Source of the DNA: Pseudopelagicola sp.
GTDB taxonomy: Bacteria; Pseudomonadota; Alphaproteobacteria; Rhodobacterales; Rhodobacteraceae
NCBI GenBank assembly: GCA_026195905.1
Contig: JAPHRE010000039.1
Location: 50,351 to 114,350 of the forward strand
Length of the DNA: 64,000 nucleotides
Direction of reading: 5' to 3'
The notes beneath the pieces are model-generated. The model was not told where the DNA came from, did no database searches, and saw nothing but the letters and a program-made list of their open reading frames with translations. Shown piece by piece: positions 1 through 64,000 of this stretch. A program made the position numbers and the translations under genes. Position 1 is the first letter of the stretch. Each line of letters opens with the position of its first letter.

Positions 1-2
1 TC

Positions 3-281
3 GCCCGCCTGACGCCTGCACGCATTTCAACCGCAATCTGGCTTTCGCTTGCCAAACTGGTGATCTGTGCCGCCATCGCATGGATCATCGCACGCGCCTT
101 TGGCCTCGATGATATCTCCTTTGGCGTGCTGGTCCTGCAAATCTCAACGCCTGTCGCCGTAACCGGCTATCTCATCGCCGAAAAATACGGCGCCGATAGC
201 GATTCCGTGGCAGGCTTCGTTGTGGTCTCCACGCTGATTTCTATCGCCGGCCTGCCGCTTCTCCTCGCGCTCGTTCTCTAA
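3..281 (+). CDS. AEC (auxin efflux carrier) family transporter, C-terminal fragment truncated by the window edge
   Basis: Frame is open from base 3. Hydrophobic C-terminus with 'QISTPVAVTGYLIAEKYGADSDSVAGFVVVSTLISIAGLPLLLALVL', typical of AEC permeases. Confidence 0.75.
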   Translation, partial: ARLTPARISTAIWLSLAKLVICAAIAWIIARAFGLDDISFGVLVLQISTPVAVTGYLIAEKYGADSDSVAGFVVVSTLISIAGLPLLLALVL

Positions 282-360
282 ACCGCAGATTGTGATTTGC
301 GCCGAAGGGGTCGGATGCGTTACACTCATTCCAAATAAAAAAATACATAGCGAGAGGCAG

Positions 361-948
361 ATGAGCAGATACTTTCGCACCCTAACCCTGTTGGTGCTGC
401 TGGCGGCGTGCGGTGGAGGCTACGATTCTCCCCCCCGCAACCTCAATGACGCGTGTTCAATCCTGAAACAGCGTCCCGAATACTACAAAGCCTTTCGCCG
501 GGCGGAACGCCGTTGGGGCGTGCCGATCAACGTGCAAATGGCCATCATCTATCAAGAAAGCAAATTCGATAGCGATGCGCGCACGCCATATCGCTATGTT
601 TTGGGCGTATTGCCTATGGGTCGCCAGAGTAGCGCCTATGGCTATTCGCAGGCGCTTGATGCGACTTGGGACCATTATCGCCGCGATACCGGCAAACGCA
701 GGGCCAAGCGGGATGACATTGACGACGCCACTGATTTCATGGGCTGGTATATGAACCAAACCCGCGAACGCAACGGCATCTCTCTGAATAACGCGCGCCA
801 TCAATACCTTGCCTATCACGAAGGCCACACCGGCTATGCCCGTGGCAACTATCGCAACAAATCGTGGCTGGTGCGGGTATCCCAAGAGGTCGCGGACCGC
901 TCTCAGATGTATAAAGCACAGCTCGCAAACTGCCGCGTCGTCCGCTAG
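361..948 (+). CDS. SLT-domain-like lipoprotein (lytic transglycosylase-like)
   Basis: ATG at 361. Lipobox-like 'LLVLLAACGGG', then 'AIIYQESKFDSDARTP...SAYGYSQALDATWDHYRRDTG', an SLT-like E-S-x-F/GYSQ pattern. Confidence 0.75.
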   Translation: MSRYFRTLTLLVLLAACGGGYDSPPRNLNDACSILKQRPEYYKAFRRAERRWGVPINVQMAIIYQESKFDSDARTPYRYVLGVLPMGRQSSAYGYSQALDATWDHYRRDTGKRRAKRDDIDDATDFMGWYMNQTRERNGISLNNARHQYLAYHEGHTGYARGNYRNKSWLVRVSQEVADRSQMYKAQLANCRVVR

Positions 949-961
949 GACGCCGCGCGCA

Positions 962-1564
962 TCAAGGTTGTTGGCTCTGACTCTGCCTCTGTAGCTGAAT
1001 ACTAAACAGGCTGTTGCCAAGTTCTTGACCTGTTTCCATTTCGCCAAGAATCACGGTCGTGCGTCCACCATTGCCATCGTTGATGATCCACTGGCGCAAC
1101 TCGACCGGCCCTGCGGTAAACATCATGTCAATGCTGCCATACTCGGGATGCTCTGGGTCTTGCGCCCGCACCCGCGTAATCGTGCCATCATACACATGAT
1201 CCGTGACCATATCCGCCCGGCCAAGATCAACCTGCTCCTCAAGGATCACAGAGAGCGGTGTGCGCTGAAGCGGATAGGATTCCGGCGGCTGGTTGGATCG
1301 CCCGTCAAAAATCGCCACCGTGTTGCCACTGGCAAGCACCATCGCCTTTTCCGGCGGGTCATATTCAAACCGGATACGCCCCGGCCGCTTCATATAAAGC
1401 CGCCCGGTCGAGATAGACCCATCATCGTTGATCTGGGTAAAGGCGGCCTCAACCGTCTTGAGATCATTGAGATAGGCCGAGACCTCCGCCAACGGCAGAA
1501 TATCCGCCCGCACCGGAAGCGCGGCCACAATCGTCAAGGCAATCGTCAACAAAGGTTTTTTCAT
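962..1564 (-). CDS. lolA: Outer membrane lipoprotein carrier protein LolA
   Basis: Signal peptide MKKPLLTIALTIVAALPVRA; 'VEAAFTQINDDGSISTGRLYMKRPGRIRFEYDPP' is LolA-like. Adjacent to ftsK. Confidence 0.88.
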   Translation of the reverse strand: MKKPLLTIALTIVAALPVRADILPLAEVSAYLNDLKTVEAAFTQINDDGSISTGRLYMKRPGRIRFEYDPPEKAMVLASGNTVAIFDGRSNQPPESYPLQRTPLSVILEEQVDLGRADMVTDHVYDGTITRVRAQDPEHPEYGSIDMMFTAGPVELRQWIINDGNGGRTTVILGEMETGQELGNSLFSIQLQRQSQSQQP

Positions 1565-1650
1565 ACGCATACCCAAGACATAAGCGCGCGCCGCCCGGAA
1601 TGCACCCCCCGCGGCGCTCACATTGTCGCGCATTCTTGTGTGACGGCGCT

Positions 1651-4509
1651 TTACTGCTCGGGGACAAGGATTTCGCGTTTGCCGACATGGTTCGCCGGGC
1701 TGACAAGCCCCTGATCCTCCATCTGCTCCACAAGCCGCGCCGCCTTGTTATACCCGATCGAAAGTTTGCGCTGAATATATGAGGTCGAACATTTGCGATC
1801 CTTGATGACAATCGCCACCGCCGTATCATAGAGCGCATCTTCGGAATCCGTGTTGCCGCCAAGGCCAAGAACCGCATCGATTCCATCCGCCTTTTCGTCG
1901 TCCGGCCCCTCGACAACGCCGCCAATATACTCGGGTGCGCCAAAGCTCTTGAGGTGGTTCACAACCTCTTCGACCTCTTCGTCGCTTACAAACGGCCCAT
2001 GACACCGGGTGATCTTTGCACCGCCCGCCATATATAGCATATCCCCCATCCCCAAGAGCTGTTCTGCCCCCATCTCGCCAAGGATCGTCCGGCTATCAAC
2101 CTTCGAGGTGACCTGAAAGGAAATCCGCGTCGGGAAATTGGCCTTGATCGTGCCGGTGATAACGTCAACCGACGGACGCTGTGTCGCCATGATGATATGG
2201 ATGCCGCTGGCCCGTGCCATCTGGGCAAGGCGCTGGATACAGGCTTCGATCTCCTTGCCCGCCACCATCATCAAATCGGCCATCTCGTCCACGACGACAA
2301 CGATATAGGGCATTTTCTCGGGCGCGAATTCCTCGGTCTCGAAAATCGGCTCGCCGGTCTCGTCGTCAAACCCGGTCTGCACCGTGCGGCTGAACATCTC
2401 GCCTCTGCCAAGCGCATCCGCAACGCGGCTATTGTAGCCGTCGATATTACGCACACCCATTTTCGACATCTTGCGATAGCGTTCTTCCATCTCGCCGACG
2501 ACCCATTTCAGGGCGACAACCGCCTTCTTGGGATCTGTGACAACCGGGCTGAGGAGATGCGGAATCCCATCATAAACCGAAAGTTCAAGCATCTTCGGGT
2601 CGATCATGATCAACCGGCATTCTTCCGGCGTCAGGCGATACAGAAGCGATAGGATCATGGTGTTGATCGCCACCGATTTTCCCGACCCTGTGGTCCCGGC
2701 AATAAGAAGGTGCGGCATTTTTGAAAGGTTGGCGACAATCGGATCCCCGCCAATATCCTTGCCAAGCGCAAGCGGCAATTTCATGTTCGTGTCGCCGAAA
2801 TCGCGCGTTGCAAGGATCTCGCGCAGGACAACCTTTTCACGGTTCTCATTCGGAAGTTCGATCCCGATCACGCTGCGCCCCGGCACGGTCGAAACACGCG
2901 CCGAAAGGGCGCTCATCGAACGCGCAATATCGTCGGCAAGCCCGATAACCCGGCTCGCCTTGAGGCCCGGCGCGGGTTCAAGCTCATACATCGTCACCAC
3001 GGGACCGGGGCGCACCGATACGATCTCGCCCTTGACGCCATAGTCATCAAGCACGCTCTCAAGCATCCGCGCATTTTCCTCAAGCGCCTCATCACTGAGA
3101 TGGTGACGCTGAATTTCCATCGGATTGGCCAATAGACCAAGCGGCGGTAGCTCAAATTCTGCGGCCGCCTCATCAAAGGCAAGCGACGGCTGTGCCTCTG
3201 CGCGCGCACGGCTCGACGGCTGTGCGGCTTTTTGGGTGCGCGGCTGCACAACGGCCTTTTTCGGCTCTGCCGTGGGAAGCGGTGTCATCACAGGCTCGGG
3301 CGTCGTCCGAAGCGGCAATGGCTGATCGAACCCCTCTATAAGAACCTCATCCGCGCCATCATCGACATCCACCTCGGCCATCGGTGCCTCATATGACGCG
3401 GCCGTCAACGGCGGCTCGGGCGGAAACGCGTCTTGCCCCGGCATGGCCCTCGGATCAACGATCAACGGATCGGGCTTGCGCCCCCGGCCTTTGGTCAACG
3501 GTTTGTCTTCGGGGAAATCCGGCGGCGAAACGGGTTGCCCCTGCGCCTTGCGCAGTCGAATCGCTTCGGCAATCCGCGCTTGGATACGGTCCGGCTCGGG
3601 CGCGTTGGCCGCATCGGCAAGGCATTCCTGCTCAACAAGCTCCGGTTCCGGCATCGGCTCGGGCCGTTTGATAAGCGCCGGCATCTTCGCCAATAGCCCG
3701 GTTTTAGGCTCCTGCGGTTTTTCCGGCGCGGCCATCATCGGCTCGGGCGCGGTCTGCACGGCATCCGCCCACCCCTGCGAGGCCGCCGCCGAAACCCGGA
3801 CATCGGCCTTGCGTTCCATCCGCCGTGCCTGCGCCTTCTGCGCCGCCTGCGCCGTTGCGCCCATTCCCTTGCCAAGAAGGCTCATAAGCGACGCATAGCT
3901 CAGGATCACCCCGACAACCATGAACCGACCAACCTGAATAAGCTCCTCGCGCGTAAACCCAAGCACAAATAGCGCCAGCGCCACGAAACAAAGCCCCACA
4001 AGCGCCGACAGAATCTTGACCCCTGTCACCGCCCCAATCGGCAAGATATTCAGGATCGCGCCAAGAAACGTATCCCCGAAAAGCCCGCCAAGGCCAAAAC
4101 TATGGGTCCACCCGCCCCCCGGCACGAGGGTCGACGCATACATGGACCCAAGCGCAAGCATGATCGGCGCAAAGATAACCCGGCTGATGACACGCTCTTC
4201 GCCGCGATGCAGGGCAAACCGAACGCCCCACGCCCCAAGCACAAGCGCAATCCCCCAGCTGCCCCAACCGACAATGGTAAACAACGGGGCCGCAATCGAC
4301 GCCCCCATGCGCCCCATCCAGTTCTCAACCGGCGCATCCGTGGCGGACATCCAACTCGGATCATCGGGCGTATACGAAACGATCATCGCCGCCGCCATCG
4401 CCGCCAATACAAGTAGCGCGATGCCGATCAATTCCTTGCCGCGTTTTTCAATCGCGGCCTGCGTGGTGCTGTCAAGAAGCGGATCGCGCCCGCGTGCCTG
4501 ATATGCCAT
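1651..4509 (-). CDS. ftsK: DNA translocase FtsK
   Basis: 952 aa. N-terminal TM segments, '[21 protein letters not shown]' Walker A, '[17 protein letters not shown]' Walker B, C-terminal gamma winged helix '[45 protein letters not shown]'. Confidence 0.97.
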
Positions 4510-4528
4510 GCTCGTTCCCTCGTCTCTT

Positions 4529-5704
4529 TTATCCGTAGAGGCAGTCGCGCACCCTTACGAGCGCCTCCTGCACCTGCGATTTTGGGGCCACCAAGGCGAC
4601 CCGAATATATCCTTTGCCGGGATTCCCGGCCTCTGCATCGCGACTAAGATACGCGCCCGGCAAAACCCTGATCCCGGTCTCTTGCCAAAGCCTCAACGCC
4701 GCCGCCTCACCATCTTCAACCGGCAACCAGAGGAAAAACCCCGCCTCCGGGCTTTGATATCCCGCCACGCCTGCGAAAACCGCATCGGCCACATCGAACT
4801 TTTCCGCATAGAGCCTGCGGTTTTCCTCGACATGCGCCTCATCGGCCCAAACCTTTTCCGCCGCCTTTTGCAACGGCAACGGCAACGGCGCGCCCGCATA
4901 GGCCCGCAATTGGCGAATGCGACGAATGCACTCCGGCCCGCCCGCCACAAACCCGGACCGCAGCCCCGGAAGGTTCGACCGCTTCGAAAGCGAATGGAAG
5001 ATCACAACCCGCTCCGGGTCCGCCCCCATCTCCTGTGCAACCTCAAGCGCCCCAACCGGGGCCGCGCCGCGATAAATCTCGGAATAACATTCATCCGCGA
5101 AAATGCGGAAATCGTGCTTTTCGGCCAAGGCGATCAAATCGCGCCAATAGGCACGATCCGCCACCGCCCCCTGCGGATTGGCCGGCGAGCAAATATATGC
5201 AACCGCCACCCGGTCCAATAGCTCCGGCGCAAGCGCGGTATAATCCGGCAAGAACCCCGTCGCCGCCTCGGCATTGACGAAAACCGGCTCCGCTCCGACC
5301 GAAATCGCCGCCACGGCATAGACCTGATAAAACGGATTGGGCACGAGAACCTTGGGCTTTGCCCCGTTCTTCGTCTCGGGGCAAAGCGCCATCATGGCGT
5401 TGTAAAGCCCCTCGCGTGTCCCGTTCAGCGCCATGATCCGATCCGCGCCAACCTCAACGCCATAGCGCCGCGCGATCCAGCCCGAAATCGCGCCAAGCAA
5501 CTCCGGCGTGCCGTCATTCGGCGGATAGCGATTGAACCCTTCCGCATGGTCGGCAATCACATCCATGACCCAGGCCGGAAACGCATGTTTCGGCTCACCA
5601 ATGGTCATATGGACAACGTCGCCGCCGGGCTGATGGGGGTCCAACAGCGCGCGCAGGCGCGGAAACGCATAGGCCGGAAGGTTCGAAAACCGCTCGGGAA
5701 ACAT
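4529..5704 (-). CDS. Class I/II PLP-dependent aminotransferase (DapC-like)
   Basis: '[24 protein letters not shown]', '[18 protein letters not shown]' PLP-lysine region. Confidence 0.88.
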
Positions 5705-5843
5705 ATTTAGACTGCCTCAAGGTTCGGGATCGTGAGTGCCCCGTTTGCCCCAGACTACAAAAGGCCGCCGCTCACGTCCAGAAAAATGCCCTGAAAGCCG
5801 CGCGTTGTGGCATTTGTGACAATCCGCCGGGATGAACGGGCCC

Positions 5844-7178
5844 CTACCCCTCCTGCAAGGCCGCCTCAACCGCCGCCGCAACGCGCAACAATCTCTCTTC
5901 CGCCATTGGCGCGCCCAACATCATCAACCCGCAACTCGGAAGTCCGGTCGGAAGCGACATCGCCGACGATCCCATGAGATTGCCAATCCGCGTATTGCGA
6001 AGCGCCATAAGGTTCTCGATCACATAATACTCTTGATCGCGCATCAACCGCCCCGCATCCGGCGGCAGGATTGGCGAGGTCGGCAAAAGCACCGCATCGA
6101 ACCCGGCCGTCCGCGCATTCCAACGCGCGCGATAGGCGTCAAGTTTCTGCCACGCTTCAACATAGGTCGGCCCGTCAAAATTTGCCCCGGCGCGGAACCG
6201 TTCAAGAACCTGATCGAACATTTTCTCCGGCGCGGCCTCGATAACCTCGCGCCATGTTCCGTAGGCTTCTGCGGTAAAAAGCGGCCCCGACAGGGCAAGC
6301 GCCTCGGACACTTCCGGCGCCTCAAGCGGCACAAGCTCGGCCCCAAGATCGCGCAACCGCTCCACCGCGCGCAAATATCCCGCCATCGGCGCTTCGCGCA
6401 CATCCTCAAGCGCCTCGGTCTGCAAGAGGGCAAACCGTTTGCCCTGAAGCGTCGCCCCGCGCAAATCCGCGGCCGGACGCCCCTCAAGCACCGACAGCAC
6501 AAGCGCCACATCCTCGACCGTGCGACAAAGCGGCCCGACGGTATCGAACTTCGCCGCCAACGGCACCACACCCTTGCAAGAAACCCGCCCGGACGTTGTT
6601 TTCAGCCCCACAAGATCGTTCCACGCCGCTGGAATACGCACCGACCCGCCCGTATCCGACCCGACCGCTGCCGCTGCAAGACCAAACGCAACCGAGGCCG
6701 CCGCCCCAGAGGACGACCCCCCCGGAACCGCCTGAGGATCATTGATGCAAGGCGGTGTCGCCGTCATCGGGTTCAGACCAAGCCCCGAAAATGCCAACTC
6801 CGACATATGCGTCTTGCCAAGACACACGAGCCCCAGAGCCGTGGCATTGCGCACCACCTCGGCATCCTGTCCCGGCACGCGCCCCTCAAGCAGGTTCGAT
6901 CCCGCCTTGGTTTCGTCGCCCGCCGTATCGAAAAGGTCTTTCCAACTGATTGGCACCCCATCAAGCGGCGAAAGACGCTGCCCGGCCCGCGCCCGCTCTG
7001 CCGCCGCTTCCGCTTCGGCCAGGGCGCGTTCGGGCGTGACAACGCTATAAATCCGGTCCCTTGCATCATGGCTTTCAATCGCCCCAAGAAACGCCTGCGT
7101 TAGAGCGACCGGATCAATCGCCCCGTCGCCAATCCCCCGCCCAAGCGCCGCCGCACTTTTTGAAAGCCAATCCAACAT
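5844..7178 (-). CDS. Amidase family protein
   Basis: Amidase signature 'GGSSSGAAASVAFGLAAAAVGSDTGGSVRIPAAWNDLVGLKTT'. Start chosen at MLDWLSKSAAALG. Confidence 0.92.
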   Translation of the reverse strand: MLDWLSKSAAALGRGIGDGAIDPVALTQAFLGAIESHDARDRIYSVVTPERALAEAEAAAERARAGQRLSPLDGVPISWKDLFDTAGDETKAGSNLLEGRVPGQDAEVVRNATALGLVCLGKTHMSELAFSGLGLNPMTATPPCINDPQAVPGGSSSGAAASVAFGLAAAAVGSDTGGSVRIPAAWNDLVGLKTTSGRVSCKGVVPLAAKFDTVGPLCRTVEDVALVLSVLEGRPAADLRGATLQGKRFALLQTEALEDVREAPMAGYLRAVERLRDLGAELVPLEAPEVSEALALSGPLFTAEAYGTWREVIEAAPEKMFDQVLERFRAGANFDGPTYVEAWQKLDAYRARWNARTAGFDAVLLPTSPILPPDAGRLMRDQEYYVIENLMALRNTRIGNLMGSSAMSLPTGLPSCGLMMLGAPMAEERLLRVAAAVEAALQEG

Positions 7179-7264
7179 GCCAATCCCCCGCGATAATCTG
7201 CCAAAAAGACGGTAACGGCCCAGCGCGGCATGGACAATCCCGTTTGCAGGCGCATATTTGGCCC

Positions 7265-8479
7265 ATGAGCTATGACACAGATATCGTGATTGCCGGCGGC
7301 GGTCTGAATGGCCCCGCTCTTGCGCTCGGGCTGGCACGCGCCGGGTTTTCCGTAACGGTGGTTGACCCCCGCCCCCGCTCTGCCCGCGCCGGAGATAATT
7401 TTGACGGGCGCAGCTATGCGCTCGCGCTGGCCTCGACCCGCCTTTTGAACGCCATCGACGTCTGGCCCCGTGTTGTCGCCGATGCGCAGGTGATGCACGA
7501 AATCAAAGTCACCGATGGGCGCGCGGGCGAAGGTCCGGCCCCCTTCTTCCTGCATTTTGACCGTGGCGCCCTCGAAGAAGGGCCGATGGGCTACATGCTC
7601 GAAGATCGCTTTCTCTACCGCGCCTTCCTCGCCGCAATGGACGACGAAGACCGCGTGACCCTTGTGACCGAAGACTCTGTCGTCGCGCAGGAAATCGACC
7701 CCGCCGGTGTGACCGCGACCCTCGCCTCGGGCGAAACCATCCGCGCCCGCCTCCTTGTCGGCTGCGATGGGCGTCAATCCGGCGTGCAACGCCGCGCCGG
7801 AATTACCCGGAGCGGCTGGGGCTATGGCCAAACCGCTCTCGTCTGCGCCATCGCCCATGAAAAACCGCACCACGGTATCGCGCATCAATTCTTCATGCCC
7901 CCCGGCCCCCTCGCGATCCTGCCCTTGCCGGGCAATGTCTCCTCCATCGTCTGGAGCGAAACCGACGAGACCGCCGCCCGCTTTCAATCGCTCTCGGATG
8001 AGGATTACCTTACCGCCCTGCGGCCGCGCTTTGGCGACTTCCTTGGCGAGATTTCCCTCGCAGGCAAACGCTTTACCTATCCGCTAACCCTGACCGTAGC
8101 CGACGCGTTTATCGCGGACCGCGTGGCGCTTGTCGGTGATGCTGCGCACGGGATGCACCCGATTGCGGGCCAAGGCCTCAACGCTGGCCTGCGCGATGTC
8201 GGCGCCCTCGTGCAAGTGCTCGACGAGGCCCGCCGCCGCGGCGAGGATATCGGCACGGCCCCCGTTCTCGAACGCTATCAGGAATGGCGTCGCTTCGACA
8301 CACAAGCCCTGATCGCCGCAACCGACCTCACGAACAAACTGTTCTCGAACGACAACCCGCTCTTGCGTGTCGGACGGGATCTCGGCTTGGGGCTTGTCAA
8401 CGCGATCTCCCCCCTGCGCCGTGGCATGATCCGCGAAGCGGCGGGGCTCACCGGCGATTTACCGGCCCTTATGCGCTAA
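7265..8479 (+). CDS. UbiH/UbiF/COQ6 family FAD-dependent hydroxylase
   Basis: ATG at 7265. 'IVIAGGGLNGPALALGLARAGFSVTVVDPRP', 'ARLLVGCDGRQSGVQR', 'VALVGDAAHGMHPIAGQGLNAGLRDVGAL'. Confidence 0.93.
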   Translation: MSYDTDIVIAGGGLNGPALALGLARAGFSVTVVDPRPRSARAGDNFDGRSYALALASTRLLNAIDVWPRVVADAQVMHEIKVTDGRAGEGPAPFFLHFDRGALEEGPMGYMLEDRFLYRAFLAAMDDEDRVTLVTEDSVVAQEIDPAGVTATLASGETIRARLLVGCDGRQSGVQRRAGITRSGWGYGQTALVCAIAHEKPHHGIAHQFFMPPGPLAILPLPGNVSSIVWSETDETAARFQSLSDEDYLTALRPRFGDFLGEISLAGKRFTYPLTLTVADAFIADRVALVGDAAHGMHPIAGQGLNAGLRDVGALVQVLDEARRRGEDIGTAPVLERYQEWRRFDTQALIAATDLTNKLFSNDNPLLRVGRDLGLGLVNAISPLRRGMIREAAGLTGDLPALMR

Positions 8480-8753
8480 GCCGCGCGCGCCCAAAGTCAA
8501 CCGTCCGCTCCACCACGCGAAGCTCGATCGAAAACCTTTCATCCCAATACCGTGGGTCGCACAATAACGCCCGCGGTAGACGGTCATACCGAAACACCTT
8601 GCGCCGCACCTCGCAGAACTCAACCTCATAGGCCTCGCCCGCTTCAACGCCCTCGGCAATCAGGCGCGCTTTAAGCTCTGCCTCCCGCTGTTTCAGGGCT
8701 GCAATTTCTTCTCGGATATACCCAAGCGCATCTGCTGGACTCATTCTGGACAT
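8469..8753 (-). CDS. Hypothetical protein
   Basis: MSRMSPADALGYIREEIAALKQREAELKARL...; coiled N-terminus; plausible ORF convergent with the UbiH-like gene. Confidence 0.55.
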   Translation of the reverse strand: MSRMSPADALGYIREEIAALKQREAELKARLIAEGVEAGEAYEVEFCEVRRKVFRYDRLPRALLCDPRYWDERFSIELRVVERTVDFGRARLSA

Positions 8754-8847
8754 GGCCGCCTCCTTCTGGTGACGCCCCATGCAAACACATCAGAGGTTAA
8801 AACCCCCTGAACAGGCTTCCCTCTCTGTGAAAAATCGCGCCAGCGCC

Positions 8848-9033
8848 CTAGTCGAGCACCCGCGCCTCATCGACCAACATCACGGGGATGCCATTGCGGA
8901 TCGGAAACGCAAGGTTCGCCGCCTTCGAGATCAACTCCTGCGCCTCGCCGTCATATTCAAGCGTGCCGCGCGTCTGCGGACACACAAGCACCTCAAGCAT
9001 CCGGCGATCAAAAAGCGGTGTTTTCTCACTCAT
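8848..9033 (-). CDS. Trm112-family small protein
   Basis: 61 aa '[52 protein letters not shown]', typical Trm112/YcaR. Confidence 0.93.
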
Positions 9034-9674
9034 TGCATTATATCCTCTCCCGCGCCGCCCCGAAGCGCAAATTCAATCAACGTCACAAGGGTTTCCCGCC
9101 GCGTGGTCAGCGACGGCGCCTCAAGAAGCGCCTGTTTATCCTCAGGGGCAAAGTCAAGGAGCATGGAAAGCGAATTGATGAGCAATTCATCCTCCGCCTC
9201 GCGCAACGTCTCCCAATCGGTCGAAAGATCCATCGTGTCGAAATAGCGTTCCAGCACCGACATGAACGCGCCCCGGTCAAAGGTGTTATCCGGCGCGGGC
9301 GCACGCAGGTCGCCTTCGAACCCGTCCCAACTGACCTCACAACGCCGATAGGGGGCAAACCCGTCCACCTCGCGCAAAACCCGGAACCGCGATACGCCCG
9401 AAAGCGTCACAAGGTATCGCCCGTCCTCGGTTTCCGAAAACTGCGTAACCCGCCCGGCACAGCCGATACTCTGCAATCCCGGCCCCTCGCGACCCGGAAC
9501 CTCGTTGGGCTGCACCATCCCAATAAGCCGCCCCGGCGTCTTGAGCACATCATCCAGCATCGCAAGATACCGCGGCTCAAAGATATGCAGAGGCAGGCGC
9601 GAGCGCGGCAAGAGCAACGCACCCGGCAGCGGGAAAATCGGGATCGTTCCGGGAAGATCTGTAGCTTTCAACAT
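9030..9674 (-). CDS. LON peptidase substrate-binding domain protein
   Basis: '[48 protein letters not shown]'. Overlaps the Trm112 gene start by 4 bp. Confidence 0.92.
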
Positions 9675-9701
9675 ATGACAGAGCTTAGCGCGCTTTACCC
9701 C

Positions 9702-10616
9702 TTAGGCAAATATCATCGAGCTGAGCTTGCGCCGTCCGTTAAGCACCACCGGGTCATTCGGTTTGAGCGCCTCGAAAATGGTAAAGAGCTGCGCCTTGGC
9801 CGCCCCATCGTTCCAGTCCCGGTCGCGCCGGAAAAGCTCTAGAAGCATGTCAACCGCCGCCTCGGCATCGCCCGCCGCATGAAGCGCCTGCGCAAGGTCA
9901 AACCGGGCCTGATGATTGTCCGGCTCCGCCTCGACCGTGGCGCGCAACTCGGCGACCGGCCCGGCATGTTCCGCCTGCCGTGCAAGCTCAAGCTGCGCCT
10001 TGGCCGCCTCGACCTCTGCGGTCGTGGCCATCGCGTCGGGGCATTGCGCCAAAACCGCTTCGGCCTGATCTAGCGCCCCCATAGCGATGTTGGCCCGCAC
10101 CAGCCCGCCAAAGGCCGCCGCGTTGTCCTGCTCTTCACCAAGGATCGCGGCAAAGGTCTCGCCCGCGCTCTGTGCATCGCCTTCCGCAAGCATGGCTTCG
10201 GCCGCCTCAAGCGCCTCGCCAAGCCCGCCATCGGCCTCGCCACCGCCCGCTTCGATCACGCGTTTGACAAAGGCGTCAATCTCGCTCGGCGGCAATGCGC
10301 CCTGAAACCCGTCAACCGGCTGACCTTTGTAAAAGGCAAATACCGTGGGGATCGACTGCACCTGCATCTGACCGGCGATCATCTGGTTTTCGTCCACATT
10401 GACCTTGGCCATCTTGACCGCGCCCTTGGCCGCCGTAACCGCCGCCTCAAGCGCCGGGCCAAGCTGTTTGCAAGGGCCGCACCAAGGCGCCCAGAAATCA
10501 ACGATAACCGGAACCTCCTGCGAGGCCTCGACGACATCGGCCATAAACGTGGCCTCTGTTACGTCCTTGATAAGATCGCCTGCTGGCGCCGCATTGCCTT
10601 GTCCAAGTTCGAGCAT
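9702..10616 (-). CDS. Thioredoxin/TPR co-chaperone (CnoX/YbbN-like)
   Basis: 'VIVDFWAPWCGPCKQLGPALE' followed by tetratricopeptide-like C-terminus. Confidence 0.9.
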   Translation of the reverse strand: MLELGQGNAAPAGDLIKDVTEATFMADVVEASQEVPVIVDFWAPWCGPCKQLGPALEAAVTAAKGAVKMAKVNVDENQMIAGQMQVQSIPTVFAFYKGQPVDGFQGALPPSEIDAFVKRVIEAGGGEADGGLGEALEAAEAMLAEGDAQSAGETFAAILGEEQDNAAAFGGLVRANIAMGALDQAEAVLAQCPDAMATTAEVEAAKAQLELARQAEHAGPVAELRATVEAEPDNHQARFDLAQALHAAGDAEAAVDMLLELFRRDRDWNDGAAKAQLFTIFEALKPNDPVVLNGRRKLSSMIFA

Positions 10617-10717
10617 GGGTCTTTCCCCTCATCTATCGTGTTGGCCCCTATATGGCCCCTATGATCCAAGGTGCCAACCCGTAGGGTGGGTTTTCACCCC
10701 ACCAACCCTCGGAATCC

Positions 10718-10767
10718 CGCACCACCGCGATACAGACGCAATACCGACGCGATACAGACCCGCGTTT
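10718..10767 (+). repeat. 50-bp 11-mer-array intergenic repeat, copy A
   Basis: cgcaccaccg|cgatacagacg|caataccgacg|cgatacagacc|cgcgttt; abuts the xthA stop codon. Confidence 0.9.
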
Positions 10768-11556
10768 CTAAACATCAAACGTCGCAAAAACCGGCGCGTG
10801 ATCCGAGGGTTTTTCCCATCCCCGCGCCGCCCGAAGAACCCGGCTGCCATGCCCCGCGTTGGAAATATCCGGCGTCGCCCAGACATGATCGAGCCGCCGC
10901 CCCTTATCCGCCGCATCCCAATCCTTGGCGCGGTAAGACCACCAGCTATAAAGCTGCCCCGCGGGGATATCCTGTCGCGTGATATCGACCCAACTGCCCG
11001 CATCCTGGGCCTGGGCAAGCTGTTCAACCTCAACCGGCGTATGGCTCACCACCTTCAAAAGCTGCTTGTGGTTCCAAACATCATCCTCGCGCGGCGCGAT
11101 GTTCAAGTCCCCGACAAGAATAGATTTTTCCGGCTTTTCGCCATGAAACCAATCGCGCATCTCGGTCAGGTAATCGAGCTTCTGGCCGAACTTCTCGTTG
11201 ATCTCGCGATCCGGCTTGTCGCCGCCTGCCGGGACATAGAAATTCTGGATCGTAACCCCGTTTTCAAGCCGCCCCGCGACGTGCCGCGCATGGCCGAGCG
11301 TGGCAAAATCCTGGTCGCCCGCATCTTCCATCGGAATCTTCGACAGGATCGCAACCCCGTTATATCCCTTCTGTCCCCGCGCCACAATGTAATGATAGCC
11401 AAGCGCCTTGAACCCCTCTAGCGGGATCTTTTCAACCGGGCTTTTACACTCCTGCAAACAAAGCACATCCGGCGCTTCTTCTTGAAGCAATTTCAATACG
11501 ATAGGCTCTCGAAGCCGCACCGAGTTGATATTCCATGTGGCAAGGGTAAAGGCCAT
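10768..11556 (-). CDS. xthA: Exodeoxyribonuclease III
   Basis: 'MAFTLATWNINSVRLREPIVLKLLQEEAPDVLCLQECK', 'VGDLNIAPREDDVWNHK', 'RLDHVWATPDI', 'PSDHAPVFATF'. Confidence 0.95.
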   Translation of the reverse strand: MAFTLATWNINSVRLREPIVLKLLQEEAPDVLCLQECKSPVEKIPLEGFKALGYHYIVARGQKGYNGVAILSKIPMEDAGDQDFATLGHARHVAGRLENGVTIQNFYVPAGGDKPDREINEKFGQKLDYLTEMRDWFHGEKPEKSILVGDLNIAPREDDVWNHKQLLKVVSHTPVEVEQLAQAQDAGSWVDITRQDIPAGQLYSWWSYRAKDWDAADKGRRLDHVWATPDISNAGHGSRVLRAARGWEKPSDHAPVFATFDV

Positions 11557-11632
11557 GATCCGCTCCGTTCCGTGTCCGATTTTGCGCCACCTTACCCGCT
11601 CCCCCCAACGCCCGCCACGAGGAAAACCGCCC

Positions 11633-11657
11633 GCTCTTCTTCTCTGTAAAAATACTC
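11633..11657 (+). repeat. CTCTTCTTCTCTGT-AAATAC box, copy 1
   Basis: gctcttcttctctgtaaaaatactc in the xthA-GST intergenic region. Confidence 0.75.
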
Positions 11658-11733
11658 AAATCCGCTCGCGCCGTAACGACAGGCTCGACATTTTCGCGCA
11701 TCCCTCCAACACTCTCCCAAGGAGGAACCAACC

Positions 11734-12363
11734 ATGATCTTTTACGACTGCTCCACGGCCCCAAGCCCAAGACGCGCCCGCATGTTCATTGCCGAAAAAG
11801 GCCTGACCATAGACACCCGCGAGGTCTCCCTGACCAAAGGCGAGCAACTCTCGCCCGACTTCCTCAAGGTGCACCCCGGTGCAACGGTCCCCGTCCTCGT
11901 GACAGACACCGGCCAGACCTTGACCGAGAACATCGCCATCGCCGCATGGCTCGACGCGACCCACCCCGAGCCACCGCTGATGGGACAAACCCCTGAGGAA
12001 AAAGCCGAAATTCTCATGTGGAATGCCCGCATCGAAAGCCAACTCGGCATGGCCGTGGCCGAAGCGCTGCGCAATGGCAATCCGCATATGAAAGGTCGCG
12101 CCCTGCCCGGTCCCGACAATTTCGAACAAATCCCGGCGCTGGCCGAACGCGGCCTGGAACGGGCAACCTTGTTCTTTGATCGTCTCGATGCCCATCTGGA
12201 GGGGCGCGATTTCGTCGCCACGGACGGCTTTTCTCTTGCCGATATCACGGCGTTCTGTTTCGTGGATTTCGCCCGCGTGGTGAAACTCCGCGTCGATGAC
12301 ACCCGCCCCAACCTCAAACGCTGGTATGACGCCATGCGGGCCCGCCCAAGCGCGGCCCTCTGA
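11734..12363 (+). CDS. Glutathione S-transferase family protein
   Basis: N-terminal thioredoxin-like 'MIFYDCSTAPSPRRARMFIAEKGL', 'KVHPGATVPVLVTDTGQTLTENIAIAAWLD'. Confidence 0.92.
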   Translation: MIFYDCSTAPSPRRARMFIAEKGLTIDTREVSLTKGEQLSPDFLKVHPGATVPVLVTDTGQTLTENIAIAAWLDATHPEPPLMGQTPEEKAEILMWNARIESQLGMAVAEALRNGNPHMKGRALPGPDNFEQIPALAERGLERATLFFDRLDAHLEGRDFVATDGFSLADITAFCFVDFARVVKLRVDDTRPNLKRWYDAMRARPSAAL

Positions 12364-12366
12364 ACA

Positions 12367-12393
12367 AAAAAAGGCCCGGACAAAATCCGGGCC
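12367..12393 (-). terminator. Candidate intrinsic terminator for the response regulator gene
   Basis: Minus-strand GGCCCGGATTTTGTCCGGGCCTTTTTTT: perfect stem followed by a T tract. Confidence 0.6.
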
Positions 12394-12552
12394 AAGTCCA
12401 ACAGGGAGGTGCATGTCATAACCCCGACATGCAAGGGAACTTGACCCCTAGTGTTAAAGAGTCATGCAATCCGCGACTTTGACCCAGATCAACGCAATAA
12501 TCTTTCCGGTTCAAACCTCGTATCGTCCTTTCATACCCCGCGCTGCGGTGCC

Positions 12553-13239
12553 TCACGAAACAAGCCGATAGCCGCCCGATTCCGTGATAAGCAGGCGCGC
12601 ATTGGACGGGTCGGGTTCGATCTTCTGACGCAGGCGATAGATATGCGTCTCAAGCGTGTGGGTCGTGACCCCCGCATTATACCCCCAGACCTCGTGCAAT
12701 AGCACATCGCGCGGCACCACGCCTTCGCTCGACCGATAGAGAAACTTGAGGATATTGGCCTCTTTCTCGGTCAGACGGATTTTGCGGTCGTCTTCGGTGA
12801 TAAGCATCTTCATCGCCGGCTTGAACGTATACGGCCCAAGCTGGAACACCGCGTCTTCCGACTGCTCATGCTGGCGCAATTGTGCGCGAATACGGGCGAG
12901 GAGAACCGGGAACTTGAACGGTTTGGGCACATAGTCATTCGCCCCGGCATCAAGGCCAAGGATCGTATCGGCATCGCTATCATGCCCGGTGAGCATGAGG
13001 ATCGGACACTTGACCCCCTGCTTGCGCATCAGCTTGCAAAGCTCGCGCCCATCCGTATCCGGCAGGCCCACATCAAGCACCATCATATCGTAAAGGCTCT
13101 CTTTGGCCTTCACCATCGCCTCGCTGCCGTTTCCGGCCTCAAAGACATCGAAATCCTCGGTCATGATAAGCTGCTCAGCCAGCGCCTCGCGCAGGTCTTC
13201 GTCATCATCAACAAGCAGAATTTTCTTGAGCTGGGGCAT
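12553..13239 (-). CDS. OmpR-family response regulator
   Basis: Receiver 'ILLVDDDEDLREALAEQL...MMVLDVGLPDTDGRELC...YVPKPF' and wHTH 'LTEKEANILKFLYRSSEGVVPRDVLLHEVWGYNAGVTTHTLETHIYRLRQKIE'. No histidine kinase adjacent. Confidence 0.95.
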   Translation of the reverse strand: MPQLKKILLVDDDEDLREALAEQLIMTEDFDVFEAGNGSEAMVKAKESLYDMMVLDVGLPDTDGRELCKLMRKQGVKCPILMLTGHDSDADTILGLDAGANDYVPKPFKFPVLLARIRAQLRQHEQSEDAVFQLGPYTFKPAMKMLITEDDRKIRLTEKEANILKFLYRSSEGVVPRDVLLHEVWGYNAGVTTHTLETHIYRLRQKIEPDPSNARLLITESGGYRLVS

Positions 13240-13413
13240 TTGGGCCTCCCTTTCTCTCTTGGTTAGATGACATGTGGCCCGCCATCACGGCATGGGCAAG
13301 AAATGCTGCAATTCTCTCACGGCCTCGTGTAATTCGCGCGCCATATGTTTCATATTGTGACAATCGGGGGTAAACCTGTCCCTCGATACCGTAACACTAT
13401 AACAAGTTGCTTC

Positions 13414-14505
13414 ATGAGCTTTGCACCCGACATTATCGAACGCCTTGCCCGCGCCCGCGCTGATCTGCGTATGGGGGTGCCGATCCTGTTGACCGGGGGC
13501 GGCACGGCAGTGTTGGTGCTGGCCGCCGAAACACTGCGCGCCGAACGTCTTGACGACCTGCGCGCACTTGGCGGAGCGCCCGTCCTCGCGATCACCGCAC
13601 GACGCGCCACGACGCTCAAGGCACATGCCTATGATGGCGATCTCGCCCGTATTCGCCTGCCTGAAGACGCCTCGCTTGGCTGGCTTCGCGATATTGCCGA
13701 CCCTGCGGATGACCTCGCCACGCCGATGAAAGGCCCGCTTGTTGCGGATCGTGAAGGCGACGCGACCCTGCATCGCGCCGCCCTGCGCCTCGTGAAATCA
13801 GCCCAACTCCTGCCCGCTGCCGTGATCACTGCCCTCGAAGATCCCGCCGGTTTCGCACTCGCCAATGGCCTGACCGTGATACCCGCAGACATCGCCGCGC
13901 CCCACCTCGACGCCGCAAGCCCCCTGCACCCGGTCGTTCATGCCCGCCTGCCGATGGCCGCCGCCGAGGCCGGGCGCCTGCATATCTTTCGCCCCGAAGA
14001 TGGCGGCGAAGAGCATTACGCGATCGAAATCGGCCGCCCCCCGCGCGACAAACCTGTCCTTGCCCGCCTGCATTCCGCCTGTTTTACCGGCGATGTCCTC
14101 GGGAGCCTTAAATGCGACTGCGGCCCGCAACTGCGCGGCGCTCTGGCCCAAATGGGGCGCGAAGGCGCGGGCGTCCTCCTCTACCTCAACCAGGAAGGGC
14201 GCGGCATTGGCCTTGCCAACAAGATGCGCGCCTACTCGCTTCAGGATCAGGGCTTTGACACCGTCGAAGCCAATCACCGGCTCGGCTTTGAAGACGACGA
14301 GCGCGATTTCCGCATTGGTGCGGCGATTCTCAAGGATATGGGCTTTGCCTCTGTGCGCCTCTTGACCAACAACCCCCGCAAGGTTGCCATGATGGAGGAT
14401 CACGGCATTGCTGTGGCCGAACGCGTCCCCCTCAAGGTCGGTGAAAACGCTCACAACCGCGCCTATCTCGCGACCAAAGCCTCGAAATCCGGGCATCTTC
14501 TATGA
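13414..14505 (+). CDS. ribA: GTP cyclohydrolase II with an N-terminal RibB-like region
   Basis: '[76 protein letters not shown]'; zinc-ligand cysteines present. Confidence 0.95.
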
Positions 14506-14996
14506 CGCCTGACGATCTTGTCCTGACGCCGCGCGGTATCCGCTATTGCGGGCGGATCTTCCCCTGCACCATCGGCAAGGACGGCCTGACATCGGACAAA
14601 CGCGAGGGCGATGGCGCAACGCCGCGCGGCATTCACCGGATCACCGGCCTGCTTTATCGCGCCGACCGCCTTGCCGCCCCGGCCCCTTGGGCGATGGCCA
14701 TTGGCAAGGATGACCTCTGGTCTGATGCGCCCGACGATCCGGCCTATAACACCCTCGTGCACGCGCCTTACGGCCCAAGCTATGAGGCCTTGCGCCGCGC
14801 CGATCCGCTCTATGATGTCATCCTGCTGACCGATTGGAACTGGCCCGCGTCGCGCCCCGGCAAAGGCTCGGCCATTTTCCTGCATCAATATCGCCGCAAG
14901 GGATACCCGACCGAAGGCTGCATTGCCTTTCGCCGCGATCATCTCCTGTGGATCGCCGCCCGCGCCGCGCCGGGCACGCGGGTGATTGTGCCCTAG
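14502..14996 (+). CDS. L,D-transpeptidase (YkuD) family protein
   Basis: '[19 protein letters not shown]...[44 protein letters not shown]'; catalytic H..G..EGCI motif. Confidence 0.9.
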
Positions 14997-15646
14997 CCGT
15001 AATCGCGCGCCCCGAAAATGGCCGATCCAACGCGCACATGCGTCGCCCCAAGGGCCACGGCGCGTTCAAAATCGCCACTCATCCCCATAGATAGCCCCTC
15101 AAGCCCATTGCGCGCGGCGATCTTCGCCAAAAGCGCGAAATGTAGGCTCGGCTCCTCGTCCACAGGCGGAATACACATCAACCCCTGAATCGGAAGGTCA
15201 AGCGCGCGGCATTCGGCCACGAAATCATCCGCCTCTGCGGGCAATACCCCGGCCTTCTGCGGCTCTTCGCCGGTATTCACCTGAATGAATAGATCAGGAC
15301 AGCGCCCCATCTCTTGCGCCAACCGCGCCAGCGTCTTGGCGAGCTTGGGCCGATCCACCGAATGAATCGCCTCAAATAGCTCTAGCGCCTGCCGCGCCTT
15401 GTTGGTTTGCAATGGCCCAAGAAGATGCACCTCAACGCCCGCGAATCTCTCGCGGAACTCGGGCCATTTGCCCGCCGCTTCCTGAACCTTGTTTTCCCCG
15501 AAAAGGCGATGCCCTTCGTCCAAAACCGCCTCAACCCGCTCATTGGGTTGCACCTTGCTTACGGCAATAAGCTGGGTCGCACCAACCGGGCGACCGGCGG
15601 CCTCTTCGGCTTTGTGAATACGGGCTTTGATCTCTGCAAGGGACAT
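14993..15646 (-). CDS. YggS-family PLP-binding protein
   Basis: 'TQLIAVSKVQPNERVEAVLDEGHRLFGENKVQEA', 'LSMGMSGDFERAVALGATHVRVGSAIFG'. Confidence 0.94.
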   Translation of the reverse strand: MSLAEIKARIHKAEEAAGRPVGATQLIAVSKVQPNERVEAVLDEGHRLFGENKVQEAAGKWPEFRERFAGVEVHLLGPLQTNKARQALELFEAIHSVDRPKLAKTLARLAQEMGRCPDLFIQVNTGEEPQKAGVLPAEADDFVAECRALDLPIQGLMCIPPVDEEPSLHFALLAKIAARNGLEGLSMGMSGDFERAVALGATHVRVGSAIFGARDYG

Positions 15647-15701
15647 ACGCGGCCTCCAATGACGATAGCTTGCCAGACTAAAACATCATCCCCGCGCAAA
15701 A

Positions 15702-15730
15702 GAAAAGGGCAGGTCCGAAGACCTGCCCCC
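15702..15730 (-). terminator. Intrinsic terminator of the porin gene
   Basis: Minus-strand GGGGCAGGTCTTCGGACCTGCCCTTTTCTTTT: stem with TTCG loop and T-rich tail just after the porin stop. Confidence 0.8.
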
Positions 15731-15753
15731 TAATGCTGTAGTCGACTTCTGAA

Positions 15754-16653
15754 TTAGAAGTTGAAGACCACACCAGCTTCTGCAACGGTATCGCCTTCGA
15801 AGTCAGCAATACCGCCAGCAACGGACACGCCGCCACCGAGGTCGTGGTTGATGCCAACGCCATAGTTTTCGTAGTTACCGAGCATACCTTCAACCGAAGC
15901 TGCGGTAAAGGTTGCGGTGGTTGCAGCACCGATTGCGGTGGTTGCGGTCACACCGAACGAGTTACCAAAGACGGTATCGTCCACGAAGAGACCGAAGGTG
16001 GTGTTGCCCATGGAACCCTGGAAGTAGAGCTTGGTTACGTCTTCTCCGGCCAGATCCGATTCCTGATGCGACAGAGCAATCAGGTAGTCACCAAAGGTGT
16101 AGTCCATACCAACGAAGATACGGTCATTGATGCCGTCATTCGAGAACGATGCGCGGACATTGAAGTCGCCAGCGGCATAGGTCGCCATGACAACACCGTC
16201 GGTGCCTGCGGTGACGAGACCGATGTCGTGGTTACCGTAACCGATCGAGTGCGGATCAACATACATGAAGCCGGTATAGCCGAGCGAACCCGCGTAGAAG
16301 CCAGGCTGTGCTTCCGATCCCGAAACGTTACCGAGCGACAGGGTGAAGCCGCCGTAGGACGCGTGGAACGCAGCGTCGCGAGCACCGGGGCCAGCTGCGC
16401 CTTTGACGGTGTCACCAACAGTCGATGCGCCGTCATCCCACTGGAGGCGGGTCTGAGCGGTGAAGCTGATGCCGTTGTCCGACTCGGCGGTGCCGGTGAT
16501 GATCAGGCGGAGACGCTGGTCAACGCGGAACTCTTCCGGATCGTTGTCGTTATACTGAATACCAAAACGGCCATAGCCGCTCAGGGTGATGTCTGCGGCT
16601 GCCATGCCAGCGGTGGCGACGAGAGCAGTCGTAGCGAAGAGAATCTTTTTCAT
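15754..16653 (-). CDS. Porin
   Basis: 'MKKILFATTALVATAGMAAADITLSGYGRFGIQYNDND...' Gram-negative porin start; C-terminal aromatic 'EAGVVFNF'. Confidence 0.93.
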   Translation of the reverse strand: MKKILFATTALVATAGMAAADITLSGYGRFGIQYNDNDPEEFRVDQRLRLIITGTAESDNGISFTAQTRLQWDDGASTVGDTVKGAAGPGARDAAFHASYGGFTLSLGNVSGSEAQPGFYAGSLGYTGFMYVDPHSIGYGNHDIGLVTAGTDGVVMATYAAGDFNVRASFSNDGINDRIFVGMDYTFGDYLIALSHQESDLAGEDVTKLYFQGSMGNTTFGLFVDDTVFGNSFGVTATTAIGAATTATFTAASVEGMLGNYENYGVGINHDLGGGVSVAGGIADFEGDTVAEAGVVFNF

Positions 16654-16930
16654 GATTTTTCCCTCGGGTTTTCCAATTCATGCGCCCAAACCGGTGACTC
16701 CGGCATGGGTTGCAAGGCTGTTTCACTCCTTTCCGGCTGCTCTTGCAAGAAAACCTGCGCTCCCAAACGCAAACTGGCTCAAAATGGTGCAGCTATGCCA
16801 CACTGCGCCAGATGCCCCGTTTTTCGCCCCTCCCCCTCGCCGGGACCACCCCGCGCAAGCGACTATACCCTTGCTCCCTGCGTTTGTGTTGGCTAGGACG
16901 GTATATAAATACAAGGATCGGGCTTGAAAC

Positions 16931-17437
16931 ATGATGACACGGAATCGCGTTCTCAAAACTCTTGCGGCCACAGCGGCCATTGCTCTTGTGGCATCATGCG
17001 GCGGTAAAAAATCGCCCTATGATCAAGAGATGGAAGCCAAAACCCGCCGCGACGCGACGACCATTCCCGATCCGATGATGAACAACGCGCCCAAGTCGAC
17101 CATCTGGGACATCTTCAAAGACGACAATTCCGATGTCACGGTGCGGGTCAACAAATACATCTGGAACGCTGCCCTCGAAGTGCTCGATTTCCTTCCGGTG
17201 CAATCGGTCGATCCGTTTTCCGGCGTGATCGTGACCGGCTATGGTACGCCTCCGGGCGGTGGCCGCTCGTATCGCGCGACCGTCTATGTCCGCGACCCGT
17301 CGCTTGATGCCCGTTCGCTGCATGTCGCCATGCAGACCCGTGGCGGTCGCCCCGTCGCCGCCGGAACCGTCAAGGCCGTCGAAGACGCCATCCTGACCCG
17401 CGCCCGCGAATTGCGGATCGCCGACGGCAAGCTCTAA
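16931..17437 (+). CDS. DUF3576-type lipoprotein
   Basis: Lipobox 'ALVASCGGKKSPYDQEMEAKTR', 'STIWDIFKDDNSDVTVRVNKYIWNAALEVLDFLPVQSVDPFSGVIVTGY'. Confidence 0.88.
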   Translation: MMTRNRVLKTLAATAAIALVASCGGKKSPYDQEMEAKTRRDATTIPDPMMNNAPKSTIWDIFKDDNSDVTVRVNKYIWNAALEVLDFLPVQSVDPFSGVIVTGYGTPPGGGRSYRATVYVRDPSLDARSLHVAMQTRGGRPVAAGTVKAVEDAILTRARELRIADGKL

Positions 17438-17441
17438 ACGC

Positions 17442-18701
17442 CTACATCGTGATCCGCCCCGGCTCCATCGACGCGAGCCGGTCGATCCATTGCATCTGCT
17501 GCGGCAGGCACACCGACCTCAGGTCGTATTTCTCCTGCGCAAACTTTCGCGCCGCCCGGCCCAATCCTTCGGCCATGTCGCGATCCTCAAGCACGCCGCA
17601 AACCTCCTCGACAAGCCGCTCCGCCTCGAAAAACGGGAAAAGCCGCCCCGTGACCCCATGATGCACTGCCTCATGCAGCGGCGCCGTATCGCTCGCCACA
17701 ATCGGCACACCCGCGCTCATGGCCTCGATCAGCGACCAACTCAGCACAAACGGATATGTAAGATACACATGCACGCTTGAGACCTGCAAAAGGCTCAGGA
17801 ACCGCTCATAGGGAATACGCCCAAGGAAATGGACCCGCTCCCAATCCGGCGTCGCGATCTTGCCGCGCACCTCGTCAATGAAGATCTGCTTCCAACTCTG
17901 CCCTTTGGGCGGCTGCGCCCCATAGCTGACCTCATCCCCCCCAACAAGAAGCACCCGCGCCTTGGGCCGCTCCTTCAACAGGCGCGGCAAGGCGCGCATA
18001 AAGATGTGATAGCCGCGATACGGCTCAAGGTTGCGATTGACGAAGGTGATCACTTCATCCGCGCACGTCACGCGGCACCCGTCCCCTAGATCAAGACCCG
18101 CATCGGGGTTGGGCACGACATGCTCGGTATCAATCCCGTCATGAATAACGGTAATCCGATCACGAAACGCCTCTGGAAAACTGTTGGCCTGAAACTCGGT
18201 CGGGCTAATGCCCATATCGCCAACCTCAAGATGCATCATATTGTTCAGATTCTTAAGCCGAAGCCGCATCGCCTCAACCTCGGGCATCTTCTGCGGAAAC
18301 TCGGGATCAAACCCAAGATCGCCCTCACGCGCCGCATAATAAAGCTCGTAATAAAGCCCGATCCGCGCCTCGGGCCAAAGATCGCGTAGAAACATCGATT
18401 CGCCCCAACCAGGATGCGCCACGATCAAATCCGGCTGAAACCCCTGCGCCTTCAACTCCCGCGCCGCAAGATAACAGGATTCCCCGCGCAATAGCTTGGT
18501 CTCGAAATCTACGAGCCACGGATGCAGACCCTGCCCCGGATTGCGCCGGATCTTATAGGGCAAAAGCTGAACCCCCTGCCATTGCTTCGGCTTTTCAACC
18601 CGAAGCGTAAGCGCGACACATTTATGCCCCGCCCGCGCAAGCGCCGGGGCCAAATGCTTGTATTGACCGGGAAAATTCTGATGGATGAAAAGAATATTCA
18701 T
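17442..18701 (-). CDS. Glycosyltransferase (GT4-like)
   Basis: 'MNILFIHQNFPGQYKHLAPALARAGHKCVALTLR', 'FVNRNLEPYRGYHIFMRALP', 'PFVLSWSLIEAMSAGVPIVASDTAPLHEAV'. Confidence 0.92.
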   Translation of the reverse strand: MNILFIHQNFPGQYKHLAPALARAGHKCVALTLRVEKPKQWQGVQLLPYKIRRNPGQGLHPWLVDFETKLLRGESCYLAARELKAQGFQPDLIVAHPGWGESMFLRDLWPEARIGLYYELYYAAREGDLGFDPEFPQKMPEVEAMRLRLKNLNNMMHLEVGDMGISPTEFQANSFPEAFRDRITVIHDGIDTEHVVPNPDAGLDLGDGCRVTCADEVITFVNRNLEPYRGYHIFMRALPRLLKERPKARVLLVGGDEVSYGAQPPKGQSWKQIFIDEVRGKIATPDWERVHFLGRIPYERFLSLLQVSSVHVYLTYPFVLSWSLIEAMSAGVPIVASDTAPLHEAVHHGVTGRLFPFFEAERLVEEVCGVLEDRDMAEGLGRAARKFAQEKYDLRSVCLPQQMQWIDRLASMEPGRITM

Positions 18702-18787
18702 GCCTGCGCACTCCCGAAACCTGCCTATTGTCTCTTTCTACCGCCCCGCACCCCATCCCGCCAGAGCCGCTTTGCCAAACGCCTAGG

Positions 18788-18832
18788 CTTCTTCTTGGCA
18801 AAATACCTCGGAGCGCGAGGCAGCGCCTCGCC
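18788..18832 (+). repeat. CTTCTTCTTGG-AAATAC box plus palindrome, copy 2
   Basis: gcttcttcttggcaaaatacctcgga followed by palindrome gcgaggcagcgcctcgc. Confidence 0.7.
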
Positions 18833-19010
18833 CCGCCGCGCCGGTCCGCAAGGACAGGGGCGGCAAAACCTGCGCGCGCTCCTTTGAAAAACCACCCAAA
18901 GCCCCCATTTCGCCGGAATTTCATCCACTGGCTCTAGACCCCGGCCCTGCCTGCGCCTATCACGCTGTGCAACGCTGAAAATTGCCTGATGACTGACGAA
19001 AGGTGCCCCC

Positions 19011-21584
19011 ATGTCGCGCTACATCGCCGCCGAAATCGAAGCCAAATGGCAGGAAGCCTGGGCCGGGGCCGAGAGCTTCAAGGCCGTCCGGGATGAAACC
19101 AAGCCGAAATACTACGTGCTTGAGATGTTCCCCTACCCCTCGGGCAAACTGCACATGGGCCATGTGCGCAACTATACGATGGGCGACGTGATCGCGCGCT
19201 ACAAGATCTCGACCGGCCATAACGTGCTGCACCCGATGGGCTTTGACGCCTTCGGCATGCCCGCCGAAAATGCCGCAATGGCAAGCGGAGGCCACCCCAA
19301 GGACTGGACCTATTCCAACATCGACACGATGGTGGACCAGATGAAGCCCCTCGGCCTGTCGCTCGACTGGTCGCGCATGTTCGCAACCTGCGATGTGGAA
19401 TATTACGGCCAGCAACAGGCGCTTTTCCTCGACATGCTCGACGCCGATCTGGTCTACCGCAAGAACGCCGTGGTCAACTGGGATCCGGTCGACATGACCG
19501 TTCTGGCCAATGAACAGGTCGAAAATGGCCGTGGCTGGCGCTCTGGCGCGCCGGTCGAACGGCGCGAGCTGACGCAATGGTTCTTCAAAATCTCCGACAT
19601 GTCCGAGGAACTGCTCTCGGCGCTCGACGGGCTTGAAAACTGGCCCGCCAAGGTCCGCCTGATGCAGGAAAACTGGATCGGCAAATCGCGCGGCCTGCAA
19701 TTCGGCTTTGAGCGCACCGACGGCGAAGACCCGATTACCGTCTACACAACCCGCCCCGACACGCTCATGGGCGCGTCCTTTGTCGGCATCTCGCCCGATC
19801 ATCCTATCGCCAAGGCGCTTGAGGCCGAGACCCCCGAGGTCGCCGCCTTCGTTGCCGAATGTCGCAAGGGCGGCACCACCGAGGAAGCCATCGAGACCGG
19901 CGAAAAGCTCGGCTACGATACCGGCATCCGCGTGCGTCACCCGCTTGATCCCAACTGGGAACTTCCGGTTTGGATCGCCAACTTTATCCTCATGGACTAC
20001 GGCACCGGCGCGATCTTTGCCTGCCCGGCCCATGACCAGCGCGACCTCGATTTCTGCCGCAAATATGACCTGCCGGTGATCGACACGTTCCTGTCGCTCG
20101 ACGATCCCAAGCCCGTTGAGACCGAAGCCTTCGTGCCGCCGAAAACCGAAAAGGTGAAATGGCTCAACCATTTCGCCGGCCTTGATGAGGCCACCGGCGA
20201 AGAGGCCATCAACGTGACCGTAGACTTTGCCGAGAAACAGGGCTGGGGCGAGGGCGTGACCAAATATCGCCTGCGCGATTGGGGTCTGTCGCGGCAACGC
20301 TACTGGGGCTGCCCGATTCCCGTTGTGCATTGCGAAAAATGCGGTGTGGTGCCGGAGAAGAAAGAAAACCTGCCCATCGAGCTGCCCTATGACGAAGGCG
20401 GCAAGCCGATCGACTTCTCCGTGCCCGGCAACCCGCTCGACCGGCACCCGACATGGCGCGACTGCGCCTGCCCATCCTGTGGCGCCCCTGCACAGCGCGA
20501 AACCGACACGATGGATACCTTCGTGGATTCCTCGTGGTATTTCGCCCGCTTCACCGCCCCGCGCGCCACGACACCGACCGACATGGCCGAAGCCGAATAC
20601 TGGATGAACGTCGACCAATACATCGGCGGCATCGAACACGCGATCCTGCACCTGCTCTACTCGCGCTTCTTCGCCCGCGCCATGCACATCACAGGCCACC
20701 TGCCCGCCAAATCCAAAGAGCCGTTCGACGCGCTCTTTACCCAGGGCATGGTGACTCACGCGATCTACAAAAACGCCGAGCGCACGGACGAAAACGGCCG
20801 CGCGATCTATCACTACCCGGCCGAGGTCGAGGAGCGTGACGGCACCACCTTCGTCAAGGAAACCGGCGAAAAGGTCGAGGTCATCCCCTCGGCCAAGATG
20901 TCGAAGTCCAAGAACAACGTCGTCGACCCTCTGGCCATCATCTCGGCCTATGGCGCGGACACCGCGCGTTGGTTCGTGCTCTCTGATTCGCCGCCCGAAC
21001 GCGACGTGGAATGGACCGCCTCGGGGGCCGAAGCCGCCGCCAAGCATCTTGCCCGCGTCTATCGCATCGCCTCTGAAATCGCCGCCTCCGACGCCGCCGC
21101 GAACGCAGCCGATGACGATCTGCTGCGTGACATGCACAAGGCGATCCGCGACGTGACCCTCGGCGTCGAAAGCTTCGGCTTTAACGCCGCCATCGCACGC
21201 CTTTATGCCTTTACCAACACGCTCGCCAAATCCAAGGCCGGCGCGTCGGCCAAACGCACCGCCGCCCTCGCGCTGGCGCAACTGATGTCGCCCATGACCC
21301 CGCACCTCTCTGAGGAAATCTGGCAAATGCTCGGCGGCCAAGGGCTGATCGTCGATGCGGCATGGCCCGAAGCGGATGAGGCGATGCTGGTCGAGGAAAA
21401 CGTGACCCTCCCGATCCAGATCAACGGCAAACGCCGTGGCGAAATCAGCGTTCCTATGGATATGAGCAAGGAAGAGGTTGAAAAACTTGTCCTCGCACAC
21501 GAAGCTGTCACTCGTGCGCTGGATGGGGCCCAGCCCAAGAAACTCATCGTTGTCCCCGGCCGGATCGTAAATGTCGTCATTTAA
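19011..21584 (+). CDS. leuS: Leucyl-tRNA synthetase
   Basis: '[26 protein letters not shown]' (HIGH-type) and '[13 protein letters not shown]' (KMSKS); full length 857 aa. Confidence 0.98.
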
Positions 21585-22074
21585 TCGCCGCACCGCCCTT
21601 TTGTCTTTGACCGCTGCCTGCGGGCTTGCCCTCGCGGGGTGCGGGTTCGAGCCGACCTACGGAACCGGCGGCAGCGCCTCAAAATTCCTTGGCGAGATTA
21701 CCGTCGACGCCCCAACCGATAACCGAACCTATATCCTCACCCGCGAACTTGAGGATCGGCTTGGGCGCAATCTGAACGGGACATATGGCCTCTCGGTCTC
21801 CGTGACGACCGACGAAGACAGCACCGGGCGCACCATCACCGGCACAACCTCGCGCTATGACGTGATCGGCGAAGCAACCTATGCACTGCGCGACCTCGCG
21901 ACCGGCGAAGTGCTGACCTCTGGCAAGATCAAGAACTACGTCGGCTATTCCGCCACCGGCTCGACCGTGGCCACCATCGCCGCGCAAGAGGACGCAACCG
22001 AACGCCTGATGGTGATTCTCACCGATCAGATCATCGCCAACCTCCTTGCCTATGCGGCCACCACGGCGCAATGA
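21571..22074 (+). CDS. lptE: LPS-assembly lipoprotein LptE
   Basis: Lipobox '[17 protein letters not shown]'; position between leuS and holA. Confidence 0.9.
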
Positions 22075-23096
22075 AACTCGCGCCGCGTGACGCAGCCCGG
22101 TATTTCGCCAAACCCGATGGCAGCCGCGCCGGCATCCTGATGTATGGCCCCGACACAATGCGCATCGCGCTCAAACGTCAGGAGCTTATCGCCGCCTTGA
22201 TCGGCCCCGCAGGCGAGGAAGAAATGCGCCTCTCGCGGATTCCGGCAGGCGACTTGCGCAAAGACCCGGCCCGCCTTGGGGATGCCCTCAAGGAAGTCAG
22301 TTTTTTCCCCGGTCCGCGCGTCGCCTTTGTGGAAGACGCCAACGACAATGCCGCGCCCGCGATCCTTGCCGCGCTCGAAGATTGGGCGCCCGGCGATGCC
22401 CAAATCGTTGTCACCGCCGGACAACTCAAGGCGACCTCGAAAATCCGCAAGGCGTTTGAGGGCCACCCCAACGCCTATGCCATCGGCCTCTACAACGATC
22501 CGCCCACCCGCGAAGAGATCGAGGCCGACCTCGCCCGCTCCGGCCTGCGCGAAGTCAGCCCCGACGCCATGACCGACCTCTCCAACCTCGCCCGCGAGTT
22601 GGAGCCGGGCGATTTCCGCCAAACGCTCGAAAAGCTCTCCCTCTACAAACTTGGCGATGCCGCCCCGGTCTCAAGCGACGATGTCATCGCCTGCGCCCCT
22701 GTCTCGACCGAAGCGGCGCTTGATGATGTGCTCAATATTGCCGCCGAAGGCCGCGCGCCCGAGCTTGGCCCGGTGCTGCGCAAACTTCAGGCCCAAGGCG
22801 TGAACCCGGTGACGCTCTGTATCGGTGCGACCCGTCATTTCCGCGCGCTCTATACGGCCGCCTCCGATCCCGGCGGTGCCTCGGCGGGAATCGCCCGCAT
22901 GCGCCCGCCGATCTTTGGCCCCCGCCGCGACCGCATGTTGCGTCAGGCCCAAGGCTGGGGCGCGGCCAAGCTCGAAGAGGCACTCACCATTCTGACCGAT
23001 ACCGACCTCAAATTGCGCTCTGCCGGTCAAAGCGCGCCGGCGATGGCCGTCGTCGAACGCGCGCTCCTGCGCCTGTCGATGCTGGCGCGCCGCTAG
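22071..23096 (+). CDS. holA: DNA polymerase III subunit delta
   Basis: 'PDGSRAGILMYGPDTMRIALKRQELIAAL', 'VVTAGQLKATSKIRKAFEGHPNAYAIGLYND'; overlaps lptE by 4 bp. Confidence 0.93.
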   Translation: MKLAPRDAARYFAKPDGSRAGILMYGPDTMRIALKRQELIAALIGPAGEEEMRLSRIPAGDLRKDPARLGDALKEVSFFPGPRVAFVEDANDNAAPAILAALEDWAPGDAQIVVTAGQLKATSKIRKAFEGHPNAYAIGLYNDPPTREEIEADLARSGLREVSPDAMTDLSNLARELEPGDFRQTLEKLSLYKLGDAAPVSSDDVIACAPVSTEAALDDVLNIAAEGRAPELGPVLRKLQAQGVNPVTLCIGATRHFRALYTAASDPGGASAGIARMRPPIFGPRRDRMLRQAQGWGAAKLEEALTILTDTDLKLRSAGQSAPAMAVVERALLRLSMLARR

Positions 23097-23166
23097 TAGA
23101 GGTAGAGGGCGTGCTCCCGCCCCTTTGAGACATAGCAAAGCTATGCCGCCAAAGCGTTGGGCGTGG

Positions 23167-23249
23167 CTGGGGGCGCTGCCCCCAGACCCATTCCGAACTG
23201 GGGGTGCCGCCCCCAGACCCCCGGAGGTATTTTTACAGAGAAGAAGAGC
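23167..23249 (-). repeat. CTCTTCTTCTCTGT-AAATAC box plus two G-rich palindromes, copy 3
   Basis: Minus strand gctcttcttctctgtaaaaatacctccggggg, then two 19-bp palindromes (ctgggggcgctgcccccag; ctgggggtgccgcccccag) with 31-bp periodicity. Confidence 0.8.
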
Positions 23250-23331
23250 ACAGCGCGCGACCCCACGTTCCATCTTGTCGCCGCGCCTTCAGACTGCAAC
23301 TCTCTGGCAAAGATTTCAGGGAGGACAGGAT

Positions 23332-23916
23332 ATGTATGAGATCATCGGAAGCCCCACCAGCCGCGCCTTTCGCGTTATGTGGATGCTCGAAGAATTGGGC
23401 GAACCCTATAAGGTGCACAAGGAACAGCCCCGCTCAGAGGTCGTGAAGGCGCTCAACCCCTCGGGCAAGATTCCCATTCTCAAGGATGGCGATGCGGTCA
23501 TTACCGATTCCACCGCGATCATAACCTACCTTGCCGACAAACACGGCGTCGCAACCTTTCCCGCCGGCACCATTGAACGCGCCAAGCAGGACGCGTTGAC
23601 CCATTGCATTCTCGACGAGATCGACGCCGTGCTCTGGACCGCCGCACGGCATACGTTCATCCTCCCCGAGGACAAACGCGTTCCGGCGATCAAAGACCCG
23701 CTCAAATGGGAATATGCGGGCAACATCGACCGCCTGATGGACAGGCTCGAAGGCCCCTACCTGATGGGAGAGACCTTTACGCTTGCCGATATCATCCTTG
23801 CCCATTGTGGGTCTTGGGCGCGGTCTGCGGGCTTTCCCTCGGACAATGCGCGGTTCGCGGAGTATGTCAAAGCCTGCCGTGCACGCCCCGCGTTTCAGAA
23901 ACTCTCGGGGAAATAG
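23332..23916 (+). CDS. Glutathione S-transferase family protein
   Basis: ATG at 23332. 'MYEIIGSPTSRAFRVMWMLEELGEPYKVHKEQPRSEVVKALNPSGKIPILKDGDAVITDSTAIITYLADKHG'. Confidence 0.93.
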   Translation: MYEIIGSPTSRAFRVMWMLEELGEPYKVHKEQPRSEVVKALNPSGKIPILKDGDAVITDSTAIITYLADKHGVATFPAGTIERAKQDALTHCILDEIDAVLWTAARHTFILPEDKRVPAIKDPLKWEYAGNIDRLMDRLEGPYLMGETFTLADIILAHCGSWARSAGFPSDNARFAEYVKACRARPAFQKLSGK

Positions 23917-23927
23917 CGGGCAAAATC

Positions 23928-23977
23928 CGCACCGACGCAATACCGACGTTATACAGACGCAATACCGACGTGGGTTT
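23928..23977 (+). repeat. 50-bp 11-mer-array intergenic repeat, copy B
   Basis: cgcaccgacg|caataccgacg|ttatacagacg|caataccgacg|tgggttt; overlaps the last codons of the flavoprotein gene. Confidence 0.9.
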
Positions 23978-25130
23978 TTTGGGCAAAACGGGCCGCATGC
24001 TGCCCCGCCCAAAGCCCCGTCGCAAAGCAGGCTGTAAGGAGGTAGCCCCCCGTCGGTGCCTCCCAGTCAAGCATCTCGCCCGCCGCGAAAACCCCCGGCA
24101 TATCGCGTATCATAAGCCCCGCATCAAGCGCCTCGAACCGGACGCCGCCCGCCGTTGAAATCGCCTCATCCATTGGGCGCGGCCCTTGGTGATGGATTGG
24201 CAAGGCTTTGAGAATATGGCCAAAATCGTCGGGCAAAGGCCGTGCAAACTCCATCAAGAGCGCCTGTTTCACAGGGTCCAGTTTAAGCGCCTTGCGCAGG
24301 TGATTGCCAAGGCTGGCCTTGCCCCGTGGCCGCGCAAGCCGGGCGCGAATATCAGCCTCGGAAAGGTCCGGCAGCAGGTCGAGGAAAAGCGGCGCGCCCT
24401 CGCGCATCTCGCGCGACACGGCATAAATGCCACCGCCTTCAACCCCTTGGGAAGAAATGATAAATTCTCCCAGAACCGCGGTGTTTCCTGCCTTCAGTCG
24501 CACATTCTTGACCGGCGCGCCAAAGTGCTTTTCCATATGCGGCGACCACGCGACCACAAAGCCCATATTCGCAGGCTGAAACCGCGCCAGCGGCACATCA
24601 AGCACCCCGGCCCACGCCCCATCCGACCCAAGCCGCGCCCAACTCGCCCCGCCACAGGCCAGCACCGTAACATCCGGCGTCAGAACCTGTCGCCCCTCCG
24701 GTGTCTCAAAGACAAACCCGTCCTCAAGGCCCACCCAACGCCACCGCGTCCGCAGTTCCACGCCCTGCGCCCCAAGCCGCCCAAGCCACGCCCGCAAGAG
24801 CGGTGAGGCCTTCATGGATTTTGGGAAAACCCGCCCCGAAGACCCGGTGAACATCTCCTGTCCAAGCCCTTGCGCCCAAGCGGAAACGGCCTCTGGTCCG
24901 AACGCCTCAAGCATCGGGCGCAGCATCGACTCCGCCGCGCCATACGCCTCCATAAACGTTTGAAACCGCTCGTCTTTTGTAAGATTAAGCCCGGATTTCC
25001 CCGCCATCAAAAACTTGCGCGCGACGCTCGGTTTCGCCTCGGCGACAACAACGGATAGCCCTGCCGCCGACAAGGCCTCTGCTGCCATCAACCCCGCCGG
25101 GCCGCCGCCTATGACAAGTGCGGATGTCAT
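23949..25130 (-). CDS. HI0933-like NAD(P)/FAD-dependent flavoprotein (TIGR03862-type)
   Basis: 'MTSALVIGGGPAGLMAAEALSAAGLSVVVAEAKPSVARKFLMAGKSGLNLT', 'AGEMLDWEAPTGGYLLTACFATGLWAG'. Confidence 0.92.
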   Translation of the reverse strand: MTSALVIGGGPAGLMAAEALSAAGLSVVVAEAKPSVARKFLMAGKSGLNLTKDERFQTFMEAYGAAESMLRPMLEAFGPEAVSAWAQGLGQEMFTGSSGRVFPKSMKASPLLRAWLGRLGAQGVELRTRWRWVGLEDGFVFETPEGRQVLTPDVTVLACGGASWARLGSDGAWAGVLDVPLARFQPANMGFVVAWSPHMEKHFGAPVKNVRLKAGNTAVLGEFIISSQGVEGGGIYAVSREMREGAPLFLDLLPDLSEADIRARLARPRGKASLGNHLRKALKLDPVKQALLMEFARPLPDDFGHILKALPIHHQGPRPMDEAISTAGGVRFEALDAGLMIRDMPGVFAAGEMLDWEAPTGGYLLTACFATGLWAGQHAARFAQKTHVGIASV

Positions 25131-26509
25131 GCGTCCGACGGTCGTGTATCGCGCAGCTCTACCACGCGATGCGGATAGGGAATCTCGATATCGTTGGCCT
25201 TGAGCGCATTCCAAACCGCAAAGAGAACCTGCGGCGTGAATTTGTTCTTGCCGTCATCAATCCCGTTGACCCAGAACTCGACCCCGCTATCGCCAAAGGC
25301 GCGCAGTTCGCAATCCGGGTCCAATGCGCCGCCCTCTTCGCCGGAAAGCACGAAATCGAGCCGGCCCACCGCGGCCTCGATGATCCCCGGTATCTTATTG
25401 ATATCCGTATCATAACTTACCGAGAACGCGGCCTCATAGCGATTGGCCGACCCGCTATCGGAATAGTTGACGACGCGCGTCGTGATGAAATCCTCGTTCG
25501 GCACCACGATCCATTTGCCGTCATAGGTCTCAAGGATCGCCGCCCGCGCCGTCATCTTGACGATGGTCCCCGCCTCGCCCCCGTCAAGCTCGACATAGTC
25601 ACCGACGGTCGCCTGCCCTTCCAGCAAAAGGATGATACCCGAGATGAAGTTCGACGCGATCTTTTGCAACCCAAACCCAAGGCCGACACCGATCGCACCG
25701 GTCAACACAGCCAGCGAGGTGAGCGATATGCCCATGATATTCATCAACAAAAGAAAGGCGACGCCGAAAATTGCGATCTCTGCGGCCTTGGCTGTCAATT
25801 CGCGCATCGCCGGGCGCATCTCGTCTTGGGACTTGATAAAGGCCGAGGATTGATCGTTCGACCACCGGCCCAGCCAGAAGATCGCGCCCCCCACGATGAC
25901 AAAGCGGATCAGGAACAAAAGCGAGAAGGACAGGTTGCCAAGCGGCACCACCGTCGCATCAAGCCACAACATGACATCATCCAAAAGCCCCACGGCATAG
26001 AGCGCCGCCACCGGAAGCAGGAAATACCGCCCCAGCACCCGCAACAACGGGTCTTTGATGATCTCGTGCACAAGAATCCGCGCCGCCAATAGCATAAAGA
26101 CCCGCTTGCCAAAGGCGATGACCGCCCCCGACCCGAAAAGCGACCGCGTGACGCTCTCGCCGATCCCGGTCAATCCATAGGCCAACAAAGGCAGTAAAAG
26201 CGGCACGAACATCAACACAAAGCGCCGCACCTTGGCGATGGCGTGGTCCTGCTCTTGCGGCGGTGCGAGGTATTTCTCGATCAAGGGCCGAAAGCGTTTG
26301 CTCAGGTAAAGCGCCGCAACATAGGCCACCACAAGAAGGGTAAATTGCGTCCATGCGGCGGGGCTTAGAAGCCACCCCTTGGCCATGTCCCAGCCCTGAA
26401 GCGCATAGCCCTGCACCGTGTCGAGAAGTTGTGACTGATCCACCGCGAAAACCCCTTGAGACAACTGATACGCGTGCCATCCTCTTGCATGACGCCTATT
26501 GCGACTCAA
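25127..26509 (-). CDS. Mechanosensitive ion channel (MscS) family protein; start uncertain
   Basis: Multiple TM segments then 'GVGLGFGLQKIASNFISGIILLLEGQATVGDYVELDGGEAGTIVKMTARAAILETYDGKWIVVPNEDFITTRVVNYS'. Confidence 0.92.
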   Translation of the reverse strand: MSRNRRHARGWHAYQLSQGVFAVDQSQLLDTVQGYALQGWDMAKGWLLSPAAWTQFTLLVVAYVAALYLSKRFRPLIEKYLAPPQEQDHAIAKVRRFVLMFVPLLLPLLAYGLTGIGESVTRSLFGSGAVIAFGKRVFMLLAARILVHEIIKDPLLRVLGRYFLLPVAALYAVGLLDDVMLWLDATVVPLGNLSFSLLFLIRFVIVGGAIFWLGRWSNDQSSAFIKSQDEMRPAMRELTAKAAEIAIFGVAFLLLMNIMGISLTSLAVLTGAIGVGLGFGLQKIASNFISGIILLLEGQATVGDYVELDGGEAGTIVKMTARAAILETYDGKWIVVPNEDFITTRVVNYSDSGSANRYEAAFSVSYDTDINKIPGIIEAAVGRLDFVLSGEEGGALDPDCELRAFGDSGVEFWVNGIDDGKNKFTPQVLFAVWNALKANDIEIPYPHRVVELRDTRPSDA

Positions 26510-26813
26510 GGAAAACCCTGTGTCAGACCCTATTTGCCCGCTTTGCGATCGCCCGATCCCGCCCGGCGCCCCTCAGAGCCAGCATCACCTGATCCCGCGC
26601 CTCAAGGGCGGCAAGGGCGGACCAACTGTGCTCTTGCATCAAATCTGTCACAACGAAATCCACGCAACCCTGAGCGAGACAGACCTCGCCCGCAGCTACA
26701 ACACGGTCGCGGCCCTGCGCGCGCATCCGCGATTGGCGAAATTCCTCCGCTGGATCGCCAAACGCCCGCCGGGGTTTCATTCCAAAACCCCCGGCGGGCG
26801 CCGCAAACGCTAA
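26499..26813 (+). CDS. HNH endonuclease-like small protein; start 26499 or GTG at 26520
   Basis: 'PICPLCDRPIPPGAPQSQHHLIPRLKGGKGGPTVLLHQICHNEIHATLSE', HNH pattern with CxxC. Confidence 0.8.
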   Translation: MRLKENPVSDPICPLCDRPIPPGAPQSQHHLIPRLKGGKGGPTVLLHQICHNEIHATLSETDLARSYNTVAALRAHPRLAKFLRWIAKRPPGFHSKTPGGRRKR

Positions 26814-26823
26814 GCCTCTCCCG

Positions 26824-27435
26824 TCACGCACAAAGCTCCTTGATCCCGCGTGCGATCTCCGGCTTGGCCGCAAGCGTATCCGTCGCAATTTCGCACGCGA
26901 TGTCGACAAGGACATCCGGCTCGATGATCCGATCCACAAGCCCGAACGACAGCGCCTCATCGACCATGATCTTCTGCCCCCCCATAAGGATGAGCTTGGC
27001 CCGGCTTGGCCCAACAAGGGCCGCCATGCGCGCCGGGTCCGAGGGTTGCGGCAGATATCCGAGCTTCATCACCGGGTAAAAGAACTTTGCCCCCGGCACG
27101 GCAAGCCGAAGGTCACAGGCCAGCGCCATGCCCATCGCCCCGCCCGCAAGCGTGCCGTTGAGCGCTGCAATCGTTAGCCCCGGCAGCTTGGCGATATTGC
27201 CCGATAGCCGCTCCCAAACAGGCGAGGTCGCAAGCCCGGCGCGCGCCTCGTCAAGATCGGCTCCGGCCGAGAAGACCTTGCCCTTGCCGGTCAGGATCAA
27301 CACCTTCGCCTCGACCGCCGCCTCGGCAATATCGGCCAACTCTTCAAGCATCGCCCCGGTCAGGGAGTTCGCCTTGTCGGGCCGGTTGATCGTTGCAATC
27401 CAAAGCCCGTTCTCCTGTTTCTGAAGCTCAATCAT
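26824..27435 (-). CDS. Enoyl-CoA hydratase/isomerase family protein
   Basis: 'WIATINRPDKANSLTGAMLEELADI', 'GKVFSAGADLDE', 'AALNGTLAGGAMGMALACDLRLAVPGAKFFYPVMKLGYLP'. Confidence 0.92.
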   Translation of the reverse strand: MIELQKQENGLWIATINRPDKANSLTGAMLEELADIAEAAVEAKVLILTGKGKVFSAGADLDEARAGLATSPVWERLSGNIAKLPGLTIAALNGTLAGGAMGMALACDLRLAVPGAKFFYPVMKLGYLPQPSDPARMAALVGPSRAKLILMGGQKIMVDEALSFGLVDRIIEPDVLVDIACEIATDTLAAKPEIARGIKELCA

Positions 27436-28181
27436 ATCAGCCCCACCGCCTTTCTGATGCTCTCATCGCGTAGTGAAATCTCATCGCCAAGCCACGCATC
27501 GCCGCCCGCCCCACACATCCACAAAAGGCACTTGGCGGGCCACTCCGGCGGGATATGGTCGGACCAATCCAGCTTGCTGATCGGGTTGACGCCGCTGGCC
27601 TTGATCTCTCGCTGCATTTCCGTCGCAACGGTCCCCGGCGACAGGCCAATGGCGCGAATGCCCTTGTCGCGCGCTTCCTTGTCGATACAGCGCGTGAGCA
27701 TGTTCACCGCCGCCTTGGAGGCGCAATAATGGCTCCAGGCCTCGACCGGCCCATGCGCCGCGCCCGACGAAATCGTCAGGATCGTGCCGCCGCCCTGCGC
27801 CTCCATTACCGGCATCGCCGCGCGCATGCCGTGATAGACGCCCTTGACGTTGATATCTATGACCTTGCCCCACCCCTCGGGGTCCGAGGCGTCCAGATGC
27901 GAAATCGGCTCGATCACGCCCGCGTTGTTGATTAGCACATCAAGCCCACCAAACGTCTCGACCGCCTTGTCGACCGCCGCCACGACCGAGGCGTAATCCG
28001 CCACATCGCAAGGCACGGCGCGCGCCTTGTCGCCAATCTCGCCCGCAATCCGTTCAATCTCTGCCGCACTGCGCGCCGATAGGACAACATTGGCTCCGGC
28101 CTCGGCAAAGACCCGCGCCGCCGACTCGCCAATCCCCCGGCTTGCGCCCGTGATAAGTACCGTTTTTCCCTGCATCGTCAT
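27432..28181 (-). CDS. SDR-family oxidoreductase
   Basis: 'KTVLITGASRGIGESAARVFAEAGANVVLSAR', 'LDVLINNAGVIEP', 'YCASKAAVNML'. Confidence 0.94.
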   Translation of the reverse strand: MTMQGKTVLITGASRGIGESAARVFAEAGANVVLSARSAAEIERIAGEIGDKARAVPCDVADYASVVAAVDKAVETFGGLDVLINNAGVIEPISHLDASDPEGWGKVIDINVKGVYHGMRAAMPVMEAQGGGTILTISSGAAHGPVEAWSHYCASKAAVNMLTRCIDKEARDKGIRAIGLSPGTVATEMQREIKASGVNPISKLDWSDHIPPEWPAKCLLWMCGAGGDAWLGDEISLRDESIRKAVGLI

Positions 28182-28323
28182 GTGTTCGCTTCCCTCTCGC
28201 GCTATTTCTCTTTTGGTAAACCGCCCTGCCACGCAGGTCTAGACATCGGTGACATCGCGCCCCGCGCCCTTGCGCCCTGCCCTGTCCCGGTCTACCTCAA
28301 TAGAAACCGTTTTCGGGGGGGCC

Positions 28324-29670
28324 ATGAGCAAAGACCTACAATCATTGACCGAGGCGCTGCTCGGCGCCGCGCGCGCCGCCGGGGCCGAAAGCGCCGATGC
28401 CATCGCATCGCGCAGCACATCCGTGTCGATCGACGTGCGCGAAGGCAGGCTCGAACAGGCGGAACGCTCTGAAGGAATCGACATCGGCCTGCGCGTCCTC
28501 ATCGGCAAACGACAAGCCAACGTCTCCGCCTCCGATACCTCGCCCGCAACCCTTACCATGCTGGCGGAACGCGCCGTTGCGATGGCCGGGGAAGCGCCGG
28601 AAGATCCCTATATCGGCCTGGCCGACCCGTCCGAAATCACCGCAGAAACCGACGCAACGGCGCTTGAGTTGGCCGACCCCACGCCCGAACCCGATCCCGC
28701 CGCCCTGCAGCGCGACGCCGAAGCCGCCGAGGCCGCCGCCTTTGCCGTCAGTGGCGTCACACAGGTCCAATCCGCCAGCGCAGGCTATAGCGCCAGCGAG
28801 GTTTTTCTTGCGGCCACCAACGGTTTTACCGGTGGGTATCGCCGCACAAGCCGCAACCTCTCCTGTCTTGCCATCGCCGGAACCGGCGACGGGATGGAAC
28901 GCGATTACGACGGTGAAGGCCGCATCTTTCAGGCCGACTTGCGCAGCGCCGACGAGATTGGCCGCATCGCCGGAGAGCGCACCGTCGCCCGCCTTGGCGC
29001 GGTGCAGCCTCCGACGGGTGCCTTTCCGGTGCTCTTTGATGAACGAATTTCCTCGACGTTGATTGGTCACCTCCTTAGCGCGGCCAACGGCGCTTCTGTG
29101 GCGCGCGGCCAATCCTTCCTGCGGGATCGTCTCGGAGAGGCCGTCTTGCCCGCCGGGCTTGACCTCTATGAAGACCCACGCCGCCCGCGCGTCTCCGGGT
29201 CGCGCCTGTTTGACGCCGAAGGGCTGGCGACACGGCCGCGCAAGATCGTGGACAACGGCGTTCTGACCGGCTGGACCCTCGACCTCGCCACCGCGCGCAA
29301 GCTCGACATGGCATCGACCGCCAACGCCGCGCGTGGCATTTCCTCGCCGCCGTCCCCCTCAACATGGAACGTCGCCCTGACGCAATCCGACAAGACCCGC
29401 GCCGACCTCCTGCGCGATATGGGCACCGGCCTGCTTGTCACCTCGCTGATCGGCTCGACGATCAACCCCAACACCGGCGATTATTCGCGCGGTGCGTCTG
29501 GGTTCTGGATCGAGAATGGCGAAATCGCCTACCCGGTCAACGAATGCACCATCGCAGGCAATCTGCACGATATGTTGCGCAGGATCGTGCCCGCCAATGA
29601 CGCCCGAAGCCACCTATCACGCGTTGTGCCATCGCTGCTTGTCGAAGGGATGACCCTTGCCGGCAAATGA
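28324..29670 (+). CDS. TldD/PmbA family protein
   Basis: 'DAIASRSTSVSIDVREGRLEQAERSEGIDIGLRVLIGKRQANVSASD', 'GFWIENGEIAYPVNECTIAGNLHDMLRRI'. Confidence 0.92.
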   Translation: MSKDLQSLTEALLGAARAAGAESADAIASRSTSVSIDVREGRLEQAERSEGIDIGLRVLIGKRQANVSASDTSPATLTMLAERAVAMAGEAPEDPYIGLADPSEITAETDATALELADPTPEPDPAALQRDAEAAEAAAFAVSGVTQVQSASAGYSASEVFLAATNGFTGGYRRTSRNLSCLAIAGTGDGMERDYDGEGRIFQADLRSADEIGRIAGERTVARLGAVQPPTGAFPVLFDERISSTLIGHLLSAANGASVARGQSFLRDRLGEAVLPAGLDLYEDPRRPRVSGSRLFDAEGLATRPRKIVDNGVLTGWTLDLATARKLDMASTANAARGISSPPSPSTWNVALTQSDKTRADLLRDMGTGLLVTSLIGSTINPNTGDYSRGASGFWIENGEIAYPVNECTIAGNLHDMLRRIVPANDARSHLSRVVPSLLVEGMTLAGK

Positions 29671-30454
29671 TGACCTTTCCCTCCTGATCGACGCCGCCCG
29701 CGAAGCCGGTCGTATCGCGCTGCGCTATACCGGCCCCGAGGCACGCGTCTGGGAAAAACCCGGCGGTGCTGGCCCCGTGACCGAAGCCGACCTAGCCGTA
29801 AATACCATGCTCGAACGGGATTTGCGCGCCGCGCGCCCCGCTTATGGCTGGCTGAGCGAAGAAAGCGAAGATACCAAAGAACGCCTGTCGCATGACCGCA
29901 TCTTTGTTGTCGATCCCCTCGACGGCACCCGAAGTTTCATGCAAGGCGCGCGCACATGGGCGCACGCACTGGCCATTGTGGACAAAGGCGAGGTCATCGC
30001 CTCTGTGGTCTATCTGCCCATGCTGGACAAGCTCTACAGCGCCCAAAAGGGCGGCGGCGCTTTTCTCAACAACGCCCCGATCATGCCTTCGTCGCAAGAT
30101 GCGCTCAGCGGTGCCTCAGTCCTCGCAGCGCGCCCTGCGATGGACCCGGAACATTGGCGTGTCGTGCCGGATGTCAAACGAAGCCACCGCCCCTCTCTCG
30201 CCTATCGCACGGCACTTGTCGCCGAAGGGCGCTACGACGCAATGCTGACTCTGCGCCCGACATGGGAGTGGGACATCGCCGCGGGCGATCTCATCCTTCG
30301 CGAAGCCGGGGCGGCAACCTCGGATCGCTACGGGCAACGCCTGAGCTTCAACAACCCCGATCCGCGCCAACTGGGCATGGTCGCCGCCCCATCCGCCCTG
30401 CATCAGGGTCTCACTGGCGCGTTGTGGTCGAAAGACGCTGTGCCGCGCCTCTAA
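29657..30454 (+). CDS. cysQ: 3'(2'),5'-bisphosphate nucleotidase / inositol monophosphatase family
   Basis: 'GPVTEADLAVNTML', 'GWLSEESEDT', 'FVVDPLDGTRSFMQGARTWAHALAIV', 'WEWDIAAGDLILREAGA'. Confidence 0.9.
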   Translation: MPANDDLSLLIDAAREAGRIALRYTGPEARVWEKPGGAGPVTEADLAVNTMLERDLRAARPAYGWLSEESEDTKERLSHDRIFVVDPLDGTRSFMQGARTWAHALAIVDKGEVIASVVYLPMLDKLYSAQKGGGAFLNNAPIMPSSQDALSGASVLAARPAMDPEHWRVVPDVKRSHRPSLAYRTALVAEGRYDAMLTLRPTWEWDIAAGDLILREAGAATSDRYGQRLSFNNPDPRQLGMVAAPSALHQGLTGALWSKDAVPRL

Positions 30455-31191
30455 TCTCGGCGATACCGCTCGACAAAATTGCGCAGGATACGCTCCGGTG
30501 CATGCACATCCGCCGCCCGGCACATCGCCACAAGCCGCGCCGCATCGTCGGGCGGGAAATAGCCGCGATGCTTGTAGATTCCGATCCGAACCTCGAACCC
30601 GTCGCTATCCGCCTCAGGGTGAAACTGCGTGGCATAGACGTTCTCGCCATAGCGGATCATCTGATAGGGGCAGGTCGGTGACTCCACGAGATGCACACAG
30701 CCCTCCGGCAAGACCTGCACCGCCTCTTTATGACCCACAAACGCCTCGAACTGGTCCGGCACGCCCTCTAGCAAAGGATCGCCCTTGCCCGCTTGGGTCA
30801 GGCGGCAATCCGATGTGCCCACATCTTCGGAATACCTGTCCTTGGATACGGCCCGCGCAAGGTGATGGCCGAGAATCCCGATCCCGTAGCAACAGCCGAG
30901 AAACGGGAAGTCCCGCGTCGTGATCTCGGGCATAAGCCCCATCACGGCCTCTTCAATCTGTGCCTCGACCGGCGATTTCTTCTCCGCCGGATCGCTTACG
31001 CATCCCGGCCCGCCGCCCACAATCACACCGCTATAGGCATCAAGCTCCAACCCCTCCGGGAGCGGCCCCTGATCAAGGCGAATGCGTACGGTCTCGGTCG
31101 CATCCAATCCGCTCTTGCGCAGGATTGCGGCGAATTCATCATCCGAGGCTTCGGTTTCGGGGCGAAGTTGCAGCACAAGAAAGGGTTTCAT
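30451..31191 (-). CDS. Class I glutamine amidotransferase-like protein
   Basis: 'YSGVIVGGGPGCVSDP', 'FPFLGCCYGIGILGHHLARAV', 'YATQFHPEADSDGF'. Confidence 0.9.
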   Translation of the reverse strand: MKPFLVLQLRPETEASDDEFAAILRKSGLDATETVRIRLDQGPLPEGLELDAYSGVIVGGGPGCVSDPAEKKSPVEAQIEEAVMGLMPEITTRDFPFLGCCYGIGILGHHLARAVSKDRYSEDVGTSDCRLTQAGKGDPLLEGVPDQFEAFVGHKEAVQVLPEGCVHLVESPTCPYQMIRYGENVYATQFHPEADSDGFEVRIGIYKHRGYFPPDDAARLVAMCRAADVHAPERILRNFVERYRRD

Positions 31192-31401
31192 GGAAAATCC
31201 GGGTTGCCAGAGGTCGGCTTGGCACCTGCCGCATCCTTGCGCGCAGGTCAAGCGCGTTGCCTTGTCGCGAAATGGCGCAGACCCCGATCTTGCAGCCAAT
31301 TCACCAAAGCTCTAGGGTCTCAACGCATGAAGCCAAGACCCAAGACCATGCCTGTCGATCCCTTCGTATATGGGCTGCGGCCCTTGAAAGACTAAACCGA
31401 T

Positions 31402-32622
31402 ATGCCCCGCTCTCTTGGCCTTTCTGCCTATCTTGCTTTTGCGCGTCGCCTGCCCTCAAGACGCATGGCCCCCTCCGCGCCGCGGCCCGACGACGAACTG
31501 CTCTGGCTGCATTGTCCCGACGCCGTGAGCGCCCGCGCGGTTGCGCACCTTGGCCAACGCCTCGCAGCCCAAAGACCGGGCCTGGCGCTTCTGCTGACAA
31601 CATCGCCCGGAACCAAACGGCCCAAAGACCTGCCAGAGGCTTTGTTCTGGCAGGAATGCCCCTCGGAAAACCCCGAAGACACGCGCCAGTTTCTTGACCA
31701 TTGGCGCCCCGATGCGGGCCTTTGGATCGGCCCTTACCTGCGCCCAAGCCTGATTGACGCCAGCGCCCGACGCGGCATTCCCGTGACGCTTTTTGACACC
31801 GGCGAACTGCTTCTTGAAAATCGTCTGTGGCGTCTTGGCCCCGATCCAATTCGCCCGACACTTGGCCTGTTTCAGAGTATTCTAGCGTCAGAGACCGACG
31901 CCATCTCCCGCCTGCGTAAGCTGATCCCGGAAACGGTTCATCTCTATAAAAGCGGCCCCCTGCTCGAAGAATGCCCGGCTTTGGCCTGTAACGAGACCGA
32001 TCTTGAGGATATCTCGCAGGCGCTCGGCGGTCGCCCGACATGGCTTGCCGCGCGGCTCCAGCGCTCTGAACTGTCGCCCGTCCTTGCGGCCCATCGCGCC
32101 ATGTTGCGCCTGTCTCATCGCCTTTTGCTAATCGTCGTGCCCGCCGACCCCGCCGATGCCGAAGCCTTCCACACAACCTGCCGCGAGAGCGGCTGGCGGG
32201 TCTCCAATTGGGATGATGGCGATTTTCCTGATGATAAATCCCGCATTATCCTCTCTGGTGATCCGCGCGAACTCGGCCTTTGGTATCGCGTTGCCCCGGT
32301 TACCTTTCTCGGCACCTCCCTGACGCCAAAACAAGGCGGTCAGAACCCGCTTGAACCCGCCGCCCTTGGCTCGGCCGTGCTCTATGGGCCAAGCATCCGC
32401 AATCATCTTGATGCCTATTCTCGCTTGGCCGAGGCGGGCGCGGCCCGTATCGTGCGCGATGTCGATAGCCTTATAAACGCCCTTGGTCAGGTGCTCGCGC
32501 CGGATATCGCGGCACGCATGGCCCATGCCGGTTGGGAAATCGTGTCGGAAGGGGCGGAAGTCTCGGATCAAATCATCGCCCTGCTACAAGAGACCCTCGA
32601 TACCTCGGAGGCAAACGCATGA
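31402..32622 (+). CDS. waaA: 3-deoxy-D-manno-octulosonic acid transferase
   Basis: '[22 protein letters not shown]', '[52 protein letters not shown]'; directly followed by lpxK. Confidence 0.92.
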
Positions 32623-33632
32623 AAGCACCGTCATTCTGGCATAGCGATCCAGCGCATCCCGGCTGGCGCGCCAAGCTCCTGACGCCCCTTGGAAAGCTCT
32701 ATGCCAAGCAGACCGCCAAACGCCTCAAGACTGGGGCGGCGACGGCGCATCATGCCAAAGTGCCGGTGATCTGTGTCGGAAATCTCAACGCAGGCGGCAC
32801 CGGCAAGACCCCGACCACCATCGCCCTCTTGCAACGGCTACAGGCCCGCGGCCTGTCACCGCATGTCGTGTCGCGCGGGTATGGCGGCGCGCTTGCAGGA
32901 CCGGTCCAGGTTGACGAACGCACCCACAACGCCGAAGAGACGGGCGACGAACCGCTTCTGCTCGCCGCCTTTGCGCCCACTTGGGTTGCCAAAGACCGGG
33001 CCGCCGGGGCGCGCGCCGCCGAGGCCGCCGGGGCTGATCTGATCCTGATGGATGACGGGTTTCAAAACCCTACCCTCGCCAAGGACGGCTCGGTTATTGT
33101 CGTCGATGCGCAAAAGGGGTTTGGCAACGGCCTCTGCATTCCCGCTGGCCCGCTGCGCGAACCTGTGCCAATCGGCTTGTCACGCGCCGACCTTGTGCTG
33201 TCTATCGGCCCGCCCGAGGCGCAATCCCGCTTTGCCGACCGATGGGGTGCGTCGTTGAACGGCCTGCAGCATGTGACCGGCGCGCTCGAACCGTTGCAAA
33301 TGGGCATGGACTGGGGCGAAACGCCCTATCTCGCCTTTGCCGGTATTGGGCATCCAGAAAAGTTCTTTGCCACCCTGCGACATCTTGGGGCGCATCTCGT
33401 GCATGGCGAGGCGCTGGAAGATCACCAACCCCTGACCCCGGCTCTGCTTGCCCGCCTCGAGGCCGAATCCCGCCGCCACGGCGCACAGCTTGTCACAACG
33501 GAAAAGGACGCCGTGCGTCTTCCGGCGTCCTTTCGTTCCAAGGTTCTAACCTTACCCGTGCGGCTTGAAATCACGGATTGGTCGGCTGTAGACGCGCTTC
33601 TTGACCGCGCCCTGACAGCCACCCGCGCTTAA
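32619..33632 (+). CDS. lpxK: Tetraacyldisaccharide 4'-kinase
   Basis: '[43 protein letters not shown]', '[31 protein letters not shown]'. Confidence 0.96.
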
Positions 33633-34324
33633 CCCTCAAGCTTTGCGTCGAGGATTTTCTTGAGGTCATCGTAACTCATATTCGATACTTTCTCGCCGTT
33701 GATGACCATTGTCGGGGTGCCCTCAATATCATCTGCCGTCACATGGCCCTCGGACCATTCAACCAACGCGCGCGCTTTGCTTTCGTCTTTCATGCAAGCG
33801 TCGAGTTTGCCCTGATCAACCCCGGCAATCCGGCCAATCTTCTTAAGCTCATCGACAATCGCCACCGGATCGCCCGACCGCGCCCAATCCCGCTGCCCCT
33901 TCATAAGAAGCTCGGTCATGCCAAAGAATTTCTCTTCCCCGCCACAGCGCGCGATCATCGACGCCCAGAGACCAAGTTGGTCGAAATACACATCGCGGAA
34001 GATAACGCGCACCTTGCCGGTCTCGACATAATCCGCCTTGAGGGGCTTGAGGATTTCCTCGTGGAATGTCGCGCAATGCGGGCAGGTGAACGAGGCGTAT
34101 TCCACAAGCGTAATCGGCGCATCGGCACTGCCAAGCACCATTTCAATGATTTCCGGCACCTCTGAGGGGGCGGCGGCGGACGTGCTGTCATTCGCGGTAT
34201 CCGACGTGGCCTGTGCGACCTGGACGGCGGCGGGCGTGTCTTGCGCGTTGTCTTGGGTTAACCAATAGGCCGCCCCGGCCACAACAGCCAGCGCAACAAC
34301 GAGAATGGGAACGATACGGTTCAT
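33629..34324 (-). CDS. DsbA-family thiol oxidoreductase-like protein
   Basis: N-terminal signal/TM; '[51 protein letters not shown]' with CPHC motif. Confidence 0.93.
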
Positions 34325-34337
34325 CAGGAAACCTTTC

Positions 34338-34838
34338 CTAGCGTTTTGTCTTGTTCAATACGTTTCCGGCGAGACGCTCAAGTGCCTCCCGGAGACCATC
34401 ATCCGAAACCGGCGCGACCACATCATGCGCCGCCGCTCGAATCTCTTCGGGCAATTCGGTTTCGGTCTGTTTCGGTTTGGGGGTAAAAACGGCCTGCCCT
34501 TCGGCAAAGCCCGTCGCGGCCGTTTGCGTAATGCGTAACCGTTCTATGGCGTTATATCCGTAGACGCCGTTGACCTTGGCCCGGATACGCTCTTTCTGCA
34601 TCTCAAGCATCGGAGCCTGCGCGCCGGTTGTCAAAACGGTAAGCGTCGCCCCCAAGCCCTGTCGACCATATTTGACGTCTACCGGCTTGCAGATCGCCGC
34701 GATATCCTCGCCGACAATCTCCTGCCAATGCGTCAATACCCGCGTCACGGCGAATCCCCGGCTCTCGCCCGCCTTGCGGATACGTTCCCGCAATAGCGTC
34801 GAGGTGCGGGCAAAGCCTTTGGTGGTCGCGTGGCGCAT
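34338..34838 (-). CDS. DUF721/DciA-family protein
   Basis: 'VTRVLTHWQEIVGEDIAAICKPVDVKYGRQGLGATLTVLTTGAQAPMLEMQKERIRAKVNGVYGYNAIERLRITQ'; divergent from mutY. Confidence 0.87.
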   Translation of the reverse strand: MRHATTKGFARTSTLLRERIRKAGESRGFAVTRVLTHWQEIVGEDIAAICKPVDVKYGRQGLGATLTVLTTGAQAPMLEMQKERIRAKVNGVYGYNAIERLRITQTAATGFAEGQAVFTPKPKQTETELPEEIRAAAHDVVAPVSDDGLREALERLAGNVLNKTKR

Positions 34839-34924
34839 GTGATCCCTTGCATGTTTGCATTCGGCGCTATTTTAGTGTCCATGCCGCGCGGCACCAGCGA
34901 AACCAACCGACAGGAGCATAAATC

Positions 34925-35977
34925 TTGCGTGAAGAGCCACGATCAGAGGCGCTGCTCGAATGGTATGACCGCCATGCCCGCGTGTTGCCCTGGCGAATTG
35001 GCCCAGCCGATCACCGCGCCGGAATGCGCCCTGATCCCTATCGCATTTGGCTCTCCGAGATCATGCTGCAACAGACGACCGTGGCCGCCGTAAAGGATTA
35101 TTTTTCCCGTTTCACAACACTTTGGCCCACTGTCCAAGCCCTCGCCGGGGCCGAGGATGGGGCGGTCATGGGCGAATGGGCCGGGCTTGGCTACTATGCC
35201 CGCGCCCGCAACCTCCTCAAATGCGCCCGCGTGGTCACAGAGGATCACAACGGCCAGTTTCCTGATACGGTTGACGCGCTTCAAAATCTTCCCGGAATCG
35301 GCCCCTATACCGCCGGGGCCATCGCAGCCATCGCGTTTGACCGCCCCGCAGTGGTCGTCGATGGCAATGTCGAGCGCGTCATGGCGCGAATCTATGACAT
35401 CCACACACCGCTTCCCGCCGCCAAGCCGGACCTGACCGCGCGCGCTGCGGCCCTGACGCCACAAACTCGCCCCGGCGACCACGCACAGGCGGTCATGGAC
35501 CTCGGCGCGACGATCTGCACCCCCCGCAACCCGGCCTGCGGTATCTGCCCTTGGCGCGATGGCTGTCTTGGGCGTCTTAATGGCACCGCTACAGAGCTGC
35601 CAAAGAAAACACCGCGCAAACCCAAGCCCATCCGCCAAGGCACGGTCTATATCGCCCGGCGCATCGACGGTGCGCTTCTCCTTGAACGCCGCCCCGACAA
35701 AGGTCTTCTTGGCGGTATGCTTGGCTGGCCCGGCTCGGACTGGACCGAGGGCGACGTGCCGCCCCACACCCCGCCAATCCGCGCCGAATGGAAAACCCTT
35801 CCCGCCGAAGCACGCCATACTTTCACGCATTTTCATCTGCGCCTGACCGTCAAAACCGCACTCGTGCCCCTCGACCGGACGCCGCATAGCGGCGAATTCC
35901 TTGAAAAAGAAGACTTCCGCTCCTCTGACCTGCCCACAGTCATGCGCAAGGCGTTCGATCTCCTGAAAGGTGCATAA
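34925..35977 (+). CDS. mutY: A/G-specific adenine glycosylase MutY
   Basis: 'LPWRIGPADHRAGMRPDPYRIWLSEIMLQQTTVAAVKDYFSRF', 'LPGIGPYTAGAIAAIAFDRPAVVVDGNVERVMARI', FeS cluster 'CTPRNPACGICPWRDGC'. Confidence 0.97.
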   Translation: MREEPRSEALLEWYDRHARVLPWRIGPADHRAGMRPDPYRIWLSEIMLQQTTVAAVKDYFSRFTTLWPTVQALAGAEDGAVMGEWAGLGYYARARNLLKCARVVTEDHNGQFPDTVDALQNLPGIGPYTAGAIAAIAFDRPAVVVDGNVERVMARIYDIHTPLPAAKPDLTARAAALTPQTRPGDHAQAVMDLGATICTPRNPACGICPWRDGCLGRLNGTATELPKKTPRKPKPIRQGTVYIARRIDGALLLERRPDKGLLGGMLGWPGSDWTEGDVPPHTPPIRAEWKTLPAEARHTFTHFHLRLTVKTALVPLDRTPHSGEFLEKEDFRSSDLPTVMRKAFDLLKGA

Positions 35978-36042
35978 TACCGCATTGCGCGCTGCATAAA
36001 CGCGGCGCAAAATAGCCTTGCGCGCCGCCATCGGAGAAGACC

Positions 36043-37176
36043 ATGATCTCGTCCACCCAAGTCGCCAAGCTCCAAAGCGCTCTGCCGTTCTGGCTCTCCC
36101 TGCTGTTGATCCCGCTGATCTGGATCGTGGCCGGCCTCGGATCATGGTGGGTTCTTCTTGTGCCCGCGGCGACATGGTATCTTTTTACCGCGCTTGATGC
36201 CGTGCTCGGCCTCAACCTCGAAAACGCTGATCTCGATACCCCCGAAGACGACCTCTACTGGTATCGCGCCGTGACGATGATCTGGCCCTTCCTGCAATTC
36301 ACGACGCTGTTCGGCCTGATCTGGTATGCGACCCACACCGACCACCTCTCAATCGCGGCAACCATCGGCCTCTTTTTCGGCGTCGGGGTCGTTACCGGCA
36401 CCATCGGCATCAACTATTCCCATGAACTCATGCACCAAAAGGACAAACGCGAACGCTGGCTCGCGGATATCCTGCTCTCTATGGTGCTTTACTCGCATTT
36501 CCGAACCGAACACTTGCACGGCCATCACGTCTATGTCGGAACCCCCCGCGATCCCGTGACCGCGCGCTATAACGAAGGGTTTCACCGCTACTTTCCCCGC
36601 GTTCTGTGGCAAGTGCCGCTCTCGGCCTTCCGGCTTGAGAAAGCCCGCCTCGCCCGCAAAGGCCTGCCGTGGACCGACCTCTCCAACCCGTTCTTCCGCT
36701 ACTGGGCGCTCCAAGGCGCGATGCTGCTTCTTGCGCTGATCCTTGGCGGCTGGCTCGGCCTCCTGCTCTTTCTCTGGCAGGCCTATATCGCCATCTGGCA
36801 GCTTGAGCTGGTGAACTACGTCGAACATTACGGTCTGACCCGCAAACACCTTGGGAGCGGCAAATATGAACACGTCAAACCGCACCATAGCTGGAACGCA
36901 GCACACAAGGCGTCGAACTGGCTCCTCATCAACCTGCAACGCCATAGCGACCACCATTATAAACCCAACCGCCGCTTTCCCCTGCTGCAAAACCATACCG
37001 AGGAAGACGCCCCGCAACTGCCCTATGGCTATCCGCTGATGACTATGGCCGCGATGATCCCGCCCCTGTGGAAAAGGGTCATGAACCCCCGCGTCCGCAA
37101 ATGGCGCGCCATGTATTACCCCGAGATCACCGACTGGCACCCCTACAACAAGGCCAAGACGCCGATGCCTCGCTAA
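36043..37176 (+). CDS. alkB: AlkB-type alkane 1-monooxygenase
   Basis: Hydrophobic; histidine boxes 'HELMH', 'EHLHGHH', 'NYVEHYGL', 'LQRHSDHH'. Confidence 0.92.
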   Translation: MISSTQVAKLQSALPFWLSLLLIPLIWIVAGLGSWWVLLVPAATWYLFTALDAVLGLNLENADLDTPEDDLYWYRAVTMIWPFLQFTTLFGLIWYATHTDHLSIAATIGLFFGVGVVTGTIGINYSHELMHQKDKRERWLADILLSMVLYSHFRTEHLHGHHVYVGTPRDPVTARYNEGFHRYFPRVLWQVPLSAFRLEKARLARKGLPWTDLSNPFFRYWALQGAMLLLALILGGWLGLLLFLWQAYIAIWQLELVNYVEHYGLTRKHLGSGKYEHVKPHHSWNAAHKASNWLLINLQRHSDHHYKPNRRFPLLQNHTEEDAPQLPYGYPLMTMAAMIPPLWKRVMNPRVRKWRAMYYPEITDWHPYNKAKTPMPR

Positions 37177-37192
37177 GGCCAGCCCCAACAAA

Positions 37193-37222
37193 AAGACCCC
37201 GCCACAAGGGCGGGGCTTACGA
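37193..37222 (-). terminator. Candidate intrinsic terminator downstream of ccrM
   Basis: Minus strand CCCCGCCCTTGTGGCGGGGTCTTTTTG: stem plus T tract. Confidence 0.6.
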
Positions 37223-37276
37223 GGTAAGTGCCATGTGAAAGTCAGACCACATGGCACTGGCGGTATTCGTTTTGGT

Positions 37277-38482
<1,206 letters not shown>

Positions 38483-38497
38483 TCAAGGGGTTAGATT

Positions 38498-39115
38498 TTA
38501 CTCTTGATACAAGATATTGTGCACCGGCTTAAAGGAACGTCTATGGTGTGGGGTCACACCAAGATTTTGCAGCGCCGCTTTGTGGCTTTTTGAGGGATAT
38601 CCGGCGTTGGTCTCCCATCCGTAGCCCGGAAACTGTTGCGCCAAATCCCACATGATCCTGTCGCGACAGATTTTTGCCACAATTGAAGCCGCCGAAATCG
38701 ACACCGATTTGGCATCGCCTTTAACCACGGCCTCGCTCGATCCCGTCAATCCGCGCGGGATCATGTTGCCATCAATCAAGAGATGATCCACCGGCCCCTT
38801 AAGCCCCGCAACCGCGCGCTCCATCGCAAGGTGGCTGGCGCGCAGGATATTCAACCTGTCGATTTCCTCGACGCTGGCATGGGCAATCGACACCTCTGCC
38901 ATCTCATGAATCACATCATAAAGCGCCTCGCGCCGCTTGGCCGAGAGCGCCTTGGAATCGTTGAGCCCCGCTGGGATACGTCCCGGATCAAGCACCACCG
39001 CCGCCGCCGTGACCGGCCCCGCCAAAGGCCCGCGCCCAACCTCATCAACGCCCGCGATACGTGCCAACCCGCGCGCCATCGCTGCTTCTTCAAGGGAAAA
39101 ATCCGGTGTGCTCAT
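38498..39115 (-). CDS. rnhB: Ribonuclease HII
   Basis: '[27 protein letters not shown]', '[12 protein letters not shown]', '[17 protein letters not shown]'. Confidence 0.96.
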
Positions 39116-39153
39116 GCGCCCCTGAAACCCGATCCCGCTCCGGCGCGCAATAA

Positions 39154-39188
39154 GAAAAAGCCCGGAGAACCGCAAAGTCCTCCGGGCC
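39154..39188 (-). terminator. Candidate intrinsic terminator downstream of the 39245-39715 gene
   Basis: Minus strand GCCCGGAGGACTTTGCGGTTCTCCGGGCTTTTTC: stem-loop plus T tract. Confidence 0.65.
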
Positions 39189-39244
39189 GGTCGGGGCATT
39201 ACTCAAACGGGCAACGCGCTACCAATCTACCCCGCCTGATCGTA

Positions 39245-39715
39245 TTAGGAGTTCACAAGGCGGTAGCCTTTGTTGCGCAGGCACGAAATCTGATAGCCAT
39301 AGCGCATCCCCTGATGGGTGCGCGACTGAACCTTGCAGGCATTCGGCAGGCTGCTGAAATGGCGATAGTTGTTCTTCAGGCAAACCCGACCCAGAAAGAC
39401 AACGCGCCCCCGGTTGGTCTCGTGGCGACGCACACAATTGGACGGCAGGTTCTTGCGAACATGGTTCGGTTTGTATTTGGGCTTATGGGTCGGCTTATAG
39501 CGATGATCGCGGTCCGGGGAGGGGCGGGAGCGATGCACATAGCCCCGGTCGTCATCGTTAAGCGACTTGGCAATGATCGAAAGCGCAGCAATCCCGACGA
39601 TCACCTTGGCTACATCATTGGAATCGGCGCGTGCCGGGGTTGCAGTCATAGAGGCAATTGCGAGCGACCCGGCGATCAGCGTGGCAAAAATCTTTCTCGG
39701 AGCAGAGCGGAGCAT
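39245..39715 (-). CDS. Hypothetical secreted basic protein with four cysteines
   Basis: Signal peptide ending 'TATPARA', then a K/R/H/P-rich linker and a C-terminal half with four Cys (CVRRH, VCLKN, ACKVQ, SCLRN). Confidence 0.6.
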   Translation of the reverse strand: MLRSAPRKIFATLIAGSLAIASMTATPARADSNDVAKVIVGIAALSIIAKSLNDDDRGYVHRSRPSPDRDHRYKPTHKPKYKPNHVRKNLPSNCVRRHETNRGRVVFLGRVCLKNNYRHFSSLPNACKVQSRTHQGMRYGYQISCLRNKGYRLVNS

Positions 39716-39902
39716 GGTGGGTTCCTTCCTTATAGGTCTTATGATCGTGTCATCATGTGCTCTGGCATGGTGCCAAGAGCGGATATCCCAACCTGCCTCC
39801 CCTGCCCCAAGACAGGCAATAACACCCCCCTGCTATCCGATAACATCCGCACAAACCTCCGTTGTTATTGAAAAACATCGCCCAACCCGTCAGTTTGGTC
39901 GC

Positions 39903-40142
39903 ATGAAAAAAATTCTCACATATGCGGCGCTTGCCGCCGTCCTCGCCGTCTCTCCCGCTGCCGCCTCGGCCGCGTGTTATGTCGAGTATAAGGCCAAACG
40001 CGACACGCCCTTCACACTGGTCTATGATGTGGCAACGGTCAGCGGCCCGTGCACCCGAAAAGACGCAAAACCCAAACTGGCGCGTCAACTCAAGGCGCAA
40101 GGTCTGGTCCTGCTCAAGGTGCTGTCCGTATCCGAACGCTAA
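39903..40142 (+). CDS. Hypothetical small periplasmic protein
   Basis: MKKILTYAALAAVLAVSPAAASA signal peptide; mature part with two Cys. Confidence 0.65.
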   Translation: MKKILTYAALAAVLAVSPAAASAACYVEYKAKRDTPFTLVYDVATVSGPCTRKDAKPKLARQLKAQGLVLLKVLSVSER

Positions 40143-40165
40143 CCTGCGCAATAGGGAGAGGGGCC

Positions 40166-40870
40166 ATGCCCGACGATACCATTCTTGCCTCTGAATCCCG
40201 CCGTTCGGGCAACCGCATCGTGATCGGCGGGCTAATTGCCATCGTCGTAATCCTGCTGGTCGCCGCCGTCTTGCTATTCTCGAACCTGCCCGACGCCAAC
40301 GCCTTCAACGCCCGCGTCGAACGTATCTTTATCGAAAACGACACCCTGACCTCCGAGGCCGAGATCAAGCTCCTTGAGATTCTCGCCCGCTCCGGGACTG
40401 CCTTTTCCGAAGTGCTGACCTCCTACCGCATGGTGATCTTCGTGCTTTTGGTCTTTGCCACGGCAATGCTCATCGCCGCGCTGGTATTCCTTGTCATGCT
40501 GGTGGTGATGAACCGCCGCCTCGCCGCCATCGAACGCTCCGGCATTCAGGTCAATTCCCTCCTCATCAGCCGCGAGGAAAAAGCCGTCTATCTCAACAAC
40601 ATGGATTTCAAATTGACCGACGCCGCGATGGAAACCCTCTCGGTTCTGGCCGAGGCGCGACTGGACGATGACGTTCTCTCGGGGGCCGAAATCGAGGCTG
40701 TGATCTCCGGCAAACCCGCCGCCGATTGCGAAGAGGCCGCCGGGGCGACCCGCATCAAACGCCTGCGCGACAGTCTCGGCAACCAACTCGTGAGCGAGCT
40801 TCTGGTCAAGAATATCGCCCGCAAAGGCTATATGCTGTCCATCGACAAAGACGTGATCCGTATGCTCTGA
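40166..40870 (+). CDS. Hypothetical membrane protein with a C-terminal winged-helix-like domain
   Basis: Two TM segments ('IVIGGLIAIVVILLVAAVLLF', 'MVIFVLLVFATAMLIAALVFLVMLVVM') then 'LTDAAMETLSVLAEARLDDDVLSGAEIEAVISG...ATRIKRLRDSLGNQLVSELLVKNIARKGYMLSI', which resembles an OmpR-type wHTH. Confidence 0.7.
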   Translation: MPDDTILASESRRSGNRIVIGGLIAIVVILLVAAVLLFSNLPDANAFNARVERIFIENDTLTSEAEIKLLEILARSGTAFSEVLTSYRMVIFVLLVFATAMLIAALVFLVMLVVMNRRLAAIERSGIQVNSLLISREEKAVYLNNMDFKLTDAAMETLSVLAEARLDDDVLSGAEIEAVISGKPAADCEEAAGATRIKRLRDSLGNQLVSELLVKNIARKGYMLSIDKDVIRML

Positions 40871-40970
40871 AACGCGGTCACCTCCATCCGCCGTTTGACA
40901 ATCCTCACAGTTCCGGCAAAGCCTTGACCCCCGTGCATATCGTACGCGTGAGTTTATCCAAAGGTGCCCC

Positions 40971-42185
40971 GTGGAACTGACCCCCGACCTGATCCGCTCA
41001 ACCTATGACGCCATCAAACCCGCCACCACGCGGACGCCCGTCGTCCACGCTGCGCGGCTGTCGCTCCATCTTGGGATCGACCTCTATCTCAAGCTGGAGA
41101 ACCTCCAGCACACCAACGCCTTCAAGGCCCGTGGTGCATTGGCCAAGCTGCTGACCCTGACCGAGGCAGAGCGCGCCGCCGGGGTCATCGCCTGTTCGGC
41201 GGGAAACCATGCCCAAGGTGTCGCCTATCACGCTACGCGCCTTGGCATTCCCTCGACCATCGTCATGCCCGAAGGCACCCCCTTCAACAAGGTCAAGCGC
41301 ACCGAGGAGTTCGGAGCCGAAGTCGTCCTGCACGGGCGCGGCTTTGACGAAAGCGTTCAGTTTACCCTCGATATGGCGCGCGACCGGGGCATGACCTTTA
41401 TCCACCCCTTTGACGATCCCGTTGTCGCCGCCGGACAAGGCTCCGTGGCGCTCGAAATGCTCGAACAACAACCCGACCTTGATACCATCGTCGTGCCGAT
41501 TGGTGGCGGCGGCCTCATCGCAGGCATGGCGATGGCGGCCAAATCCGTCAAACCCGAGATCGAGGTCATCGGCGCACAGGCCGAGAATTTCGATGCTGTG
41601 CGGGCCCGCTTCTATCAGGTTCCAACAGAATTTGGCAGCATGACACTCGCTGAAGGCATCGCCGTCAAAGAACCCGCCGAAGCCAACCTCGCCGTCATCT
41701 CGCGTTATGTCGATCGCGTCGAAAGCGCCACAGAGGCCGAAATCGAAGACGCGATCTTTGATCTTCTTTCCGACGAAAAACTCGTCTGCGAAGGCGCGGC
41801 GGGGGCGGGTCTTGCCGTCATCAAAAACAACCGCGCCCTGTTCAAAGGCAAAAAGGTTGGCCTCGTGATCTGCGGCGGTAATATCGACTCGCGCCTGCTT
41901 TCAACGCTGATCCTGCGCGGCCTGATGCGTGATGGCCGCATTGCGCGCCTCACCTTCGAGATCGACGATACTCCCGGCCAGCTCTCCAATATTTCCCGCA
42001 TTATCGGCGATGCCGGGGCCAACGTCATCGAAGTTATTCACCAACGTATGATGCAAAGCGTCTCGCTCAAACGCGCCGAACTTGATGTTGTGATCGAAGC
42101 CCGCGACAAAGGCCATGTCCAAGCCATCCTTGCCAAGCTACGCGCGGCCGGTTTCGCCGTGCGCGTGGATGCCGATCCGGTCTGA
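40971..42185 (+). CDS. ilvA: Threonine ammonia-lyase (GTG start)
   Basis: 'LYLKLENLQHTNAFKARGALAKLLTL', 'SAGNHAQGVAYHA', 'VPIGGGGLIAGMAMAAKSVKP', C-terminal ACT-like domain. Confidence 0.93.
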   Translation: MELTPDLIRSTYDAIKPATTRTPVVHAARLSLHLGIDLYLKLENLQHTNAFKARGALAKLLTLTEAERAAGVIACSAGNHAQGVAYHATRLGIPSTIVMPEGTPFNKVKRTEEFGAEVVLHGRGFDESVQFTLDMARDRGMTFIHPFDDPVVAAGQGSVALEMLEQQPDLDTIVVPIGGGGLIAGMAMAAKSVKPEIEVIGAQAENFDAVRARFYQVPTEFGSMTLAEGIAVKEPAEANLAVISRYVDRVESATEAEIEDAIFDLLSDEKLVCEGAAGAGLAVIKNNRALFKGKKVGLVICGGNIDSRLLSTLILRGLMRDGRIARLTFEIDDTPGQLSNISRIIGDAGANVIEVIHQRMMQSVSLKRAELDVVIEARDKGHVQAILAKLRAAGFAVRVDADPV

Positions 42186-42335
42186 AACGCCCGCGCCTAT
42201 TTCAGAGGCAAGCCGCCCAAGGCAGCGTGTCGCGTCAATCACATTCAAGTGAAGAGATGCGTTGAACGCCTCCCGGCACTTTCGGGTTACAAAAACCCTG
42301 CTACGATGACCGCTGAACATTAACTGAAAAGGATT

Positions 42336-42785
42336 ATGACCATGCGCCACGTATTGCTCGCAGCTCTGATTGCCGCCCCGGCACTTGCTTACGCAAACCC
42401 CGCCGAAGAGACCGTCGAAGCCCGTCAGGGATATTACAAACTTCTCGGTGAAAACATGGGCGTCTTTGCCGCTATGGCCAAAGGCGAACGCGACTACGAC
42501 GCCGCCGCGGCACAGACGGCCGCCGACAATATGGTGCTCCTGTCCAACTACGATGTGACCCACCTTTTCGCGCCCGGCACGTCGTCGTTTGACCTCGACA
42601 AAACCCGCGCCTTGCCCGACATCTGGGACGACATGGCCGGTGTTCAGTCCAAATTTGCAGACTTTTCCAAGGCCGCTGCAGCTATGAAAGACGTTGCGGG
42701 TCAAGGCAAAGCCGAAATGGCCGGTGCTCTCGGGCCGCTCGGCGGCACCTGCAAGGGCTGCCATGATGCGTATCGCGCCGACTAA
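42336..42785 (+). CDS. Cytochrome c' (class II c-type cytochrome)
   Basis: Signal peptide; 'RQGYYKLLGENMGVFAAMAKGE', C-terminal haem motif 'CKGCHDAYR'. Confidence 0.92.
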   Translation: MTMRHVLLAALIAAPALAYANPAEETVEARQGYYKLLGENMGVFAAMAKGERDYDAAAAQTAADNMVLLSNYDVTHLFAPGTSSFDLDKTRALPDIWDDMAGVQSKFADFSKAAAAMKDVAGQGKAEMAGALGPLGGTCKGCHDAYRAD

Positions 42786-42797
42786 CGACGCCGCCCT

Positions 42798-43397
42798 ATG
42801 TCCGACCAGATCCCCAAAAACGTGACCCACGAAAAAACGTGGGACATTGGTACGCGCCTGTTTCATTGGGCGTTGGTGATCTGTGTCGGCGCGGCGTGGG
42901 GTCTTGGGAAATTCGGCCCCAACATCATGACGCTGCACTTTTACTTTGGCTACGCCGTGATTGCGCTTTTGGTGTTCCGCGTGGTCTGGGGGCTGGTCGG
43001 TCCGGCCCCCGTTCGGTTCGCGTCTTTCCTTTACGGTCCACGCACAACGCTGCGCTATCTCTCAACATTGGGACAGCGCAAACCATCCTACTGGCCCGGT
43101 CATAACCCTGTGGGGGCGCTCTCGGTCTTTGCGATTCTGGCGGTTCTGATCATGCAGGTCTCAACCGGCCTGTTTGCCGATCCCGACGACTATATCAACG
43201 TCGGCCCCTTCGCCGACCTCGTAAGCTCCAAGGCAAACCGCACCGCGACTTTCCTGCATAATCGTATCGCCTTGGCGATCCTCATCCTCGTGATCCTGCA
43301 CATCGCCGCCATCGTGTTTTACAAGCGGTTCAAAGGCGAGGATCTCATCACGCCAATGTTCACCGGTTGGAAAAAAGTGCGCCGCGATCAGGACTAA
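42798..43397 (+). CDS. Cytochrome b561-type membrane protein
   Basis: 'KTWDIGTRLFHWALVICVGAAWGLG', multiple TM, 'ATFLHNRIALAILILVILHIAAIVFY'. Confidence 0.92.
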   Translation: MSDQIPKNVTHEKTWDIGTRLFHWALVICVGAAWGLGKFGPNIMTLHFYFGYAVIALLVFRVVWGLVGPAPVRFASFLYGPRTTLRYLSTLGQRKPSYWPGHNPVGALSVFAILAVLIMQVSTGLFADPDDYINVGPFADLVSSKANRTATFLHNRIALAILILVILHIAAIVFYKRFKGEDLITPMFTGWKKVRRDQD

Positions 43398-44245
43398 GGC
43401 CGCTCGCTGCCTGCATCTGGGGCCGGAAATCCATAATGGGCCACAAGGCGCTCGATCTGCTGATCGTTGCCCGCCCCCTGCCCAAGATTGCCCTTCCAGA
43501 GCGCCTCTTCTTGCGACCCTGGCCAGTTGATAGGCGGCTTTGAGCGCCCGACACGCCGGAAAATCCAGCCGTGGCGCCGCGCCATCCAATAGAGCCAAAG
43601 ATCATCTGCCTTCGGGGCCAACTCACGGAACAACGCCGCGTTCGTGACATCCGCATCAAAACATCCCGGCGGATAAAGAACCCCGCCAACCCCGGTTGGA
43701 AAAACAAGGTCGGGCCTGTCCCCACCAGTCTTTTCAAACCCCCATTTTCGATAGGGAAGCGGCAGACCCTGATCGTCCAACCGGATGAGATGTGTGCGCA
43801 GACAAACGATCTCGCGCCGGTCGGCACGATACCCCGCCACAAGACGCCCAAGCCACCCCGGCGGGTAATACTGGTCATCGTCCGCCGTGACGATAAACGC
43901 CCCCGGATAGGCGGTCAGGGCGGGGATAATCTTGGTATGCGGCCCGACATCCTCGGTCGCGCGAATGGTCACACCCAATCGCTCAAGCGCACGCACATCC
44001 TCTGGAAGCGCCGCCATATCGTCATGCCCGACCCACAAGACAATGACATCCGCCGCAACCTTTTGACCAAGAAGCCCCCGCAGCGTCGCCGCCAGCGTTG
44101 CAAACCGCGGCGTGTGCGACGTAAGCGACACAACAAGCGGAGCCTCAAGCCCATGCGGCAAACGCCCGCGTGGTAAAGGCTTGTGCCGCACCCAACCATA
44201 CAACACCCGCGCCCTGATCTTGCGCAGCTCCGTATAAATGCCCAT
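43394..44245 (-). CDS. Glycosyltransferase-like protein (GT-A type)
   Basis: 'PLVVSLTSHTPRFATLAATLRGLLGQKVAADVIVLWVGHDD', 'AYPGAFIVTADDDQYYPPGWLGRLV'. Confidence 0.82.
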   Translation of the reverse strand: MGIYTELRKIRARVLYGWVRHKPLPRGRLPHGLEAPLVVSLTSHTPRFATLAATLRGLLGQKVAADVIVLWVGHDDMAALPEDVRALERLGVTIRATEDVGPHTKIIPALTAYPGAFIVTADDDQYYPPGWLGRLVAGYRADRREIVCLRTHLIRLDDQGLPLPYRKWGFEKTGGDRPDLVFPTGVGGVLYPPGCFDADVTNAALFRELAPKADDLWLYWMARRHGWIFRRVGRSKPPINWPGSQEEALWKGNLGQGAGNDQQIERLVAHYGFPAPDAGSERP

Positions 44246-44266
44246 CGCGCCCAAACCCTCAGAAAT

Positions 44267-44343
44267 TGGCGACCCCGGCAGGATTCGAACCTGCAACCTG
44301 CCCCTTAGGAGGGGGCTGCTCTATCCAGTTGAGCCACGGGGCC
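44267..44343 (-). tRNA. tRNA-Arg (anticodon CCT), with encoded CCA
   Basis: Minus strand GGCCCCGTGGCTCAACTGGATAGAGCAGCCCCCTCCTAAGGGGCAGGTTGCAGGTTCGAATCCTGCCGGGGTCGCCA folds as a full cloverleaf; anticodon loop CTCCTAA. Confidence 0.97.
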
Positions 44344-44466
44344 GCATTGTTTCGCTTCTAACTCGGCTTTTTGCCGCTGTCATCCGCGAAGTCGTTAAGA
44401 TTACGGCGCTTGAACATCCATCTCTGTTCGCGGTAACATTTTGACGTTATAGAGAGGACATTCCCT

Positions 44467-45486
44467 GTGGCCAATGACTCCAAGCGTTCTTTAACCCTAC
44501 GCGATGTTTCCGAAGCATCCGGGGTGTCTGAAATGACCGTAAGCCGAGTGCTGCGCAATCGCGGCGATGTCTCGAACGCGACCCGCGAACGGGTGCTGCG
44601 CGCGGCCAAGGATCTCGGCTATGTGCCCAATAAGATCGCTGGCGCATTGGCAAGCCAACGGGTCAATCTTGTCGGCGTCATTATCCCCTCTCTCTCCAAC
44701 ATGGTCTTCCCCGAGGTGCTCGGCGGGATAAGTCAGGTGCTTGAAGAAACCGACCTTCAGCCTGTCGTCGGCGTGACTGACTACCTTCCCGAGAAAGAGG
44801 AAAAAGTCCTCTACGAGATGCTGTCGTGGCGTCCCTCGGGCGTGATCCTCGCCGGGCTTGAACATACAGAGGCGGCGCGCGCCATGCTCAACGCCTCTGG
44901 CATCCCCGTGGTCGAAATCATGGATGTCGACGGCAAGGCGGTCGATTCTATGGTTGGCATCTCACACCGGCGCGCGGGCCGCGAAATGGCCGAGGCGATC
45001 CTCAAAGCCGGCTATCGCAATATTGGCTTCATGGGCACCAAAATGCCCCTCGATCACCGCGCCCGCAAACGCTTTGAAGGGTTTACCGGCGCACTGGCCA
45101 AACAAGGCGTCGAGATCGCAGAGAAGGAATTTTATTCCGGCGGCTCCGCGCTGGCCAAGGGCCGCGAGATGACCGAGGCTCTTCTCGAGCGCAATCCAGA
45201 GCTTGATTTTCTCTATTATTCCAACGACATGATTGGCGCGGGCGGGCTTCTTTACTTGCTTGAAAAGGGCTATGATATTCCCGGTCAAATCGGCCTTGCC
45301 GGGTTCAACGGTGTCGAATTGCTACAGGGGCTTCCGCGTCAACTTGCGACAATGGATGCCTGCCGCCGCGAAATTGGCACCAAAGCGGCCGAGATCATCT
45401 CGGCCCGTGTCAAAGGCGAAGATGCCCCTATGATTACCGAACTGACCCCGAAAATCTCCTTCGGTGATACGTTGAAACGCCGCTAA
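44467..45486 (+). CDS. LacI-family transcriptional regulator (GTG start)
   Basis: 'LTLRDVSEASGVSEMTVSRVLRNRGDVSNATRERVLRAAKDLGYVPNKIAGALASQRVNLVGVIIPSLSN'. Confidence 0.95.
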   Translation: MANDSKRSLTLRDVSEASGVSEMTVSRVLRNRGDVSNATRERVLRAAKDLGYVPNKIAGALASQRVNLVGVIIPSLSNMVFPEVLGGISQVLEETDLQPVVGVTDYLPEKEEKVLYEMLSWRPSGVILAGLEHTEAARAMLNASGIPVVEIMDVDGKAVDSMVGISHRRAGREMAEAILKAGYRNIGFMGTKMPLDHRARKRFEGFTGALAKQGVEIAEKEFYSGGSALAKGREMTEALLERNPELDFLYYSNDMIGAGGLLYLLEKGYDIPGQIGLAGFNGVELLQGLPRQLATMDACRREIGTKAAEIISARVKGEDAPMITELTPKISFGDTLKRR

Positions 45487-45510
45487 ATCTGACGGCCTCA
45501 CCGCACCGCG

Positions 45511-46431
45511 CTATGCGCCCTTGAGGCGCTGTCGGGCGGTGCGCAACGCATTGCGGAAATGTGGCCCACGCCTGCGCGCCAAAACCGCTTCGCAATATCG
45601 GATAAGAAGTTTAGGCCGATCCTCGCGCTCTAGCGTATTCAAAAGCTCCTTTTGGAACCGCGGATTTTCCCGCCGTGCCCGCATCCATTTATAGAACGCG
45701 TCCGGCGTCAAAGACCCCGCGACACAGGCCTCCACGATCGGCTTCAATAGCCCAAGCTGAATCCATAGCGACGCGATACGATGCCCCATGAAACGACAGC
45801 GGTATTTCGTGATATTCTCGCTCTGAAAGAGCGCCGCATGCATGGAATCCATGCTATTGCGCGGGTCATAGAAAAGATGCACATCGCTTGCCGCCGACAC
45901 AAGATCAGGCCCATAGCCATAGCGCGTGGTGTAATCGCGCCGCCATGCCTTGCGATAGCGTTCTTCCCACGGCGCGACTTCACGGCTCAACGTCGCCTGC
46001 GGTGAAATCAGGATCACCGTCGCCCCCGGTGCCGCCGACGAAAAGACGCTTGCCGCATAGGCACCCATCGACGCCCCATAAAACACGACCTTATCAAACT
46101 GCTTGAAGAACCCCTCATCGCGCAAGCGGTCAAAGAAATCCCAAACCGCCGCATCGCGATACCATGTCCAGTCATGCGCCATCATCCCGAGCATCGACCA
46201 CCCATGCGCCTCGACGAACCCATAGCCCCAAGGCATCCTGTCCTCGGCCCGGTCATACACATGGTCAAGGTTCTCAAAGGTCACGATCAACGTCTTGCCA
46301 CGCTCTACAAAAAGCGCCGTATGCTGTGCGCCAAGCTCTTCATAAAAGCCCTCTTTGTCGCCAAGCGCGCGCAGGTTCTCGCGCCAATCGGCCTGCGTGA
46401 TCTCTGCCTCGGCTGTCATTGCCTGTGCCAC
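45511..46431 (-). CDS. Serine-hydrolase-like (alpha/beta fold) protein
   Basis: 'FFKQFDKVVFYGASMGAYAASVFSSAAPGATVILISPQATLSREVAPWE' has a GxSxG-type nucleophile elbow. Confidence 0.7.
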   Translation of the reverse strand: MAQAMTAEAEITQADWRENLRALGDKEGFYEELGAQHTALFVERGKTLIVTFENLDHVYDRAEDRMPWGYGFVEAHGWSMLGMMAHDWTWYRDAAVWDFFDRLRDEGFFKQFDKVVFYGASMGAYAASVFSSAAPGATVILISPQATLSREVAPWEERYRKAWRRDYTTRYGYGPDLVSAASDVHLFYDPRNSMDSMHAALFQSENITKYRCRFMGHRIASLWIQLGLLKPIVEACVAGSLTPDAFYKWMRARRENPRFQKELLNTLEREDRPKLLIRYCEAVLARRRGPHFRNALRTARQRLKGA

Positions 46432-47192
46432 TACGCCGCCTCCTCTAGGGTCTTGCGAACCTCTTCATACATCTCAAGATCCGGCCCAAACGCCTTTTCG
46501 ATATTCGCCCGGTCCTGCGCGGTCATGCCCTCGATCAATTCGCGGCTATGGGATTTGTGGCCAAGCGTGCGCCGCGTGTCCTGCATCCTGGGCGTATCCA
46601 CATCAAAAATCCGCTTTACCGCATAGCCCAGCGCACCGCGCAAGTCGGCCATATCGCCAACGAAATCATAGTCGATAAAATCATAGCTGATCTCTTTGCG
46701 CTGTGGTCGCCAATGGCGGTCCACGTCCTGCGCCCCCGTGTCCTGCGCCAGAATATCAAGAAACTCTGAAAGCGACATATCGCTGTCCACAGGCCGCCCG
46801 AGATACCGCATGAGTTTGGTTTTCTGCTTGTCGCCCTTGACGATCTTATCGGCAAAGCTCGACACGGTGCGTGATACGGGTTCGCGCATGATGGTAAACC
46901 GAAACACCGCCGGGTCATCAAGCGCCCGCATCACGCGCCGCACATTAAGCCCCCTTGGCCCCGTCAATAAAAGCGACTTGGGCGGCGTGTGCACGCTCTG
47001 CATGTCGATGCTCTCGGTGCCTTCTCCCTGAAGATCAAGAAGATGCGCCATCAATGTTGCCAAAACGGTGGTGCAGGCCGCCTTGTGGTTCTTCATATAA
47101 AGAAACGGCTTGCCGAGAACCGGGATGTTCACGGTTTGAAGAAAATGGCGTTGGTGAATGTAATTGGCGAGGATTGCCTCTCGGTTTGCCAT
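46431..47192 (-). CDS. Sulfotransferase-family protein
   Basis: 'GKPFLYMKNHKAACTTVLATLMAHL' (PAPS-loop-like) and 'FRFTIMREPVSRTVSSFADKI'. Start at M 47192. Confidence 0.8.
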   Translation of the reverse strand: MANREAILANYIHQRHFLQTVNIPVLGKPFLYMKNHKAACTTVLATLMAHLLDLQGEGTESIDMQSVHTPPKSLLLTGPRGLNVRRVMRALDDPAVFRFTIMREPVSRTVSSFADKIVKGDKQKTKLMRYLGRPVDSDMSLSEFLDILAQDTGAQDVDRHWRPQRKEISYDFIDYDFVGDMADLRGALGYAVKRIFDVDTPRMQDTRRTLGHKSHSRELIEGMTAQDRANIEKAFGPDLEMYEEVRKTLEEAA

Positions 47193-47196
47193 CGCC

Positions 47197-48201
47197 TTAC
47201 ACCGCCTTAAACAGACCCGGTGCCGCCTCGACAAGCTGGCGACGGCACTCCTTGATAAAGCCTGGCTCGACAAGATAGTCGCGCGATAGCTTTTCGACCG
47301 ACGCCTCCCCCTTGAGGGATTCAATCGCCAGCTTCGCCTTGAACTCGGGGTCTTCAACCGGGGCTTTGGGCTTGTTGATCTTGGCCGGAATAAGCGCCGC
47401 ATCCACATCAATGCCATGCTTGGCGATGAGTTTATCCATGAACGATCCGCGACGTGGGCGATTATTTTCCTTTTCCTCAAGCCGCGGCTTCATCCGTCTG
47501 GCCCAGAAATGAACGCCCTTTGTGGTCTCGGTAAGCCGCTCTTCGATGTCAAACTTGCTCATAATCATGTGGTTTCGCTGCTTGAACGAAATCGGATAGA
47601 ACGCCTCGACCGGCTCGGCGTATTTGATCTCGCCGCTTTGCTGAAGGAAATACGTGACCGCCGCAGGCCCGGTAAAGCCCCAGTTCTGCTCGGTCATATG
47701 AACCGGACGCCCCGCCTCTTTCTCGGCCTGCAATTCCTTTTGTTGCCACGGTTTAAGCCACGGCCCGATGGCGTATTCATCCTCGAAAAATTCGAGCATC
47801 ATCTTAAGCGCCTTCGAGGTCTTGGGAAGGCCAAGAACCGCGTTACACACAAGCCCCTCTTTTTCCCAACCGAATACCGTCTTGCGGGTAAAATTGAACG
47901 GGCGATAGCAATACATATCCGCATCGACCCAGATTTTATCTGTATTCCTAAGCAGGTTGAGCCGCCACAAATCCGCATGAATTGCCGGGCTTCCGGTGCG
48001 GGCGTGGCGATACATCGGGTCGGCGGGGAAAATCTCTTCCGCATCGCCCGCATGAACCCCTTCGGGAATATTCGGGATCGGCTCATAGCTATAGAGCGTC
48101 GTGTGATGCCCGGCATCCGCAAAGGATTTCAGACATAGTTGCTCAAGCCAGGTCAGTTGCCCACCGATCCAAAGGCTCGCGATTTCAGGAAGTTTTGCCA
48201 T
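47197..48201 (-). CDS. GT32-like glycosyltransferase (DxD sugar-binding type)
   Basis: 'PAIHADLWRLNLLRNTDKIWVDADMYCYRPF' DxD region. Confidence 0.78.
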   Translation of the reverse strand: MAKLPEIASLWIGGQLTWLEQLCLKSFADAGHHTTLYSYEPIPNIPEGVHAGDAEEIFPADPMYRHARTGSPAIHADLWRLNLLRNTDKIWVDADMYCYRPFNFTRKTVFGWEKEGLVCNAVLGLPKTSKALKMMLEFFEDEYAIGPWLKPWQQKELQAEKEAGRPVHMTEQNWGFTGPAAVTYFLQQSGEIKYAEPVEAFYPISFKQRNHMIMSKFDIEERLTETTKGVHFWARRMKPRLEEKENNRPRRGSFMDKLIAKHGIDVDAALIPAKINKPKAPVEDPEFKAKLAIESLKGEASVEKLSRDYLVEPGFIKECRRQLVEAAPGLFKAV

Positions 48202-48288
48202 CGTTACACTGCTCTTTGTTCAAATGTTTTCTACAGTTTACCACAATCGGGCCTATTGTCTTTGAATTTCAACCAATACCGCTGCGCC

Positions 48289-50532
48289 TTAATGCGCTGT
48301 TTCCTGTTTCTGAACGGTAAAGAAATACCCATCTGGGTGATCGCGCCGCACTGCGTCCTCCGGGATTACATCCGGCCCCGCAAGAAAGACATTGGCCCCG
48401 AATACATGATGAATCCGCGCAAGCGTCTCCATCCGGTCTCCCGTCAGGTCGCCATAGAATTTCGCATAATTGTCCGTCGCCTTAAGCGCGTCGATCTTGG
48501 CCCGGTGTTGATCAACACAATACGCATGTGCCTCTGCGATCTCGGGGTCGGCCAAGAGGCGGTCCATCTCTGCGCGCAGGGCCGGGATCATCCGCTGGAT
48601 CGACCGATCCTCGGTCGCGTTGTTGTTCATCCGAAACCAATAGGCGAGACCCTGATCGCGATCGACGTGATTGACCCGCCCCCGGTCCCGTTTGACAAGA
48701 AAGCTCTCCGCCGAGCGCACCGCATAGTGATTGAGCTGCACCATATCATACCCAATCGTATCCGTCGTCGACCGCCAGGCGTTGCGATACATATCCCGCG
48801 GAAGCGGCTGCCCAGAGCCATTGACCCAATTGATCTCGTCCCAAAGCTGCGGATTAAGCCCCTTGGGCCGGTGCACGCCGAGCTTTTTGAACAACCCGAT
48901 ATTGCGGAACAGGGTCTTGAACCCCCACGCCTGATGCGGCTTGCGCGTCATCTCATGCGCACAGCGCGTATACTGTTCAATAAGCGGTTCATCCACGTAT
49001 TCATGGATGTCCGAATTGCCAAATAGCCGCCACGTGCAGGAGATCATATTGGCCTCTCCCGCCGCCTCGAATAAATCGTCGAGCGTGCCTTTGCCGACCT
49101 TCACATTGATGAATTCATCAACATCCATCGAAATGACCCAATCGGCATTTTTGACGATCTCTTCCTTTTCCCCGGCCTGAAGCGCCGCGTGCTGCGGCTT
49201 GAGGCCGGTGCCTTTGAACGGGTTATCGCGGTGCTGAAGAATCCCCTTCGCCTGTAATAGATCAAGGAAATCATCCGTCCCATCGGTGCAGTCATTGGTA
49301 TAAACAATGAAATCCTCGACCCCAATCGCCCGGTGATAGGCCACCCACTCAAGGATAAACGGCCCCTCATTCTTCATGCAGGTGATGATACAGGTGCGAT
49401 TGCTGGTCTCGTCGACCTTCGGCTTTTTGATCTCCGGCATCCTGACCGGCTTATGTCCGAACCTACTTTCGGCAAGGTCCAGAAGCGCCTCATCTTCGAC
49501 AAGCGATGTCTTGGGCACGATCTTCGAGACGGTATCTGCCGGATGGCGTAGCGCCATGAACCGGAAAAAGGGCCGTATTTCCTCTGGCCCCGGATTGGTG
49601 CCGACAATCCGAACCAACCGCCAGACCGCATTCTCGCCCGCCACCTGCGGCGCAACACACCACCGGCGGCGTAGCTTGGTTGCATCAAACTGCACACAGA
49701 TGTGATCGCCAAATCCAGCCGCCTCATCCTTGCGCACCCGCCAAGGATAACAATTGCGCCCCCCAAGCGTAATCGCGCCGGTTTGTGACCCCCGCGCAGT
49801 CTCGAAAACAGTCTCTGTTTCGCCCGGATTCGGTATAATCAGATCACAAAGATCAACCAGCGCCACGCCGCTCGCCTGATCCAGAAACCGATGCCGCGCC
49901 CATTCAAAAAGCTGTAGTTCACGCTGCGGCGCATCCCAGGGCGACGGGCTGGGGATCTCCATCCGGTCCTTGCCCGGCGCGCCGGGTGCATTGAACGGAT
50001 GCGCCTCCGCCGGAAGCCCCGGATCGCCAAGCGGCACATCCATCACAACATGCACAACCCGCTTAAGCCCTTTGATCTTCTTAAGACCTTTTTTAAGCCC
50101 CTTGAGGTAATGCTTGCCTTGCCCCGGCTGGCTTCGGTCAAGGATAAGCGCCGCCTGCATGCCCTGTTTCTCAACATGAAACGAAAGCCAATCAAGCGTG
50201 ACCTGCGCACTCTCGCCATTGCGCGTCGCAAAGATCGTATCAAGCCCCGCGAAAAGCCCCTGCTCGGCCTCCCCGACAAGAACCTCCGCCGCAACGCCAT
50301 CGACGGCCAGAACTGGCGTGCCCTCGGCCTGCGCCGTGACGATCATCCCGTCGCCAACGCTGCGAATCCCCTTGATCTCGGTGCCTGCGCCCGCCGTGAT
50401 CTGGTCGGCCTTGGTGCCAACCGCAAAGAACACGCGCAGTTCGCCCTGCGCGATCCGCACCGCGTCAAGAACAACGCCCTGTCCAATATCCTGATGCGCG
50501 ATCTCGCGCTGAATGAGTTCCGGCCCTGCCAT
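48289..50532 (-). CDS. Large glycosyltransferase (family 2 / PF13704-like C-terminal domain) with N-terminal extension
   Basis: 'TCIITCMKNEGPFILEWVAYHRAIGVEDFIVYTNDCTDGTDDFLDLLQAKGILQHRDNP', 'NADWVISMDVDEFINVKVG'. Start uncertain (50532 preferred over 50607). Confidence 0.82.
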   Translation of the reverse strand: MAGPELIQREIAHQDIGQGVVLDAVRIAQGELRVFFAVGTKADQITAGAGTEIKGIRSVGDGMIVTAQAEGTPVLAVDGVAAEVLVGEAEQGLFAGLDTIFATRNGESAQVTLDWLSFHVEKQGMQAALILDRSQPGQGKHYLKGLKKGLKKIKGLKRVVHVVMDVPLGDPGLPAEAHPFNAPGAPGKDRMEIPSPSPWDAPQRELQLFEWARHRFLDQASGVALVDLCDLIIPNPGETETVFETARGSQTGAITLGGRNCYPWRVRKDEAAGFGDHICVQFDATKLRRRWCVAPQVAGENAVWRLVRIVGTNPGPEEIRPFFRFMALRHPADTVSKIVPKTSLVEDEALLDLAESRFGHKPVRMPEIKKPKVDETSNRTCIITCMKNEGPFILEWVAYHRAIGVEDFIVYTNDCTDGTDDFLDLLQAKGILQHRDNPFKGTGLKPQHAALQAGEKEEIVKNADWVISMDVDEFINVKVGKGTLDDLFEAAGEANMISCTWRLFGNSDIHEYVDEPLIEQYTRCAHEMTRKPHQAWGFKTLFRNIGLFKKLGVHRPKGLNPQLWDEINWVNGSGQPLPRDMYRNAWRSTTDTIGYDMVQLNHYAVRSAESFLVKRDRGRVNHVDRDQGLAYWFRMNNNATEDRSIQRMIPALRAEMDRLLADPEIAEAHAYCVDQHRAKIDALKATDNYAKFYGDLTGDRMETLARIHHVFGANVFLAGPDVIPEDAVRRDHPDGYFFTVQKQETAH

Positions 50533-50572
50533 CGCTCCAACCTGCTGCGCCGTGCCCGGCGACCTCGAAATT

Positions 50573-51631
50573 CTATTTCTTATTGGCGTCTTGATACCAT
50601 CGAACAAGCCGCATCTGCAATTCCTGCGGTAACGTTGTGGACGATCCCGCCGTTAAAATATCGACCAAAAGCGCCTGATACGCCGGATCGCGCACCAATT
50701 GCGCAAACCGCACCCCGTGCCACGCAACCGCCGCCTCATGCGCCGCCCGCATCCCCGGAATCGCCAATAGCTCTTCAAGCGCCACCTCTGTCGCGGGCCG
50801 CATCGCCGCAATCGACCGATCCTCGACCGTGTTGAAATTTCGCTCAACCCAATAGGCAAGATCGACCGGCTTGTGGCTCCGGTTGGGCAATCCCCGCGCC
50901 CGCTTGATGAGGAACCCCGCCGCCGAGCGGACCGAATAATGGTTCATCTCCACAAGGCTCTGCCCCGCGTCAAACCCAAAAAGCGAGAGCCGCGCCGGGG
51001 CCGCCGCAAGCCGATCAGACAGCCTCTCGCCGCTCCCATCGACGAAAACCGGCAATCCCGCCCGCTCCGGTGCCTTCTGCCGGGGGCGATGAACCCCAAG
51101 CTGGTTGAACGGTCCCTTGGTGCGAAACAGCGTCTTGAAAAACCCCGCCGCCGCCGGATACCGCACCCCCGGCTCAATCGCCCGCGTGAATTGCTCCGTA
51201 ACCGGCGCATCGACGAAATCGACCGCCCCGTTATTGCCGAAAAGCCGCCACGGGATCACGATGCCATCCACCTCTGGCGCCAATCCCCCAAGCACCCCCG
51301 TCACGCTATGATCCCCGCCCCGGATGTTGAGGAATTCATCGACATCCGATACAAGAACCCAATCCGCCGCCTTCCGAAGCGGATGCTTCCAAGCCGCCCG
51401 AAGCGCCTGCCACTGGACGGATTTCTTGCCGTCCCGGTGCTGCGGCACATGGGTGACGATCCCGGCCGTCTCCAGCAGGTCAAGCATCCCCGCCGTGCCA
51501 TCGTCGCAATCATTCGAGAAGATGAGGAAATCCGTCACGCCCGCCGCCCTGTGGTGGGCAACCCATTCAAGGAGATACGGCCCCTCGTTGCGCATGGATG
51601 TAACAGATAGAACTCTCACGTTTCGCCTCAT
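50573..51631 (-). CDS. Glycosyltransferase family 2 (PF13704-like), paralogue of the neighbour
   Basis: 'VLSVTSMRNEGPYLLEWVAHHRAAGVTDFLIFSNDCDDGTAGMLDLLETAGIVTHVPQHRDGKK', 'ADWVLVSDVDEFLNIRGG'. Confidence 0.87.
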   Translation of the reverse strand: MRRNVRVLSVTSMRNEGPYLLEWVAHHRAAGVTDFLIFSNDCDDGTAGMLDLLETAGIVTHVPQHRDGKKSVQWQALRAAWKHPLRKAADWVLVSDVDEFLNIRGGDHSVTGVLGGLAPEVDGIVIPWRLFGNNGAVDFVDAPVTEQFTRAIEPGVRYPAAAGFFKTLFRTKGPFNQLGVHRPRQKAPERAGLPVFVDGSGERLSDRLAAAPARLSLFGFDAGQSLVEMNHYSVRSAAGFLIKRARGLPNRSHKPVDLAYWVERNFNTVEDRSIAAMRPATEVALEELLAIPGMRAAHEAAVAWHGVRFAQLVRDPAYQALLVDILTAGSSTTLPQELQMRLVRWYQDANKK

Positions 51632-51830
51632 ACTGGCACGATGTCGCCCCTTGTTACCACGGCCTCGCAACAGGATGCAGCGCCAATCATCGCCCTCAGG
51701 CGATGTGAGTCCCCAGAGGCACACTTGCCAATTCCGCCCCGCCCCGCAACAGCCCGCGAATCGATCCGACACCGGATGACTCATCCCCCGATGTCGGCTT
51801 TCCCGTCATTTTATGTCGCAAATGAACAAG

Positions 51831-51858
51831 TTGAAGGGACGCCCTTTGAGGCTACACT
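51831..51858 (+). promoter_or_regulatory. Candidate sigma70-like promoter upstream of the ABC substrate-binding protein
   Basis: TTGAAG-N16-TACACT in a roughly 570-bp intergenic region. Confidence 0.3.
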
Positions 51859-52201
51859 CTCTTATCATATATCCCGACGCCCAAACGCTCCCCCCGTGGA
51901 AACAAGGGATTATTCAGCAAAACGGCCGGTTTCCGGTTGCATTGCGCGGCACCTGCGTGGAAGCTTGGGACATTACGACGGGTATGCCCCCTCTGCACGG
52001 GGTAAAAAAACGACATATCCGACTCAGGGAACTGCCATCATCGCATGGCCGGAGGACATACGCATTGCTCAAGGAAAACACGGCCCGCCAACCCAACTGC
52101 GCCGCGCGCGCTGGGGTGTTGCGGTTTGTGCCTTGCATGTGTTGCCGCCCATTCCCCCAAGCCACACCAAATAATCAGACCATATAACAGAGAGGAAGAA
52201 G

Positions 52202-53866
52202 ATGACCTTTTTCAAACGCAACGGAGACCCGATGCCCAAGGCGATCGTCGAACAGGCATCCAAGGTCGGCACTGATCCGGTTAACCGCCGCGAGTTCCTG
52301 GCCCTCGCCAGTGCATTCGGCGCCACAGCCGCAACCGCCTATTCGATGATCGGCATGGCCACCCCGGCCCAGGCCGCCGGCACCCCGAAAAAAGGCGGCA
52401 CCGTCCGCATCCAGATGGAAGTGCGCGCCCTCAAAGACCCGCGCAGCTATGACTGGTCGCAGATCGCTAACTTCTCGCGCGGCTGGCTCGAATACCTCAT
52501 CACTTATGAAAATGACGGCACATTCCAACCCTCGCTTCTCGAAGGCTGGAATATCTCGGAAGATGCCAAGACCTATACGCTCAACGTCCGCAAAGGCGTC
52601 AAGTGGAACAACGGCGACGACTTTACCGCCGAAGACGTGGCCCGCAATATCGAACGCTGGTGCGACAAGACCGTGGACGGCGACTCCAACTCTATGGCAA
52701 GCCGCTTCGCGACCCTCATCGACGAAAACACAAACAAGGCGATTGATGGCTCTATCGTAGTCGTCGATAGCCACACCGTGCAGCTCAACCTGCCGAAATC
52801 CGATATCTCGCTCATTCCGGGTATGGCCGACTACCCGGCCGCCATCGTGCATTCCTCGCACAACCCCGAGGACATGCTCTCGAACCCGGTCGGCACCGGC
52901 CCCTACCTGCCTGAATCGCTCGAAGTCGGCGTGAAATCGGTGCTCGTGCGCAACGAGAACCACACCTGGTGGAACGAAGGCAACGGCGCTTGGGTCGATC
53001 GTGTCGAATATGTCGACTACGGCACCGATCCCGCCGCATGGGTCGCCGCCGCCGAAGCCGAGGAAATCGACGTGACCTACTCGGTTGACGGCGAATTCAT
53101 CGACATCATTTCCTCGCTTGGCTACGACGAGAACGAAGTTGTCACAATGGCAACCATCGTCATTCGTCCGAACCAACTCGCAGAGGTGGACGGCAAGAAG
53201 CCCTACGCCGACAAGCGCGTGCGTCAGGCGATCTCGATGGCTGTGGATAACAATATCCTGCTCGAACTTGGCCACGACAACCGCGGCGTAACTGCGGCGA
53301 ACCACCATGTTGGCCCGGCCCACCCGGAATATGCCGACATCGGCAAGCCCAAACACGATCCCGCCGCCGCGCTCGCGCTTCTCAAAGAGGCGGGCATGGA
53401 AGATTTCGAGATGGAAATCCATTCGATCGACGACGCATGGCGCAAGAACACGACCGACGCCGTCGCCGCCCAACTGCGCGACGCGGGCTTCAAGGTCAAA
53501 CGCACCATCCTGCCCGGTTCGACCTTCTGGAACGACTGGACCAAATACGCGTTCTCCTCGACCAACTGGAACCACCGCCCGCTTGGCGTTCAGATCTGGG
53601 CGCTCGCCTATCGCTCTGGCGAGGCATGGAACGAGTTTGGCTATGCCAACCCCGAGTTCGACGCCGTCCTCGAGCAGGCGCTGGCCACCGCAGATGTCGA
53701 GAAGCGCCGCGCGCTGATGGCCAAGGGCGAGGCGATCCTTCAGGAAGACGCCGTCACGATCCAGCCCTACTGGCGTTCGCTCTACAACCACACCAAACCG
53801 GGGCTTGAGGGCTGTGCACACCACATCTCCTTCGAATACCGCCCGGCGGAAATGTATTGGACCTGA
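52202..53866 (+). CDS. Peptide/nickel-type ABC transporter substrate-binding protein, Tat-type signal
   Basis: 'NRREFLALASAFGATAATAYSMIGMATPAQAAG' Tat-like signal; 'WLEYLITYENDGTFQPSLLEGWNISEDAKTYTLNVRKGVKWNNGDDFTAEDVARNIERW' SBP_bac_5. Start could be 52202 or 52232. Confidence 0.93.
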   Translation: MTFFKRNGDPMPKAIVEQASKVGTDPVNRREFLALASAFGATAATAYSMIGMATPAQAAGTPKKGGTVRIQMEVRALKDPRSYDWSQIANFSRGWLEYLITYENDGTFQPSLLEGWNISEDAKTYTLNVRKGVKWNNGDDFTAEDVARNIERWCDKTVDGDSNSMASRFATLIDENTNKAIDGSIVVVDSHTVQLNLPKSDISLIPGMADYPAAIVHSSHNPEDMLSNPVGTGPYLPESLEVGVKSVLVRNENHTWWNEGNGAWVDRVEYVDYGTDPAAWVAAAEAEEIDVTYSVDGEFIDIISSLGYDENEVVTMATIVIRPNQLAEVDGKKPYADKRVRQAISMAVDNNILLELGHDNRGVTAANHHVGPAHPEYADIGKPKHDPAAALALLKEAGMEDFEMEIHSIDDAWRKNTTDAVAAQLRDAGFKVKRTILPGSTFWNDWTKYAFSSTNWNHRPLGVQIWALAYRSGEAWNEFGYANPEFDAVLEQALATADVEKRRALMAKGEAILQEDAVTIQPYWRSLYNHTKPGLEGCAHHISFEYRPAEMYWT

Positions 53867-53887
53867 TCCAGGTCTCTCAAAAAATGC

Positions 53888-53916
53888 AAAGGGCCGCTCT
53901 CAAGCGGCCCTTTTTT
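53888..53916 (+). terminator. Intrinsic terminator after the substrate-binding protein
   Basis: AAAGGGCCGCTCTCAAGCGGCCCTTTTTT: strong stem plus T tract, about 20 bp after the stop codon. Confidence 0.9.
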
Positions 53917-53969
53917 AGTCTCAGCCCAAGTCTCTGAAAAGACCCTGACCGACGCAAACCGATGCGCTG

Positions 53970-55016
53970 TTACTCACCAAGACACTGTCTAAAGGCGTCG
54001 CCCATCTGGCCGAGCACCGCACCATAAAGGCCGGGGCCAACCTCTTGTGTGACACCGATCGGATCAAGTTCGGCGATCCGCGCATCGCCCGCGATGGTGC
54101 GAATGATTTTGTCATTGAACTGCGGCTCGGAAAAGACGCACACGACGCCCCGGTCTTGCATGATATGCTCAATTTCCCGAAGCCGCGCCGCGCTTGGGGC
54201 CGACGCATCGCTCTTGAGAAGCGCGCCCGCCCCGGTCAGGCCAAAACGGTTTTCAAAATAATGATACGCATCATGGAACACCACAAAGGCCTTCCCCTGT
54301 ACCGGCTCTAACCCTGCACGCACCTGTGTGATGAGACCTGCAAGATCGGCCCGCGCGGCTTCGGCATTGGCGCGATAGGTCTCGGCATTGGCCGGATCGA
54401 CCTCGGCCAGCGTATCAGCAATCGCCGCAAGCATCGCGCGCCCGTTCTCCGGGTCAAGCCAGACATGCGGGTCCATACCGCCCGCGTGGTCATGCCCATG
54501 ATCGTCATGCTCTTCATGGTCCGCATGATCTTCGTGGTCGTCGTGACCGTGGTCATCATGATCGTCGTGATCGTCATGCCCATCATCCTCATGGTCATGA
54601 TCGTTTTCGCCCATGTTAGAGTCTGTTTTCGTCTCTATATGGTCCTCATCCGCGTCAAAACCCGCCATCTCGCGAAACGCCAGATGCGTCATGCCCTCGA
54701 CCTCTGCAAGCGCGACCTTCACCGCCTCGGGGGCAAGCGTTTCAAAACTTTCATCAAGCCCCGGCGTAAGCATTGGACCGATCCAAAAGACCACATCCGC
54801 CGCCTGCAACGCCTGTGCTTCGCTCGGACGCATGGTATATCCATGCGGCGAGACCCCCTGCGGGATAAGCAACTCTGGCGCGCCAACGCCCTGCATCACC
54901 TGCGCCACAAGCGATTGCACCGGCGCAATATCCGCCGCAACACTCGGCCCCTCTGCCATCGCCGACCCAGCAGTCAATCCCATCGCGGCCACGCCGCCCA
55001 AAACCCAAGCCTTCAC
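53970..55016 (-). CDS. znuA: Zinc ABC transporter substrate-binding protein ZnuA (GTG start)
   Basis: 'VKAWVLGGVAAMGLTAGSAMAEGPSVAADIAPVQSLVAQVMQGVGAPELLIPQGVSPHGYTMRPSEAQAL', His/Asp-rich loop, 'FVVFHDAYHYFENRFGL'. Confidence 0.95.
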   Translation of the reverse strand: MKAWVLGGVAAMGLTAGSAMAEGPSVAADIAPVQSLVAQVMQGVGAPELLIPQGVSPHGYTMRPSEAQALQAADVVFWIGPMLTPGLDESFETLAPEAVKVALAEVEGMTHLAFREMAGFDADEDHIETKTDSNMGENDHDHEDDGHDDHDDHDDHGHDDHEDHADHEEHDDHGHDHAGGMDPHVWLDPENGRAMLAAIADTLAEVDPANAETYRANAEAARADLAGLITQVRAGLEPVQGKAFVVFHDAYHYFENRFGLTGAGALLKSDASAPSAARLREIEHIMQDRGVVCVFSEPQFNDKIIRTIAGDARIAELDPIGVTQEVGPGLYGAVLGQMGDAFRQCLGE

Positions 55017-55062
55017 GTCTCGCTCCTTCACAGATAAACAGCTATTAGACCTCGACGTAGAA

Positions 55063-55080
55063 GATATGTTATAATATATC
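55063..55080. promoter_or_regulatory. Candidate Zur box between znuA and zur
   Basis: GATATGTTATAATATATC, an 18-bp palindrome with one mismatched pair, resembling the E. coli Zur operator GAAATGTTATAWTATAACATTTC. Confidence 0.8.
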
Positions 55081-55106
55081 AACCCAAAATCGCGAAGGAC
55101 GCTGCC

Positions 55107-55577
55107 ATGCACGATCTCGGCTTTGCACAACATGACCATGCCGCCTGTGTGGCGACCGCGCTGTCCACAGCAGAGGCCACCTGCGCCGCACAAAAGCTGC
55201 AACTGACCCCGACGCGCCGCCGTGTCCTTGAAATCCTGCTCGAGGAACACCGCGCGATGGGGGCATATGACATCCTCGCCGTTCTGTCCTCCGAAGGCAT
55301 CGGATCACAGCCGCCGGTCGTCTACCGCGCCCTCGACTTTCTCGTCTCCAACGGCTTTGCCCATAAGATCGAGAAACGGAATGCCTACCTCGCCTGCGCC
55401 CACCCCGGCGAGGACCATTCCCCCGTTTTCCTGATCTGCCGTGCCTGCGATACGGTGGCCGAGGCGACCTTGCCGATGGCCGACCTGCGCCGGGCCGCCG
55501 ATGAGACCGGCTTCCTGATCGAAACAACAGTGATCGAAATCGAGGGTCTCTGCCCTGACTGCCGCAAGGCCGCCTAA
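55107..55577 (+). CDS. zur: Fur-family regulator, Zur
   Basis: 'LTPTRRRVLEILLEEHRAMGAYDILAVLSSEGIGSQPPVVYRALDFLVSNGFAHKIEKRNAYLACAHPGEDHSPVFLICRACDTV'; divergent from znuA, upstream of znuC. Confidence 0.94.
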   Translation: MHDLGFAQHDHAACVATALSTAEATCAAQKLQLTPTRRRVLEILLEEHRAMGAYDILAVLSSEGIGSQPPVVYRALDFLVSNGFAHKIEKRNAYLACAHPGEDHSPVFLICRACDTVAEATLPMADLRRAADETGFLIETTVIEIEGLCPDCRKAA

Positions 55578-55580
55578 CCC

Positions 55581-56348
55581 ATGCAAAGCCCCATGCGCCT
55601 CGTCACCCTTGAAAACCTCACTGTCCGCCTTGGCGGTCATACTGCGCTGTCCGAGGTCGACTTTCATATCGACAAGGGCGAGATCGTCACGGTTGTCGGC
55701 CCCAATGGCTCGGGCAAGACGACTCTGCTCAAGGCGATCATCGGCGCGGTCAAACCCCGCAGCGGCACCCTCAAACATGCCGACGGGTTGCGGATTGGCT
55801 ACGTGCCCCAACGCCTCGCCATCGACACCACCTTGCCGCTGACCGTGCGCCGCTTCCTCTGCCTGCCCCACCGCCATGCAGAGCCAACCCTGCAAGAGGC
55901 GCTCAAAAACGCCGGCGCCGATGGCCTGATAGAACGCCAGATGACCGCCCTCTCCGGTGGTCAATTCCAACGCGTCCTCCTCGCCCGCGCCATCCTTGAA
56001 AAGCCCGACCTTCTGATCCTTGACGAACCGACCACCGGCCTGGATCAACCCGGCTCCGCCGCGCTCTACCGCCAAATCGAAAAGGTGCGCCGCGACCTCG
56101 GAAGCGCCGTTCTCATGGTCAGCCACGAACTCCACGTTGTCATGAGCGCCTCCGACCGCGTTATCTGCCTTAACGGTCATGTCTGTTGCCACGGCGCGCC
56201 AGAGATCGTCGCCGACGCACCGGAATATCGCGCCCTCTTCGGCTCCGGCACCCAAGGCGCGCTCGCGCTCTACCGCCACGATCATGACCACCATCATCAT
56301 GGCCATCCGGCCCATAGCCACGAACATGGGGACTGCGACCATGCTTGA
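55581..56348 (+). CDS. znuC: Zinc ABC transporter ATP-binding protein ZnuC
   Basis: 'VVGPNGSGKTTLLKAII' Walker A, 'LSGGQFQRVLLARAIL' signature, 'LLILDEPTTGLD' Walker B; His-rich C-terminus. Confidence 0.95.
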   Translation: MQSPMRLVTLENLTVRLGGHTALSEVDFHIDKGEIVTVVGPNGSGKTTLLKAIIGAVKPRSGTLKHADGLRIGYVPQRLAIDTTLPLTVRRFLCLPHRHAEPTLQEALKNAGADGLIERQMTALSGGQFQRVLLARAILEKPDLLILDEPTTGLDQPGSAALYRQIEKVRRDLGSAVLMVSHELHVVMSASDRVICLNGHVCCHGAPEIVADAPEYRALFGSGTQGALALYRHDHDHHHHGHPAHSHEHGDCDHA

Positions 56349-57132
56349 CGATTTCATGATCCGCGCCACGCTCGCGGGCTTCGGCGTCGCCATCGCCGCC
56401 GCGCCGCTTGGCTGTTTCGTGGTCTGGCGGCGCATGGCCTATTTCGGCGACGCCACCGCCCATGCCGCGATCCTTGGCGTGGCCCTGTCGCTGGCGCTCT
56501 CAACCTCGGTGTTTGCTGGCGCGCTGGCCGTGGCGCTCGCGATGGCGCTGACGGTTTCAACGCTCTCGGGACGCGGTTTTGCAATGGATACGCTGTTGGG
56601 TGTGCTGGCCCATTCGGCGCTCGCCTTCGGCCTTGTCTCTGTGTCCTTCCTGCAAGGGATACGCCTTGACCTTGATGCCTATCTCTTTGGCGATATCCTT
56701 GCGGTGAACAAATCCGACCTTGCGGTGATATGGTCCGGGGCGGCGTTGGTGCTTCTGCTGACCCTCTGGCGCTGGTCGCCGCTTCTGACCGCAACGCTCA
56801 ATCCTGACCTCGCCCATGCGTCCGGCATTGATCCCAAGCGCGAACAACTCGTCCTGACCCTCGGCCTCGCCATCGTCGTCGCCGTGGCGATCAAGATCGT
56901 CGGCGCGCTCTTGATCGTGGCGCTGCTGATCATCCCCGCCGCCGCTGCCCGCCCCCTCGCGCGCACCCCGGAACAAATGGCGTTCTCAGCCGCCGTGATC
57001 GGAGCCGCCGCCGCCGTTGGCGGACTGCGCCTCTCGTTTCTCTTTGATACACCCTCAGGGCCAACCATCGTCTGCACGGCCTCGGTGCTCTTCGCGATCA
57101 CCGCCGTATCGTCGCGCTTCATCCCGCGTTAA
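56341..57132 (+). CDS. znuB: Zinc ABC transporter permease ZnuB
   Basis: ATG at 56341 overlaps the end of znuC by 8 bp. 'GCFVVWRRMAYFGDATAHAAILGVALSLALS', ABC-3 family TM pattern. Confidence 0.95.
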   Translation: MLDDFMIRATLAGFGVAIAAAPLGCFVVWRRMAYFGDATAHAAILGVALSLALSTSVFAGALAVALAMALTVSTLSGRGFAMDTLLGVLAHSALAFGLVSVSFLQGIRLDLDAYLFGDILAVNKSDLAVIWSGAALVLLLTLWRWSPLLTATLNPDLAHASGIDPKREQLVLTLGLAIVVAVAIKIVGALLIVALLIIPAAAARPLARTPEQMAFSAAVIGAAAAVGGLRLSFLFDTPSGPTIVCTASVLFAITAVSSRFIPR

Positions 57133-57154
57133 CATTTCGCCCTGTGGCAAACCC

Positions 57155-57204
57155 CGCACCGACGCGATACAGACGCAATACCGACGTGATACCGACGTGC
57201 GTTT
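57155..57204 (+). repeat. 50-bp 11-mer-array intergenic repeat, copy C
   Basis: cgcaccgacg|cgatacagacg|caataccgacg|tgataccgacg|tgcgttt; between the convergent znuB and serine hydrolase genes. Confidence 0.9.
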
Positions 57205-57213
57205 TGGCGTTAA

Positions 57214-57286
57214 GACTCTTCTTCTCTGTGGCAAATACTCCGGGGTGAATTGCCCCGGTTTTCGAGGCTAGAGGGGCAGCGCCCCT
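57214..57286 (+). repeat. CTCTTCTTCTCTGT-AAATAC box plus two palindromes, copy 4
   Basis: gactcttcttctctgtggcaaatactcc, then ccggggtgaattgccccgg and aggggcagcgcccct. Confidence 0.8.
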
Positions 57287-58526
57287 ACCCCACCATCGCC
57301 GCATGAACCAGCGCCTTCATCTCGGCCCGCGCCGGATAGCTGCTCGACGGCGACAACTGGGTCAGGAACACCACGCTCAACCCCGTTTCCCGGTCCACCC
57401 AGAAAAAGGTCGAGGCCATCCCGCCCCAGCTGAAATCGCCGACCGATCCCGGCACCCGCGCCCGCGCCGCATCAAGCACCACCGCGCCCCCAAGACCAAA
57501 GCCCATGCCCTCCATCGGCTGTTCGGCAAAGCTCTGCGGTCCCATCTCTGCAATCTCCCCACGAAGGTGGTTTTGCATCATGAAATCAACGGTTTGCGGT
57601 GACAAAAGGCGCACGCCCTCAATGGCACCGCCGCGGCGCAACATTTCGGCAAACCGCATATAGTCGTCGATCGTCCCCACAAGGCCGCCCCCACCCGAGA
57701 ACATATCCGCGTTGAGGAATGGCGAGCCGTCCTTGTGATCGACCCGACGCAGCGGGTTTTCCCCCGTCTGCGCCGCATTCAGCGCCATCGCATCCCCCGC
57801 CAGCGGCGTATAGAGCGAAGCAAACCGCTCAATCGCCTGTTTCGGAACGGAAAATGCGGTTTCCATCATGCCAAGCGGCTCAAGGATCTCGGCCTTGAAA
57901 AACGTCTCAAGCGACTGCCCCGAGATCACCTCGACCACCCGTCCCAACACGTCAATCGCGACCGAGTATTCCCACCGCGTCCCCGGCTGAAACGCCAACG
58001 GCAACCCCGCCACCCGGTCCACCATTTCGGCCAATAACCCTTGGTTGGCGCGAAAGATCAGATCCTCTTTTTCCATCGCCGCCGCCAATACGCCGGGGTT
58101 GAACGGATAGCTCAGGCCCGCCGTATGCGTAAGAAGCTGATGCAAGGTCGGGGAGGGCGCGGCTTCGGTCTCTTCAATCGACATCGCACCGGGAATAAGC
58201 GCCCGCATGTCCTTGAAAGACGGGATAAATTCGCTCACCGGCGTATCGAGCGTAAAAAGCCCCCGCTCGTAAAGCATCATCAACGCGACCGAGGTCACGG
58301 GTTTGGTCATCGAATAAAGTCGCGCCACCGTATCGCGCTCGAACCGGGCGTCGCTCTCGATATCGCGGCGGCCTGTGGCGTGAAAATACGCCTCCTCGCC
58401 GTGACGCGCGATAAGGAGACTACTGCCGGGAAACTTCCGCGCCGCGACATAGCCATCCATCCAGTCCCCAATCCGGCCAAGCCGTTCGGGATCAAATCCA
58501 AGCCGTGCGGCCTCCCCCGTGATCAT
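57285..58526 (-). CDS. Serine hydrolase, beta-lactamase/esterase family
   Basis: 'DTVARLYSMTKPVTSVALMMLYERG' (SxxK), 'WEYSVAIDVLGRVVEVISGQSLETF' (YxV/N region). Confidence 0.9.
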   Translation of the reverse strand: MITGEAARLGFDPERLGRIGDWMDGYVAARKFPGSSLLIARHGEEAYFHATGRRDIESDARFERDTVARLYSMTKPVTSVALMMLYERGLFTLDTPVSEFIPSFKDMRALIPGAMSIEETEAAPSPTLHQLLTHTAGLSYPFNPGVLAAAMEKEDLIFRANQGLLAEMVDRVAGLPLAFQPGTRWEYSVAIDVLGRVVEVISGQSLETFFKAEILEPLGMMETAFSVPKQAIERFASLYTPLAGDAMALNAAQTGENPLRRVDHKDGSPFLNADMFSGGGGLVGTIDDYMRFAEMLRRGGAIEGVRLLSPQTVDFMMQNHLRGEIAEMGPQSFAEQPMEGMGFGLGGAVVLDAARARVPGSVGDFSWGGMASTFFWVDRETGLSVVFLTQLSPSSSYPARAEMKALVHAAMVG

Positions 58527-58653
58527 ACGCGTCTTCCCTGTCCATTCGGGGTCTGCCCACAAGGGCGACCCGCCTCCTCCGTGCCCACCTTGCCGCTGCG
58601 ACACGGGGCGGGGCAAGAACGCAAAAATACGTAGGTCGTCCGAAAACCCGGCC

Positions 58654-60162
58654 CTAACCAAGCCTTTCTGCAAAGGTTTCGATCAACTTGGCCTTTAGGA
58701 TTTTGCCCGTCGGAGCCGCCGGAAGGTCGTCCGCCACGATGATCCGCTCCGGTCGTTTATAAGGGGCCAGCCGCTCACGCACGTAAGCCTGAAGCGCAGC
58801 CTCGGTAATCCCGCTCTCTGGCGCCGCCTTGACGAAGGCCAAAACCTCCTCGTTGCCCGCAACCGCACGCCCCACGACACCGGCGATAATGACATCAGGA
58901 TGTTCCGTTAACACTGCTTCAATCTCTACGGGATATACGTTGAATCCTGAGCGGATAATCAATTCCTTGGTGCGCCCCGCAATATGAAGGCGCCCTTGAT
59001 CGTCAAACCGCCCAAGATCGCCCGTGCGCAACAAACCCTCCGAGGTTAAGGTTGCGGCGGTTTGCTCCGGGTCACGGAAATATCCTTTCATGACCTGCGG
59101 ACCGCCCACAAGGATTTCACCAATCCCTTGCTCTGGCGTCGCACCGGGCGCTTCAAGATCAATCTGAAGCGTCGCCCCAAGCATCGCTTCGCCAACGCTG
59201 GTATCCGGGTCGCCCATCGCGTTGCGCGTCGCGCAAATCCCCGCCGCGCTCTCCGTCAGGCCATAACCGTTCTGAAGCGGCTGGCCATAGAACTCTTCCG
59301 CCTCGCGTTTCCAGACCGGATCAAGAGGCGCTCCGCCTGACGACACATACCGCAAAAGCCCCCGGTCATAGCGCGGCATGTTATGCGCCCGCGCATAGTA
59401 AAACAGGTGCGCATGCATCTGCGGCACCGCCGGAAGCAAGGTCACATCCTCCTGCAACGCCTGATAGAGCCGGGCAACGTCGAATGTCGCCTCAAGCCGC
59501 GCCGCCCCTTGCGCAAGGCAAATCGCATGCACCGTCACTAGCCCGAAAATATGCGACATCGGCAAGGCGAGATAGGTCATATCCCCCGCGCGCATCCCCC
59601 GCACATCCGCCGAGGCCCGCCCCGCCGCAATCATATTGGCATGGGTCAACATCGCCGCCTTTGGATGCCCCGTCGTCCCCGACGTATAAAGCAAAAGCGC
59701 GACCTGCTCCGCACCGCTCGCAAACACAGGTTCTGCAACGCTTCCCGCCCGTTCCTGCATCGCCACACGGCCATAAGCCCCGCTGCGGACCCGTGCCCCA
59801 AACGCCAAAGCATGGGCCTTTGCCGATTGCGACGAGTCGACCGAAAACACAATGGCGCTCGGGTCTGAATGGGCGATAATCCGATCCAGTTCGGGCCGTG
59901 TCATACGTCCGTTGACCATAACCGCCGCCGCATCAAGATGGCTGGCGGCAAAGTAGAACGCCACAACCTCAATGGCATTCTCAAACACGATCACGACCCG
60001 ATCGCCCGCCCCAACACCAAGCCGCGCAAGATCGTCGCGCGCATCTTCAACCGCGTGCTGAAAATCGCCCCAGGTGATCCGCCGGTCGTCATGGTTGATA
60101 AAGGCCAACCCCTCCGGCTTGTCCGCCGCCGCCTGTGCCACAAGCTCATGCACCCTTTGCAT
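58654..60162 (-). CDS. AMP-dependent synthetase/ligase (acyl-CoA synthetase)
   Basis: 'LLYTSGTTGHPKAAMLTHANM', 'NGYGLTESAAGICATR', 'LLRTGDLGRFDDQGRLHIAGRTKELIIRSGFNVYPVEIEAVL', 'PTGKILKAKL'. Confidence 0.95.
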   Translation of the reverse strand: MQRVHELVAQAAADKPEGLAFINHDDRRITWGDFQHAVEDARDDLARLGVGAGDRVVIVFENAIEVVAFYFAASHLDAAAVMVNGRMTRPELDRIIAHSDPSAIVFSVDSSQSAKAHALAFGARVRSGAYGRVAMQERAGSVAEPVFASGAEQVALLLYTSGTTGHPKAAMLTHANMIAAGRASADVRGMRAGDMTYLALPMSHIFGLVTVHAICLAQGAARLEATFDVARLYQALQEDVTLLPAVPQMHAHLFYYARAHNMPRYDRGLLRYVSSGGAPLDPVWKREAEEFYGQPLQNGYGLTESAAGICATRNAMGDPDTSVGEAMLGATLQIDLEAPGATPEQGIGEILVGGPQVMKGYFRDPEQTAATLTSEGLLRTGDLGRFDDQGRLHIAGRTKELIIRSGFNVYPVEIEAVLTEHPDVIIAGVVGRAVAGNEEVLAFVKAAPESGITEAALQAYVRERLAPYKRPERIIVADDLPAAPTGKILKAKLIETFAERLG

Positions 60163-60188
60163 TCCGTGTCCTCCCAATTTGCTTATGC

Positions 60189-60968
60189 CTAGCGAAACAC
60201 AGGCGGTTTTTTGTTGAGGAAAGCCGTCATGCCAATCTGGGCTTCCTCCCCCCCAAGTGCACGGGCCAGCGCAGTGCGTTCGGCGGCAAGCTGTTCCTCA
60301 TGCGTCGCCGTCTCGGCCTCATTCAACAAGGCCTTGATCGACGCCATAGCCTCCTCCGGCCCCGCCGCAATCTCGGCGGCAAGGGCTTGTGCGGCACCGT
60401 ATGCCGCGCCTTCCGCCACGATCTCGGTCACCGCGCCCATCTCATAGAGGCGCGTGGCCGCAATCGGTGCGCCCAAAAGAGCCATCCGCGCCACCGTCGG
60501 CCTTGGCAACGCCTGCATCAACGCGTAGGTCGCCGCCCCATCCGGCACCAGCCCGGCGCGCACATAAGCCAGTGTAAACATCGCCACATCCGACGCCACA
60601 ACCATGTCACACGCCATCGCGATCGAAAGCCCCGCCCCCGCTGCGCCCCCTTCGACGGCGGCAATGACAGGCTTGCGACAATGACGAATCGCCCGGATCA
60701 CGGCGTTGAGCTTGTCGATCTGCGCCCGGCGCTCCGTCTCGCTAAGGTCGCGGCGTTCCCTCAAACTATTGAGATCCCCTCCGGCACAGAAAAAGCCGCC
60801 CTCACCGGCAAGGATCACCGCCGCAATATCCGGGGACTCATTCGTCTTGGCCAAACCCGCAACAAGCCCTTGGTAATACTCCGGCGACAACGCATTGCGC
60901 CGCGCCGCGTTGCAGTTCCAGATCGTGAGACACCCAGCCTCGATCTCATGGCGCACCTTGACGCTCAT
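60189..60968 (-). CDS. Enoyl-CoA hydratase/isomerase family protein
   Basis: 'NAARRNALSPEYYQGLVAGL', 'AGEGGFFCAGGDLNSLRER', 'AAVEGGAAGAGLSIAMACDMVVAS'. Confidence 0.93.
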   Translation of the reverse strand: MSVKVRHEIEAGCLTIWNCNAARRNALSPEYYQGLVAGLAKTNESPDIAAVILAGEGGFFCAGGDLNSLRERRDLSETERRAQIDKLNAVIRAIRHCRKPVIAAVEGGAAGAGLSIAMACDMVVASDVAMFTLAYVRAGLVPDGAATYALMQALPRPTVARMALLGAPIAATRLYEMGAVTEIVAEGAAYGAAQALAAEIAAGPEEAMASIKALLNEAETATHEEQLAAERTALARALGGEEAQIGMTAFLNKKPPVFR

Positions 60969-61282
60969 ACTCGCCCCTCCCGCCGCGTGCCAACCGCACG
61001 AATCGGACCAGCCCGACCGGGGCCGACATAATTGATGATGAGAGAGACCGCCGAAACCGGCGTAAGCCCCTGCGGATCATGCGCGAGGCTCGCCGTGACG
61101 CCCGCCACCACATCCAAAAGCGTCGCGGCGATTCCTCCCTGCAGGGCATTGTGGCGATTGATGTGCCTGTCATAGACCTCAGGCAAGCAATGCGCCTGAC
61201 CCGCAGCCGGGTCAATCTCGACCTCAAACCCAAGCAGCTTTGCCGGGGTAATCGGCTCACATATCATAGCCTGTTGCGCCAT
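60965..61282 (-). CDS. PaaI-family thioesterase
   Basis: Hotdog-fold-like 'RHNALQGGIAATLLDVVAGVTASLAHDPQGLTPVSAVSLIINYVGPGRAGPIRAVGTRREG'. Confidence 0.88.
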   Translation of the reverse strand: MAQQAMICEPITPAKLLGFEVEIDPAAGQAHCLPEVYDRHINRHNALQGGIAATLLDVVAGVTASLAHDPQGLTPVSAVSLIINYVGPGRAGPIRAVGTRREGRV

Positions 61283-61510
61283 CTATGCCTGTCCTCTCAC
61301 CCATAGACCCGGCGCAAGCGCCGACCTCAGAGGAACAAGCTTAGTATGGCCGCGTCACACAGGAGAGCGAAAAAGGCGCATATGACGGCGCGTCACAGAG
61401 TTGACGCAGCCCCAAAGCCGCCATCGCTCACACAGCCACCAACACCACCACATGCCCACATCCCGCCATTTCCAGCAGGGTCCACACGCATTATGAGGAT
61501 GAGATGTAAA

Positions 61511-61555
61511 TGGTGAGCCGTGAAGGGTTCGAACCTTCGACCTACTGATTAAAAG
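61511..61555 (-). other. 3' half of tRNA-Lys(TTT), candidate attachment site (att) of an integrated element
   Basis: Minus strand CTTTTAATCAGTAGGTCGAAGGTTCGAACCCTTCACGGCTCACCA: anticodon loop, 3' anticodon stem, T arm (GAAGG-TTCGAAC-CCTTC), 3' acceptor and CCA, with no 5' half; integrase gene about 180 bp away. Confidence 0.85.
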
Positions 61556-61736
61556 AACGGCCCGAGCCATTTTCATGCATTTCGCCAAATTGCGCTGCAC
61601 TTCGAAAAATCCATTGAAAACAAATAAATAGCTTGCATCACTCGACTCTGATGTTTCATGACTTACGCCAGAAATCGTCGCAATTTGCTTCCGTATAGCT
61701 TCCGGAAGCAAAACGGAAGCAAGGGGTGTTCTGGCT

Positions 61737-62924
61737 ATGTTCAGGCTAACAAAGAGATCGGTGGAAGGGTTCACTGTCGAGGCAAAGGACTATCTCGTTT
61801 GGGATCGGGACGTGCGCGGGTTTGGCGTGCGAATCTACCCATCCGGCAAAAAGACCTACCTTGTCCAATACCGGGCCGGACGACGCACACGGCGCGTCAC
61901 CATCGGTCAACACGGCGTCCTGACCACCGACGAAGCCCGACGCGAGGCCAAACAACTTCTGGCCTCTGTCGCACGCGGTGACGACCCATCCGCCCAAAGA
62001 CAAGCCAAACGCCACGCCCCAACCGTTGCGGGCCTCTGTGATCGGTTCTTGGAGGAATATGTTGACCAGCATTGCAAGCCGACAACCGCGAGAGACTACC
62101 ATAGCATCATCCGCCGGTTCATCCGGCCCAAACTTGGCCCCATCGCCATTGCCGAAGTTACGCGCGCAGACGTGGTGGCGTTTCACCATGATTTGCGCAG
62201 CACCCCTTACCAAGCCAACCGCGCGGCCAGTATGCTTTCCAAGCTCTTCAATCTCGCAGAGGATTGGGGATTGCGTCAGGCCGGAACGAACCCCGCGCGC
62301 CGGATCAAGAAGAACCGCGAAGAAGAGAAGAAACGCTACCTCTCGGACGACGAGCAAATCCGCCTTGGTGAGGTCCTCGCAGAGTCGCTGGAGGAGGGCA
62401 CAGAAAGCCTCTACGTGGTTTCGGCTATCCTCTTGCTGATTTATACGGGTTGCCGCCTGAGCGAGATTCTCACGCTGCGTTGGGACTATGTGACCAGCCA
62501 CCATTTGGAATTGCCCGATAGTAAGACCGGACGACGCCGCATTCCCCTTCCGCGTGAAGCCTATGATATTTTGATGGACCTGCCCCGCGAAGAGGGAAAC
62601 CCTTACGTGATCCTAGGCAACGTTGCGGGCCAGCCTTTGGTGAACCTGCAAAAGCCGTGGAACCGTATCCGCGCCCGCGCCGGTCTGGACGACGTGCGCA
62701 TTCACGATTTGCGGCACACCTATGCATCGGTCGCGATGAAAGACGGGATCGACCCGTTCACGCTCAAAGAGATTATGGGACATAAGAACCTCACCACCAC
62801 GCTACGATATGCGCATTTGGCGGATGACGCTGTGCAACGCGCGGCGGGATCGGTGGCGGCACGCTTGGCCCGTGCGGTGCGTCACGACACGCGCGAAAGC
62901 CCTGCGCTACGTGTCGTTCGGTAG
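61737..62924 (+). CDS. Tyrosine recombinase / phage-type integrase
   Basis: N-terminal 'VWDRDVRGFGVRIYPSGKKTYLVQYRAGRRTRRVTIGQHG' DUF4102/arm-binding type; catalytic 'LLIYTGCRLSEILTLRWDYV', 'HDLRHTYASVAMKDGIDPFTLKEIMGHKNLTTTLRYAHL'. Confidence 0.96.
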   Translation: MFRLTKRSVEGFTVEAKDYLVWDRDVRGFGVRIYPSGKKTYLVQYRAGRRTRRVTIGQHGVLTTDEARREAKQLLASVARGDDPSAQRQAKRHAPTVAGLCDRFLEEYVDQHCKPTTARDYHSIIRRFIRPKLGPIAIAEVTRADVVAFHHDLRSTPYQANRAASMLSKLFNLAEDWGLRQAGTNPARRIKKNREEEKKRYLSDDEQIRLGEVLAESLEEGTESLYVVSAILLLIYTGCRLSEILTLRWDYVTSHHLELPDSKTGRRRIPLPREAYDILMDLPREEGNPYVILGNVAGQPLVNLQKPWNRIRARAGLDDVRIHDLRHTYASVAMKDGIDPFTLKEIMGHKNLTTTLRYAHLADDAVQRAAGSVAARLARAVRHDTRESPALRVVR

Positions 62925-62928
62925 GATA

Positions 62929-63017
62929 CGTAACGGGGGCATTTCACACGCCCTATTCCTAACGTAACGTATCGCTACGATATGGGTGGGTTTTCTAGCT
63001 ACGTAGCGAACGTATCG
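62929..63017. repeat. Cluster of short CGTANCG / CGNTACG motifs
   Basis: Six occurrences at 62929, 62963, 62968, 62973 (inverted), 63002 and 63011, plus palindrome GCTACGTAGC at 62997-63006. Confidence 0.55.
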
Positions 63018-63050
63018 ACACGACACGGCCAGAAAAACGAGAGCGGCGAA

Positions 63051-63752
63051 ATGACAGATGACTACGACGGGGGCATGACCCTGCGCGAAGAGGTGGACGC
63101 CGATCTTGACGACGATTTGGTGGAGAGGCTTCACACCATGATCGCAGCGAAGATGGACTTCGACATCTTTCGCATGCGTCTTGTCCACATCCTGAATCGT
63201 TTTGAACGCTATGAGATGGGCAAACCGCAAGTGACCCGCAAAGAGCGCAGCAAGCAAATCAATAAACTCTCCAACACGGCACAGAAGTTTCTCGAAGCCG
63301 TGGAGGAGCTACATCCGAGCGTGACCAATAGCATTGATATGAGGTGCGGCACACTGAAGTTTCTCAAAGCGGCTCAGGATATGTATGTGCTTGATCCCGA
63401 TTTCCCCGAAATCTCCGAAGACGGTTTCATCTCGTCCGCAAAGGACGAACTGTGTGACCTACTCAAAGCGTGTGAACACGAACTAGAGGGGATGGAAGCC
63501 ACAAAGGGAACGAAACGCAAATCCTCAGTCCCCGGACTGAATCAACTGATTTCCGACGCCTATACCCTCTATGAAACCGAAACTGGCTATCCTGAACGAT
63601 CCGCAATCTACCGCAGCCCCACTGCCACCGACGACTACGAAGGACTGTTCTTCACTATGATGAAGACGCTCCTAGACGGGTATGCCGGAAAAAGATTTGC
63701 GACTGGCGCAGCACTCGGAAAGAGAATCGAGCGAATACTCAAGGAATTTTAA
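63051..63752 (+). CDS. Hypothetical protein of the integrated element
   Basis: ATG at 63051; 233 aa, mostly helical, no family recognised. Confidence 0.65.
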   Translation: MTDDYDGGMTLREEVDADLDDDLVERLHTMIAAKMDFDIFRMRLVHILNRFERYEMGKPQVTRKERSKQINKLSNTAQKFLEAVEELHPSVTNSIDMRCGTLKFLKAAQDMYVLDPDFPEISEDGFISSAKDELCDLLKACEHELEGMEATKGTKRKSSVPGLNQLISDAYTLYETETGYPERSAIYRSPTATDDYEGLFFTMMKTLLDGYAGKRFATGAALGKRIERILKEF

Positions 63753-63857
63753 AATCCGGGGACAAACAGGGTCAGGTTTGAACCCTTTCTGTCGTTATCT
63801 TTCCCTGATTCAACGCTGCATAAAGCTCTCAACGCAACGACATACAGCGAGGGCAAT

Positions 63858-64000
63858 ATGCAGACACAACCTGATCCTGACTACTATGACCGCCTGATCG
63901 ACGAGAAGGCAGCGGCCACCTACCTTTGTTATTCCGTGCGCGCTTTGCAGAACTGGCGCGTGCGGGGCGGTGGGCCGCTCTTTATCAAGGTCTCGGGCCG
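63858..64000 (+). CDS. AlpA/excisionase-like helix-turn-helix protein, truncated by the window edge
   Basis: 'MQTQPDPDYYDRLIDEKAAATYLCYSVRALQNWRVRGGGPLFIKVSG' matches the AlpA/HTH_17 pattern. Confidence 0.8.
   Translation, partial: MQTQPDPDYYDRLIDEKAAATYLCYSVRALQNWRVRGGGPLFIKVSG

Follow-up and report, generated by a model that had tools for sequence, protein, structure and literature searches.

Known replication-polar signals are either short, as are the octamers of KOPS (FtsK orienting polar sequences) and AIMS (Architecture IMparting Sequences), or confined to the terminus, as are the Ter sites of Tus-Ter fork traps. AIMS are strand-biased, degenerate octamers, inferred to be under selection, which occur in thousands of copies with a terminus gradient (PMC5993296). 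The element considered here, a 56-bp intergenic four-unit module, resembles KOPS in being dispersed, non-palindromic, replication-oriented and potentially readable in one direction by a tracking machine; KOPS are, however, 8-bp G-rich octamers, and the GGGNAGGG-type KOPS octamer is absent from the element consensus. Strand bias and inferred selection are common to the element and AIMS, but the element is a long, sparse module whose gradient is not established. Tus-Ter offers a plausible mode of action in the form of a polar, protein-bound site, although Ter sites cluster at the terminus while copies of the element are spread along the chromosome. Like REP/REPIN sequences, the element numbers roughly 100 short copies in intergenic DNA, close to gene 3' ends; it differs from them in its lack of a palindromic core, its strong replication polarity and its phased 11-bp units. 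It looks like an undescribed directional chromosome signal in Shimia and other marine roseobacters.

Three copies occur in the window, i.e. the whole stretch of 64,000 nucleotides that was analysed (Table 1). A preliminary description had placed copy A at 10718–10767, with a sequence that we recovered exactly, and had given the same length and layout to copies B (23928–23977) and C (57155–57204), which is correct. Copy A does lie directly against the xthA stop codon, as was stated, the stop of this minus-strand exonuclease III gene falling at 10768–10770. The layout of a separate leader followed by three 11-mers holds in part: the three 11-mers are present, whereas the leader proves to be a first unit that has diverged (CGCACCGACGC, CGCACCACCGC or CGCACTGTCGC), so that each element comprises four 11-mers, stretched to approximately 56 bp by flanking AAAA/TTTT tracts. 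That the repeat exceeds sequence noise is also upheld, since a unit pair with at most three mismatches matched eight times in the window, always inside copies A, B or C, and not once in 100 dinucleotide shuffles of it.

Table 1. Copies of the element (56-bp register) and long-form boxes in the window.
Feature	Position	Strand	Sequence or context
Copy A	10713..10768	+	AATCC CGCACCACCGC GATACAGACGC AATACCGACGC GATACAGACCC GCGTTTC; adjoins the stop of an exonuclease III (xthA-like) gene on the minus strand
Copy B	23923..23978	+	Flanked by convergent GST-like and HI0933-like genes; extends into the HI0933-like C-terminus
Copy C	57150..57205	+	Between convergent ABC-3 permease and beta-lactamase-family genes
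Long-form GTTAAC box on the upstream side of copy C	57128..57133		Shares bases with the permease stop codon
Long-form GTTAA(G) box on the downstream side of copy C	57209..57214		Kept in G022

The same three places are occupied in related genomes: that of copy A in G022 (S. aestuarii AMM-P-2) and G020, that of copy B in G022, G020 and G001, and that of copy C, with the orthologous copy in the same orientation, in G022. The HI0933-like gene whose C-terminus copy B overlaps is on the minus strand (23949–25130), and at 23949–23977 its last codons and stop are supplied by the copy itself in the genome under study (G000); the orthologous element likewise ends this protein in G022 and G020. A different intergenic repeat was observed at 57228–57290 (aaatactccggggtgaattg...gaggggcagcgcccct), and sequence resembling it fills the copy-B position in many Shimia in which the element is missing. 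An Rfam scan of the window found no curated family at the element, the only matches being a tRNA and SorX, a singlet-oxygen resistance RNA at 12367–12439 on the minus strand (RF02784, 84 bits).

An ungapped register over 84 distinct loci extracted from G000 yielded the consensus AAAnC CGCACCGACGC RATACMGACGC AATACCGACGY GATACMGAC..YGTTTT, in which the first unit, U1, has the variants CGCACCACCGC and CGCACTGTCGC, the following three units are U2 to U4, and the trailer ends in GTTTT. Within the units the positions ATAC.GACG are near-invariant, with a constant 11-bp phase. The number of units in Shimia is essentially fixed at four, which a tandem repeat prone to slippage would not show; the element is a 56-bp module and not a free tandem array. 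In P. spongiae a variant with GTTCA-type early units occurs. A long form additionally carries GTTAAC boxes at fixed offsets (-21/-18, +60/61 and +72) and a GANTC site, GTTAAC being enriched 16-fold next to elements relative to the rest of the intergenic DNA. Many copies in other genera follow the order CGCACGCCCTGTTAACC - array - GTTTT - GTTAACC - GANTCG, and 29 of 48 copies have GANTC after the downstream box, compared with 3 of 63 controls. Since CcrM acts at GANTC and TTAA boxes are reminiscent of CtrA, the long form may have some connection with these or similar cell-cycle factors.

Searching beyond the window, as the preliminary description had proposed, expands the picture considerably. 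In G000, a Shimia genome (3.06 Mb, 80 contigs), the unit pair matched 227 times with at most two mismatches, corresponding to about 110 loci, while the reversed pattern, used as a control, did not match. With approximately 110 copies here and relatives in many genera of the Rhodobacteraceae, the three copies of the window are neither alone in their genome nor without kin, and no described family was found to which they belong, a search of open-access papers having turned up none that prints the unit pair. Counting G000, the element occurs in 22 of 25 Shimia species. The remaining three (G005, G008 and G012) had zero copies even by a relaxed phased-ATAC pattern, ruling out a mere change of unit sequence. 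A first sample of other genera contained no copies, but a wider scan located the element in several, among them Roseovarius, Pseudooceanicola, Thalassovita and Salinihabitans, and a sequence profile search of 396 genomes of the family was positive in 36, representing 35 of 364 genera. Plasmid or phage origin was rejected, as blastn against plasmids and phages returned no match, with the caveat that its low-complexity filter could hide matches. The unit pair was seen on three viral contigs (L144, L145 and L146), of which L145 alone has a full-looking element, possibly in host flank.

Copies are rarely placed between divergent promoters, and convergent gene pairs around them are in excess. Among 77 G000 copies with context, the flanking genes were convergent in 23 cases, tandem in 47 and divergent in 5, and the remaining 2 copies fell inside called genes, counts which are approximate because the gene caller misses some genes, such as the Pfam-supported permease (56179–57132) at copy C. 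The median distance to gene 3' ends is 15–46 bp. Together with the convergent-pair excess, the AAAA/TTTT ends and the imperfect inverted repeat that the element ends form, this placement might be taken to indicate a signal for RNA 3'-end processing or for transcription termination in both directions, and the preliminary description had raised a structured RNA 3' end. The latter suggestion is not supported: as RNA or DNA, on either strand, the element shows no more folding than shuffled sequence, and its terminal inverted repeat pairs at 61.5%, against 60.4% after shuffling, with no covariation. An intrinsic terminator, i.e. a GC hairpin followed by a U tract, was rejected for want of such a fold and of covariation, and because at an sRNA-like locus described below the element lies beyond a separate, conserved hairpin terminator. 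As the orientation of the element is, moreover, independent of gene direction, we regard any termination or processing role as very improbable.

A local regulatory site of the neighbouring genes, such as a repressor or CtrA-type operator, would account for the GTTAAC and GANTC motifs near the long form and for those copies situated 60–120 bp upstream of genes. Yet only 5 of 75 copies are found between divergent genes, many others are flanked by convergent genes and so have no promoter beside them, and regulation does not predict the replication polarity detailed below. This explanation, too, appears very improbable to us.

The property that the preliminary description missed is replication-strand polarity. 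Copies on the same contig tend to share orientation, and in G000 orientation correlates with local GC skew (r=-0.81, n=61, p=1e-15) and with third-codon skew taken as the mean of the two gene strands (r=-0.83), while bearing no relation to net gene direction. In an independent set of 109 loci from other genera the correlation with GC skew is r=-0.83 (p=3e-28, 93% agreement), and r is about -0.82 across three data sets. Where |skew| exceeds 0.06, 47 of 50 copies in G000 and 68 of 70 in other genera agree, i.e. 115 of 120. Gene direction is excluded as the cause by partial correlation: with its effect removed, and across window sizes, partial r is -0.83 to -0.85 in G000, -0.82 to -0.84 in the other genera and -0.82 to -0.84 in G022/G023. 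The KOPS octamer GGGCAGGG, our positive control, gave -0.66 to -0.69. A strong replication-strand polarity, as is a feature of KOPS, is thus present in the element, and in the same genome it surpasses that of GGGCAGGG (partial r=-0.84 vs -0.68). The KOPS-type GGGCAGGG is itself strongly strand-skewed in G000 (81:8 in 0.9 Mb), and since it exists there separately and the sequences differ, identity of the element with KOPS was rejected. The consensus is read on the C-rich strand, and on the customary interpretation of GC skew it would point toward the origin.

Long assemblies illustrate this behaviour. For example, one S. aestuarii contig spans 1.57 Mb, and over its first 0.94 Mb each of the 20 listed copies is in the plus orientation and skew is uniformly negative, whereas gene direction ranges from 7 to 100%; beyond 0.94 Mb, skew and orientation are both mixed. 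In P. spongiae, where skew is patchy, the two flip together 9 kb apart. Along its chromosome (NZ_CP045201, L307–L326) the sign of GC skew changes over approximately 10 kb with element orientation following, which suggests many small inversions; flipped elements persist with their segment, and misorientation is therefore tolerated. Copy positions in this species look evenly spread on inspection. Contrary to expectation, two clean arms were not seen in the closed chromosomes G301:C1 (27 plus and 33 minus copies) and G355:C1 (18 plus and 4 minus). The three wrong-way copies in G000 are only slightly more degenerate (p=0.02), and their small number does not allow selection on polarity itself to be proved.

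Conservation of position provides a second line of evidence. At orthologous intergenic places compared between G000 and G022 or G020, the element is kept in the same orientation in 7 of 8 cases and, in the reversed comparison, in 6 of 6, so that 13 of 14 tests retain it. Invariant positions of orthologous copies are 96% identical and flanks 74%, a comparison in which pattern detection favours conserved copies. At the sRNA-like locus, nearly all Shimia species possess the element, always in the same orientation, with a column identity of 0.73 compared with 0.15–0.19 in the flanks; it lies beyond the hairpin terminator, which is also conserved. Some copies there are degenerate, G012 retains a decayed remnant only, and G005 and G008 have nothing. 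The sRNA-like segment itself (L345 1186–1361, with orthologues L346–L368) is conserved and non-coding, ends in the hairpin terminator and has a full-length but weak, sub-threshold match to the Caulobacter sRNA CC2171 (E=6e-4). The element is, on these grounds, a selected, replication-polar module.

Both loss and gain have occurred within the genus. In a two-gene tree G005, G008 and G012 are nested inside element-bearing lineages (the place of G008 with low support), from which it follows that the genus ancestor had elements and that some lineages lost all of them, as expected if the copies depend on a trans-acting factor. Conversely, the site beside xthA is occupied in G000, G022 and G020 only; new sites thus arise within Shimia, and some copying mechanism is required.

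This requirement brings in the main rival, in which the element is small, mobile and non-autonomous and enters the single-stranded lagging-strand template at forks, in the manner of IS200/IS605, with polarity as a by-product and some copies later kept for other reasons. The dispersed copies with their subfamilies, the clade-specific gain beside xthA, a gene-3'-end placement resembling that of other tolerated repeats and the patchy presence across genera are all in keeping with it, and lagging-strand insertion bias would yield polarity independent of gene direction. Several observations speak against it. Firstly, the Y1 RAYT/TnpA-REP transposase (PF01797) was not detected in the copy-rich G000, G022, G023, G013, G020 and G001, the E. 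coli control being positive; this absence, with that of a hairpin-forming core, is also why a REP/REPIN-RAYT system was rejected. Secondly, there is no hairpin, and clean empty sites or target duplications were not seen at the loci of copies A, B and C. Thirdly, orthologous copies are under selection, and a polarity of 115 in 120 is very high for insertion bias alone. We consider this rival rather unlikely. Both processes may nevertheless hold, insertion accounting for spread and selection for retention.

We favour, with a probability of roughly 55%, a selected, directional DNA site whose likeliest role is to signal polarity to a tracking machine, which it would guide, load or stop, presumably through a bound protein. 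The near-invariant ATAC.GACG, the fixed 11-bp phase and the selection across species keep the one-face protein-binding array of the preliminary description the best idea for its design, binding itself being putative. Side-by-side protein occupancy of the four 11-bp units on one helix face would create a complex whose two ends differ. With the consensus on the C-rich strand, machinery tracking from origin to terminus would always meet this complex from the same side, and the fork, a translocase or a loop extruder are candidates for such machinery. A fork trap of the Tus-Ter type was rejected, Tus (PF05472) being absent from all 25 Shimia genomes while the E. coli control was positive.

More speculatively, such a directional site could belong to a chromosome-polarity system of marine Rhodobacteraceae in which a protein on approximately 100 intergenic sites per genome acts as a one-way gate, or as a loader, for the fork or a segregation motor under CcrM/CtrA timing, and in which loss of the protein leads to loss of all sites; we advance this only as a tentative possibility. 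The zero-copy Shimia species, sitting inside the element-bearing tree, offer a clean genetic test. A long, modular, intergenic polar site with genus-wide positional conservation and lineage-wide loss would point to an unrecognised direction-reading machine.
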